64,000 nucleotides of DNA from NCBI GenBank assembly GCA_021234155.1, contig JAJEKV010000017.1, positions 5,933,901 through 5,997,900 of the forward strand, written 5' to 3'. The position numbers and the translations under genes are program-made. The stretch is from Isoetes taiwanensis (lineage: Eukaryota > Streptophyta > Lycopodiopsida > Isoetales > Isoetaceae). Of the stretch, positions 1 through 64,000 are shown in pieces; within the stretch, counting starts at the first letter, position 1; every line of letters starts with the position of its first letter. Below the pieces are notes generated by a model. The model saw nothing but the letters and a program-made list of their open reading frames with translations, had not been told where the DNA came from and did not search any database.

Positions 1-539
1 CTTTTTCCCAGTCGGCGCCACACTCAGAGAAACCCTAAAAATCTTCTTGCTCAAGCCGCCTTCCCGATAGGGCTTCGAGAGGGTTATAGTCAATTTAAGT
101 ATCCCCTTCAAGAATTGCGCAAAAAATTTGATCTTTCTATGAAAAGTTATGGCCTTCAAGAACAAGGGACCTTACTCCACCTCCCAAAAACTCAACACTC
201 TCATACTTACATTCTACAATCTAAGTCCTTCATTCCTCACATACTTAAGTTAATGGGCCCAATACTTATGAATTTAGGATAATTATGCTACATTAAATAA
301 TCTCTACCCTAATCAATCTTAACGAATTAGAACATGGCCAGGGCTACAATCCGGGTCTACCAAGATCATGGCACTGATACCATTGTGAGGCTCCCTAAAC
401 CTATACGATGCTCCCATCGTTTAAATACGAGAAATTCCCCTTCCATGGCGACTCCATCACCACGAAAAGGCCCTCTATCTGACTCAGACTACTTGTGATG
501 GGCAAGTGTCTGGGTGAAGGGCATGGAGGCATCACTGTA
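1..539 (-). mobile_element. LTR-retrotransposon end, leader plus LTR start (truncated by window edge)
   Basis: This stretch aligns by eye with 42540-42976, so both are copies of one dispersed family. Positions 371-382 read gcactgatacca, the reverse complement of a primer-binding site for initiator-Met tRNA (consensus TGGTATCAGAGC) with one mismatch. Three bases later, at 386, begins TGAGGC, the expected TG edge of an LTR. The element therefore points to the minus strand: the LTR is right of 386 and the internal leader lies left of 371, running out of the window. Similarity to the second copy stops near 539, so the LTR is probably truncated there. Class (copia or gypsy) cannot be told from this piece. 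Confidence 0.7.
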
Positions 540-1002
540 AAAATAAGAGAGAGATAATTCTTAAACTATAAGCATCTTTTTTGGACGAAATAGCCTTTGG
601 CGACTTCTACAGATGTTAGATGATAGTAACCAAAGCTAATAACATACAAATCAATATGTTCTATCATAAAGCTGCACTTCGGCCCGCAACCCTCAAATAT
701 CGACCCCCAACCCCCACCCCAACAAGAAGGGGTAGAAGTGAAAACTGCAACCGCAACCACCTCAGAACTGCTGAAAATCGGCTATCATCTCAGTGTCAAG
801 AAAGAGGCTCACACCGAACTGCAAAACACAATCACACAGATGGTTAACGTAAAAAGGTTAGGAGCCCTATGGCCAAGCATGCATCATGCTCGAAACGCAA
901 AGCAGAGCACAAGAATCTGATGAGAAAAAATAGCAGAATAGAGAAATTATAAAGAATCCCTAGTTTACATTGCCACGCCAAGGGAGAAAATATATAGATA
1001 CA
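540..1002. other. Unassigned spacer
   Basis: No recognisable gene, repeat or RNA. Short open frames here lack any family resemblance. It separates the LTR fragment from the microsatellite-rich SINE cluster. Confidence 0.4.
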
Positions 1003-1302
<300 letters not shown>

Positions 1303-1505
1303 AGATTTTAACGCCACGCCACAAGGCAGCGCCCTATCGGACATGTGACACTTTATAACACACCCGTGATGGGTCCCTCCCCCCACCACTTTACATTGCT
1401 GAAGTGGGTCCTTCCCCACCAACTTTACATTGCATGGCCACTTTCACAACGAGGCATTTGAACCCGCGGACCTTGGGTATGGCATGTCCTTTAACGCCTT
1501 ACCAC
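1303..1505 (-). mobile_element. tRNA-derived SINE with CT-type tail
   Basis: On the minus strand this starts near 1505 with a tRNA-like head. A box-B-like GCGGGTTCAAATGC is encoded at about 1458-1471 (plus reads gcatttgaacccgc). The body ends in GGCGTGGCGTTAAAA, encoded at 1306-1320, directly followed by the CTT/CT microsatellite tail at 1138-1302. The same terminal word, TTTTAACGTCACGCC on the plus strand, recurs next to other microsatellites near 11846, 18223 and 25178, supporting a family-specific 3' end. Box A is weak. Confidence 0.6.

Positions 1506-1568
<63 letters not shown>
1506..1568. repeat. (GA)30 microsatellite
   Basis: About 30 GA units. It sits at the 5' side of the minus-strand SINE at 1303-1505 and could be the tail of a further inserted copy, but no body could be delimited to its right. 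Confidence 0.95.
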
Positions 1569-1569
<1 letters not shown>

Positions 1570-1854
1570 AAAAAGCACGCACTAATAGCCAACCGAGAAT
1601 CAACCCGATAGTAAACAAATAGTTAATAGTCAACACAAGCAACAATAGCACAATATCAAAAATTGAAAATGACCCATCGCGTGCAAATTGTGAAACAAAC
1701 GAGCACATGGAAGTTTAAGACAAAGGGATAGACGCCGCATCTAAAGGACAAGCATCGTAATGCCAACCAAACCGGAAAATACATGACCGTGGATGGAAAA
1801 AGGATTCCGTGAGAAAATGACACAACAAATGAGAATACTGGCCACAGAGCTATG

Positions 1855-2100
<246 letters not shown>

Positions 2101-2195
2101 AGATACAACCGCCATTAGGTGGAACGAGAAGAAATCAACAAATGTTAAGACGAGCCGACACCAGTGACTAGACTCAGAGGAGGGAGGGAGGGAGG

Positions 2196-2413
2196 GAAAC
2201 TCTAGAACCAACAGAATTCAGCTCAGAGGAAACGCCGATGAGGAATGCTAGCAGGCAATATGGATATATAGTAGACAGAGCTAAAGAAAGCTCAGCGCTT
2301 ATAGAAGGCTATAAAGCTATAGATAGATCCGACGCTCAAAATGGTGTGACGCCAAAATAAGCGTGAGAGAGAGAACGATGGTTCTCTTCTATATAAGAAG
2401 AGAACCATGGCAT
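2196..2413. repeat. Dispersed 217-bp repeat, copy 1, with perfect hairpin
   Basis: Near-identical to 9041-9257: both run from gaaactctagaaccaacag to the end of a hairpin. The hairpin (2378-2408) has 12-bp perfect arms, ATGGTTCTCTTC and its complement, around the loop TATATAA. Differences between copies are few and clustered. No coding frame is shared. It could be a MITE or an end of a larger element; no target duplication was recognised. Confidence 0.8.
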
Positions 2414-5260
2414 TCTAGGGAAAGGTCCTTTGCAAAGCAATAACATCCGACACAAAGAGGAACCTACCTCCTCCAATCACAGACCAAGACTGCGAGCAAA
2501 AACAAGTAAGATCATCGAAAATCCATCAAAATATGCAGACTACCCTAGGACCGAGATAAATGGATAAAGAATAAAGCAGACATTGTGGAGCAAAGGAGCA
2601 ACAGAACAACAGGGAAATTAAGGCAGGAAGGAGAAGACAACGGGGGTAACTAGTGGTAAATTGAACAAAAAAGAGGGCCATTAGAGGCGATGAGGCACTT
2701 GACAACAAGGAGGTATGGTAAGGACCACTAAACAAGCAATGGACACCAACCATGAAAAATGAAGAAAAGCAGCATGAGGCCCAATGAACCAACACAAACT
2801 GTGCGAATGGAGCAACAAAAAACGAACGCAATGAAATGGATCAGTCAGACTACAAAGAAATGAGGAATCAACCAAAACAACAGTATGAGCAATGGAGCTG
2901 AAGAAGCAGAAGAACCATGCAGATAAAGGAAAAAACCTGGTGCCAAACATAGGCTAAACAATAGAAGGCCCGAATCCTATGGTAAAGACATTTATTGATA
3001 TCTTAAGAAGGAAATAATGATGATAAGTTGAAAAAGCGATGCACCAGCAAAGGACAATGGACTCAAGGTGACATCCTCATAGCCCGAACACAACTGAAAG
3101 CGTGGTAAGAACTACAAGAAACAAAAATAAGGGATAAAAGATGAATAGAACTAATGAGATAAGGGAATACTAGGAACCAACAAGACACAAGAACCGTGCG
3201 GGGTGCAGGAAACCAATAGTAAAATGGAAAATGATGCCAACAAGCGTAAAAACAGACTCTAATGAATCGGGCAACCTGGACAAAGAAAACTACAAAGATA
3301 AGAAAGCATGAATGTCTATCTCGCAAGGCCAATTCAGAAGATGAGCAACGAAATCATGAGCAAGGAAAATTAAAATAACAAAGCTAAACATTTATGAGTA
3401 AAGGAATAAACTCAAAATAAATGAATCCAACCAACCATGGAACAAGCAGAACAAGTGTGATTAAAGGCAATAGAACACGGCCGCTAGACATAGAACGGAG
3501 AGAAGGACAATTCGGGCAATGAAAGACTACGAGAGAAAAAACTCAGGAAAGGGAAGTGGCCGATGATCAGCTTGGAGGAATAAGGGGGAAGTGAGTAAGA
3601 CAAAATGTAACAAGAACTACAGAAGCAATGGAGCACAAGCAAGAGTGCAGGAGTCCATATAGGAAGAAACAAGATGACCGAAATAAGAACAAATATCAGG
3701 GCAGACACTATGAAAAATGAATAATGATAGTGGAACATCGAGATCGAAGAAATGAAGCGGCACATTGGTGATCAGGCCCTGAAGCAATGAGGCTGCAAAA
3801 CACAAGGTGGAAAGCATCAATAGAACTAAAAAGACCACTAACTATGGAACAGGCGAAGCAAAAGGAGGAAATTGGATAAAGGCAATAGAAAAACCTCCAG
3901 AACTAAAAGGCCGAGAGGAACAAATTCGACAATTGAACACATGAATAAGCTGGCTGAGGCAAGACAAAAGGCGAGAATATTGAAGGTGAAAAAACTAGCC
4001 ATCGAATGCAAAACCTAACAAGGAATGGTGGGAGGACGACGGAGACAAATGACACAAACTTCATAAAGATGATGCGAGCCAACCACGATTATGAACAAAT
4101 AATAAAGCCAAAACTATGGGGCAAATGGAATGCGTAAACAAATAAGGCACAAAAACCGAACACAAACCACAAACTATGACCATAACAACGAGCACATGAA
4201 AACAAACTGGAGAATCAATGCACCAACAATGACAGCGAAAAAACAATATGACAAACACTGTGAAAATCAAAGACTAAATTCCAACCTATATCATACTTGC
4301 ATAATGGACCAAACGAGCTTTCAAGATATACAAGACAACTTACATCGGGGACCCTCATGCTAATGAAGCAATATAGAGGATTAGACAGTATATGGAGACT
4401 ACAGGAAATGAATGGAATTATCTGGCACAGTCGAAAGATGACATTACGGAACCATAGAATAGAGCGGAACAGCTGGATGAACAACCCCAAACTAAGTGAA
4501 GACTAGACAACACTAGATAGAAAATACGCGAACAATGAAAAAACTGGGGGGAGGGAGAAGTGGAATAGGGCATAAAACTTGCTAATGAACATGGAAAGAT
4601 AAGAGGAACACGCTCACAATTGGACAAATGAACAAACTAATAATTCTATGAAGGAAAGAATGCAGAAAGAAGCATGCACCATACCCACCTATGCTTACCA
4701 CTAGAAACAAAGCTCAAGAACCTTATAGCAAAAAAAAAATAGAAGCAAATGAAATGGATGAAGAAATGGGATCATGAAAAGATGACTTGAGTACAAAAAT
4801 CGAAAGATCAAGGAATGAAAAAACAAACGAAGAGAACATCGTGAGATGCGTGGACTAAAAGGACAAATAGAGCAACTGGGACCACTGATGCAACAAATGT
4901 TGAATGGGACAAGACACTTATGCCAAACAAGGAAAGAAGAAGGAGAGAAGTCATGAGGCAAAAGAAACAGAGCAAGCACAGTGAATAGCAAATGAAACTA
5001 TAGGCAAGAGAGATGGAGAGAAAAGAGCCACCTCGAACTAAGCCAACGAACCATGTAATCATAGAAATAAACGAGCGAGGACTGGAACCCCATAACTTGC
5101 AGAACAAGATCAATAAATCCGAGGAGAACATGGAGAAACGAGTGTGCACCCTACTGCTAAAAACCCTATGGTACAAAGGACGCTACCCTAGACTACAAGG
5201 ATAGAAATCCCTGGAATAGCCAAGCAATGAATTAGACATTTGACTAAAGTTACTATATGC
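2414..5260. repeat. T-poor, A-rich degenerate long-period repeat block
   Basis: Nearly 2.8 kb in which the plus strand is visibly short of T (for example six T in 3841-3900). Phrases recur at about 415-bp spacing: taaaggcaatagaa at about 3463 and 3877, and variants of aac(c/t)atggaacaRgc at about 3436 and 3841. This suggests an old satellite-like array. The many minus-strand open frames rich in Phe, Leu, Ser and Cys follow from base composition and are not annotated as genes. Confidence 0.5.
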
Positions 5261-5454
5261 TCAAATGGATGCTCTCACCCAAAGAAAAAATTTTGTGCAA
5301 AATGCTCATGTGCAAAGCGATTATACATGTAGAAAATGCAAGCAAAATTAAATAGATACTTAACCGTGAATATCGAGTCTCCCAACACATCAAATCTCCA
5401 TCCCGTCATCAAGAGATACGAACCCATGCCATATACTAACCATGCCTATGATTC

Positions 5455-5577
5455 GGCAATATTTGTATAAGTATCGTATAGAGCGATGTCCAGCCCAGAA
5501 TTGACCAAGGCTATTCCAATAGGGCCTCCTATGGTAAACAAGGAGATAAAACCTACTGCAAGTAACATTGGTGTTGC
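5455..5577 (-). pseudogene. cox1: Mitochondrial cox1 fragment (NUMT)
   Basis: Minus-strand translation gives [17 protein letters not shown] followed by [17 protein letters not shown], matching the conserved core of cytochrome c oxidase subunit 1 ([26 protein letters not shown]). Only about 40 codons remain, without start or stop, so it is a non-functional nuclear copy. Several mismatches are the kind plant organelle RNA editing repairs: TCC for TTC and CCT for CTT (C-to-U), TAC for CAC (U-to-C). It joins directly to mitochondrial rRNA at its left end in gene sense, which is not an expected mitochondrial gene order. Confidence 0.85.
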
Positions 5578-5706
5578 CTGACTGTGAGACTGACCCGTCG
5601 AACAGGGACGAAAGTCGGCCATAGTGATCCGGGAGTCCCGCGTGGAAGGGCTCTCGCTCAACGGATCAAAGGTACGCCGGGGATAACAGGCTGATGACTC
5701 CCAAGA
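5576..5706 (+). pseudogene. rrn26: Mitochondrial large-subunit rRNA fragment (NUMT)
   Basis: The words GACGAAAGTCGGCCATAGTG, CGCTCAACGGAT and CGGGGATAACAGGCTGATGA are hallmark sequence of domain V of bacterial-type large-subunit rRNA, around E. coli 2400-2500 near the peptidyl-transferase centre. The variant GTCCCGCGTGGAAGGGCTCT resembles plant mitochondrial 26S rather than plastid 23S, as far as I can recall both. About 130 nt remain, so it is a fragment. It abuts the cox1 fragment with a few shared bases (gcctga) at the junction and lies in opposite orientation. Confidence 0.88.
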
Positions 5707-5914
5707 TTGAGCAATATTAAACGAATCAATTAGCGAAAAACAAGAGGGAGCCAAACGAGACTTGAACTTAACATACGCACTACTAGAGAATAGAGTATAC
5801 TCAACGAACAAGAAAATCCTCAAGGACCTAGAGCATATATCTACAAAATACAATTCAAGCAAAAGGAAACATGCAAATAAATATAATTTCAATTTAGCGC
5901 ATCACGATAGCAAG

Positions 5915-5975
5915 CATACTCGAACCTGTACAAGTAGTCGAGGCACCCTATGTGCTAGCCGCTAGACCAAGACTA
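5915..5975 (-). mobile_element. tRNA-derived SINE head
   Basis: On the minus strand TGGTCTAGCGGCTAGCAC (from 5969-5952) fits a tRNA box A and CAGGTTCGAGTA (5928-5917) fits box B, 25-35 nt apart as in pol III promoters. It does not fold as a full tRNA, so a SINE head is more likely than a tRNA gene. The body would extend left, toward the NUMT. Confidence 0.55.
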
Positions 5976-6212
5976 AGATATCAAACAACTAGGAACCCTT
6001 AAAAATACAAGGAACGAAGCCAGATGCGGTTAATTTGACACTATAAGGACCAAACACTATATAACCGTACTTGCCTAATCCAAGACGAATGAAAAGCCAT
6101 ATCTCATCTTCCAAAAACATCGAGCTCGTTAATGCATGGGCCCAACTGCAGAAAATAACCAAGCAAACCATGAAGAAAACCATGCAGAAATAGAAAATTG
6201 GGCAAGATACTG

Positions 6213-6390
6213 ATATAAAGCACAAAAAATGCATATGAAGGGCCTCTATCGAACCATGTATATAAGGGTCATTTAAGAGAGTGTACTCGACCAATTGAGC
6301 GTCGAGCAAATAGAAACATGTATTTAGATGAGAGCATACACACATGCATAAAGCACAAAACGCATATGAAGAGGCTCTATTATTGTATAC
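6213..6390. repeat. Short direct repeats
   Basis: The phrase ataaagcacaaaa(a)(c/t)gcatatgaag followed by ggctctat occurs twice, near 6213-6250 and 6351-6386, in the same orientation. It is part of a degenerate repeat-rich region without recognisable coding. Confidence 0.5.
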
Positions 6391-6439
6391 GATGACAAAC
6401 CTGTATTTAAGCAATGTCTAGACGAACCTAGAAAGGTAA

Positions 6440-7210
6440 GTAACAGACCCCCCTAGACCAATAAAGCATCTTAACCTAGGCAAAACGTTTCCAACAACCA
6501 CCCGGGCTCAAAGCAAGAAATACAACAAATGTACCAACAAAATAGACCTAACCTCAATGACCAAACAACTCAACAAGATCCAAGAAACAAGGCCCAAGCA
6601 AAGCATCCTAACTGACCCATGCAACAACCTGAAATAATACGAATGACAGTGCAAGAAAAAGGACCGACCAACCGAGAAGTACAAATGGAGTATCTAGGCT
6701 ATACTACTTAATGAACATATGAGAGCAAGACACAAGATGCTAGACTAAAAAACCGCATGTAAAACTACCAAAAGCATCCATAGCATCCACAAACAAAGAA
6801 GAACTCGAAAAACTACTAGAATACTAAAAATATGACCCAAACAATTTAACCTAAAAATGAAAAAAGGACAAAGTCAAACCAAGGATTGACCATTCAAAAA
6901 AGCCTCAAAAAGCTTAGGACGGCAAGAAACATACCTCTAGTTCCAAAGCAAGAAGCACAAAAATAGCACTCAACAATAACAATCTCAACTTCTATGACCA
7001 AATAACTCGACAAGCTCCCAGAAGCAAAGCCTAATCAAAGCAACCTGAAACGACTTATGCAAACCCAAAAACAAGGAACTCATAGCGCAAGATCCAGGAC
7101 CACCCATCGGAAGAGTACAATGAAGTATTTAGGCTATGCATTGAAGACCTAGTAGAGCAAGACAATAGACCCTAAACTCAACCTCATGTAAAATCAAAGA
7201 ACAACCCGGA
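6440..7210. repeat. Degenerate direct duplication, period about 450-480 bp
   Basis: Two diverged copies share ordered landmarks: ctcaatgaccaaacaactcaac / cttctatgaccaaataactcg (about 6553 and 6990), ggaccgaccaaccgagaagtac / ggaccacccatcggaagagtac, then gagtatctaggctat / gaagtatttaggctat. No coding potential seen. Confidence 0.5.
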
Positions 7211-7389
7211 CCATAGCACTTTACTTAAAACAAGATTAAATGTTAGAAAATATGAATCTTAAGGGATACCAGGTCTGGTAGTCCCTGACAAGCCATAGAT
7301 AAAACTAGGAGGGATAAGCTGGCCCTGGTATCATTTGGAAAAATAACCCAACGTAGATCATTCTCGTTGACTTTTGAGGATGAAGCCCA

Positions 7390-7560
7390 AAGGGGCCGAC
7401 TCATGGCAGATGATCATAGAGCAGTGATGCTCACAGAGTCATGGCTGATTCATGACCAATTCATGGTAGATGATCACAGAGATGCATATGGTCATAGAGC
7501 AGCAATGCCCACGGATTCATGGCTGTCTCATGGCCGTTTTAAGGCAAATGATCCGGAGCA
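7390..7560. repeat. Tandem repeat, about 78-bp unit
   Basis: catagagcag followed by a gattcatggctg-like word starts at 7415 and again at 7493, in two imperfect units. The open frame through it reflects the repeat. Confidence 0.55.
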
Positions 7561-7599
7561 TCAGATGACCGATGCCCATTTATATCAAGGCTAAAAGTC

Positions 7600-9035
7600 C
7601 AGACTTGGATAAAATGTTCAAGATGCAGATAAACTTGAGCCAAACTGAATCTGAAATTGTCCAATAGCGAGGTTACATGTTTTGACTTGGATTTCAACCG
7701 CTGCATCACCAAACTGGAGCATGCCAACCAACAGTAATTTTGGAATTTCTCAAACAATATTGCGTTAGTAAGCTTTTGTGATCAACAAAAACACAGTCCC
7801 AATGCAATCCAGAACACAGTCTTGATACTAAAGAATGCAGCAAAGCACTTATGCACCACGTCCACCTCATAATCACAAAATTGGCATCTCCTGCCTACAA
7901 TGCGTTGGAATAATGCATAAAAAGCTTGGATTGAATATGAGAAACTACTTAATGCATCTCACTCGAGAGCAAGATGAAGGATCTTATATACATCCTGTAC
8001 AGTAGATTGAAGCTTAACAACATAGCTGCAACGACACATCTCTTAGAAGACTCAGAATAATAGAAGAGACTCATACATGACAAATTCTGGCTAATAAGAT
8101 AACAAACATCGGCAAACATGGAAATCACAAGAGTATAGGTTCAAGACTATAAACGGGGTTGGGGTCTAGAAGTCTGGAGTCTGTGCAGTCTATGTAAACT
8201 ACAAATTTTGACATAATGAAGTCTACTAAGGATCATATATCAATTGGGTACAGAAAATCAATGAAACTTAAGCAAGAATAAACTTACCTCATGCAAAGAA
8301 TCGACATCGTGAAGGCTTTCTTATGTGGACCTACAAAAAGCTCAAAAATTTGGGTCTGAATCGGCAAGAACTAGCCTGATATTTGGCCCTAAATCCGACC
8401 AAATAGAAACCCAATTTGCAATCCAGCTTTTTTGAGCTACTCGAACTGCCAAGAAACTGGCATCGATCTAGTTTTTTGAGCTACAAGAACAACCAAGCAA
8501 TCACTGGCATCGTGGGCATATACCCCAGACCCCAAATCGTGAAAGACGGCACAGCCAAGCAATCAGGGTTAAGGCATCAGAGAACCCAGACCCCACCTGT
8601 GAAAAAAAGCAGAGCCAAAAAATACAAAAGAAAACCCTGATCATAGTAACTTATCTGGAAAAATCGCTCCTATAGTGAAGCTGCAACCAACCATGCCGAC
8701 TGCAGATCCAGCTCCATGTTCTTGCAGACAATATCAGATCACTGGTCCAGCACCATCGACAACCACCAAAAAGATTGTGATTCGTCCCAAATAAGTTAAT
8801 TTTTCCATCTAGAGATTTACTCAATTGGCTGGGCTAGCACTCTGAGTGTAAGGACATAACACATCAGAAAGAAACGCTCAGAGACAAAACCTTACAGGGT
8901 AAGAAACGGTGGGGCATCACAAGACAAGAAATGGTAGGGCATCATAGGAAGAACTAGCAAAATCATTTGCATCATAGGAAGAAACTAGCAGAATCATTTG
9001 GAAAACTGGTAAGATAGCGAAGATGGAGAAAACCA
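7600..9035. other. No gene recognised
   Basis: About 1.4 kb without convincing coding signal. Near 8426-8600 there are short internal repeats (TTTTTTGAGCTAC, ccaagcaatca, cagaccccA) of uncertain origin. Confidence 0.4.
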
Positions 9036-9040
9036 GCTTA

Positions 9041-9257
9041 GAAACTCTAGAACCAACAGAATTCAGCTCAGAGGAAATGCCGATGAGGAATGCTAGCAGG
9101 CAATATGGATATATAGTAGACAGAGCTAAAGAAAGCCTGCGCTATAGAAGGCTCAGGCTATAGATAGATCTGACGCTCAAAATGGCGTGACGCCAAAACA
9201 GGCATCCCTTTCCCCAGAATGATGGTTCTCTTCTATATAAGAAGAGAACCATGGCAT
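9041..9257. repeat. Dispersed 217-bp repeat, copy 2, with perfect hairpin
   Basis: Second copy of the repeat at 2196-2413, same orientation. The hairpin with 12-bp arms and TATATAA loop is kept exactly (9222-9252). Conservation of the palindrome while neighbouring bases differ suggests it belongs to the element's terminus. Confidence 0.8.
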
Positions 9258-10600
9258 AAATAGTCAAATACTTCCAATTTTTGCAAGGTTTAGGCCTCAT
9301 TATGTCAGGAAAATCCAAGAGTGCAGTTCTGGACTGTTATAGAAACTGTTAAATTCTCTACCATTTGAACAATTACCATGACATATAGGTGAGTTCATTA
9401 ATCTTAAAATTCTCAAAGGTCATTAAGAACCAAGTAAACACTGAAATGGCAACGATAAATTGTGAAATTGAAACTTCTCTTCTCATATATATGGGTTTAA
9501 ATGGCAGCGGGTCAACTGGACCAATTCTAGTCCATGGATCATCGTGATCACTCTAGTGTTAACTTGATTCTTATGGACTTATAAGTATTTCATGATTAAT
9601 GGATTCAGCCATACGTTATGGTGATTGTTTCAAACTTTAGAGAAATTGACAGTTTTTTTACCAGTCCAGAACTACATTTCTCATTTTCCTACCATGAAGG
9701 GGTCCAAAACTTGTTAAAATTGAGAGTAATTGTTGTTTTATGATAAAATACATTGAGTTGCATGTTCCTATATTTGGCAACTGTTACATCAGTTGAAGTT
9801 GTTAAAATCCATTTCTGGAAAAAAAACTGCTCCGGGTTGGGGAATTATTTCTCTTTTTACAAGTTTTGATTTAATTCTTATGGCTACGAGTTGTTAACTA
9901 TAAGGGCTACAATACAATATTTTTTGGGGACGTTTCTAAGTTATATTAATTTCAATACTGACTAAACTATTTCATATACAGAATTCAGATCAAAAATATA
10001 TGTTACAATGCTATAGTAAAGTCCATCCATAAGTCTCACAAAGGTAATGAATGATTCTTTCTACTTGTATCTACATATGAGGTAATTCTATCACGTCAAA
10101 TACAATGTAACTAGTATGTAACCATGTATCTTGTAGACTCAATTGAGACTTTATACAATAGAATAAACAACACGTAAAAAGTTAATATAATTCCAGAGTT
10201 ATGGGATCAAAACTCAACAAGATTGTAGCTAGTGATGTTTTTTTGATGAATGTGTCAAAAAAATCGCAAAGTTTATCCATGAAAATCAATCATTAGACCA
10301 AAGAATATTTCATGCCTATTTTTGAACTTTATGAAAGAACTTAGCTTTTTATTACTACAGCTCTTTAGTAAGTCTTTTACATAATTTAAAATATTAAAAA
10401 CGTATATGGAGGTTTTTAATGTAGTCTTATGGAAACATTACAAAGAATTATACTTATATTTTGCTATCATAAAACTACTCTATATGTTGTTGCTAGAAAG
10501 TGTTGTAATTTAGGTATCACAAGAGTACATGTAGCTTATCTTTCATGATAAATTCTATTTTTTATGTATGCAAGCCTTTGTTGGCAATATATATATTTCC
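9258..10600. other. AT-rich sequence, no gene recognised
   Basis: No long open frame or known repeat in this AT-rich stretch preceding the LINE fragment. Confidence 0.4.
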
Positions 10601-10639
10601 AATTTCATGCTAAAATAAATAAGATGGATTCCTCAGCAA

Positions 10640-11250
10640 GCTCTGGGATGCCAGTGCTCTTGAACAGGTCAAGGCGGCACACTACCAGACCAGTGCCACA
10701 TAAATCCCACATTAGAACGAGGCCTGGAATGCTATCTGCATACCCACTTGCCTATGAAAAGGCGCAGACTCATTGCCTCCATTCGCACAGGGGCACACCA
10801 TCTTCGAATTGAGACGGGCAGATGGGTTGGTGAGCCACGTCAAGACATGATTTGTCAATGCTGCCAAATGGGAGTCATTGAGGATGAATCTCATATCCTT
10901 CAAAGCTGCCCAGCATATGATCAAATCTGGATGCGTTATACTGAGTTGGTCAGGCCTGGCTAGCTGCTACATGTGACATTGCACACGGCTTCTGTACGTA
11001 TGTTGGGATCATACCTTCAGGAGGTCATGGATATGCGAGATCAGATGTCCTCGGGCACACACTTGACATGTATATATACATATATTTCATGATGATGTAT
11101 ACCTGTATAGTTTGACAGCATTCTTATTACTGCCACGGTTTTTCCCTCGAAAACTCTTCTGGGCAGGGGTTTTTTAACCCGGATAGTAATACATTTGTTG
11201 CACTCCTTTGGGTCCCATAGGCTGATTGGTCTCAGTGGACGGACTGACTG
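10640..11250 (+). pseudogene. LINE 3' end: reverse-transcriptase C-terminal zinc-finger region and 3' UTR
   Basis: The frame at 10748-10963 encodes RTGAHHLRIETGRWVG, then CQCC about 14 residues later, then EDESHILQSCPAYDQI. A CxxC followed by Hx(4)C with CPxY is the usual C-terminal finger of plant-type non-LTR reverse transcriptases. Only about 70 residues plus a preceding stretch in another frame (10636-10750) remain, so it is 5'-truncated as most LINE copies are. The following about 290 bp, ending gggtcccataggctgattgg, behave as a 3' UTR and run into the CCTT microsatellite, a plausible 3' tail. Confidence 0.65.
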
Positions 11251-11254
11251 ACTT

Positions 11255-11319
11255 CCTTCCATCCTTCCTCCCTCCCTCCCTCCCTCCCTCCTTCCTTCCT
11301 TCCTTCCTTCCTTCCTTTG
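11255..11319. repeat. (CCTT/CCCT)n microsatellite
   Basis: Alternating cctt and ccct tetranucleotides lie exactly between the 3' UTR of one LINE fragment and the coding remains of the next. This fits a simple-sequence LINE tail or slippage at the insertion joint. Confidence 0.9.
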
Positions 11320-11770
11320 ACTTCATTGTTTCAAATGGTCTCTCTACTATTCCAGCATCAAATTGCTTTACATGTATACATCATAATGGCAGTTGCATAG
11401 TCGATCTTCTTATCCGTGAACCTGATGCAGTAGGGATGATTTCGAAATTTAAAGTTCTTCAGAAGGGCCCAGATTCTGATCATGTTTCGTTCATCTTCGA
11501 ATCGCATATAAAATCCTTTAAACAAATGGATAGAGCTTTTGTTCCTTTGAGATTTGAAAATCGATTACAGGCATCCGTTCAAATACGAGAAAGAATTGAA
11601 AGCTAACTTGGACAAGATTGAATGGCCGATAGTTTTAGACGAGAAACAAATGGTTAACTAATGCAATATTAGAGACAGCAAAGGGCATCTTTGGAGTAAT
11701 CAATCTAAGAAAGCAAAGGGCACGATGTAAAGGTTTGATTTGGAGGCTAAAAAGGCACCTATGGGAAATG
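11319..11770 (+). pseudogene. LINE endonuclease C-terminus and linker
   Basis: The plus frame from about 11319 reads FIVSNGLSTIPASNCFTCIH, then NGSCIVDLLI, then PDSDHVSFIF. The pattern of T(C/Y)xxxxGxSxxDLL and a final SDH is the end of the apurinic-type endonuclease of plant LINEs. The linker continues to about 11770 with at least one frame break. The upstream part of the endonuclease is missing and is replaced by the CCTT run, so this copy is 5'-truncated. Confidence 0.65.
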
Positions 11771-11985
11771 CAACTAGATAGACAGATAGACAGATAGACA
11801 GACAAACGGATGTACGGACGGACGGACAGACAAATAGATAGTTGTTTTAACGTCACGCCACTAGGCGGCATCCAACTAGACATGTGACGACACACCACAC
11901 TACAGTTGGGCCCTGCCCCCAACCACCTTACACTGCATCTGTGGGATTTGACACCCAACAATTCAGAGTGTGATTCAGAGGTTGC
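11768..11985 (-). mobile_element. tRNA-derived SINE with TCTG/TCTA tail, inserted in LINE
   Basis: On the minus strand a box-B-like GGTGTCAAATCCCAC is encoded near 11942-11956. The body shares words with the SINE at 1303-1505: GTCACATGTC, GTGGCGTGACGTTAAAA and the (t/g)gggccct(g/c)ccccc stretch. The tail here is not CT but a compound of CTGT and CTAT tetramers (about 11768-11843). LINE coding sequence resumes on the other side, so the SINE landed in the LINE. Target duplications were not resolved. Confidence 0.65.
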
Positions 11986-11989
11986 CATT

Positions 11990-12425
11990 ACTATTAGAGA
12001 GGCACTATCATATTATAAATGGTTGTAAAAAGAAAAAGAAGGGCTTGGCTTAGATCACACCATGAGTTTTTGAAGAAATGGAAACCAATTCAAAAAAGTT
12101 TTGGAAACACTGAAAAGGGCACCAAAAGGATGATTTGCTTGGTCTAGTTTCAGAATTGTATTGCGCTCATGACGACGAACATTGGTTGGTAGAGGGAGAG
12201 CTACTACCAATATTTAAAGAATGGGATATAAATGATGCACTTAAAAATTTGGAAAATGGAAAGGCAGTTGACTCCTCTGGTATGTCTTTGAGCTCTTGAA
12301 ATGGGGTGGAAAACATTTGCATGCTTTATTAGCAGATATTATGCAATAATTCTCTGATGCAAGGATCTTTCCCAACGGATTGTGACTTGAATAGTATAAG
12401 TTCCATACATATTGCCCAACGGATG
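11990..12425 (+). pseudogene. LINE reverse-transcriptase N-terminal region (continuation)
   Basis: Plus frames give REELLPIFKEWDINDALKNL and ENGKAVDSSGMS, then a GGKHLHALLADIMQ-like stretch in a shifted frame and FPTDCDLNSISSI. This fits the start of a non-LTR reverse transcriptase (ALKxLKNGKAxGxDGI, ELLKxGG, LP..W). Stops and frame changes show decay. The catalytic YADD region is absent. It continues the LINE interrupted by the SINE at 11768-11985. Confidence 0.6.
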
Positions 12426-12427
12426 TG

Positions 12428-12500
12428 TGGTGAGTTGGTATAGGCCTAGTAATGCCAAAATAAATGTGCACTTGGTCAGGGGTTCAACCCTGGCCAGTGT
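12428..12500 (+). mobile_element. tRNA-derived SINE head
   Basis: Plus strand: TGGTATAGGCCTAGTAATG (12436-12454) fits box A, and GGTTCAACCCT (12481-12491) fits box B inside a T-arm-like stem. It may have truncated the LINE at 12425. Body and tail to the right are not delimited. A genuine tRNA is unlikely because no acceptor stem pairs. Confidence 0.5.
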
Positions 12501-15018
12501 ATGTTTAGCTTTGGGAGTTGGTTACTGGGGTTATACGATGATGATCCCCGACGTGGTAGAACTTGTGCCTATACGTGTCCTCCACTTTGTCTGCCATAAG
12601 GCAGCAGGATAAGCTCCACAATAATTGTGTGAGTATGCACCAGTAAAAATTGGCTTCCATGTACACTGGGGCTGGTATACTGGTTGTTGCAAGTATATCC
12701 AGAATTATAGGAAATGGCAAGTATAACTTGGCCATTCGATTGGTGCCACATGGCACCTAGGGTTATGCACCACTCCATGATACTCCTTAATGGTATGGTG
12801 ACATACTCGTGACTTATCTGGGTATTATACATTACTTGTACTTATATAAGGCATATAATAGATGGAAATGTCATAGCAAAGGAAGCTGAATCAGTCCAGG
12901 CAGAATAAAAGAATCTGGAGGTGAAGCCGAAGCAACAAGATCCCAAGTGGTAGCCAAAGCAACAAAGATCATGTCCTGGGAGATTTACTTAGAACAAAGG
13001 GGATATGCCATCTGCGTTCAAGAGGTGGCCTAAAACACCCCTGGTATACTGACTTATGAAAGCTACTTTAACCCGTAAAATATATAGTTTATTCCAAATA
13101 GTGGTGAAACACCCCCCCCCAAATGGTAAGTATGCCTATGTAAAATGGTCGAAAAAATCCCCTATAGTTGAACTCACATGTCGTGGTGTCGCCAAACAAA
13201 TCCTCCGAGGATCCTGTGTCATGAAACAAGCGAAGCAACCAAAAGTATGGGATCTACAACAATGACTCTAACACTACTTGCAACTCCTATGCAAGAGAAG
13301 CACAATCCCTATGCAACTGCCCCTGCGCCACCTCCCCTGTGTAACCAGAAAATACAGAGCGGAGAGAAGAGCAAGCACAAGTTTAAAATTTCTAGAAAAT
13401 GTAGGCTGCCTGCCATGACCTGGCCCTCACTTGCCAAAAAAAAACCTTCCAAGATTTTTACTGCCTATCCAACCGGAATACCAACTCTATACAAAAGCCC
13501 TAGTGCTACCTTTCCCACACACATAACCCATCCACAAAAACTAAAAATGGCAATTTCCACCACATATGATTTCTAAACTATTGTAAACTGGTACGTTTGA
13601 TCCTTGTAGGCCACATTATCCTTGTAGAGACTAAATTAAAAGTCGCTTATGCTAGAAATTATGAGAAAAATTCAAAACTTCCAAATGAAGGCCAATGAAT
13701 ATTTTTCTTGGATGAATTGACTTCTCATATTCCATATTTCAAGTTAAAATTTAATTTTGGGTAAAAGCTATTGATTTGATTTGGACACATCCTTCTAGAA
13801 ACCAATATTGGTTCACATAAGGTAGAAGACAGTTTTGAGTCTGTCATGTTAGAATGGTCCTATCTCCCTTCGAGACCTCGGATTGAGTGCAAGTTCTTGT
13901 GTTTTACTCTCCATTAACTTGTAGGAAGGGTTTATTAAAAAATTGAGTTGTTGATTTTATATGAACTTTAAAGTGAACAATGCAAATGAACCATTTTTTG
14001 TCCATCGGGGGACAACTCTAGCGTTAATAATATTATTATTTGTATTGTATATTTGCTAATTTAAATATATTTTCATGCTTAATTTCCTTTTTTAAAGGGA
14101 AAAAATTTATTCCATCGCCCCGTCCTTAATGCATGTATAATCTGCTCCTCCCTCCTCCCCTCCAAATTCTCTTCCACAAAGAATACATAATACCTAATAC
14201 ACACTAGCGGGTCTTTTAGTTGGTATATATAATAAGATACATAACACCTACCCTCCACTTCCACTTTAATGACTAAGTCCCACTTTAATTATATGGTGCT
14301 CATCCTAAATGTCTAAGTTATAAACCCCTCGTATTATTGTTGTAAGTCGAATGAAATTCTTGGATGTTCAGACACCAGGCATGAAGTTGTGCCATTTTCA
14401 TTTGCAAATATATAGTTTCAAACAGTATAGTATACTGCTTGCCCAAGCTTTAATGATATTGTTAGTGGATTTCCAAAGGCATGAGAGTGATCACGCCAAA
14501 AAACAAGCAATCCATCTAACAATGAGTTAAAGCACATATAGCTCTGAGTAAGCTGATTTTAGGTCATTGCAAAAATTATAATATGTGCAAAATGGATGAT
14601 AAAATTCAATTCAATTCCCCCAAGAACTTGTTTGAGGTAATGGCTTTGTCATGTTCCCCTTGATTCCTTTAAACTTTTCAAATTTTGCCCCAAGCATGCA
14701 GACCATATATCAATATCTGGCAATGGCAATATGTACTTTCAATCAAGGTTGCCATTGCAAAGCTACAGTAAAGGTGTACAAGGTTGTAGCACTAACCAAT
14801 GGAGCCATCATTCAATTAAATTGGAATTATGTCTTGATTTTGACACAAATTTCATATTGTATATTTTTAATAGCATATTCAAATTCACACAAACCACCTC
14901 AAAAGTATGAAAATGTTATATCATATTATTTACAAAATAATCAATATTTCACAATATAGCTTCTTTTAATATATTGATGACACAGTTCTTGAAAAAAAAA
15001 AAAAATTTACATAGTTAT
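12501..15018. other. No gene recognised
   Basis: About 2.5 kb of mostly AT-rich sequence with short, unconvincing open frames on both strands. A run of C at 13109-13117 and an A run near 14991-15005 are the only simple repeats. Confidence 0.4.
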
Positions 15019-15408
15019 TCATTTTTCTTCAAGTACCCCCAATGATATCATGGCCTTCTTCCTTATATTCTGGGGTATTGTAATTCTCACATTTCTACCT
15101 GGAATAGTTTTTGGAGTCCATGAGTACAATACACTTTCAAAGTCTAGCCAAACATCAGGATCATTAGAATTCATTGTCCATTTCTTTGTCCAACAATCTA
15201 AGTATTTTTCTTTATCCGATACATTGGTCAACTGATGCACTGGACTCCACCATTCCACCTGCACATGGTTGAGGTTAATATTATATTCTTCTTTGCAAAT
15301 ATCAGAGATGGTGTATCCCAACCACACTGGATAGGTCTCTAAATCTGTTGGCTTTGCTACCACAAATTGGTGGCACTGCAAGTCATGGGAAGGTTCATAA
15401 GCTTCCAT
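15019..15408 (-). pseudogene. Transposase-like C-terminal fragment
   Basis: A 129-codon minus frame with coherent sequence: PVWLGYTISDICKEEY, VQVEWWSPV, DCWTKKW and NDPDVWLDFESVLYSW. The tryptophan-rich VEWWSP followed by D-C-W-xxKW resembles, from memory, the C-terminal region of large plant transposase-like proteins with DUF7869-type domains. The matching central region lies upstream on the same strand at 18854-19972, so the two may be pieces of one element separated by later insertions. It lies left of the duplication breakpoint at 17089, so the second duplicate copy lacks it. Confidence 0.45.
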
Positions 15409-15817
15409 GCCTAGAAACTTTGGCGTATTGTGCTTAGGATGTAACGAACCTAGGATCTTGTTGTGAGTATGTTATGGAATTTATATTATTAAGGGATGCA
15501 AAGAAATAACAAAATTAAAAATATCATACATGCAGAGTATGCGTCGTATATGCAGAGATTATACGGACAAAATATTGGTGGTTAAATCTAAATACAGTAT
15601 GTGATGGAGAAGCATTTGGAAGGAGATAGATTGCAGATGCCGGGATTGCTGAAGGAGCGAGTTGTATATAGTGATCTGGGAGCATTGCTGGAGTTGCAGA
15701 AGGGCAAATGGAATTTCCAGGTGGGGATCAAGACTTACACCTGGGGTTTTTCTAGTGTTAGTAAAGCTGTGTTTGATTCAACAGAGATTGTTCCTGGATC
15801 CTAGCATAATTTAGAAT

Positions 15818-16375
15818 CAACTAACACATAACAACCATTGACATTAACAACACATAACAACCATTGACATTAACAACCAACACATAACTACCATTGACAT
15901 TAATTAGCACAACCATTGGGTCCAACACATTTAAATTAAAATCCCCCTTAAACCCCCTTTGGTTTGGGTGCATATTCACACGAGGGGTGACTCCGGGCAA
16001 CGAGAGCTGTTGGATAGGCATATTCACCCCTTATTCCTTAATCTACACCGTACATAAAGTTCCTCGTTTGTGGGGTATGCAAGTACAAAATTTGCTATAC
16101 TGTATAACAAGATTCGCAAAATACTATAAGATTTTAAGCGGAATACTATATGGTGTTGATTTCATACGTGCAAAATACAATTATGAGGGCTCTCGCTGCC
16201 CTACGTCACCTCCCGTGTGAATATGCACCCAAACCAAAGGGGGTTTAAGGGGGATTTTAATTTAAATGTGTTGGACCCAATGGTTGTGTTAATTAATGTC
16301 AATGGTAGCTATGTGTTGGTTGTTAATGTCAATGGTTGTTATGTGTTGGTTATTATGTGTTGGGGGATTTAATTT
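15818..16375. mobile_element. Foldback-type element with long inverted arms
   Basis: Left arm about 15830-16007 and right arm about 16188-16360 are near-perfect reverse complements. The best part is acaaccattgggtccaacac through aaatccccctta and tgggtgcatattcacac, mirrored at 16213-16292. Outer parts carry a tandem aacacataacaaccattgacatta motif in both arms. The 180-bp centre has no coding frame. This fits a non-autonomous foldback DNA element. Terminal bases and target duplication are not certain. Confidence 0.75.
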
Positions 16376-17088
16376 TTATATGTTGGATGTTAATGGTTTG
16401 TGTTGCAAAAAAACTTTTTTGGCCCCTTCGGGGCCTTAGGGACATCCCCCCCCGGTGTTACAAAAATTTTAGAATTCAAACCAGAAAAAAACTAGAATTC
16501 ATTTGAGGCTTTCATCACCTGTAGCTTTTGAATTTGATCACAATAAAACAAATAGAACATAAGTAAAAGTTACCATAAAGATCGAGCAGATTGATCCCAT
16601 TATTCTGAAAGTCATAAAGTTTGCAACACCCATACACAAACATTTTTCAACTGGAATTTAACAGCAGCCTTTGGCCTCCATGAATTCTTGTGGTGAGAAA
16701 CCAAAGTGGGAAACTTTTCTGCTTGTTAGCACAAGGATCTATAAGCCTTGGAATTTGCTTAATAACTACCTCAAAATCTAAAAATGCATGGTAATTTTTT
16801 GCAAGCTTCATTCGGAATGAGCCATAAAACAATATCCAATAGCACAATCCTGTATTAATCAGCTGGTAGGATGTGAAAGCCTACCAAACCCGGCCGAAAA
16901 ATTGCTGTTTTAGCATAAATAACTTAACCAAACATATCCATATCATACACTATCAAAAAGATATCGGAGAGAACTTTCCAATGCAATAAAAATCATCTCA
17001 AACAGAGCTCTGGATCAAAAGTTATGATAAGAAATGTGTTGCCGGCGGGGAAACTGCACTACATGCGCCCTTCAAGCCCTTCATGTGC
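16376..17088. other. No gene recognised
   Basis: No gene recognised between the foldback element and the duplication. A minor palindromic GGCCCCttcgGGGCC lies at about 16420-16434. Confidence 0.4.
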
Positions 17089-17280
17089 CCATTATGCACC
17101 ACACACACAAAAAGAGGGCTTTTGTTGTGAGCCATTGGTTGTTGACCATTGAAAAAAAAGGCTAAAATCAATGGCCCTTCGTGTGCCCATTATGCACCAC
17201 ACGCACAAAAAAAGGGATTTTGTTGTGAGCCATTGGTTGTTGACCATTGAAAAAAAAAAGGCTAAAATCAATGGCTCAGA
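17089..17280. repeat. 98-bp tandem repeat pair at duplication breakpoint
   Basis: Two units begin at about 17090 and 17188, each running from cattatgcaccacac through agccattggttgttgaccattg to gctaaaatcaatggc. The same pair opens copy 2 at 24052-24243. The large duplication starts precisely at the first unit. Confidence 0.85.
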
Positions 17281-18034
17281 AATGATGCACTCTAGATGTA
17301 CGCATTAGTACATCCATTTGAATAAATCATGAAATCATAGGAAAACCTTAGTGAAAAGCGTACAAAAACACAAAGAAAACCCCATGTTATTATGCTACAT
17401 ATTCATATGAGTGTGGCCATATAGACATGTATGGTTTATGAATAGCGAGTACTTTGTTCTTTGAATATCTGAAGCTTGCATGGTTGGAAAGTGGTCTAAT
17501 ATTTTTATCATGTTCATAATTTCAATCTGTGACAGAAGAAGCTGAGATAGCTTAGATGGGTTAGAATTCCCAAAGAATGGATTAAGATAAAATTGTTGAG
17601 ACATGAACTGGTTAAAATGGCATATTTCTTCTTGCATGCTGATGGCAGAACGGCATAATCTTGTTGATTTGGAATGCTTGAAAAGCATGTGAACTACCTT
17701 GGAATGGGCCGATCTGGGCCTCAGAGAGGTCGAATTAGTCAAAGAATACAGAATCAAGGAACTGAAAGCAAGATTTGGCAGCAAATAATCTGATTTTGGT
17801 GGCCACGAACTGACCAAAAACTACCGATTTGTGCCACAAACAGGTCGAAATGAACTGGGAACCATCTAAAAGGCAAAATCGAGATGATCGGGAGGGAGAT
17901 TGGGGCTGGATTTGGATGACTTGAAGGCCGGATTTATGAGCTGCAGATCGCGTTTACGTGACTCGCACATTAGGGTAAAATAAAAAGTTAAGAGTTAGTT
18001 CAAAACAAGAAACTGAGTTAATAAATCTAATTAA

Positions 18035-18240
18035 AGAATAGAATAGAATAGAATAGAATAGAATAGAATAGTTTTTTTAATGTCCACGGAGACCAATAGG
18101 TCATGGGACCCATACAATGGGCTAGTACAATCATTACTACTAGGATTACTACTAGGGTTAAGTTAAAGAAACGGTTATTTTAATGGTTATAAGTTATTAC
18201 GGTATAGATAGATAGATAGTAATTTTAACGTCACGCCATT
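18035..18240 (-). mobile_element. (GAATA)n and (GATA)n tails with SINE 3' scraps
   Basis: A GAATA run (18035-18070) meets TTTTTTAATGTCCACGGAG, and a GATA run (about 18203-18220) meets TTTTAACGTCACGCC. The second is the terminal word of the SINE family at 1303-1505 and 11768-11985, in the same minus orientation; the first is a diverged version. These look like 3' ends of two 5'-truncated SINEs, each with its own microsatellite tail. Confidence 0.5.
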
Positions 18241-18853
18241 AAACTAGTTAGCAGGGTTATGGGAGCAACTGTCATTAAAGTCTTAAATAACAATTTCGGA
18301 TAAGATAATTAACTTAGTTGAATATTGTAAGAATGTTAAAGAATGTTTTTATTTTTAACTTAGGGAGGATGGTTGCATGTTGCATTATCGTGGTCGAAAT
18401 AATTATATGAACCATGGTTGGACTTTCCTGGTTGCATGAAATGTGTATTACGGAATTTCCTGGATGTTGGACTTGCAATGGCATGTATGATAATGGTAAT
18501 GAGTTATATATGGTATAATTCTTTGATATAGATCTCCGGGCGAGTCTAGGTGCGATGGTCTTGACTCGTGGTTTTACCGTAAATAAGAATGTAAATGGTA
18601 TTATTTGAACATCGGGCGTTGGTACCGTATGGTACAACATCATGCACAGTTAAGTGGTCCTCCAATTCTGGACGCAGCGTGGATGGGTATGTACACACGT
18701 GGTTACCCCGCCTCTATGTCACCGGGCCGATCACCGGAGTTGACCTTCCATCTTCCATTGGAAGATTGGAATCCCATTTCTCACCCAAAATGTGAATTGC
18801 AGAGGCCTAGAATGACCTTCAAGATCCAATGCATAACCATCCACAAAACTCTT

Positions 18854-19972
18854 CTAATCAGGCACTTCTTCTATGAGAGAACCTATAGGGTCTTGAGTAA
18901 TGCATTCATGCAAGATTTCCATTAGCCTAGGAAAGTTGGTCACTGTCTGATGCTTCAATATACAATTATACTTGCCAAATAATGCGTCCACATCCTCATG
19001 GGTATGCGTGGACATCAAAAACCACAAATTAACTCTTTCAAATATGCTCACAGCTATTAAGTAGGATAGTTGGCCAACACAATTATCAAGTTGCAAAAGG
19101 AACCTTCTAGGTAGATTTTGAGCTCTAGCATGTGAAGTTGAAGCTGCAACATGTTCCCTAGACCCATGCTTCCTAAACCTTGCCTTGTTAAACTTCTCAA
19201 TATCGTTAGGGTTTTCATCTAACAATGCACTATGTAGTGCCTTGCTAGCTGTAGGGTCATGGAGGTGACCATTATATCCATTTTCATAGTTTCTCAAACA
19301 CCTCATGATAATCCCAATATGAAAATCTGGACCATCACTCCACAACTCCAAACTGAAATGCCCATAGTAGGTTTGAGACTGTCCATGCAAGATTGCCCCG
19401 GTCATTGAGATCTGCAAATGATATGATCTTTCACATGACTTTAGTATGTACTTGAATTATGGAAGACAAGCCTTTTGCTGGTCCATCTTGTCATGTATAA
19501 TACATAAATAGTTATTAGGTTCCAATACAGATAAGGTCCTCCACATCTAATAATATGATATACATGATAGTTGATCAGTCATATGGTCCTTCATATGCTC
19601 CCTTATCCTAGCCCTTTGACTTGGTTGCACAGTCTTATCAAGACTCTCTTTCAACTTAGCACACAAATTGCACTTTGCAAAGTTGTTTGAAGTTGCTATG
19701 GTGACATGATTGAAATGCTTATTTCATCGCCTACTAAAGCTAGGTTGGGATATTGGAAGATCCAATTCTCGAAGTAGGGAATTCACTTCCTCCAAAATAC
19801 TCTTTTGAGTACAATGTGATGGTAACCTTTTCTCAACAACTGCTCTTCCATTTTCATCCCTTCTACTTTTGTGTGGCATACATTCTGCATTGAAGTCAAT
19901 ATATTTTTCAAATATCTCCCTGGCAGCCAAAATCCTAGAGGTTGGTCTCAACAAGCCATTATTTCCATGCAA
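18854..19972 (-). pseudogene. Transposase-like protein remnant (DUF7869-type), copy 1
   Basis: The main minus frame (19417-18854, 187 codons) contains LLQLDNCVGQLSYLIAVSIF and FLMSTHTHEDVDALFGKYN. An LQLDN with conserved Asp and a GHTHEDxD-like motif, here THTHEDVD, characterise the DUF7869-type domain of plant and fungal transposase-like proteins (family from memory). The N-terminal part is in another frame at 19972-19724 (GNNGLLRPTS). Between them a cysteine pair KCNLCAKL (about 19680) sits in a third segment. Introns or frame breaks must separate these pieces, so the copy is probably dead. A possible C-terminus lies at 15019-15408. Confidence 0.55.
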
Positions 19973-19979
19973 AGCAATC

Positions 19980-21140
19980 CTGGTCCCTTCTGCCTGCTTT
20001 CATATGGAAGTTCGAATTGCATGGATATTCTGTCATGCTTTTTTACATATCCATTTGCCTAGCAAAAGGTATCTTTTTCTATTTGAATTTCTTTCATCCT
20101 GGAATGCATGTTGGAAAATTGTGTATATCCTTTAATATAGCTATATATATTGCACTATATCCCACCCTTTTTTACATATATACTTTAAATCATTTATTAT
20201 TCATAAGCTGTTTATAATCATAACCTAAGTCTCGTTATTCCTTCTATATTTTGTATAACACATACATAATTATATTTCTCATTCTATTATATTGAATGAA
20301 GCGCTGCATTCACTCTATATTTATTATATCAACATTTTTTTTCCCACCATATTTTGAAATACTTTTCTTCTTTTGACTATCTCGCATCTGTCAGACTGTT
20401 TTTTTTCTTAACCATACTTTACATCCACATGTGTAGGCATATTAATTCATTAGTTATATGTATCCTCATTTACATACAATTATTACACATACTGACATTG
20501 TTATATTTACATGGCACAGATACATACAGATATATTCTATGTGGCACCGTTAAGTCGAGGAAAGGGGTTAATTGGTCGTTGAGCGCCTCTGGTATCGTCG
20601 CCGAAATTGTCTGCATCAAGAAAAGGGGCAATTCTGGAAGTAGTGTCCTTGGCGAAAGCATCGAACACATGCCCTATCTTGTCGGAGCTGTTTTTGTGTT
20701 TCTTTTGAAATAGAGTGAAGAAGCTATTGTGTAGCACTCATAATGGTGTCCAGCTTAGCAGGCACTGGGCATTGGCATGAAATAGAGATTGAGGATCCTG
20801 GATCCGAGATCATAGGGGCTGCCCCCTCTAATTCAAGGGTTCTTGTTGCAGCTTTAGCTATTGACTTGGTGGCAATTGCACGCACCATGTTCGGGAGTTG
20901 CTAACACTTTTTAAAATGCGAGCCAGCCATCAGATTTTAGCTCAACATGGGGAAGATAGGGCATTCCCTTTGTCGATTTGCCCAGTAGAGGTGTGCTATG
21001 TGCTATGGTAGGCATTCTTGGGGATAAAGAAAGCAGACAAAGGAAAGAAGAAAGGCATGGATAAGAAAGTGACAGAGTACAAGTCAGATAAAAGAGCAAC
21101 AAATTCTCGAGCCAAATCCGGGTCCATCGGAAAGGAAAAA
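19980..21140. other. No gene recognised (copy 1)
   Basis: AT-rich, T-rich on the plus strand. Small frames exist on both strands (for example 20354-20713 and 20537-20737) but show no family resemblance. The matching stretch in copy 2 is 26940-28106. Confidence 0.4.
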
Positions 21141-21415
21141 TCATTCATAACCCTTTAAATCCCTATGGATTATGCCTTCATCATGCCACTGTTTGAATGC
21201 TAGGATCAAGCTTATCAATATTGGAGCGGCTTGAGCTTCTGGAAGTCGCCTTTGTTTAACAATCTTGGCCTCCAGTGCAGATTTCCATAACAAGTAGGCA
21301 AAAATCGATAATGGGTATGTTGATATGAAAGAGACGATGTGGGGTGAAGAGAGGCGCTTCATGATGATGATTCTTCTGGAAATCTCTTTCATGCTAATCT
21401 CGAGCTTTTTTAGAA
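21141..21415 (-). pseudogene. Protein-kinase domain fragment, copy 1
   Basis: The minus frame gives IIMKRLSSPHIVSFISTYP, LPEAQAAPILISLILAF and HDEGIIHRDLKG. IMKxLxxPHIV fits the alpha-C helix region and GIIHRDLK the catalytic loop (HRD Asp, Lys at +2) of a Ser/Thr protein kinase. The glycine loop, DFG motif and C-lobe are absent, and a stop follows soon after HRDLK. About 80 residues out of a usual 250-300 remain. It lies among element remnants, so it is probably a captured host-gene piece. Confidence 0.65.
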
Positions 21416-21979
21416 TTTTGCAGGCATATTGCTGATTCTTAAACTTGTGAGCGCATAGCTGGACCTATCCAGATGTGCTATTGCCCAGAATTTGCCAAGC
21501 TTTTATCTTTCTTCAAAGCCATGGAGAGCTCCAGGATGATAGGAGGCTATTAGGGCAGTCAATACCTGCAAGAAAATACCCTATCGAATCGTTTTATCCC
21601 TGCCGATGCGGTATTTTTGTTTAAAATGCTGGGGTGGGTTCTGGAGCAAAGAGTGAGTTTTCTAGCGCTTGCCTTATCCCTTCTCGGCTAGCAACTCGAC
21701 TAGCAAGTCGAGAAGGTTGAGAGGTTTATGTCTATTTATTCTAGTATTTTTGGGGCTGACCTTGAATGTAGTTTCAGAGTGCTTGGATCCCTCAACAAGA
21801 CTTCTTGAAGCATCTCGCTTGGCTCCATGGCCAGCCCATTCTCGCCTACCGAGGCGAGAAATTAAAAAAATTGTTTAATTAGTTTAATTTAGTAGTTTTA
21901 GTTGTTTAATTTGTTATGATAATTAAATTATTATATTTATTATTATTATTATTAAAATTATTATTAGCTTCATTGTTTC

Positions 21980-22136
21980 GCTTTGGATATGGTCCCATCT
22001 CCCCCTTTGCTCCTTTGCTCTTCCTCTTTGCCCCTCCTCCTCTTCCCCATGCCCTGCCCCTCCCTCTCCCTTTGCCCTTCCCCCTCCTCCCCTTCCCCTT
22101 TTTGCTCTGCCCCTCCCCTTTGCCCTCCTCGTGCTT
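21980..22136. repeat. Pyrimidine-rich tract
   Basis: About 150 bp of C/T-rich plus strand (ccctcccctttgcc variants), preceded by an ATT/TTA-rich stretch at 21920-21965. Open frames rich in Pro/Leu or Gly/Arg are compositional. Repeated in copy 2 at about 28948-29101. Confidence 0.7.
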
Positions 22137-22209
22137 ACTTTTTTTTTGCATGAGTCCCATTTTCTGCATGAGGCCCAAAGAATGTGACCCACTTTAATAA
22201 AATGCGATC

Positions 22210-22505
22210 TCTAGATGGCATGTTGGAGTGCACGTGGCATGTTTGAGCCACTTTGGCATGTTGGAGCATAGGTGGCATGTTGGAGCCCATGTGGCATATT
22301 TGAGACACCTTTGCATGTTGGAGCCTAGGTGGCATGTTGTGGCCACGTGGCATTTCGGAGTCTAGGTGGCATGCTTGAGCCACCTTGGCATGTTGGAACG
22401 GAGGTGGCATGTTGGAGCCCACGTGGCATGTTGGAGCCCACGTGGCATGTTTGAGCCACCTTGGCATTAGGTGTTTGAGTTCCGTGGCATGTTTGAGCCA
22501 GCTGA
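22210..22505. repeat. Minisatellite, 19-20 bp unit, copy 1
   Basis: About 15 imperfect units of GTGGCATGTTGGAGCCCAC, with variants in the last bases. It sits exactly where the downstream polymerase part of the gag-protease remnant should begin on the minus strand. The minus frame through it reads as repeated His-Ala-Thr / Cys-His-Val blocks, an artefact. Confidence 0.9.
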
Positions 22506-22539
22506 CGCAATGAAATACCCTACATAATTGGAATAACTG

Positions 22540-24051
22540 GTTTCCTGCTATTGTTACTCGTGCTCCATTAGCTGCATTAAAGGTGACTTCGCGCTTCTCA
22601 CAATCAATGTTTGCCTTTGCAACAACCAAGAATTCCATATCCACAATAAGATCATAGCGACCAGTATCAGAATCTCGGCCCCTAGAGCAACGGGTGCTCC
22701 TGGCAACTGAATGTTCAAATTGATACATAGACCCTGAGTATGGCGTACGGCCCCACTAGCCAGCGTGACTGAATGTGACTTCAACTTCAAGGGAGTAAAG
22801 GTTTGTAAAAGCTTACGCCATTCGAGGTGAAGCAAAATTGTGCGTACTACCCATGTCCATAAGGATGATAAAAGGTTTACTGTCTACTTGGCCAACTGTG
22901 AATATGACAGAAGGTTGGCTATCTGCTTGACTTGTTTCAATAGCGGCATAAATGTGGGACTCACGTTGTATATAGTCTGGTGCCTCGTCATCAGCAACGT
23001 TCTCTGGTTCAGTTGGATTCATGACGTCATTCCAATCGACTCCGGCAAGAGCAGCTTGAGCAGCCTGTGTCACATAGAGGCACTCTTGCATATGGTGTCC
23101 CATCGGAAATATCAAAAACATGCTTTGTCCTTCCAGAATCTTTGCTTTCATGAGCTTCCTTTGCAATGGCTTGCAAAATGTCTCGGACCACTTCTACAGT
23201 ATTAGTGGACTTATCTGGCACAGTAAAGGACACTTTATTATCTTGTTTCTGACACCCAGCCAACAAGGGAGGTCCTGGGCTAGGTGAGCATTCTCGATAT
23301 AGTGTATACTGTTCTGACCAAAGGTAGAAGGACGTGGTAGCAGATACTAAAGTTATCCTCCTCCAAGCTAAGAGCCTTAGCTTCAGCTTCTGCTACTATT
23401 TTGGGGTCTATGGCTCGAATCACCTTCCTGAGAGTAGGGGATAACCCCTCAATATACCCTTCAACTGCCCTGCGTTCATTCATCCCAGGAACATACAATC
23501 ATAAGCGCATAAATTCATCGGTATATGCTTGGACTATCATATTCCTTTGTTCTAGGCAGTAAAAAGTTTGAATTTGTTGGCAGTAATGAGCTTTGGGGAC
23601 ATAGTGAGATTTGAAAGCTTTAGCAAAAACCTTATATCGGCACCTGCCTCAAGTCAGTCCATGAGAACAAGGATATCCCTTCCACCAAATGCGGGCTGAC
23701 CCTGTAAGGTTAATGGTGGCAACCCTGCTGATATCCTTCTCTGTCATTCCATAGGACTTTTCGAATTCATGCATCTCATCTAACCAGGATTCGGCATCCA
23801 CACCTGACCTGGTCTTGCCCGAGAACTGGGCCAATTTACGGTTCTTCCAAATGCTGGTAATGGCAGAGTCTATGATTTTCTGATAGTCCTTCTTCTTGGA
23901 CTTTACATGATCATCTACTGACTCAGACGATTCAAAAATGGCATCAGATGATGAACTGCTCCGTGTACGCTTTGAGCGGGTTGATGTAGCTAGAGCAGGT
24001 ACTGGTGCACGTGGAGGTGGCTGCTGATTTGCTATAGTGGGAATCTCAGGA
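22540..24051 (-). pseudogene. Ty3/gypsy-type gag-protease remnant, copy 1
   Basis: Minus-strand segments in order: a Ser-rich linker (RSSSSSDAIFESSES), the gag signature AESWLDEMHEF with ISRVATINLTGSARIWWKG (Retrotrans_gag type), GYIEGLSPTLRKVIRA, then a half zinc-knuckle-like GHHMQEC, and the aspartic protease LMDMGSTHNF (D-x-G-S-T). Frames change several times, so it is dead. Reverse transcriptase, RNase H and integrase are missing; the minisatellite begins instead. The N-terminus is cut at 24051 by the duplication joint and fused to unrelated sequence. Confidence 0.75.
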
Positions 24052-24243
24052 CCATTATGCACCACACACACAAAAAGAGGGCTTTTGTTGTGAGCCATTG
24101 GTTGTTGACCATTGAAAAAAAAGGCTAAAATCAATGGCCCTTCGTGTGCCCATTATGCACCACACGCACAAAAAAAGGGATTTTGTTGTGAGCCATTGGT
24201 TGTTGACCATTGAAAAAAAAAAGGCTAAAATCAATGGCTCAGA
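24052..24243. repeat. 98-bp tandem repeat pair (copy 2)
   Basis: Same two units as at 17089-17280, now fused at 24051/24052 to interrupted gag coding sequence. Confidence 0.85.
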
Positions 24244-24997
24244 AATGATGCACTCTAGATGTACGCATTAGTACATCCATTTGAATAAATCATGAAATCA
24301 TAGGAAAACCTTAGTGAAAAGCGTACAAAAACACAAAGAAAACCCCATGTTATTATGCTACATATTCATATGAGTGTGGCCATATAGACATGTATGGTTT
24401 ATGAATAGCGAGTACTTTGTTCTTTGAATATCTGAAGCTTGCATGGTTGGAAAGTGGTCTAATATTTTTATCATGTTCATAATTTCAATGTGATGTAAGA
24501 AATGAGATAGCTTAGATGGGTTAGAATTCCCAAAGAATGGATTAAGATAAAATTGTTGAGACATGCTTGGTTAAAATGGCATATTTCTTCTTGCATGCTG
24601 ATGGCAGAACGGCATAATCTTGTTGATTTGGAATGCTTGAAAAGCATGTGAACTACCTTGGAATGGGCCGATCTGGGCCTCAGAGAGGTCGAATTAGTCA
24701 AAGAATACAGAATCAAGGAACTGAAAGCAAGATTTGGCAGCAAATAATCTGATTTTGGTGGCCACGAACTGACCAAAAACTACCGATTTGTGCCACAAAC
24801 AGGTCGAAATGAACTGGGAACCATCTAAAAGGCAAAATCGAGATGATTCAGGGAGATTGGGGCTGGATTTGACAGCTTGAAGGCCGGATTTATGAGCTGC
24901 AGATCGCGTTTCTGTGACCTGCACATTAGGGTAAAATAAAAAGTTAAGAGTTAGTTCAAAACAAGAAACTGAGTTAATAAATCTAATTAAAGAATAG

Positions 24998-25195
24998 AAT
25001 AGAATAGAATAGAATAGAATAGAATAGTTTTTTTAATGTCCACGGAGACCAATAGGTCATGGGACCCATACAATGGGCTAGTACAATCATTACTACTAGG
25101 ATTACTACTAGGGTTAAGTTAAAGAAACGGTTATTTTAATGGTTATAAGTTATTACGGTATAGATAGATAGATAGTAATTTTAACGTCACGCCAT
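24998..25195 (-). mobile_element. (GAATA)n and (GATA)n tails with SINE scraps (copy 2)
   Basis: Duplicate of 18035-18240, with the same two microsatellite-plus-terminus arrangements. Confidence 0.5.
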
Positions 25196-25813
25196 TAAAC
25201 TAGTTAGCAGGGTTATGGGAGCAACTGTCATTAAAGTCTTAAATAACAATTTCGGATAAGATAATTAACTTAGTTGAATATTGTAAGAATGTTAAAGAAT
25301 GTTTTTATTTTTAACTTAGGGAGGATGGTTGCATGTTGCATTATCGCGGGTCTAAAAATAATTATATGAACCATGGTTGGACTTTCCTGGTTGCATGAAA
25401 TGTGTATTACGGAATTTCCTGGATGTTGGACTTGCAATGGCATGTATGATAATGGTAATGAGTTATATATGGTATAATTCTTTGATATAGATCTCCGGGC
25501 CGGAGTCTAGGTGCGATGGTCTTGACTCGCGGTTTTTACACAGTAAGAATGTAAATGGTATTATTTGAACATCGGGCGTTGGTACCGTATGGTACAACAT
25601 CATGCACAGTTAAGTGGTCCTCCAATGCTGGACGCAGCGTGGATGGGTATGTACACACGTGGTTACCCCGCCTCTATGTCACTGGCCTGATCAGCCGAGT
25701 TGACCTTCCATCTTCCATTGGAAGATTGGAATCCCATTTCTCACCCAAAAAGTGAATTGCAGAGGCCTAGAATGACCTTCAAGATCCAATGCATAACCAT
25801 CCACAAAACTCTT

Positions 25814-26933
25814 CTAATCAGGCACTTCTTCTATGAGAGAACCTATAGGGTCTTGAGTAATGCATTCATGCAAGATTTCCATTAGCCTAGGAAAGTTGGT
25901 CACTGTCTGCTGCTTCAATATACAATTATACTTGCCAAATAATGCGTCCACATCCTCATGGGTATGCGTGGACATCAAAAACCACAAATTAACTCTTTCA
26001 AATATGCTCACAGCTATTAAGTAGGATAGTTGGCCAACACAATTATCAAGTTGCAAAAGGAACCTTCTAGGTAGATTTTGAGCTCTAGCATGTGAAGTTG
26101 AAGCTGCAACATGTTCCCTAGACCCATGCTTCCTAAACCTTGCCTTGTTAAACTTCTCAATATCGTTAGGGTTTTCATCTAACAATGCACTATGTAGTGC
26201 CTTGCTAGCTGTAGGGTCATGGAGGTGACCATTATATCCATTTTCATAGTTTCTCAAACACCTCATGATAATCCCAATATGAAAATCTGGACCATCACTC
26301 CACAACTCCAAACTGAAATGCCCATAGTAGGTTTGAGATGCGTCCATGCAAGATTGCCCCTGGCCATTGAGATCGCAAATGATATGATCTTTCACATGAC
26401 TTTAGTATGTACTTGAATTATGGAAGACAAGCCTTTTGCTGGTCCATCTTGTCATGTATAATACATAAATAGTTATTAGGTTCCAATACAGATAAGGTCC
26501 TCCACATCTAATAATATGATATACATGATAGTTGATCAGCCATATGGTCCTTCATATGCTCCCTTATCCTAGCCCTTTGACTTGGTTGCACAGTCTTATC
26601 AAGACTCTCTTTCAACTTAGCACACAAATTGCACTTTGCAAAGTTGTTTGAAGTTGCTATGGTGACATGATTGAAATGCTTATTTCATCGCCTACTAAAG
26701 CTAGGTTGGGATATTGGAAGATCCAATTCTCGAAGTAGGGAATTCACTTCCTCCAAAATACTCTTTTGAGTACAATGTGATGGTAACCTTTTCTCAACAA
26801 CTGCTCTTCCATTTTCATCCCTTCTACTTTTGTGTGGCATACATTCTGCATTGAAGTCAATATATTTTTCAAATATCTCCCTGGCAGCCAAAATCCTAGA
26901 GGTTGGTCTCAACAAGCCATTATTTCCATGCAA
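25814..26933 (-). pseudogene. Transposase-like protein remnant (DUF7869-type), copy 2
   Basis: Duplicate of 18854-19972 with the same LQLDN and THTHEDVD motifs in a 193-codon frame (26395-25814) and the same N-terminal piece (26933-26685). One His-to-Gln codon difference (KHQ to KQQ) and a few indels around 26338-26375 separate the copies. The C-terminal fragment seen left of copy 1 is not repeated here. Confidence 0.55.
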
Positions 26934-28106
26934 AGCAATCCTGGTCCCTTCTGCCTGCTTTCATATGGAAGTTCGAATTGCATGGATATTCTGTCATGCT
27001 TTTTTACATATCCATTTGCCTAGCAAAAGGTATCTTTTTCTGTTTGAATTTCTTTCATCCTGGAATGCATGCTGGAAAATTGTGTATATCCTTTAATATA
27101 GCTATATATATTGCACTATATCCCACCCTTTTTTACATATATACTTTAAATCATTTATTATTCATAAGCTGTTTATAATCATAACCTAAGTCTCGTTATT
27201 CCTTCTATATTTTGTATAACACATACATAATTATATTTCTCATTCTATTATATTGAATGAACGCTGCATTCACTCTATATTTATTATATCAACATTTTTT
27301 TTCCCACCATATTTTGAAATACTTTTCTTCTTTTGACTATCTCGCATCTGTCCAGACGCAGACTGTTTTTTTCTTAACCATACTTTACATCCACATGTGT
27401 AGGCATATTAATTCATTAGTTATATGTATCCTCATTTACATACAATTATTACACATACTGACATTGTTATATTTACATGGCACAGATACATACAGATATA
27501 TTCTATGTGGCACCGTTAAGTCGAGGAAAGGGGTTAATTGGTCGTTGTGCGCCTCTGGTATCGTCGCCGAAATTGTCTGCATCAAGAAAAGGGGCAATTC
27601 TGGAAGTAGTGTCCTTGGCGAAAGCATCGAACACATGCCCTATCTTGTCGGAGCTGTTTTTGTGTTTCTTTTGAAATAGAGTGAAGAAGCTATTGTGTAG
27701 CACTCATAATGGTGTCCAGCTTAGCAGGCACTGGGCATTGGCATGAAATAGAGATTGAGGATCCTGGATCCGAGATCATAGGGGCTGCCCCCTCTAATTC
27801 AAGGGTTCTTGTTGCAGCTTTAGCTATTGACTTGGTGGCAATTGCACGCACCATGTTCGGGAGTTGCTAACACTTTTTAAAATGCGAGCCAGCCATCAGA
27901 TTTTAGCTCAACATGGGGAAGATAGGGCATTCCCTTTGTCGATTTGCCCAGTAGAGGTGTGCTATGTGCTATGGTAGGCATTCTTGGGGATAAAGAAAGC
28001 AGACAAAGGAAAGAAGAAAGGCATGGATAAGAAAGTGACAGAGTACAAGTCAGATAAAAGAGCAACAAATTCTCGAGCCAAATCCGGGTCCATCGGAAAG
28101 GAAAAA

Positions 28107-28381
28107 TCATTCATAACCCTTTAAATCCCTATGGATTATGCCTTCATCATGCCACTGTTTGAATGCTAGGATCAAGCTTATCAATATTGGAGCGGCTTGA
28201 GCTTCTGGAAGTCGCCTTTGTTTAACAATCTTGGCCTCCAGTGCAGATTTCCATAACAAGTAGGCAAAATCTGATAATGGGTATGTTGATATGAAAGAGA
28301 CGATGTGGGGTGAAGAGAGGCGCTTCATGATGATGATTCTTCTGGAAATCTCTTTCATGCTAATCTCGAGCTTTTTTAGAA
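28107..28381 (-). pseudogene. Protein-kinase domain fragment, copy 2
   Basis: Duplicate of the fragment at 21141-21415, same motifs and stop. One residue differs (YPLSIF versus YPLSDF), at a CAAAAATCG/CAAAATCTG indel-like site that may be sequence error. Confidence 0.65.
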
Positions 28382-29175
28382 TTTTGCAGGCATATTGCTG
28401 ATTCTTAAACTTGTGAGCGCATAGCTGGACCTATCCAGATGTGCTATTGCCCAGAATTTGCCAAGCTTTTATCTTTCTTCAAAGCCATGGAGAGCTCCAG
28501 GATGATAGGAGGCTATTAGGGCAGTCAATACCTGCAAGAAAATACCCTATCGAATCGTTTTATCCCTGCCGATGCGGTATTTTTGTTTAAAATGCTGGGG
28601 TGGGTTCTGGAGCAAAGAGTGAGTTTTCTAGCGCTTGCCTTATCCCTTCTCGGCTAGCAACTCGACTAGCAAGTCGAGAAGGTTGAGAGGTTTATGTCTA
28701 TTTATTCTAGTATTTTTGGGGCTGACCTTGAATGTAGTTTCAGAGTGCTTGGATCCCTCAACAAGACTTCTTGAAGCATCTCGCTTGGCTCCATGGCCAG
28801 CCCATTCTCGCCTACCGAGGCGAGAAATTAAAAAAATTGTTTAATTAGTTTAATTTAGTAGTTTTAGTTGTTTAATTTGTTATGATAATTAAATTATTAT
28901 ATTTATTATTATTATTATTAAAAATTATTATTAGCTTCATTGTTTCGCTTTGGATATGGTCCCATCTCCCCCTTTGCTCCTTTGCTCTTCCTCTTTGCCC
29001 CTCCTCCTCTTCCCCATGCCCTGCCCCTCCCTCTCCCTTTGCCCTTCCCCCTCCTCCCCTTCCCCTTTTGCTCTGCCCCTCCCCTTTGCCCTCCTCGTGC
29101 TTACTTTTTTTTTGCATGAGTCCCATTTTCTGCATGAGGCCCAAAGAATGTGACCCACTTTAATAAAATGCGATC

Positions 29176-29470
29176 TCTAGATGGCATGTTGGAGTGCACG
29201 TGGCATGTTTGAGCCACTTTGGCATGTTGGAGCATAGGTGGCATGTTGGAGCCCATGTGGCATATTTGAGACACCTTTGCATGTTGGAGCCTAGGTGGCA
29301 TGTTGTGGCCACGTGGCATTTCTGAGTCTAGGTGGCATGCTTGAGCCACCTTGGCATGTTGGAACGGAGGTGGCATGTTGGAGCCCACGTGGCATGTTGG
29401 AGCCCACGTGGCATGTTTGAGCCACCTTGGCATTAGGTGTTTGAGTTCCGTGGCATGTTTGAGCCGGTGG
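29176..29470. repeat. Minisatellite, 19-20 bp unit, copy 2
   Basis: Duplicate of 22210-22505, unit for unit, with only isolated differences. Confidence 0.9.
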
Positions 29471-29489
29471 ACGCAATGAAATACCCTAC

Positions 29490-31165
29490 ATAATTGGAAT
29501 AACCGGTTTCTCGCTATTGTTATTTTCGTGCTCCATTAGTGCATTAAAGGTGACTTCGCTTCTCACAATCAATGTTTGCCTTTGCAACAACCAAGAATTC
29601 CATATCCACAATAAGATCATAGCGACCAGTATCAGAATCTCGGCCCCTAGAGCAACGGGTGCTCCTGGCAACTGAATGTTCAAATTGATACATAGACCCT
29701 GAGTATGGCGTACGGCCCCACTAGCCAGCGTGACTGAATGTGACTTCAACTTCAAGGGAGTAAGCTGTAAAGCTTCTGCCATTCGAGGTGAAGCAAAATT
29801 GTGCGTACTACCCATGTCCATAAGGATGATAAAAGGTTTACTGTCTACTTGGCCAACTGTGAATATGACAGAAGGTTGGCTATCTGCTTGACTTGTTTCA
29901 ATAGCGGCATAAATGTGGGACTCACGTTGTATATAGTCTGGTGCCTCGTCATCAGCAACGTTCTCTGGTTCAGTTGGATTCATGACGTCATTCCAATCGA
30001 CTTCGGCAAGAGCAGCTTGAGCAGCCTGTGTCACATAGAGGCACTCTTGCATATGGTGTCCCATCGGAAATATCAAAAACATGCTTTGTCCTTCCGTAAC
30101 TGCTCGCGAGCTTCCTTTGCAATGGCTTGCAAAATGTCTCGGACCACTTCTACAGTATTAGTGGACTTATCTGGCACAGTAAAGGACACTTTATTATCTT
30201 GTTTCTGACACCCAGCCAACAAGGGAGGTCCTGGGCTAGGTGAGCATTCTCGATATAGTGTATACTGTTCTGACCAAAGGTAGAAGGACGTGGTAGCAGA
30301 TACTAAAGTTATCCTCCTCCAAGCTAAGAGCCTTAGCTTCAGCTTCTGCTACTATTTTGGGGTCTATGGCTCGAATCACCTTCCTGAGAGTAGGGGATAA
30401 CCCTCAATATACCCTTCAACCGCCTGCGTTCATTCATCCCGTGAACATACAATCATAAGCGATAAATTCACTCCAGATATGCTTGGACTATCATATTCCT
30501 TTGTTCTAGGCGTAAAAAGTTTGAATTTGTTGGGTGAATGAGCTTTGGGGACATAGTGAGATTTGAAAGCTTTTTAGCAAAACCTTATATCGGCACCGCC
30601 TCAAGTCGATCCATGAGAACAAGGATATCCCTTCCACCAAATGCGGCTGACCCGTAGAAGGTTAATGGTGGCAACCCCCGCGGGATATCCTTCTCTCGGT
30701 CATTCCATAGGACTTTTCAATTCATGCATCTCATCTAACCGTGATTCGCATCCACACCCGACACGGGTCTTGCCCGGAGAACCGGGCCATTTTACGGTTC
30801 TTCCAAATGCTGGTAATGGCAGAGTCTATGATTTTCTGATAGTCCTTCTTCTTGGACTTTACATGATCATCTACTGACTCAGACGATTCAAAAATGGCAT
30901 CAGATGATGAACTGCTCCGTGTACGCTTTGAGCGGGTTGATGTAGCTAGAGCAGGTACTGGTGCACGTGGAGGTGGCTGCTGATTTGCTATAGTGGGAAT
31001 CTCAGGACCATATTCCTGCGGTGTTGGTGGTGGATTATTATGAAGTACATGAGCTTGGAGCTCAGTAAGCTGACGCTTCATAAGTATGAGCTCCTACTCT
31101 GGAGTGAGACGATCAGGTTGCACGGATGTCGCCCATGGAGGGGGATGTGCACCATCTAAAATATA
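29490..31165 (-). pseudogene. Ty3/gypsy-type gag-protease remnant, copy 2 with native N-terminus
   Basis: As copy 1, but the protease frame (30082-29486) is longer and includes PRMAEALQLTPLKLKSHS after DMGSTHNFAS. The N-terminus is preserved beyond the duplication: minus 31165-31007 reads HPPPWATSVQPDRLTPE, a TAG stop, ELILMKRQLTELQAHVLHNN. The TAG (about 31098) is one C-to-T from CAG. A TTTTAG acceptor-like site precedes this at about 31162. The middle gag (30400-30790) is shredded by small indels relative to copy 1. Confidence 0.75.
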
Positions 31166-31317
31166 AATAAGATCGAGATAAGCACGACATTTGAAACATT
31201 ATTATCATAACACCATTAGGAAAGAAAATGCTTGCTATTAGCGTAGAAGTTAATGTTACATCTAACATAGTGCTCGAATGGACAAATAGAATGTGAAATT
31301 TTATTTATACAAGATGT

Positions 31318-31760
31318 TTATACAGAAGTATAGTCAGCTGGAGATGTAAATCGATTCAGTATCGAATGAAGGGTACTATCCCTTACTGACCGCATCAGAT
31401 TATACTTGTGCCAAGCTTGGAAGATGATATCCTGGTATTCCATGGTCGAGCTTATGATCAGAAGATTGAAAAAATTATTCATTGCTCGATATAGTTCCCA
31501 AAGGTGATCATCCACATCAAAGAGTGCTTCCTCGTATGTGTTATCCCAATAGGACCAACTCCTTCGCATGGTGCATCATAAGTTGTGGACGGCTTTATCC
31601 CGAAGAAGCGTGATAAGTTCCCACCGCTTAGTGGTGTACTGTGGCATATTTGTCCCTGCAGTAGACCCCGTTGTAGATGCACAATCAATGATTTATAATC
31701 TATGTACAAGGGATTCATCAAAGAGAGAGACAATCAACATAAAATACCAAAATTTGTATT
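31318..31760 (-). pseudogene. Unknown coding remnant
   Basis: The minus frame 31569-31318 (MRRSWSYWDNTYEEALFDVD, LWELYRAMNNFF, MEYQDIIFQAWHKYNLMRSV) has plausible protein composition. A second frame upstream continues it (KWWELITLLRDKAVHNL). Not recognised. Its place just upstream of the gag remnant suggests an exon or leftover ORF of the same element. Confidence 0.3.
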
Positions 31761-31819
31761 AAAAATGGCATAGAAGTACCTATGTAAATAGTACATATAT
31801 CGTAATGGCCGAGGTATGT

Positions 31820-32225
31820 TCAGGAGCTAGGTCCTGCATCATGATCCACCGGCGTAGGAGGTGGAGGTGGAGGTGGCTGCCAGTGTCGAAGTAGGGTAAC
31901 TCCGGGGCCGATGGTACGGGCCATGATGGAAGCAATCTCCGGAGGATAAGACGTGGCCAAAGGAGCGGCCACAAGGAGCTTCATGCTCATCCATGGCGCG
32001 ATGTCCTGCCCTAGGGCGGTCAAAGCAAAGTTCGGTCGCACGAGCACATATGTGAGCACATGATATGAAAGCTTCTCATGGCCGGCTAGGGTGGATAACG
32101 CAGAGAGTGCCCACCATGATGCCTCTGCCTCGGGAGCCAAATCCCACGCCACAAAAATGACCTGTCCTTGCTTAAATACTGAGAGGAAGAAGCGGGTAAT
32201 ATGATTTCCCAAACACAAGGCCTCT
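31820..32225 (-). CDS. Possible exon of unknown retroelement-like protein
   Basis: A minus frame of about 132 codons ending in a natural stop. It begins after a TTTTTAG acceptor-like site (about 32224) and reads LGNHITRFFLSVFKQGQ, WWALSALSTLAGHEKLSYH, then an eight-Pro stretch and DHDAGPSS. Not recognised. The mixed hydrophobic style recalls the remnants at 35900-36852 and 41160-42290, also on the minus strand; relationship among them is only suspected. Confidence 0.3.
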
Positions 32226-32229
32226 AAAA

Positions 32230-33370
32230 ATTAATTGTTATTAGTTTTTCACAACGATTTTTGCATGAAACCCCTATATTAAACTAATATTAGTTTGTGG
32301 GTTAATATGTTGATTAAGCATGAATAGTTATTTAGGGTGGTTCATACTTATGATTTATTGTCCTAGTTTATTATCACCGTTCACCATCATGGTTTTAATG
32401 GTAGTTATTCTCTTTCGCTTAAAGCCATGTCTTTTAATAGCGCTTCACTGTTATGTTTTAAACATGTGGTTAAACGATTTGTACAATAATTGTTTGTGCA
32501 ACTTAGTGTAGTTGTTTAATGAAGTTGTCTTCATCTTTTTTATATAAACTAATGTTGTTCTATACAAGAAAAATCCCATTTTTTATTCTTTTTCAAAAAA
32601 TTTAGGCTAACTACTGATGGTTCCTTCATTAAGATAGTAAAGACTTGCATCTTTAACTTATTTAGTGATAAGGAGAAATCAATGACGTTTTAGACGATGG
32701 AATTGGTATTGGTTTCATGAACATAATAATATATACACAACTTAAAAACTATTGCCATTTAGAAGACATAAGTGGCCAACAATGCTATAAGTTTTTCCAT
32801 CAAATTGTTACATGTTCTTCATCATATTCTTGATGTTTTTTGTTATATAATTGATATTGCTTTATATAACAAATGGAGAAAGATGTCTTGAACATTCTAT
32901 TTATTGTTTGAGAATAAAAGTATTGATAATTTGTATAAAATACCATATATCAAATTAACGCAAAGCACATATCAAAATATCAAGTTTTTACAAACATATA
33001 TATCACCATAAAGTAACCATGATTGAGCTTTATGTGCCCCTAACAAACCGTATATGAATTTGAATATAAGCATATATAGGATACATCCCAAGAGGTCAGG
33101 GAATTGAACCCTGACATTTCCATTTTATTCATCTAAATAACAGCTTTGAAATTTCTAAAAAGATTCATCAAGAAATCTTACCAGAAAATATTCATCCACA
33201 AAACAAATTTTACCATATTTTATTTAGTATCTCCTATTCTAGGTTGCCTAAAAAGTCAAACTAATTTAAAAAATATTAGTGGACAAGATTAATTTAGCAA
33301 TCTAAAGCTACCTAGCACAATGTACTACAATAGCCAATATGAATTTTTTTCAAAACAAAGCAGCAGTGCA
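32230..33370. other. AT-rich spacer with one tRNA T-arm-like motif
   Basis: No gene recognised. At 33095-33115 GTCAGGGAATTGAACCCTGAC is the complement of a perfect tRNA T-arm with box B (minus GGTTCAATTCC), possibly a SINE relic; no box A was found at the right distance. Confidence 0.4.
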
Positions 33371-33502
33371 TTCTTATACATCATCTTCTTGCTTAAATGA
33401 AGACAAGCTGCACAAATTTCTAGGATTATATGCTCTTATACATCATCATCTTCTTGCTTAGATCAGATGAAGACAAGCTGCACAAATTTCTAGGATTATA
33501 TG
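33371..33502. repeat. Tandem duplication, about 62-68 bp
   Basis: cttatacatcatc, then gaagacaagctgcacaaattt and ctaggattatatgc, occurs twice in tandem with a small insertion in the second unit. Confidence 0.8.
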
Positions 33503-34490
33503 CCTGCAGAAACTTTCTAGCTTTTGTATCCGCTTTATCACAATAAACAACAATAAGATTAAAAAAAATTTAAGTCTCACCTTATTCATGGCAGCCTGGG
33601 GAGAGGCCAGTGCAATTACTCCATAATAGTAAATATTGATCCTCTTTTAAGTATCCTTTGCCTATAGATCATGTATAGTCATCAAATTAGCAAGGGCATA
33701 AATTATGCCACTAAAACAGAATCCCCCATATAAGTATGCACATTCCACCAAATAACCCTCTTGGACAAAAGTTGCAAATGGTCATACCAAGAAATAGGCG
33801 GTTCCAGAATTAAGGTGCAGAAAAGCTATTAACAATTTGCGAAAACAATACCATGAGCCACCACGTAACTCTTTTAGGCAGAAGTTGCAAGTAAAGCATC
33901 ATGCCAATAAGAGATTCCAGAATTAAGATGAATCAAGATGCAGTAGAAAATATGGAAGAGCTATTAATAATTTCCAAAGACAATACCGAATGATATAAAA
34001 ACACCGATCTTGTTGAATGTTTTGTGATGCTGATGAAACACAATGTCCAGTACGATCAAGTCAATTTTCTGCAAAATAGTTCAGAGACTGTTGAAGTTAA
34101 ATCTTTGAATTCTAGATTGATATAAACAACTTAGTACTTCTTAAACAATTATATAGACACACCATCGCAATTCTAAGGCATCCAAAAATAAAAACATTGA
34201 AGACGGCATGAAGCATCGAAGGCCGGGAGCAAAAGGCCAAAAAAGCATGCAAGAAAAGTCTAAGAAACTCCAAGAAGCATGGCAAATGATCAGAACCCCT
34301 CAAGATATAACCCACAGGCCGAATCGATTGGATCTGTTCCAAAAAACAACCATGCAAGGGATTAAAGACCTCCAATAAAAGGGCAGAGATGCTGCAATAA
34401 CAAAAAAAAACAGGAACCAAAAGCGATCCATCCAACATACTACAAAATAGAACGATTCAACGCCCATATGCCAAGCCGAATGAGCACAAA
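33503..34490. other. No gene recognised
   Basis: A weak internal similarity exists between about 33750-33850 and 33860-33990 (ggcagaagttgcaa, gattccagaattaag), suggesting an old local duplication. No convincing coding frame. Confidence 0.35.
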
Positions 34491-34612
34491 GAAGGAAATG
34501 CAAATACATAGACAAAGGAGAACACAAAGTGGGAAAGCGGGAAACAAAGCGAAAGAAATGCAAATACATAGACAAAAGAGGACACAAAGTGGGAAAGCGG
34601 GAAACAAATCGA
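34491..34612. repeat. Tandem duplication, 60 bp
   Basis: gaaatgcaaatacatagac through gtgggaaagcgggaaacaaa appears twice with period about 60 bp, ending just before the MITE at 34619. Confidence 0.85.
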
Positions 34613-34618
34613 AACTTA

Positions 34619-35025
34619 GGCCCTTTTTCCACGGTAGTCTTATTTCTAAAAGTCACATATTTTATCAAATAATGTTTGGCCACCTATTGTCTTAGAAAAA
34701 ATTCACTTTTCCACTGAAAATAAGACATGTCTTATTTAGGTTCAGGATAGGTTTGGATTCTTAATGGAGTCTTATTTTATTCCGGGGGATTTCCCCCGCC
34801 ATAAAATAAGACACCTAGTCTTATTTGAAATATAACTAAAAATAAGACGTGTCTTATTTTTTCATGGTTTTCCACTAGTATTTTAGTGGTGTCATATTTT
34901 ATGACTACCATGCAGTGCAAAAGCGAGATTCAATTTGTGCGTCTCATTTTTAGCCCTGGAGTCACAAATGGTGTCATATATGGTATATGGCAGCCGTATT
35001 TTGCGACTACCGTGGAAAAAGGGCC
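34619..35025. mobile_element. Tourist-type (PIF/Harbinger) MITE, 407 bp
   Basis: Perfect 21-bp terminal inverted repeats: left 34619-34639 begins GGCCCTTTTTCCACGGTAG, right 35005-35025 is its exact complement. TTA flanks both sides (34616-34618 and 35026-35028), the target duplication of PIF/Harbinger elements. The inside has no ORF but carries repeated AATAAGAC/GTCTTATT words. These include two 20-bp palindromes, AAATAAGACATGTCTTATTT (34718-34737) and one with CGTG at its centre (34840-34859). TIR perfection suggests recent insertion. An autonomous partner is not in the window. Confidence 0.93.
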
Positions 35026-35039
35026 TTAGTGGGAAAAAA

Positions 35040-35600
35040 AAAATGGTCGTAGCCTCGTGGCACTTTATTGGGCTCCTTTTTGAACGTTGGCACCTTCTTT
35101 AATGATGGTGCTCACTTTAAACGTTTTAAAATACTTACTTGTTAAACAAATACCCAACAACATAGAATTTAGTCCCCACTATAAAACATTTACAAGTACC
35201 AAATAGAGCTTCATTGGAGACCAACCATGAATATGACATCAAAAGAACCTACCCTACCGTATTTAGCTTACAGCTTTTAATCTATTTCATAGATTGTGAA
35301 ATATATCATATAATGGACTTAGAAATATAAATGTGTATATATTACCATGTTTAAAAAAAAGGGATGATAAGATATGCAATATCAAGATGTTGTGCTAGAG
35401 TTTCCCTATAGCCATTCCTCCACATGGAATCAAATTGAATTGAGATGGAAGGAGAACCATAATAATCAACATAAAGATAGTTGATTGGATGCTCTCTAGG
35501 GGGATCACTCGGTGGCCTTGAGGTGGTACCGAGACAATCTTTTGTACTATTCATTTCACAAAAAAAAACCCTATCATAGATCAATTGTATTAACGATCAC
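35040..35600. other. No gene recognised
   Basis: Short frames only; no repeat or motif recognised. Confidence 0.4.
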
Positions 35601-35664
35601 TACGTTAAACAAAAAAACCACTAGGATATGCATGAGACTATCTCATAAACTATGATGAAAGAAA

Positions 35665-35830
35665 AAACCACTATAGCATTGGTAACCACTGTTTGATAAC
35701 CACATCATGAACCACTAATAGTCTTTATAAACCAAGATTACTAAACAAACCACTATAGCATTGAGAATCACCATTGATAACTGTGTCATGAACCACTATT
35801 AGTCTTGGCAAACCACTACGGCATATGGTT
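35665..35830. repeat. Tandem repeat, about 82-bp unit
   Basis: accactatagcattg and catgaaccacta(a/t)tagtctt recur with 81-82 bp spacing (35669/35751 and 35706/35787). Two imperfect units, with a partial third at 35610-35650. Confidence 0.75.
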
Positions 35831-35899
35831 TTCTCCTGTCAAATAAATTCATGAATAAAAGATCACATATACCATGGTTTTCCGACGATTTGGTACTAG

Positions 35900-36860
35900 T
35901 TAAACATGATAGTTCATTTTTGGGGGCCTTGTGAAAGCACTAACCTCGGGGATGACAGAGGTAGCTACTTCCTTGTCGAGGTCCATCGTAACTTTCTCTT
36001 CCTTAACTTCTTGCTTTTCTTCCCTCAGATGATCTTTGTTGTCATAAAGATCTTCTCCTTCTTCATCCGATTCCGAGGAAATAGCGACCATGTTAATGTT
36101 TGGGACGTGAGGTCTCATAGCTACAAAAGCTTCCTCAGGTGGCTGTGATAGGACTTCTTGCAACATAAGGTCTCGTAGCCGCAAGAGGGTGTCAACTGGC
36201 TCAATGGTCTCCTGGCGAAACTGAAGCAACTGTTGTACCTCAGTAGGGAGCTCAAGGGGTGTAAAATTGATGAAATCACCCATGCAATACTCGGCGAGCT
36301 CGTACAATACTGTGCCTTCCTTCTAGACTTAAGGCCAGCAACAACATGGTAAGTCCACATGATATCGTCCAGTAGGAGATATTCTTGCCCTAGATGGTGG
36401 ATAACGGGGAGGGCATCCAAGCCAGTAAGTCATGCCCCTTGATCTCAGTGTAGAGGCATCTGCTCCGCTAACTGTCTCCATCGGTCGAAGTCATCCTCTC
36501 GGACGTACTCGTCATCCTCATCGTCAGAGAGCGCTGGCGCCTTGCCCTTCTCTGCTGGCAAGGTCTCATCTTCCACATACTGATCCATGAGTATAGCCAG
36601 AGCAAAGTTCACTTCAAAGTATTGTTGGCCCTCATGCATCAGGATGGGTGGATTCCTGCCCCATCTGAATTTTCTTGTGAGAATATTAGAAGCATGGGAG
36701 TCGCCTCCCAGCATCTCTCTCACAATGGCCTTCTCTAAATAAAGATGGGGTGTATCCCCTATGGTGATATAGAGGGGTACCATCTCCTGAGTATAGAACT
36801 CAAGGAAAGCTGCATAATCAGGGAGGGCCTGCATGTTAGTGATGAAGTCCATCTTTTGGA
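35900..36860 (-). pseudogene. Acidic, retroelement-like coding remnant
   Basis: Three minus-strand pieces follow one another: 36852-36445 (MDFITNMQALPDYAAFLEFY, ILTRKFRWGRNPPILM, acidic tail SDDEDDEYVREDDFDRWRQL); 36420 to about 36310 (ALPVIHHLGQEYLLLDDIMW); and 36307-35900 (YELAEYCMGDFINFTPLELP, LLRLRDLMLQEVLSQPP, acidic SSESDEEGEDLYDN). The last two join by a one-base frame change near 36308. No domain is recognised. Position, orientation and style suggest a gag-like or plant-specific ORF of a decayed LTR element, but a degraded host gene is possible. Confidence 0.35.
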
Positions 36861-37039
36861 GCAGAAAAGGCTGAAGGAGGCCGAATGGGACCTGAGGATC
36901 CTAATGTTCTCCATCTTGGTACCATTAGAGGAGGCTAGGGGTCTCCATTGCACAGGCGAGTATGGAGGAGGAGCAAAAAGCAAGAGAAGTAAAGAAGAAA
37001 ATGAAAACCTAAACAATATTCAGTATAACTATTTTAAAT

Positions 37040-40000
37040 ATTTTATGCTGACGTCAGCGTCAGTCATTATTAATAATTAAATAAATACTTTATGCTTACA
37101 AAAGAAATTAGGCAGTCAAAAATTCTTATATTGTGATACAAAATTTGTACAACAAAGTGCTTGACACGCAAGCTAATTATGGTCTCCCCGAATTCTCCTG
37201 GTGAGAGCCAAGTCCTTGGTCATAATGTTAACCCTCTTGGGGTGAATAGCACAGAGGTTAGCATCCCCAGAAAGTGCTATCAGGTATTGATTTAGGTTTG
37301 CTAGTATGCGTTTATAGTGATTTATCACAACAACAACATATGATAAGTATAGTTGATTTAGATTTGCTAGTATGACGTTTTTTGCATGATACCAAATGGT
37401 TAACCACTGCAATATTACCAAATAGTTTACTAGTATAATTTTACATGCAGTAGAGGATTTAGGGAATTTTGTGACTACAATGGGAAGTTGTGACTACAAT
37501 GGGAAGGTGAACATGTGGGAGTTGAACCCACAATTTTACCATGTGTTTCACAATACAATTAGATCAGATATAGTCATGTGGTATGTTTCTAAAGAGCCAT
37601 ACACTTAAAAGGAATGAGCAATCTAGAAGCCAAATTTCTTTAGAAGCATAATCATTCCTAAACGGAATGAGCAATTTAAAAGCCAAATTGCTTAGAAGCA
37701 TGGAAAGAAAGGAGCATTATCTAGTGTAATATGCAAGAAAGCCACTTGGCCCTGATAACCTTAGTAATAACCCTGAAAAAAGACAGGTTCGGATCATACA
37801 GAAGATGATGTATAAACTGTTGAAGACAATAAAAATATCTTCTAGAGTCAAAGGTCTGCTCTAACAAATGGAAATAGATAAATAGTAAGGAATAGCCATG
37901 CAATCATGCCAAAGAACATCAACTAGGATCTAACCTTGAAAATCTAATGCAACAAACCAAGAGCTAAATCAAAGAAATAAGAAAGCACTGCAAGAACCAA
38001 ACATAGATTTTGTTGAGCTTCTCATGATTGAAGGGCCTAAGATCCAGCTTGATAGCTTCTAAGCATCCATTAAAGAATGCCACAAAACAGTTTTTCACAA
38101 ACAAGAGTTTCTCTTTGAGATCTGTAATAGGCTGCAATACCATAAGGTTTAATACACAGAATCAATAAAACTTAGAAAAAAATTGTATACAAGAAAACTC
38201 TGAGCAAGGCCAACCATTATCCTTTCATAGATCTAAAAGTTCTGTAAGGCAAAAAGGCACATAATCCGAAAATATTGAGAATGGATCTGTGCAACAACCC
38301 TGCAAGAATGCTGGAAGTAAGCAAGTGCAAAGGAACAAAAAAAATAATGTAAAAGACCAGATATATATCGTCCCAGAAATGGTTGGATCACATAGCAGCT
38401 CTGCACATCGAATAAAAGTTTCTACTTCGAAGGTAGTGCTTCTTGCATCCTTTTGCAGCTTCAGAAATAATTCAATTTCATGAGCTACTTACTGGGCAAT
38501 CATCTGTGGGCTTCATAGTTCAGCTAGCAAGAGCTGAAAGACGCTGGTCGGATGCCTGTATTCTGTGAAGAGCCTCAGATAAACGGACATGCCTATGCTT
38601 ATTCTCAAAGAAGCATGTTTCCTACCCTATGTTATGGATCGGCATCCTTTAGGGCATATGGCCGCTGCTAAGTGGAGCATGGCCGCATCCGGTGAAACCA
38701 AATAGGAGCTCTTAGTTGCACCGTCGCTCCGCGTTAAATGGAGGGAAATAGGGTTTGGGGCGTTATCAAGTAAGGAATTCATATTCTTAATATCACGAAT
38801 TACTCAAAAGAAAAAATATAAAAAGCCCTTATATTTATGGGGTATTTTCCAACAATGCTCCTGCAGTTTTTGAAATTGTCAAATTGCCCTTACTTTTTCT
38901 CTTGCGCAGCTAAAGAATCGATCTTGCTTTCGAAGTATGGTATTTATATCTATAAGTTACGACAAATGCTACTCTCTGCAATATAACCTGCATTGAGCGC
39001 ATTTCAACATTCATTGAGAGCGAGAGCAGCCTATTCCACGATCTGATAAAGAAGCAGTATAAACATATCAGTTACTCCGATCTCAATCAGACAATGAGCA
39101 ATATGGCTCCGAAAAGTGGAGCTTCATCCATTATTAGATTTTAGAAAGATGGATAAAAATCTCAGAGGGGCGGTCATAAAATAAATCAATCGTTGTACCC
39201 CAATGTATCAATCAGTAGATTTGTGAAAAATAAAACTGAATTTGGCGAATGAATTGGTTAGTTTTTTAGCCCAGATCCCACTATTTTTCATTTGAAACAT
39301 CACCCGGGTAGAGATGTTTGACTGATAAGGTTCAAATGAACTATGAGAATTTGGAACTGGAGAAATAAAGCGCAACAACTTCTTCAACAGCTCGAGTTAT
39401 GATTCTTAATGGGGTTGTACTTTTTTAATATGGTGCTACCGCATGGCACTTCCCTACACTAAAAATTTGGCTAGCCAATTTCTCATTACATGTTTTCCCA
39501 GTTACGACACTAGTTTCTCTCTCCTCTCTCTTCTTTGTGCCAACTATGGGCCAATCCCACAAGGGCACAATAACCTGCAGCACACCTCCCAGACATTACT
39601 TGGATGGCACACAATCCAAACTTGCAAGCACACAAGTACATTATTATTCTGGGAAGGGACTCGCAAGATGCTTGTCATTCATCACAGTCGCAATATACAA
39701 TGTGTGGGAAAATCTGAATGGGGAGCTGACCATAGAAACAATGTCTAGCTAGCCCACTTGGAAGTAGCCAAAGCATTTATTGACATTCATTTGTTTCTGC
39801 TAACTAAGTTAGAAAATGTAAATATCACAGTAAAGCATACTTCAACAAGTGCTCCCATGCTCATGGATAAGCACCTCAGTAAAGCATCTCAATCTAAAAA
39901 TAGATTTTTTTTCAAACTTTGCAAAAATCCAAAGTAGAATGTCCTAGAATATTTTAGAATGTTCGACGCTCTAGAACGCATTCTTTGCGAACCTCTTGTT

Positions 40001-41150
40001 TAATTCCTACAGTTGCTATAGATGGCTATACTCAGTTATACTACATGCTCATTGCCTACAAAATATATATTATATTAATTAATAAATAAATGTATTTTAT
40101 TTGTCAAAATGCAACAATGCCCTACAAATAGGACCCAATCTAGTGGACCATACGTTCACTCAAGTTGTTTACGACATTGAACTTGTATTGTATAGCTTCT
40201 ACTCAAACTGATCTATGGCTAGAGAGAAAGATGTGAATGAAAGAAAAGATAGTGCATCCTTCAACAAACATTTTCTAAAACATTACTCAATGGCCTGATC
40301 ACCCAAATTTATATGCCACGTAGACCTCTAGTCGATTAGAGCACTTGTAATCAGTCAAATTTGAAGTTATACCATGGCCGCTAAGTCCCAAGGTATGCTG
40401 GTCAAAATTTCAATAATCCTTTGTAGTTTAATGTTCGAGAATTACTATCTAGTCAATCGTACCAACCTTAAGAGTGTTAAACGAGATGGCAAAGTCTAAC
40501 AAAAATTTCATTGCTTCAATCTTTTGACGAAGAAATGACTATGGGTCTATTCTCATCCATCAACAAAACTATAGATATATCTACATGCTACAATCCATGC
40601 TTATCACCATTCATTGACACCCAATACCACATACTACAGAGAGATGGCGAACTAAAGTTCCTGGCTATTAAGATCTTCTAATGCTTTTGAAGATTGCAAC
40701 ACCTGAAGAATTCGGTATAGTAGTTGGACTAGTTAATATGGAAAATTATGCTCAAGATCAATAGTGACTTAAGGATTGGAACAAGTATATAATAAAAGCA
40801 ACAAAATAAACCAGATCAAAATGGACTATAGAATAAGTAACTAGCAAAAGCATAGCATATTTGCAAAATCAAATGCGATCTTTGAACTAACTTCAACGCA
40901 TTAGAACTATGTTGCAAAAACCATATGGGTTATTGACAATTAGCATTAGAAATCATCCTATATTATAGTATTAAAAACGCACGCTAGAAAAACACCTCCC
41001 AACTAGTGATAATTTCAAGAAACTAGTATAAGAAATAGAATTAGTATCAAAAATATGATGCAAACTAGTAATGATTTACAAAACCATGGAGAATATATGG
41101 TTTTTGATGAGATTACAATTTATCAGTATGGAAAATCACACTTATACTAG
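37040..41150. other. Long stretch without recognised gene
   Basis: About 4.1 kb with small unconvincing frames. At 37513-37532 tgtgggagttgaacccacaa is the complement of a T-arm-like stem with box B (GGGTTCAACTCCC), a possible SINE or tRNA relic. Around 37583-37700 the phrase ggaatgagcaat(c/t)(t/a)agaagccaaattt is repeated about 70 bp apart. Confidence 0.4.
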
Positions 41151-41159
41151 TTTTCATGG

Positions 41160-42290
41160 TGATTATTTATGCGTGTCCTTTTTTGGGAGCCTTCTGCGCC
41201 TCCGTTTCACAACAGGGGTCTCAGTCTGGTCAGGAGCCCGCTGAGTATTCTGCTCGAGGTTTTGTTGGGGCTGCTGCTGATCCTGATTCTGCTTGGCAAG
41301 CTCCTCTGCTTGTCATTGCTGCTCAACCCGTTCTGTCTTCTGCTGCGCAGCATAGGCAACTGCCATGTGTTCTTTCACCTCTGCGAGACGGCGAGCAGTG
41401 ACCCTTCTTGTAAGGAACCTTAGGACAAAACAAGATATACGTTTATACATGTATTTGTACAGTATTTTTGTACGTGTCTTTTGGTTCATGTCTTTTCACA
41501 TGGACAAAGGGCCACAATTTTGTACATTTTGTTAGTTTAGGTACTTGTGCTCTCTTCATGGATGCGTCTCTTGTTCCTTGTTCATTACACTTCTCAACAG
41601 CTCAGCGTGATATCTGTCCAGCCTAGCCTGGATATCCAGCTGAATGGATATCAGGTACTCCAACGTGAGGTATGATGGGACTTCACCTCAAACAAAACTT
41701 TGGGTTGCCTCATCATAGTGGTAGGGGGGAAGGTCAAAGGGGCTCGTGTCTATAATGGCTTGCCCATCTCCCAAGTAGACATACTCTCTACCCCGGGCCT
41801 TCGAGCCTCTCCTCTCCATCTTTCATGTGTCTCTCCTCGGGCAAGATCCCGAATCCTTTGGGCCTCTACTCTGATGGCCTCATCCTCGGGAACCTCCACA
41901 CACGAGGGAGGGTAAAACTTGATCAGCATCAGGACTTGGTCAGGCTACTCGACCAATGTGTAGGGTTGTCGTAGGAGATTGAGGTCTAGCAAGAAGTGCT
42001 TGGACAAATGGAAAATAGGGTAAGGAACTCTATATCCAGCGACAAACTGTTGAACGAGCTCAACCAAGAGAAGCTCGACCTTATCGGAGTCACTAGCAAG
42101 CTGCTCTCCGAGCTCAGCGAACATCTAAGAGACACTGAGGCTACAGTAACTAACGTAACCTCGGGTGCAAGCCATGTTCATGGATGTAGGAGAAGGTTCG
42201 AAAGGAGGCGCGGTAGGGTGGCGGTGGCAGCAGCCAAGCACAGCGTTAAGGGGAAGCAAGATCTTCTCCGGTGGCTATGATGGACAGGCG
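41160..42290 (-). pseudogene. First internal ORF remnant of LTR element (Gln-rich tail)
   Basis: Directly internal to the LTR/PBS at 42811-42976 in the same minus orientation. Segments: GEQLASDSDKVELLLVELVQ and FHLSKHFLLDLNLLRQPYTL, a TAG stop (about 41944), VPEDEAIRVEAQRIRDLA, then after a frame change YVYLGDGQAIIDTSPFDLPP, then LAEVKEHMAVAYAAQQKTE, a TGA stop (about 41327), and a Gln-rich stretch ending VVKRRRRRLPKKDTHK and stop (41160). Both stops are one C-to-T step from CAG and CGA. By position it could be a gag-like protein; the basic tail suits nucleic-acid binding. No Pfam family recognised. Confidence 0.45.
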
Positions 42291-42539
42291 AGGCGAAGGG
42301 CACTAGGCAGTGGGATGGGATAAAAATAATATCCGCCACTTTTTTTAAAAGTTCAATTTTTTTTCAAAACCTTTTTGTTTTTAATTACACAGCAAAAATA
42401 CGCGTTTTTATACGAGTGCGTGTCGGTTGAAATACGACTTTCTTTTTCGATTCTGAGATGCCAATATGCTCGACGCGCACTTTGTGCTCCCGAGCCCATC
42501 TGATTCCGTTCTAATGTCGGGTGCTAGTGCCTCTAGGGT

Positions 42540-42976
42540 AATTGGAGGTCCCCGACACGTTGGTGCAAAAATTGCCTCTATCCGAAAGTTATGGCCCTAA
42601 ACGAGGGGCCTCTTTTCTCCACAACTTAACAAACTTACCATATTAACTTACACCCGCATACCCTACTAGTTTAGTCCTATCATAACTAGGCTAGCACACA
42701 TCCTAGCTATAGAATTTGGGGTAGTTTAAGCTAAGACAAAGTTTTCTACACCCACCCAACCTAATGAGTTACACTATGGCCAGTGCAATGATTTGGTATA
42801 CCAAAATCATGCTCTGATACCACTATGGCACTCCCGGAATCCATACGATGCTCCCATCGTATAAATACGGGAATTCCCCTCCTGTGGCAACTACATCACC
42901 ATGAAGGCCCCTCCATCTAACTCGGACCACTGGGGATGGCCAAGTGTCCAGGCGAGGAACACGGAGGTGTCATTCA
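42540..42976 (-). mobile_element. LTR-retrotransposon leader, PBS and LTR start
   Basis: Second copy of the family at 1-539. Positions 42811-42822 read gctctgatacca, a perfect complement of the initiator-Met primer site TGGTATCAGAGC. The LTR edge TGGCAC begins at 42826. The LTR extends right beyond 42976, perhaps to about 43400, where its CA end is not certain. The leader to the left leads into the coding remnant at 42290-41160. The opposite LTR was not found. Confidence 0.75.
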
Positions 42977-43790
42977 TCCACTGACTATCTAGGGACTAAC
43001 CGGTCTCTCGGCTAGAGCCATTGCCATGAAAGGCTTCCATTCTTCAAGTCTGGTCACAGCAACTGGTAGCTCCTCCTTCCTCCAACTCTTCCCAAATCGA
43101 TTTGGGGCAGAATTGGGGGTGGGCCCCAATTTTCCCTCCAAACTTGGCAAGTTCCCCCTAGCCAATCGATTTGGGCTAGGTGGCACTGCCTAGTTGGCTA
43201 ACTTTTACTAATTAATAACCTAATTAGCCTAATTAGGTTATTTACTTACTTATATTTTAGCATAGCTAATAAAAACCTTTTTAGGTTAGTTCGAATTAGC
43301 CCCTATCGACCCATAAGGGTCTACTTTTGCCCTGGTGTATGTATACATATACCATATAAATACATGAACGTCACATCAGCCATACTGACCAGCGTTCTGA
43401 AAATAGCCGATGTGACGATCTATGGCTGCTCTCTGAAGAGGCAAAAAACTTGTTTCCTGCAGTAGAATCTGATATGGGACCGTGGATTTTACTACCAGTG
43501 CCCGTAAGAAGGCTTTCAAGTCATTCTAGGTGGCAAGAGAGACTATTAGGCCCCAGACTTTGGTTCTGTATAGAAGAACGGGCTTCAAAAAGACCATAAA
43601 TAAGTGCAACGGATGGGTGGAGTCATACAGCTTCACTTTGTGATTGTTATTCTGTATTGCATACATTGATTTCCATGGTTGTCACTCGTAACTAGATGGA
43701 AGTATCCTAGTACATGGTAGAAGGAAACTCCACTGCTAAATATCTATAGGTGGGTGTCACCTTTGCATTTTCCCTCAGTAAGTGATATGA
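42977..43790. other. Probable remainder of LTR and unassigned DNA
   Basis: No gene. A TATAAATA word at 43365-43372 lies on the plus strand, the wrong strand for the minus-oriented element. CAATCGATTTGG words at 43094-43106 and 43161-43173 form a short direct repeat. Confidence 0.3.
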
Positions 43791-43796
43791 GGATGT

Positions 43797-43800
<4 letters not shown>

Positions 43801-43837
<37 letters not shown>

Positions 43838-43935
43838 TTCCATATTGGCAGCATCCATGAGGACATATAATGGACCTCCAGAGACTTGAACACACAATCT
43901 CTTAATTTCTAATCCATTGGACTAGCCATAGGTCA
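43801..43935 (-). mobile_element. Compact tRNA-derived SINE with (CT)17 tail
   Basis: Cleanest SINE in the window. On the minus strand from about 43935: CCTATGGCTAGTCCAATGG (box A-like, 43932-43914), a 15-nt spacer, GTGTTCAAGTCTC (box B, about 43893-43881), a short body, then GAATGACT joined to a 34-bp CT run (43801-43834). Total length about 135 bp including tail. It shows the head-body-microsatellite order that the other copies show in part. Confidence 0.7.
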
Positions 43936-44363
43936 TAGAAAATGATTATGATATTTTGTAGTTCAAACTTCACTATAAAAAATGCATTTCGGTTATTAAC
44001 TTAACTTTTCTCAATTATCAAGTTTTTACTTTACTTGCAAGCTCTATCATTGGTATTGGCTTGTCGAGAATCCTTAGACACATGTTGCTCGACAAGCTCA
44101 TTGGGAATGAGAGGTCGTTCTAACTAATGTGTCACAAACGTCCCAATTTTTTTGTGAAACACTTGTACCAATGTGCACTTTCTCAACAAATCAGTTGAGA
44201 AAGTGAGACTTTCAGCCTCATTTCAACACATGAACCAGCTAGAAAACAAAGCACCTAGGGATATGTAAAAATGCGATTAGTCGCCTTCTGTAATGAAATA
44301 GCATGGTCGAAACAAAAGAAAACAAGGTCTTTGCAAGACCGGAGGGTTGCCCTCCATGGTAGG

Positions 44364-44387
44364 AAAAAAAAAAAAAAAAAAAAAAAC
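44364..44387. repeat. Poly(A) run on plus strand
   Basis: About 22 A. Could be a retroposon tail but no body was recognised. Confidence 0.9.
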
Positions 44388-44851
44388 CTAGTAAAAAGCA
44401 CACCAGAAGACTTTGGCAAGGTGACAACCAAATTACTTGTTACTTGTTTTTTTTTGCAATGCAAACAATTAGATTACTTGTTATTTTTTTATTGTTGTTA
44501 GAATGGGTTATTTTTAAGTGGTATTTTTTAGCCTTTAAGAATTTGTCTATATCTCAATGCTTGATCATGGTTTGACACCTAAAGGTCGGTCTTACACCAT
44601 ACAAATTGATATGGTGACATCAAATATGCATGTTCCAAAATGTTGACAGAGTGAATAAGATAGAATCCTGTAATCATCTAGATACACATTTGATTGGGCT
44701 TCAACATACAAGCAAGTAATTCCTATCTAGACATTTGTGAAGGAAAGCCAGCGTAAAGAATATTAGACATTTTCCTTACATTTGACTATTAGTAATTTTG
44801 GAATGATGTTTGCTCTCAAAATCCTCAAACTAGATCCTTTTATTCTTCTCT

Positions 44852-44956
44852 TGACGTACAGGCAACCAATAAATGCAACCAGAGTTTCTGCACCTAGCCC
44901 TTCTGACGTACAGGCAACCAATAAATGCAACCAGAGTTTCTGCACCTAGCCCTTCT
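44852..44956. repeat. Perfect 52-bp tandem duplication
   Basis: The unit starting tgacgtacaggcaaccaat at 44852 is repeated without change from 44904. A recent local slippage or repair event. Confidence 0.95.
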
Positions 44957-45875
44957 GTCTCATGGATACCTCCAAATCTCGGCAACATTTACGAAACGGC
45001 TCTGAAGCTGGATTTTAGAGTCAGTTTCACAGCTTGCCCCTCTTTCGTCTCACTGGAACTCGATTCAAAGAGGAAGTCGCTATATTGTATTTTCCTGGAC
45101 CGTCAATGTGAAAATTGAAGATAACGCAAAATTTTGAAGTAGCAGCACGGTGATAGGCTAGAATTGCAGGAAACTTTAGCACCCCAATCTACATTTTGTA
45201 GATAGCTGGACTGACTCAAATAAACAAGTCTTTGTAGTCTGTCAAATACTTAGTTCCTGAATCTACAAATGCATTTGGTATCAGTATGCATCATTGTGAT
45301 GTTAAAACACATCATATGGCTACATTCTTGGTTACAAAAGCACTATGCATAATTGGCCAGGACTTTTGCTGGGCTAAAATCTAAGAGCCTCAATCTTTCA
45401 AGCATCTGCACTGTAGATAGAGCAACAAGTCGGTTTTTAGTCCATTCAACTCTATGATGACTACCTGACTTTGCAACTTTTTTTTATATCATCTTGCCTT
45501 GAATCTGGAAAGTCCAAATGAAGAACATGCTGTTAATGAAGGCCAACAAGTAAAATTATGTGGAGGTTGATAATAGCAAATTATGCTATGGCATTGTGTT
45601 GCTCAGTGTTGCATTTCTGTTGCATTATGTTACATGCAAGTTCTAACATTATGTAAGACACTAGAAAAAGTGCCCAACGTTGCTGGGCTTTCTGTCAGGC
45701 ATAATTTCTAGGCAAATGTGATGTTGTGCGAATGAACGTTTAATGATTGATTAGAATGTGATATCAATCATATCTATAGGTTATGCAATAACCCCTTGTT
45801 ACTCTTTAGAAAGCAAAGGCCAATGTTATAGTTCACAATGGTTCAATGATGTATTTGAATAAGAGTTGCCGGGCG

Positions 45876-45903
45876 GGGGGGGGGGGGGCGGGGGGCGTGC
45901 AAC

Positions 45904-45953
<50 letters not shown>
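45876..45953. repeat. G-rich run followed by about 48-nt poly(A)
   Basis: A run of about 12 G, a second short G run, then gcgtgcaacc and a poly(A) of roughly 48 bases. This could be a retroposed tail or an assembly artefact. Confidence 0.9.
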
Positions 45954-45955
<2 letters not shown>

Positions 45956-45959
45956 CACT

Positions 45960-47210
45960 TGCAAGGGGATTGCGTGATCCTTGCGATTTAAATTAATAGA
46001 TTCGATTTTATAGGAATCTGACAATTAAGTGCAATGACTAAAACAAACGCGTCAAATAGCAAAGACTTGTATATATAGGTGCCATTTATAATGCAAAAGA
46101 TCAAGAAGAATTTCACGTGACTTTATGGGAACACTCAACATCTCCATGTCACCTCAACTTTTCACAACAAACATTCACATGTAAACTCCAGAAGCTACCA
46201 TAGAAAACATTTGAACGCGTGCCGGGATATACCACGTAAAAACATTTGAACGCATTTTCGTGATATTGTGCATCGTATCACAAGAATCAAAATGTTCAAT
46301 AATCGCCTCTTGTATCTTTAATAAAACACACACTTGGTACTTTTAAAATGCTACAAAGGAGAATTTATTTGTCATCTTAGCAACAGTCTATTCTGATTGC
46401 AGCTTCTTGTCAATTGCAAACAATTAAACAACATCCCCCAAGCATTAGGGCAATAATTATGGTAGTAGAATTGGAACAGATCAAGAGGGGGTCGTAAATA
46501 AAGAACAATAATAATGCAAGGAGAGAAGTAATAAAGGAGATCAAGAATGAATTTTTACCACAAAAACGACCTCACATTATCAGAGTGCGTAGTTCATGTG
46601 TAGAACAGCTGAATAAATCTTGCTTATCTTCTATTATAGAATATGTACAGATAATTTTAGTACAGAGGAGATATTATGTGTAACAATAAGCTGCATGAAC
46701 AACAACATAGTTGGTCTACAAATCTGAACAGAACCATTATTCATATCAAAAGTGGGTTGTTTATAGAACGTTCAGAGAGTATTTTGCAGCGTCTCTAAGC
46801 TTATATCTTCCTGGTTAGATACGCATTTCTTGTTGGCAGATGGCACTTGAGCAAGGCATCTACAATGAAAATTGCCATACTCCACAGGCCGTTTATTAAC
46901 ATGGTCTAATCTGAGGTGGTGAATCATTAGCTGTTCTCCAAAGGATAGCTGCACAAGCATCAGGGCTGCATGTAAAGAAAACTGCCAATGTTCAGTGGCA
47001 GAAAATATATATACATAGCATAGCTAGCTGTGTATACCAAAGGCTAAGCAATAATACCAGTAATACTAATTAAAACTACTCTAAGAAAAATATATAGAGG
47101 AAGATGAAGAACAATCTTTAGGAATACATCATAAATGTAACGCATAGATCACTTCCATAAATGCATGTCGGGCAGTAAGATATTAGCAATTATTGGTATA
47201 AAAGAGAGTT
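45960..47210. other. No gene recognised
   Basis: aaaacatttgaacgc appears twice (46206 and 46242), otherwise no repeat. A minus frame at 46960-46772 has mixed composition but no family resemblance; it could be another captured fragment. Confidence 0.35.
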
Positions 47211-47214
47211 CTCA

Positions 47215-47761
47215 ACAACCATATACGCAGAATGAGTACACAGCATTTTCAAGGATTAGCATCTTGTTCGCCGCGACCAATTGCAAAAGGCGTCTCGAGC
47301 CATTTTCACCAATGACAGTCGAGATAATTGGAACCTTCAATCCAAACCTTTGTCGCAGATTGGCAGCATTCGCCTCACTCTGGAGAAAATATGAAGTCAA
47401 AAAACATTGATTGCCAAGTCGTATCGTCATATGTAATGTACCTGACCACATTCTTCGGCTTCAATTCCTGCATATGCAACAGGAGTATTATCAAATGTAA
47501 GGAAATCCATGCTGCTCAGCATGCCTCGTTATTCTCAGTGCCTTGCGATACCTTCAAAATACAAATGCACAGTAAGATCTCAAGACATGTTAAACAATAT
47601 AGATAAGGAATCAAATACTAAAGAGGCCCTACCCATTAGGTGTAGGCATTGTAAATTTACGATAAATCTTCTTGTCTTCCTTCCCTTTTGCTGCCCAATA
47701 AACATGAAACTCATGCCATCCATCATTTCGGTCCTCATGACCATAGCTGGGTCATGATATC
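47215..47761 (-). pseudogene. CAC3: Plastid acetyl-CoA carboxylase alpha-subunit gene fragment, intron-containing
   Basis: Minus-strand pieces match carboxyltransferase alpha (AccA family). Exon a, 47761-47633: YHDPAMVMRTEMMDGMSFMF and IGQQKGRKT, with a one-base frame change before YRKFTMPTPNG. Exon b, 47551-47442: YRKALR and HAEQHGFP, then [15 protein letters not shown]. Exon c, 47379 to about 47215: [36 protein letters not shown]. Splice-like sites remain (CTGCAG before a; GTAGGG after a; GTACAT after b; CTCCAG before c), so it came from genomic DNA. The Gly-rich GEGGSGGALAIG that normally follows VxGE is ruined, and N- and C-termini are missing. Confidence 0.85.
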
Positions 47762-47806
47762 CTGCAGAGTTGAGCCAACATGGGGCACATTATAATAAGA
47801 GCTGAT

Positions 47807-47950
47807 TCAAAGGGAAACAATGCATGCCTTATCAGTCATATTGAGGACATGGTTCAGAATGTTATTCTGCTGCAACATGTTTCTTGAAATGTTCAATGGC
47901 AGATCTTCTGAATCCACAACGCCCTTAATGATGAATACCCTAGTGTCACG
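47807..47950 (-). pseudogene. HSP90-family gene fragment
   Basis: The minus frame reads RVFIIKGVVDSEDLPLNISR followed by NMLQQNNILNHVL. GVVDSEDLPLNISRE-LQ is a signature of the HSP90 middle domain. Between RVFI and KGVVDS about 20 residues of the usual sequence are missing, implying an internal deletion or lost intron context. No other HSP90 domain is nearby, so it is an isolated fragment about 45 codons long. Confidence 0.8.
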
Positions 47951-48599
47951 AGTTGCAGTGAATGATCCACCCAAGAAATGATACTTGTTGCATGTCTTAT
48001 AACCCCATGAACAATTGACAATGTTGATGATGTAGTCGATAAAAAGAAAAAGTGGCATTTTTAAATGAATGTTCTAAAGGCACCAAACTGAATGCCAATC
48101 TACGTATGAATGAAACTGAATGCCAAACTGAATCACGCTGGTTGCAACAGTAGCAAGCCTTAGAAGTGCCAGTTTATTCTTCAAACAGATATGCATCATG
48201 AAAGATGCATGGACAAAAAACATGAAACGCAGGACGACATATGTGCAGCCACCAATTCCTAGCTAAGCTGTCAATTGTCATTGAGCCAAGACGCCAACCA
48301 TCTATAAATCATATTTATCCGGGAGAAGAACCAAAGCTATACAGAGAAGATAACAACGGAGTTTATGGTAGGACAACCACCTGTATAATAAATATTGATG
48401 TGAGGTTAAAGGATTCCTGTTGATATTGATTGTTTGCCACAGAAAGCATGACCAGGGACATGTCAATGCAATCGTGTGCAAATTTGTGATGTTCGCCCAT
48501 TCAATTAGGCAATTGGGTAATCGGATAATATATCGTGGTTGCAATGACCTCAAAAACTTGTTGGAAAACTAAAGCTCCATAATCGATGCATTTGAATGC

Positions 48600-48860
48600 T
48601 TCGCTCCAAAGTATTGTTTACCTATTCCAGAGTTTTCCTTGCAAAGATAGATTTCCAAGCACCGGAAAAGATAACTTCAACTATCATCTTCAATGCCGAT
48701 AAGTGCATTTTTGCCTCACCAAGTGATCCACATTTCGCATACATATCAACCAAAGCACTGCCAACCAAAGGAGATGTTTGAAGTCGTCTTTGGGCTGCCT
48801 ATCTGACACTTTTGGAAGCCTGTATGCCAAGCTTTAATGATCCATCGTATGCATAGAAAA
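48600..48860 (-). pseudogene. Pentatricopeptide-repeat (PPR) gene fragment
   Basis: The minus frame contains QTSPLVGSALVDMYAKCGSL and GEAKMHL. GSALVDMYAKCGSLxxA is the classic repeat motif of plant PLS-class PPR proteins that act in organelle RNA processing and editing. Upstream GSLKLGIQASKSV is a degraded preceding repeat, broken by a stop. Less than two repeats remain from proteins that usually carry ten or more, so this is a fragment, in the same orientation as the HSP90 and carboxylase pieces. Confidence 0.75.
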
Positions 48861-48899
48861 GCCCAAGAACCCAGGAGTGAAGCTTGTTGAGCGGTCTTT

Positions 48900-49330
48900 G
48901 TGCAGCTAAGGGCCTAGGAAGAAGTTGGAGCTACAGCACCCACCATCGCCAGAACACCACCAGTTATCCGGTTTCCAAGAGTGCTGCCCACTAACACAAG
49001 TGACCGAGCATTTACAGACAATAATGGGTTTTTAGCAGTCATCGGCATATTCTGGGCATATACTGGCATATACCCCACATAAACAAGGGTTTGCCCCCTT
49101 AGGGGCAACCCAAAAAGGAAATGAATGAGCCTCCCTTTGATCAAATAGAGCTTGAATACATGCTGGCATGGTTTTACAACAATGATAGAACACCAACAAG
49201 ACTTCAAATAAAGGGAATAAGCAGCAAAGATCGAATAAGGAAGATAACTAGGACAACTCACAGAAAGCACGATGGGAAATTCAACATGACACGTCTTCAT
49301 TAAGAAAAAGCAAATGCTTTTAATGTGGAG
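48900..49330. other. Possible further captured fragment, unidentified
   Basis: A minus frame (49100-48914) reads NPLLSVNARSLVLVGSTLGN and RITGGVLAMVGAV. A plus frame (49121-49303) reads FDQIELEYMLAWFYNND. Either may be coding relics; neither was recognised. Confidence 0.3.
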
Positions 49331-49529
49331 GACCACATCTTAAAGTGGACTGTGACCAAATGAAAAAGCAGATTGAAATGATCGAGGAAGGATGAAGGCT
49401 GAGTGAAATTTAGAGCAAATTCTCGTCCTACTGGACCCTCGACCCAAGTGTTACAAATAGAATAAATCTGTGATTATTGGGAGCTGCTTTGCATGTGATT
49501 ATCGAGTACATATGGCAGGTTTAAGGTTG

Positions 49530-49650
49530 TACTTGAACCCATGACCTCGATGCAATGAATTTTTAAGGTTCCCATTACCAGACCGATATTGACCAGATTT
49601 GAACCCGTGACCTCCGGTGTGACAGTTTAGGGTCATGCCACTAGTGTTGG
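49530..49650 (-). mobile_element. tRNA-derived SINE head(s)
   Basis: On the minus strand CCAACACTAGTGGCATGACC (49650-49631) fits box A, and GGTCACGGGTTCAAATC (about 49613-49597) fits box B. A second GGTCATGGGTTCAAGTAC lies at about 49550-49533, suggesting two copies or a duplicated head. No microsatellite tail is seen. Confidence 0.55.
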
Positions 49651-49659
49651 GAAAACTTT

Positions 49660-52200
49660 TTGTCCCCAGTAGGAAAATTTCCTAACACTCTCCAGGTCAT
49701 TCGGAATTTATAAATTCCAATCGGAAGCTCCCTACGATTATTTTCCCAACCGGAAATTTTTAAAATTGAAAACTTGTGTTTAATCTTTACATCGAGGCCT
49801 TTCACCTGCCCCTTTCTGTGATAACAGAGAATGAAATGTGTTGGAACAGAGAGTCTTAATGCAAAATAGATAAAAACATGCACTTAAGAATAAAGAAAAT
49901 CTTTCTTGCATTCATTTTTTAACTCAAGATTCAAGTGAAGAAGCATATAAAACTATATTTCTCAACTGTGTTGCATCACATACAAATTTATAAACCTGTA
50001 CTTCTAAAAAAAAGCTTGTAGCAACTCAAACTTGGCCATTCCTAATATGGTAAGGCATCTGAGTATTCTGCAACAAATTTTTCAGGAAGGTAGGCCAAAG
50101 TTGAAGCTCTTTATGCCATAGTAAGAATGGTCTAAAAATCTGTGATTACAAAACGAAGATACATTTAAATCATTAAAACCATGCCCAATGCATTTATTTA
50201 GCCAGTAGGCAGATTCATAAGCGCATCTTTGCCTTGCGACATTTATCTATTACTGACTGCAATATTATGCACATTGGTTTGCATTCACTGTTTAATCAAG
50301 AAAGAACTAAAAAATTATGGAGTATGCATATCCCTTATCTGAAACGTAATAATGCAGTAGAAGCATATGAACCATACTCAAGAATCGTCCTAACATTTTT
50401 CTTCGTCCTATTTAGCAGTTTCTATAACCTGCAAACCAAGATAGAGAACAAACATTTAACACAAAGCAGTGATCAATACTTACCGAACCAGGTTTTTCAG
50501 CTACCTCGGCAATAAAAGGAACTACAGAAAAATCTTCTCTTCCAGATCTCTTGCTGAATAACCTTTTAATCCTCGTTCTTTAATACAGGATGATTTTCTG
50601 GAAGCAGATCCTGGTTCTGAACAAAGCTTAGGTTCTGAACAACAGCTTAGGGGCGGATTCAATCCTAGAAAAGGCCAGAATGCAAAGAAGATCATATATA
50701 CCCAAAACAATCCTTCCTCTATTTTCCGGATGATCGTGGTTCTGATCCTCAAAAAGCTTTTGATCTTCATGTAGAACTGCTTCACGGGCTACTCTTTCAA
50801 GTAAATCCTTTCTTATCCTTCTATGGCATAAAAAGGTTGTAGAAAGCGGAGACAAACACAGAGAAAAAAATTATGGCGCCATAGCATAAGTAGGCCTATA
50901 AATGCCGTCCCCTCTGCTATAAGGCAGGAAGAATCCGAAATAGGTAAAAAAAAGGGCAGGATGGAATCCGTCGTGATTCCAGGTAGGACGGATAATTGTC
51001 CATCTGGGACGGTAGGATTACCGCTCCCGGGGAACTTCCCCAACGCTGCTGCCACTAGACCATATAAGTAATTCTAAATGGTACCACCATGTGGTTAGAT
51101 TTCCTAACTTTTTTTGTTAAAGTTTATTTTGGATAATTTCTTAGTTTAAAATGTGTGGTAGCACCGTTTCGAGCTATGCCACAATCACCAAAATTTCAAA
51201 CCCTTGTGGCTTACATCAGCTAGTCGTCTGGGTGTCGAAGTTTCTTGTGGGAAATTAATAGCGGCAACACCAGTTGAGGCATTAGGGGCTAACACCCCTC
51301 GTGTTGCCACGCTACTTGTTTCCCACAAAAAACCTTCCACCTATACGTGTAGTTATCTACCACAGAATCACGTAGATGTATAAGTTTAGTTGCCGATTAC
51401 ATAAAAAAAGATGCTAATGCATCAATGGGTTGCCCGTTTGGAACACCCATTGATGCGCGTTGATAAACAAAGGAGCAAAGGAAATATAGTAGCCCTTTAA
51501 TTCAGGCCAAAGAACCTTAATGAATTTCTGTTGACATGAGCCATGTTTTCTCCATGTCATGGCACAAGTGCATCACTATTAAGACAAACTATCATGTCAA
51601 AGAAGGCAAAGGGTTTGTTATGAGAAGGTGGTAATTGTTGAGTTGTACGAAATCTCTGGCGTAGGTAATGCAAAATTTTCCATATGTTTGATCTTTTCAT
51701 TGCCTTTTCCTTGGAACATTGTTTGTTTGTTGTTGACTGAAACCTTAGTTGTAGCCCTCTAATTTATCTAAGATGCTCCACTTACATTATATTCTGCCTC
51801 CTAGTCCAATCATGTAGATTTGTAGTTTTGTTTCTTCGTGTACACATCTAAAATAATTATTGTTTTTGGTTGTCCAATATATTTGGCTAATATATTTGGC
51901 GTTGGATTGCTAGATGTGAATTTAGCGAGATAACTTCCCGTTTTTATGCGTCCGATTCGGACACAACAACGATACAATATTACATTTATTTACATATATT
52001 TAAACTCCGGTGTATTTTATCTCTGAACAAGCCAAGGGTTTAATGAAGGAAATAGCCAACGAGTTTCCTTCTGACAAGAGGCAGATAAAAAATGGTGCGC
52101 CAGCTGCCATAAAGACGGCATATTTTTAACCACAAACGGAAACTGTTAAAAGAGTATTTAATTTCATCCCAATGAACTGTCGCACTTACACATGATTTAA
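49660..52200. other. No gene recognised; SINE relic and hairpin
   Basis: At about 51034-51064 the minus strand reads TGGTCTAGTGGCAGCAGCG, a box-A-like word, with a poor box B. At 51420-51456 there is a hairpin with arms GCATCAATGGG and CCCATTGATGC. At about 51240-51335 an imperfect inverted repeat pairs gcggcaacac with gtgttgcc and ttgtgggaaa with tttcccacaa. No coding evidence. Confidence 0.45.
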
Positions 52201-52560
52201 AGAAATCACGAGCTTTAAAAGCTTTATTTTCACCTACTCTTCAATGCTCCCCTTCCCTTACTCTAAAACAGGAGCGTTTCTTCCAGATTCCAATATTATA
52301 AAGAAATCTATAAATAAGCTTGATCCCTCTCATATTTACAGTTCCTCACCAGAAAAATGGAGCCCAAAGAATTCCAATCTGTCAATTTTACTGTTGACCT
52401 ATATTTCAATCGTCCTATTCTCTTCCACAGATCTGAATCAATTCTGCAGCACTATTTACCTGCAAACGCCACGATAAAGAAATCAATTTTAGGCAGTGCA
52501 AAACGACAAATTGCATGTCTGAGAATGAGACAAGCCACAGAATACTCACGTTTTTACAAT

Positions 52561-52800
52561 CTAGAAATAAGGCACAGGTGTTGTATGTCTAGAAATAAGG
52601 CACAGGTGTTGTATGTCTTAGCTTCCTATTTTGTCCTGCAAAATGTTCAGGTTAAAGCATCAGAGGTTGCAATCCTTGTGGCAGAGAACATAGTATATTC
52701 TAATAAAAACAAAATCAGGGTTTACCAAAGAAAAAGGCATCAGATTTGCAATCCTTGTTTAGGTTATTCTAATAAAAACAAAATCAGGACTTACCAAAGA
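52561..52800. repeat. Two tandem duplications at the 3' end of the FAS1 gene
   Basis: A 29-bp unit (ctagaaataaggcacaggtg...) is repeated at 52561 and 52590, and a longer unit (ttctaataaaaacaaaatca through ttaccaaagaaaaaggcat) at about 52697 and 52768. The second includes the splice donor region of the gene, so the donor-like TTTGGTAA occurs twice. Confidence 0.85.
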
Positions 52801-54121
52801 AAAAGGCATGGAAAGCTTCAGAGATTCCTCTTCTATGAGAATGAGCTTGTGGGGATGGAGCTGGAGCACTGTGAGAAGGAGATGGAGATGGAGATGGAGA
52901 ATCCGAAGAAGAAACTTGAGGCATAAGGACATTGTTAATGCCTTGAACAGCAATTCTCCCATCTGCGTAAATATCATGGTCATACAACAAAGCAGCATGC
53001 TTTCCTTCACCAAATTCCACAGTTCCATCAGCTTCCTTGGCCTTCAGCTTAAACGAACTTCTTAGAGTTTCAAATGTAACCTGCCCATGAGTTCTAACCA
53101 AATGATACAAGCTTTCCTCTGTCTGATACTCGGGAATAATATGATAGGTTAAAAGTGCCTCAATTCCCCCTGGCTCATTCAGATGCTCAAGGCTCAGATT
53201 TCCAATAGCCTTATCATCTGGAGCTAACACAGTTACTCTGTGCCCTTCATTCACAAGCCTTGCTATTTCTGATGCAAATGAAGTTAAGTTAACAAGCAAA
53301 TCTGCAATCTCATTGTATCCGCCATATTTTACCAACGCAGAAACAAAATCTGATACTCTCTCATCTCCATTTGCTCCGTATAGGTCTCCATCTGGACTTG
53401 GAGCTGGTGCACAGCCAATGTCAAACTCAGATGATTCATGTTTGTGCTTGACAATATGATCTGGAGCATCTTTTTGGATAACTGGCTTTGCCAGAAGGAT
53501 GGCTGACAGATCCAATACGGGAGCCCCTGTTGGAAACAGAGCAGGCTCCACGTTTTCTAATCTTTTGGCACTGTATGCTTTTTCCACTGCCTCGGGAATT
53601 AATAATCCATAGATTCCATGCACAATGCCATCGTCCCTAATAATAGAATCTGGAGAAACTAAGCTAAATCTTTCTACCTTAAATTCATTTTCTTGCTGTG
53701 AAATATGAAGGGGATCATTTGATAAAGAAACAATAGTCCCGTTTTTCCACTCTGCAGAACCAATCCGTTGATCTATTACATGGCATTTTAGCACTCTCTG
53801 AAGAGCCTTCAAATTGGCGGGTTGCAACAAATAAGCTTTGAACTCGGAATCAAATTGATGCTCAAAATATTCATTCTCAAATGCAAAAATTGTCACATTT
53901 CCGTTAGAAACAGTACCTTCTAACAAATGCAAGAGCCCAGCTGCTTCAATGAGCTCCACCATATCTGTATAATGCGACTCAAGCAATGCTGCTAGAACGG
54001 AACTTGATGCAGGAGCTGATAAACTGTCGGATTTCGAAGCAGAAACAAAATCTGGGAATGAGCAGAGAAACAATGCGGCCCAAGAGAGGCTTAAAAAGTG
54101 CATCATCCGGCATCCCGCCAT
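52589..54121 (-). CDS. Fasciclin-like arabinogalactan protein, two FAS1 domains
   Basis: Cell-surface or cell-wall glycoprotein with adhesion-type FAS1 domains. Exon 1 (54121-52795) starts with a signal peptide (hydrophobic HFLSLSWAALFLCSFPDF then VSA). FAS1 domain 1 spans about residues 38-175 (NVTIFAFENEYF, LQRVLKCHVID) and domain 2 about 245-395 (HRVTVLAPDDKAIGNL, EALLTYHIIPEY). Then comes a Ser/Pro/Ala-rich arabinogalactan module (SPSPSPSPSHSAPAPSP). A strong donor G|GTAAGT ends exon 1 at 52795. A TTTTGCAG acceptor gives a 47-nt last exon (52635-52589), making about 457 residues in frame, like Arabidopsis FLA15-18. No GPI signal is evident. Second-exon choice is inference. MMHFL, five codons in, is an alternative start. 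Confidence 0.85.
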
Positions 54122-54700
54122 AGCTGAAGGGATTTAGATTTACCTATTGTGATCAAATGAAAAAAATGCAAGGATAGATCCACCGGATTTGCAAGCACAA
54201 AACGGCTTGAAAGGAGGGAGAAGAAGAGCGCGAGAGCATCTAATACGCAGAAGAAAACGCGCTTATGACCGCGACATGAGCTGGCGACGGCGAGGATTAG
54301 GCGCAGCCACGTGGCGTCATCGGGGCGGGTGCTGGCACGGGGGCTGGACAGGTGGGATGGTACGAGGGGTTGCAAGGTGATTGGATCGGGGCCGTTGAAT
54401 ATAAAACTGAAGGCATTATTGTCGGCGTCGGAAAGAGGGTTCCTAAGTTTACAGGCTGTCAGTGACCGGATTATAGATTCTCAAAATCGCCGGGAAAGCG
54501 CGGCGAAAGAATTGAACTTTTAGACCGGCGCCCAGCCTCCAAGGCCTTTTCCGCTTTAGCATAAAATACGATCCTGTTTTTCCATTGGTCCTATGATCAC
54601 CTATAATTTGTCGACACGTACGTCGTGTCCATACATACGTCTTTGTCATGTCTTTTATGTACCATACATGGGACCACATATGTTTTGTGTATTTTTCTGC
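54122..54700 (-). promoter_or_regulatory. Upstream region of the FAS1 gene
   Basis: Likely 5' UTR and promoter of the gene starting at 54121. It is more GC-rich than its surroundings (54200-54540) and without other coding evidence. No clear TATA box was picked out at a sensible distance. Confidence 0.4.
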
Positions 54701-54705
54701 CAATT

Positions 54706-54728
54706 TGTTTATTTATTTATTTATTTGT
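54706..54728. repeat. (TTTA)n microsatellite
   Basis: Four to five TTTA units meeting gtcacgccc. The gtcacgcc word also abuts microsatellites at SINE ends elsewhere in the window, so this may be a further SINE 3' end; evidence is slight. Confidence 0.6.
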
Positions 54729-54905
54729 CACGCCCTTTAGTCACCAGACAACGACAACAATGCATGGGCGTCCATACTTATTAGAATCAACAGCCACAAA
54801 AGTTCAAAGTATATTCTCTTGCAATATCAGTTCCCAAATCATTGGAAGAGATCATGGCCGTATAAAAATTCTCACCCTAGAATCAACACCCCTTTTTATA
54901 AGGTC

Positions 54906-55050
54906 AGCTAATTGGCGTCCAGACGCCCCTGGATTTTACCCCCCATAATCACCACCCGCTCTATGTTGTAAGATTATTGGCGCCGAGACGCCCCTGGATT
55001 TTACCCCCCATAATCACCACCCCCTCTATGTTGTAAGATTATCGGCGTCT
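54906..55050. repeat. Tandem duplication, about 67 bp
   Basis: The unit attggcg(t/c)c(c)agacgcccctg through ccccataatcaccacc and tctatgttgtaagatta occurs twice, with a partial third start near 55041. Confidence 0.85.
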
Positions 55051-55360
55051 AGGCACCACTATGACATAGGCAATTCCTAACAAGAGTTGGTCTCAACTAG
55101 AATTTCACATGAAGCTCTTTAACGCAAAGAAAGGAATATGATGAAAGTTTATGCTTCAACACTAAACTAGGGAGGATTCCACAATGGTTCCTATTGAATT
55201 GGGGTGCAAGATAACCAGTCTTATACAATGAAAGGATGATAAAACAATGAACATCATCAAAATGTTTTCATATGACAAGTAACTCCAAAATGCACATATG
55301 CATATTCAGATCCAGATCCGGACCATCTCCACCAAATATGTCAGTCTAGGCTAGGCCAGT

Positions 55361-55560
55361 ACCAATTCTTAATTACCAGGTCCACCTTGTGAATGTCCTT
55401 TTTCTTCACATAAATGTTGCTGGTATCGTTTTCTTCTAATGGGGATCTCAAGAATGTACCAATTTTTAATTACCAGGTCCACCTTGAATGTCCTTTTTTT
55501 CACATAAATATTGCTAGTATCATTTTCTTCGAATGAGGATCTCAAAAATGGTGTTTGTAT
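55361..55560. repeat. Tandem duplication, about 92 bp
   Basis: gtaccaatt(c/t)ttaattaccag, then gtccacctt and ttcacataaat(g/a)ttgct(g/a)gtatc, occurs twice with small indels, in series. Confidence 0.8.
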
Positions 55561-55939
55561 CATTTTCTACTAACAAAGGATCTGTGTCAATATCTCGAAA
55601 ACAGATTTTCATTGTGCATCTCATTTACACAATGGTCAACTTTATATAAAATACATTGTTTTAGTACACCATCGTGTACATGTCTTTAAACGGTCATAAA
55701 TTGGTCAGCAACATGAGCTTTTATTAAGATAAAAGTGTACAACATGGGAATAGGTTATTGTTAGTAGCGTCCTTTTCCAAAGCAGAATTATGACTTGTTG
55801 GGGGGACGCGTTCCTTATATCGTGTTTATTTCTAGAATGGATTTTTTACTCATAACGCGTTGACGTGTTTGTACTCATTATTGTTGATTATTTTTCCTTG
55901 CTTTTTACATGGGTGAAAATATCTTTACCCTGGTTTTGG

Positions 55940-56750
55940 TTGATTCCATCGCGGTGAATACTTTCCCGCGGAATCACAGACCCTCCGGCAACGGGATCCG
56001 TTCCGGAGGCCCGTTCCGTGCAGACAAAGACGGCCATCCGATCTATACTTCCCAGGATGGAATCTGGCGGTAGAAAACTGCGGGGACGGAATCACCACTT
56101 AATTATTCCCGCGATGGAATCACGCGGCGGAATACCTACCGGATGGAATCGACCATTGTATACTTCAGCGGAATCACAACATTAGAATCTTTGCTTGGGA
56201 CGGAATCACCACTTAATTATTCCACGCGATGGAATCACGACGGAATCTGGCCGGGATGGAATCACCGATCCACGGATCCCACCGCGGAATCACCAACTTG
56301 CAATCGTAGGGGACGGAATCATCGTATTCGATTCCGTTCAACGGAATCACCCACGGCGGATTCATACGGCGGAATCACCCAGATTGGATTCCGTCCGGCG
56401 GAATCACTACGATCTGATTCCAGCCGACGGAATCACGTGATCCTGACCATTCCTCCCGGCGGAATCACCACAATCCGATTCCATCGGCGGAATCACACGA
56501 ATGTCATTCCGTCCGTGGAATCACATCACCGTGAATCAACCGGATGGAATCACCCGAGAGCCTTTGAGGCACGGTTGCATGTTGACACGCGTTTCAACAT
56601 CGAGGCCGCACTCATGGACCGGATCGGCGGCCCGCGGTGTAAAATTGAGTCCAACCCAACCGAATTTAAAAATATGCATTCCTCTACCCCCTGCTCGGTA
56701 CCATGCGATGGAATCACCTTCTCGTTCATCAGGGAATCACACGGCATTCT
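55940..56750. repeat. GGAATCAC motif array, partly with 29-bp period
   Basis: By eye about 19 copies of GGAATCAC on the plus strand between 55968 and 56745, most preceded by GGC, GAC or GAT. From about 56340 to 56543 they are spaced 27-30 bp, with a facing GATTCC about halfway in several units. More copies occur at about 60506, 61518, 61696 and 61756, beyond the transposase gene, with the inverse GTGATTCC at about 61711. This fits subterminal motif clusters of DNA transposons. The plus frame across it (56143-56949) is array-encoded and not annotated. Confidence 0.75.
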
Positions 56751-56769
56751 CACCCGCCGGCGGCGTGGG

Positions 56770-57195
56770 AGCTGGGGATGGATCTGGAGGAGAAGATCGA
56801 GGAGGTTAGTTCCTGGAACAACTGATTTCCATGTCCTTGCAGCGGGGCAAGCTCTGATATCATTTTTATTGGCGGTGCAATCGGGCATCCGCAAACGTAA
56901 CTCCCGGAAGGGCATTTCGATCACGGTCGATTACCCCGGGTTATGTTAGAGCACCGAGTCCCGAAACCACGTGGAGGAGGTACTCAACCCGGTTTGGTGT
57001 GCCACATTCCCACCTCACGGGTTGGGGATTTCATAGCCGGGGAGCAAAAAAGTGGGGAAGCACCATGCAGTTTCTACATAAGAAGCTCTCAAAGGAATAA
57101 AGAGCTATCCAAACCGGGCAAAGGTTCATATCTGACTTTGAAGAGGTGTGAATTTCCTTTCCCTGGCTTGTGATAATTTGTTTGGATTTTAAAGC
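56770..57195 (+). other. Possible 5' exons of the MULE transposase
   Basis: gatggatctggaggagaag encodes MDLEEKIEE, ending at a GTTAGT donor-like site near 56805; a CTTGCAG acceptor-like site occurs at about 56841. Further right, frame 56943-57173 reads SFYIRSSQRNKELSKPGKGS. These could be N-terminal exons but no continuous frame could be assembled. Confidence 0.3.
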
Positions 57196-59552
57196 ATGTC
57201 GGATTCATTCCCGGTGCAACAAAGGTACTGGTGTGTCTTTGGGCCAGAAGATAATTCTAAGAACACTCATGTTGTTGAGGATCGACGTCCCCCTCCAGGC
57301 CAAAGAAGGAAGAGGGTTGAGAGAGGGGAGAGTATTAGAAGGGGTTGCCAATGTCATTTTACTTTGAAGCAGCTCTATCTTCTTCCCAATTGCACTCAAA
57401 TTACGTACCACAAATGGGATCATGTGAACCAGCAAGGTGCAATATGCCATGGTAAAGAACAACCTATTGAGAAAGGGTTGAGGTATAGGCTAGCACCATG
57501 GCTCTTAATCGACTGAAAAGAAAGAATGGATCAAACGAAGCTATTGCACTATATAACACCTAGAATGGTGATGAACATCCACCAAGAGAGGGTGAACTTG
57601 AAGAAGGATGTGGCTGGTTTGGAGGGGCTCTCCAGGGACGACATGTTGAAGATGCATGATGTCTACAATATTAATAAATTGGTGGCTCGAAATGTATGGA
57701 AGTTGCATGAAGACCAAGCAACAAGCGTCCACATGTGGGTCCAACAACACCAAGATTGTGTCTTCCACTATGAACAAGGTGACATCTTTCAACTTGGGGT
57801 CATGACTCCCATTCAAAGGGATGCCATGGTGAGATTTGGAAAGGATAGAGCTATATGCCTTGACTCCACCTACAAGACAAACGAGAAGAGGTATGGTTGC
57901 TCCTTTTTAGGTTCCTTGGAAATTAGGTTTGCTAAAGCGTGTTTCTATTTAAATAGGTATTACCTCTTCACTCTCGTTGGATTCGATGACCACTTCAATG
58001 GGATGCCACTGGCTTGGATTGTCACGAATACCCAGAAGAAAGAGACAATAGCTAGATGGCTAGAAGCTATGAAAGTGTGGATTGAACACCACGACTCGAC
58101 ATGGAAGCCCTCATGTTTTATCACCGATTCTTGTGATGCTGAAATACATGCAATAAAGAAGGTAACAATGTTTCCTAGTTATCCTCGTTTTCATTTTGGT
58201 TAATTTGGTTCCATACTAACCCTATGTGTCAACTTCCCCCTCCACCATAGGTTTTCCCTACCGTACGTGTCAACCTTTGCATCTGGCACGTGAGGAGAGA
58301 TTGGTTGAAGTGGTTGACAAAGAACGTGAAGAATAAAGATTTGAGGAACCAAATGTTCAAGGAGTTGGGCGAGATCATGTATGGAACAAAGTGTCCCCCA
58401 GGTAACAATGAGTATGGGGATGATTACATAGAGGCTGTTAGAGAAGAGGCTTCGAGGAAGTTGGAAGCACTAAAGAGAAAGTACTCACAATATCCGAAGT
58501 TGGCGGCCTACATGAGTCGAGAATGGACTCGCAACATTTGTGAGTGGGTCCTCGCCACAAGAATGTTTCCCCATTCGAATCAAGAAACCAATGTTGCAAT
58601 AGAGGCTTCAAGACAAGGCACTAAAATTGCCTCGGATTTCCAAGTCCCAATTAAAAAAGGGGAGGATAGATTGGCTACTTCACATGCTTGTCCATGATGT
58701 GGAGACCCACATGGCATACTCTAGGTAATTACTAGAAGTGACTAAAATTCGCTTCATGTACGCACTAACCCTCCATATTGTATCATTTGCTTGCTGACAG
58801 GGGGTTGAAGGAAGCTGGTTTTGTGATAAACACATCACAAGAGCAAATTATAGAGTCGGCTATTCAAGGGGCTAGGCAAATTCCCCGATGATGCAAATCA
58901 CATTCGTGGACCTCGATGGAGGAGAGGCCTATGTCCAAACCCTTGATTTGAACCGCCAACCCTACTTTGTCAATGGGGCAAATAAGAATTGGGCGAAGTT
59001 GTGATTGCCCATGGGCTTTTTCAAGGGGAACATTTGCAAACACCAAGTGAAGGTTATCCAAATGATGGATAGGTACTGTGGATCAAGACCTCCTTCAAGT
59101 TCTAGGGTCCCAACATGGAAATGCATGTGGTGGCATGGAGCTCTTGCGCCCATGTAGATCTGGTGACACCCATGCCAATATCCTTGAAGGGCCCGAGGTG
59201 GACATAAGTAGTCTAGAGGACATTAGACCAACCCCAAAAGTTGGCATGACAATGGAAGATGCTAGGGCATCTTTGGAGTCTTGTGTTGCTAGGGTTATGG
59301 AGCCGGGCGCCAAAGGAACCCACCCTCCTCATAGCCACAGAAGTGATGATGAGACAGCTTGACACAAGACTTGAAAGGATGAACGAGGAGGAGGCCAATG
59401 ACACAACCATAACATCTCTGCCAGTGTTGACGGAAGAGGAGGCTTATGGCACGAGTCTTGCTAGGGTGAAACCACTCTTGGAAATAGGGAAGAGGGAGGC
59501 AAAGAAAAGGAAAATTGGTTGGAAGGAATATGAAATGGAAAACCTTGCCTAG
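57196..59552 (+). pseudogene. MULE-type (Mutator-like) transposase with SWIM finger, decayed
   Basis: The plus frame from 57196 meets a TGA at 57514 and continues in the same frame to 58161. Catalytic core: AICLDSTYKTN (first Asp) and CFITDSCDAEIHAIKK, then after an 89-bp GT-AG intron (58162-58250) VFPTVRVNLCIWHVRRDW, the D..H pattern of MULE transposases (PF10551 type). Later pieces are shifted: a frame change near 58660, a second likely intron at 58735-58800, a C insertion near 58885, and a SWIM zinc finger split near 59010 (CDCPW in one frame, GNICKHQVKV in the next). A degenerate C-terminus runs to 59552. At least one nonsense and three frameshifts; unlikely to be active. Confidence 0.85.
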
Positions 59553-59679
59553 ATCTTCATTGGCAGGTATGATCTTGACACGTGTTGATTCTTTTGCATG
59601 AGGCTGCTGTATGAACCGACTCTCAGAGTGGCTCTTTACATATTGAAATAATCTGTTGATACTAACTCCAAATGGTTTT

Positions 59680-60445
59680 ATCAAATGATGTATAAATACT
59701 CCATGTATAACCCTAACTACTAGATGTACAAATACTCTATGTATAAATACTCTATGTACAAGCAAAGTTTGTACAAATACTCCATGTATAACTACTCCAT
59801 GTATGACCAATGTATGTACAAATACTCTATGTATAAATACGCTATGTATAAGCAAAGTTTGTAGTTATACTCCATGTATAACTACTCCATGTATAACCAA
59901 TGTATGTACAAATACTCTATGTATAAATACTCTATGTATAAATACTCTATGTATAAGCAAAGTTTGTAGTTATACTCCATGTATAAGCAAAGTTTGTAGT
60001 TATACTCCATGTATAACTACTCCATGTATAACCAATGTATGTACAAATACTCTATGTATAAATACTCTATGTATAAATACTCTATGTATAAGCAAAGTTT
60101 GTAGTTATACTCCATGTATAACTACTCCATGTATAACCAATGTATGTACAAATACTCTATGTATAAATACTCTATGTATAAATACTCTATGTATAAATAC
60201 TCTATGTATAAGCAAAGTTTGTAGTTATACTCCATGTATAAGCAAAGTTTGTAGTTATACTCCATGTATAACTACTCCATGTATAACCAATGTATGTATA
60301 AATACTCTATGTATAAATACTCTATGTATAAATACTCTATGTATAACTCCACGTATAACTACCTCTAAATACTCCATGTCTAATCTAACTTATCTATATA
60401 GAAATACCGTATGTACAAATACTACCTATACCCTCTATGTATAAA
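59680..60445. repeat. 15-bp minisatellite with higher-order structure
   Basis: All units are 15 bp: AAATACTCTATGTAT, AAGCAAAGTTTGTAG, TTATACTCCATGTAT, AACTACTCCATGTAT, AACCAATGTATGTAC. They recur in a fixed order to give higher-order repeats of about 105-150 bp, at least five rounds. Because 15 is five codons, one plus frame (59803-60444) stays open for 213 codons as Cys-led pentapeptides (CINTL, CISKV, CSYTP, CITTP). It lies inside the presumed MULE element, between transposase and right end. Confidence 0.92.
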
Positions 60446-61780
60446 TATGTTATGTATAAATTCAAAATTTTGTGTGAATTCACAATACGTATAGAATATT
60501 CCATGGGATGGAATCACCATACACGGCCATGGCACAGATTGAGTTGAAACCAGTTTGTATGCATGGAGAAGTTGCATGTGGTTGCAATTTGAAGCTAATC
60601 CAAGCATTGTACATCAGTTAACCTAGATTTGTATTATCAAATAAAGCCCTTAGTGGCTACCAGGAACTCAAAAACTCACGAGGGATTCAGAATTCCCCCG
60701 GATTCATAGAAAGGTGTGTCAACAAAAACAAAGAAAAGAAAAGAAGGGACGCGCCTGCTTCATCAATCATCGCGAACTATGCACTGTAACTGGGGCGGGC
60801 TCGTTTTCTCTGCGAAGTTCATGCACTGAGTTAGTTGCAGCAGAAGTAAAGAACATCAAAGGAATAGCGACTCGCACCTTGTTGGTAGACCGGTTGACCT
60901 TCCCGTAACTTGGGTCTTTGCAACAGCAACCGGAACACAAAATCATCGTCATCCGCTCGCCCTTGCACTCCTCCTTCACTCGCTTTGAACCACCATAATC
61001 TTTGCAGCCACACTTTGCGGACACCTCCTTCGCACTTCGGGTTCGCGTGCGGAATGTAGGCAAACAGATTCTTTGCCCTCCTCATCAAGAGTCTGCGGGG
61101 ATGTGTGAAACATTGGAGACCTTCACAGAATTCTAATGCATTCACAACCACGCCCAAGGTATGGCGACAGAAATTGGCGGCACCTCTACCAGCTGCGACT
61201 GAGACGCCGCAGACTTCCTCAGACTCTCAAGCAATCCTTGAGCCTTAAAAACCGAGGTCTACCACGCAGGCCGCCGATTATGGCTACCGGGGCAATCCGC
61301 CATGCCCGAACTCAAAGCAAGATGGTAAGAACATGATTTTGGTACAGCGGTAACATGATTCTACCGATGATGATAAATCGAAACTAGCCGATGGTCGGGA
61401 AGCAAGCCGGGCGGGAAGATCGGCGCCTGCCGGGAGCCGGCAGCCAAGGAATTATGAGTGAATCTGGCGGATGGTGCCGGGTCCGCCCCCCGAAGGATGA
61501 TTCTCGCTGGAGTGGAATCACCGCCTATGGTCCTAGATTTTGCCCTAAATTGTCCGATTGTACCCGCCGCACCGTGGCGCCGTTTCATTGCCCGCTGCGC
61601 ACGCCGGGTTACACGCCCCGCGGAATGGCAGGCATTTGACGTGAACAAGCAATTAATGCCTACGGCATGTAATGATGGCGCGGGCATTCCACCGCATGGA
61701 ATCACCAACTTGTGATTCCACCGGATAGACGACGACTGTAGAGATTGCTTGCGAAGGAATCACCAGCCTAGATTTTCGAC
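60446..61780. other. Right-hand part of the presumed MULE element
   Basis: Contains isolated GGAATCAC motifs (about 60506, 61518, 61696, 61756) and words shared with the left array. Left 55942 reads tgattccatcgcggtg; the minus strand of about 61704-61689 reads tgattccatgcggtgg. GGAATCACCAACTTG occurs at both 56285 and 61696. Minus frames at 61157-60831 and 61063-60767 are unrecognised and could be captured sequence. Exact terminal inverted repeat and target duplication were not found. Confidence 0.45.
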
Positions 61781-61996
61781 CATTGGCCAGACTATTCTCA
61801 ATCTTTTAAGTGGTGGTATGGATGGCATATTCGAATATTCACGTTCAAACATTTCGAAAGACATTCGCGCTAAAATACATTCAAATTCAAATTCAACTGA
61901 ATTCAAATTCTGATACATTCGGGAACTCAGATTAAACCCAGCAATGCTGGTGTTTTTGCTGTTCTATTCACATATTCACACAAACATAATAAAATT

Positions 61997-63761
61997 TCAA
62001 GGCCCATTGGTCCTTAAACGGGTCATAGGGCCACCGGTTTCACTCCAATCTCCCTCGGGCAAGTGGAAGGTGCTTCTTCTTTGCTGGACACAGTCTCCCA
62101 ATTTTTGTAGCATCACTGCAAATGAGGACCTCGTCTGGTCTATCTCAGCACGCCCAAACCATTTCGAAGTATCCACAACCTGCAATCAGAAAAATTAGCA
62201 CGAAGTTCGAATAGATAAGATAAAATTGGACACACAAAATACCCACAGACTGCTCTTTGGTGTTGCACATTTCCTGCAAGAACCACTTGACGAAACAAAT
62301 CGTAAATTCGCAATCTCGGTGTTTTCCCGGGCCGAGGGACCTTCAAAGAGACGCAGGGGGCATTGTGCAATCTGGACGACTCAAAACTCCACCTCTTCAT
62401 AATGTCGGTCACAAATCTGTGGCCAAAGGAATCAGAGGAACCCAAAAATTGACCTGGAAGGGGCAGAATTTAACTTACAAAGTGGCGAAAGCAAGAAGGT
62501 CGAAAGTGCATGCCCGACATTGAATCCAAATGGAGCAAAGATGGACAAGGAGTCCAAGCCTGCGTGGCATGCATCGGCGTCTGAAACCAATATGAAGGCT
62601 CAATTGATTTGCCGGAAAGAATTGCAAAACCGGATTTTAGGTTCAATTGCCCATAAATGGATTTAAAATGGATTCTTTACCTGCTCATGACTGGGAAGTA
62701 ATAGAACCCGACATTCTGCATCCGCCAATTCTGCCTGATGAAGGGTTTCGGTGGGATTAATTTAGCAAACAGATCATATGAACCCGATTGACCTTCCAAA
62801 CCGTTTCGCAAAAAAGGCCAAAGGCCGCAGGATGCACGAAAACATGCTAGGATCTTCTATTTTGGGGAATGGAATGTATCAAGGCCCTGCAGAGACCAAC
62901 ACAGTCACCGAATCAAAGCATTGCAATGCTTGGGTGGTGCTTATAAACGTGACTTACAGTAGATAGGCACCAACACATTCTTCATTGATTCTGCAATCCA
63001 CATCGTCTCCAGGCCCGGGAACTGTCATGAAATCTTGGGCGAAGTTGCCATACACCAAAATTAGCTGGCTGATGATTTCTTGCCCACTCGAATGGTCAGG
63101 CCGCTTAGTGTCGGTGGGTATTTAAATGTGAAGTTACAGGTCCACCTGCCGGAAAGAAGACCTGATTGATAAGAAAACACAGAATTAAAAAAACTGGCTT
63201 CCAGCCTATGCATCATGGGAATCTCAATTAAAGTGCCCTCCTCATCCGATGAAGCTCTGGGATCGGGGAGTCCTGCTGATTGAATTGCCTCACGCAAACC
63301 CTGAATGTAGCTGGAGGTTTCAAACACTATATGGTTAGGGGGCAAGGTAGTCCCTCTGTTTTTTGGCCCCCCTCTTCTTCCTTGGGTTCTCGGGAGCTCC
63401 TAAGTGGGAGCTTCCTCACTTTCTGGGAGGGGGATGCAAGATCTCCTTGGGCTGTCACGAATTCCTTGCTGAAATCATCATTCTCTACCTGAGCTTGCTC
63501 TCTGGAATATGAAATCTCGGCCCTCATCTCTTCAACTGTCAGTCCAAATCTGCTGGCGATTTTTTTTCTAATTGCTTCCCTCTTACGCTCCTCGAGTTTT
63601 CTCTCTGTCGCCTTATCTCCACACATTGATTGACCCAAGCGGACCTCATAGCAGGATTGAGAAGTCAGGTGCTCAATCTGCTCCTCCACGCCATAGCCCT
63701 CGCCCCTTAGCACAGCCCTCACCAAAATCCGCCTAAGATTATGCCCACGGATAATCTTCAT
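61997..63761 (-). CDS. Possible multi-exon gene of unknown function
   Basis: The first frame, 63761-63327, reads MKIIRGHNLRRILVRAVLRG and a charged ATERKLEERKREAIRKK stretch. It continues after a one-base change in a G run near 63375 as PNHIVFETSSYIQGLREAIQ and EEGTLIEIPMMHRLEASFF. Downstream candidate exons have good boundaries: one ending at 62958 with GTAAGT (NFAQDFMTVPGPGDDVDC); 62734-62681 (CATCAG / GTAAAG); 62580-62479 (TTTCAG / GTAAGT); 62273-62247 (TTGCAG / GTGGGT); last exon 62179-61997 (ATTGCAG start, stop). The last four are each a multiple of three, but more than one frame stays open through part of them, so the protein is not settled. Not recognised. Confidence 0.4.
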
Positions 63762-64000
63762 CCGCTCCGCTCCGGCTTCACCAATTCAAAGTTCCTCTTC
63801 CTCCTGCTCATTTAAGAGCAATTGGTTTCGACCCTCTTGCCAATGGTGGCGACTTGTAATCATTCGTCATGGAATGCTTTTATGAAGTCTGTGAATCTCG
63901 TGATCCCATTTTTTTGGAGTAAGCGCTACTACACCCACCAAATAAACAATACCAACGCCCATCGCCCGATCAAACCTCCGGTTTGCATTTCATCGTCCAT
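63762..64000. other. Window-end sequence, possible 5' region of preceding gene
   Basis: If the minus-strand gene starting at 63761 is real, this is its 5' UTR or promoter. No promoter element identified. Confidence 0.3.

Follow-up and report, generated by a model that had tools for sequence, protein, structure and literature searches.

Host gene fragments in Isoetes taiwanensis as the probable cargo of a non-autonomous Helitron2-type transposon

This analysis concerns a cluster of gene fragments in Isoetes taiwanensis, lying in a stretch of 64,000 nucleotides (C985:5933901-5997900, hereafter the window) that was searched against the 1,658,258,908-base assembly of 1110 pieces. An earlier note had described minus-strand pieces of a PPR gene, an HSP90 gene and a plastid acetyl-CoA carboxylase alpha gene (ACCA) within 1.6 kb, and all three proved to be real and to lie on the minus strand, by Pfam and PDB matches for ACCA and HSP90 and by DNA identity for PPR. 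The ACCA piece matched PF03255 (E 4.2e-11), with two more exon matches that were weak (0.0021 and 0.0031), the HSP90 piece matched PF00183 (E 1.1e-10), and the PDB matches of the two pieces were carboxyltransferase alpha subunits and HSP90s. The PPR piece gave no match of its own in the Pfam search; its 82 bp show 97.6% DNA identity to a 400-codon open PPR frame on contig C1030, and it also matches a hand-typed PPR consensus (E 3.9e-7). A genomic ACCA locus aligns with the carboxylase piece through the inter-exon sequence, so that introns are kept and the source was genomic DNA, as had been proposed. The pieces are small (only 82 bp for PPR and 77-86 bp for HSP90), except that the carboxylase piece continues to about 46917, beyond the interval originally given. 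The common orientation stands, and since further segments separate the PPR and HSP90 pieces, the interval is a mosaic of at least seven segments.

Over a longer span, the sequence comparisons indicate a mosaic of about a dozen segments of host DNA. Donor alignments used the majority consensus of ten copies as query, with positions mapped to the window. Read 5' to 3' on the minus strand, the segments are as follows.

48793 to 49112, minus: 5' module common to otherwise different elements (first ~90-200 bases in 10 sampled others; 48793-49080 in L047, where it reaches the edge of the fetched stretch)
48711 to 48792, minus: putative captured PPR exon piece, sense (97.6% to the open PPR frame on C1030)
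48565 to 48710, minus: putative captured segment of 146 bp (96% to C1056:10012k and C985:16174k; a third place matched too)
48428 to 48550, minus: putative captured segment (C907:11618k, 91% over 87 columns and 97% over 37)
47942 to 48429, minus: putative captured segment or segments (C907:11651k, 92% at 48147-48429 and 93% at 47942-47969; C985:4264k, 77% at 47969-48342)
47853 to 47939, minus: putative captured HSP90 exon piece, sense (C1054 open exon, 96% over 77 bp; C1103, 95% over 86 bp; Pfam)
46917 to 47859, minus: putative captured ACCA piece with introns, sense (C257 ACCA locus, 86% over 673 columns and 93% over 326 columns; Pfam)
46816 to 46920, minus: 105-bp segment with the same edges elsewhere (C952 twice, C1, C1052 and C1060; 74-87% identity)
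45660 to 46816, minus: segment or segments common to a second ACCA-bearing subfamily (C1034 twice, C1037, C286 and C1051; partly C1027:11713k)
45489 to 45660, minus: 172-bp segment sharply bounded at 45489 (11 other rows, 93-100% identity)
45154 to 45489, minus: segment matching C1081:6488k (97% over 336 bp)
Between the C1081-matching segment and the 3' module: a remainder
44340 to 44816, minus: 3' module common to other places (C1039, C1052, C1067, C951 and C952; 84-97%, ending at 44816)

The donor-like PPR and HSP90 loci have open reading frames that match Pfam strongly, and the ACCA locus on C257 keeps its exon frames in the 1.7 kb read. Segments 48550-48428 and 48429-47942 match places on C907 that are 33 kb apart. 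Neighbouring segments overlap by 0-2 bases at the joints read, and by up to ~4 at 46917; an overlap of 7 bases at the ACCA/HSP90 joint was considered and dropped, as the alignment shows about 1 base. The subfamily on C1034, C1037, C286 and C1051 has segments and ACCA pieces in common with the window copy at ~74-97%, the part 45660-45868 being listed for four of the five places, and by eye one of its stretches (L040) contains further upstream ACCA exons. These loci were rejected as the ACCA donor gene and are more likely a sister element, because they also have the non-ACCA segments in common and their match passes the 46917 joint by 13 bases. Separately, C1027:5730462-5731526 is 94% identical to window positions 44375-45489 and ends exactly at the 45489 joint. 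A 52-bp tandem duplication lies inside the element at 44868-44960, where the copy on C1029 is without the 52 bp. At L046 (C985:16174500-16175100), the 5' end of another family member and a copy of the 48565-48710 segment are 186 bp apart and oppositely oriented.

The search for parent genes and for other copies of the mosaic found donor-like loci and 13 further loci. With the 1646-base interval as query, 46 rows were obtained from the best 40 of 129 candidates scored; among these, the element was found at 14 loci, of which five are partial or split (C920, C1038, C996, C1050 and C941) and nine, including the window, hold nearly all of the query. The remaining rows were mostly short donor-like matches. 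Chance assembly is excluded because of the 13 further loci, eight with nearly the whole interval and five with part of it. When 20 kb was fetched around ten of the 13, the similarity between copies spanned ~44316 to 49116. The right end stopped at the same point in all ten, running on by chance for 1 base in C1038 and 6 bases in C324, while the left end was intact in the window and five copies, and elsewhere truncated, split, rearranged or diverged. The window and nine other copies (C920, C996, C1050 and C941 were left out) aligned at 92.4-98.8% pairwise identity. The boundaries had been predicted at about 46.9-49.7 kb; the copy alignments place the ends at about 44322 and 49112 instead. A 449-codon open frame on the minus strand at 52784-54133, by eye a putative intact fasciclin-like protein gene, lies 3.7 kb past the element.

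The mosaic might be expressed, and might regulate its parent genes or compete with them by way of chimeric transcripts or small RNAs. The sense orientation of its pieces and their 77-98% identity to donor-like loci speak for such a role, but no sense stop-to-stop frame exceeds 144 codons in the ten aligned copies, or 88 in that of the window, and we hold the idea to be improbable. The cargo is broken and is most likely carried as a passenger; it may still influence its parent genes by either kind of RNA.

The preferred explanation is that the gene fragments are cargo of a non-autonomous rolling-circle transposon, whose ends are given here with positions on the plus strand.

44322 to 49112, minus: putative whole non-autonomous Helitron2-type element, 4791 bp (copy alignments and ends)
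49087 to 49111, minus: 5' terminal hairpin, 25 nt (DNA fold -10.6 kcal/mol, z -2.38)
49103 to 49111: 5' inverted-repeat member, GGGTTGCCC on the minus strand
44344 to 44352: 3' inverted-repeat member, GGGCAACCC
44326 to 44355, minus: 3' end, made up of a 15-nt palindrome that includes GGGCAACCC, the terminal hairpin GGTCTTGCAAAGACC and TTGT (DNA fold -9.6 kcal/mol, z -2.85)

On the minus strand the element reads, 5' to 3', T^GGGTTGCCCC TAA GGGGGCAAACCC TTGTTT ... GGAGGGCAACCCTCC (hairpin) CTTGT^T, with carets at the cuts; at the 5' end, up to four T (A on the plus strand, 49113-49116) can be assigned to either element or target. By eye, the 5' hairpin is retained in several diverged relatives. 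The 3' hairpin has a 6-bp stem in the window (GGTCTTGCAAAGACC) and a 4-bp stem in four other intact copies (GTGCGCAGCAC), and both fold; the stem is variable, and in C1029, C973 and C324 it looks poorly formed by eye, so that compensatory change in it is only partly supported. The two ends have a 9-bp inverted repeat in common, placed asymmetrically: GGGTTGCCC is 1 bp from the 5' end, provided that a single T opens the element, and GGGCAACCC is 22 bp from the 3' end in the window and 19 bp in other copies, as read from the sequence. Helitron2 elements are defined by hairpins at both ends and an asymmetric terminal inverted repeat of 8-15 bp, the 5' member lying 0-2 bp and the 3' member ~20-30 bp from the end (PMC3627910). 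The corresponding features found here are the 5' hairpin, the 3' hairpin with a repeat member upstream, and the asymmetric inverted repeat.

A canonical Helitron (Helitron1) would share the rolling-circle type and the 3' hairpin, and Helitron Rep genes are present in the genome. The 5'-TC and 3'-CTRR that the earlier note had suggested as ends are absent, however, the element instead ending in TGGG...CTTGT; the target is not A/T, and there is a hairpin at the 5' end too, making this identity quite unlikely.

Insertion sites were approached by joining the flanks of six copies (window, C1059, C1033, C1068, C1072 and L029) as queries. Among the 40 rows scored, 12 were the filled sites themselves and 28 cross the joint and are therefore unfilled (21 for C1068, 3 for C1072 and 4 for L029); seven of the 28 were read. 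No unfilled relative of the window, C1059 or C1033 sites was among these 40 rows, and the unfilled sites read belong to sister copies rather than to the window insertion. At C1068, the unfilled ATATTTTTTATTTTC (L057) becomes ATATTTT^T...T^TTATTTTC, and hence the element brings two T and makes no target duplication. Another unfilled sequence, L058, has ATATTCTTTATTTTC; both it and L059 fit this reading, a single C interrupting the T-run. At the C1072 site the three unfilled relatives (L060, L061 and L063) have CATTTTCC, in which TTTTCC is not a pure T-run but is compatible with the C1068 reading. The L029 relative is so T-rich and diverged that the exact position of the joint is lost. Insertion is at T-rich sites without target duplication, exactly placed for one sister insertion and compatible for two. 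The Helitron2 target is given as lying between TTTT and T/C (PMC5148889), and TTTT^T/C without a fixed duplication is what was found.

The earlier note's other candidate, a Pack-MULE or another cut-and-paste transposon that captured the fragments, has some appeal in that Pack-MULEs also make multi-gene mosaics in plants. Such elements have long terminal inverted repeats and make an 8-11 bp target duplication. In this family the two ends share just the asymmetric 9-bp repeat where bounding inverted repeats had been looked for, and no 8-11 bp duplication was seen in the filled and unfilled sites read, so that we consider this origin very improbable.

That the locus is a segmental duplication, or a row of decayed neighbouring genes, is hardly credible: the copies on C1029 and C1068 do have both flanks in common, but the other copies compared have different flanks and common ends, unfilled relatives exist, and the donor-like loci sit elsewhere. 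The locus did not turn out to be the remains of three full-length neighbouring genes, nor to lack other copies or a boundary. At least one filled site has been duplicated, because C1029 and C1068 share both flanks. These two copies (C1029:15.58M and C1068:8.44M; L021/L022 and L013/L014) are 95.1% identical with different 3' terminal stems, and their common flank is itself repetitive (21 unfilled rows), which makes it probable that duplication of a filled repeat was followed by a change at one end.

The fragments are thus, very probably, the cargo of a non-autonomous Helitron2-type rolling-circle transposon carrying a patchwork of host DNA (about 44322-49112, minus strand). Of the two capture routes first proposed, a Helitron-type one has held, with many copies, defined ends, unfilled sister sites and donor-like loci, while both Pack-MULE capture (no long terminal inverted repeats or duplication) and a canonical Helitron (no 5'-TC/3'-CTRR) gave way to ends of the Helitron2 type.

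Helitron Rep genes are abundant in the assembly (the best 150 of 1813 candidates were scored). Five Rep loci were picked for different match ranges, and the family terminus was absent from the 3.2 kb read upstream of each (5.7 kb for one). None of the loci read showed a Rep-coding element bounded by these ends, and because no Rep gene is tied to the ends, the mobilising enzyme is deduced from end structure alone. One Rep-coding element (L051/L052; C907:35633377-35639077 and C1042:6975654-6978854) is present in two copies 97.7% alike over 3.2 kb, and its own ends were not found in the stretches read. PPR-like scraps were seen by eye further upstream of one of these copies (L056), and L054 has a TTTTGGGGAACCCC stretch at 1249.

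A plausible sequence of events would have a Rep/helicase from an autonomous relative nick at the 5' hairpin and peel off one strand, stopping at the 3' palindrome and hairpin. Host pieces may have been picked up at the DNA level over several rounds, whether through read-through, template switching or end-joining filler, and the captured patchwork would then have been multiplied. Capture by read-through has been shown for a bat Helitron (PMC4778049). The common cargo of the C1034-type subfamily, together with its further upstream ACCA exons, fits stepwise rebuilding as described for maize (PMC3288121).

The ends occur widely across the genome. A 33-base 5' end, allowing up to 3 mismatches, was found at 5215 places (2651+2564), and the commoner 35-base 3' end at 3787 places (1917+1870), the reversed control giving 0 in both cases; the 3' end of the window copy is not counted in the 3787, because its stem differs. 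As a rough inference, 5215 elements of ~5 kb each would amount to ~26 Mb, or 1.6% of the assembly. Pairing compared 56 of 100 listed 5' places with 100 listed 3' places (the other 44 being on contigs beyond the 3' list); among the matches listed, at least nine pairs lay within 15 kb, and eight of the nine were in the right order and orientation, spanning 0.7-10.5 kb, with two using one 3' end. A further ten 5' ends (L029-L038), all of them exact matches at the head of the list and hence a non-random sample, have the first ~90-200 bases in common, after which their interiors differ, apart from L029 and L034, which form one subfamily. In L032 (C101:293616-296748) the 5' module looks split: bases 1-98 sit at the end and a further part lies ~1.6 kb inside, as though other sequence had been inserted into it.

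The PPR, HSP90 and ACCA pieces of the window are all sense to the element. In ten other elements, a search of 126 of the 130 sense ORFs (≥48 codons) matched 11 Pfam families at E ≤0.01, a threshold at which ~1 chance match is expected per ORF set: four PPR families (best 1.2e-14), MA3 (1.1e-19), AAA (1.9e-10) and five marginal ones (0.0028-0.0096). The antisense ORFs (139 of 146 searched) gave one marginal match (E 0.0026). PPR matches were sense at L030, L036 and L037, with no antisense PPR match in that search; AAA was sense at L031, and L033 has MIF4G (E 0.0035) and, assigned by eye, MA3. Sense gene fragments appear clear at four of the ten loci and probable at a fifth, in a sample that is small and in which some stretches may pass the element end. 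Maize Helitrons show a similar orientation bias. Sense cargo in another group of Helitrons is relevant to the question whether such bias reflects the mechanism of capture or selection. It is a tempting idea, though on present evidence an unlikely one, that Helitron2 elements, and not just canonical Helitrons, can shuffle genes genome-wide in a plant, with one-direction uptake owing to a link between capture and the displaced or transcribed strand of active genes. If this were true, thousands of sense mosaics would have been annotated as host genes or overlooked as repeats, and both gene counts and estimates of recent duplication in this lycophyte would be skewed.

The SMo in Helitron-5_SMo, one of the elements resembling the present family, we take to be Selaginella moellendorffii. 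It belongs to the Helitron2 group (Bao & Jurka 2013, PMC3627910), described as having, as here, hairpins at both ends and a 5'-T; the present family differs from that description in its cargo of host gene fragments, in having its ends by the thousand in a single plant genome, and in being without a linked autonomous partner. Maize Helitrons (Dong et al. 2011, PMC3288121) are alike in having several gene fragments per element, stepwise build-up and common termini with different interiors, but are reported with canonical ends (CTAG) where Helitron2 ends are found here. Helentrons and HINEs, as portrayed in PMC4067079, are relatives of Helitron2 with a T-rich target and T on both ends, an endonuclease domain fused to RepHel in the autonomous copy being the Helentron's feature. 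FoHeli of Fusarium oxysporum (PMC5148889) is described with asymmetric terminal inverted repeats, an affinity to Helitron2 and, in two subgroups, hairpins at both ends as here, but differs in terminal sequences, target and fungal host. Pack-MULE and Pack-TYPE elements, in the account of PMC8903248, likewise capture and shuffle host coding DNA, whereas the present element has neither terminal inverted repeats nor a target duplication.

As far as the literature searched shows, the family is new and undescribed, a known kind in a new lineage; among papers naming Isoetes and Helitron, none was on Isoetes transposons by title, and the word helitron is absent from the main text of the Isoetes taiwanensis genome paper (PMC8566536). 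The finding adds a large Helitron2 family carrying gene fragments in this species. In that paper the repeat library was filtered by BLASTx against plant proteins to spare PPR genes (PMC8566536), and so gene-carrying Helitrons may have been discarded or missed. Since the filter could discard such elements, the published gene models and low-Ks duplicates of Isoetes taiwanensis deserve a second look.
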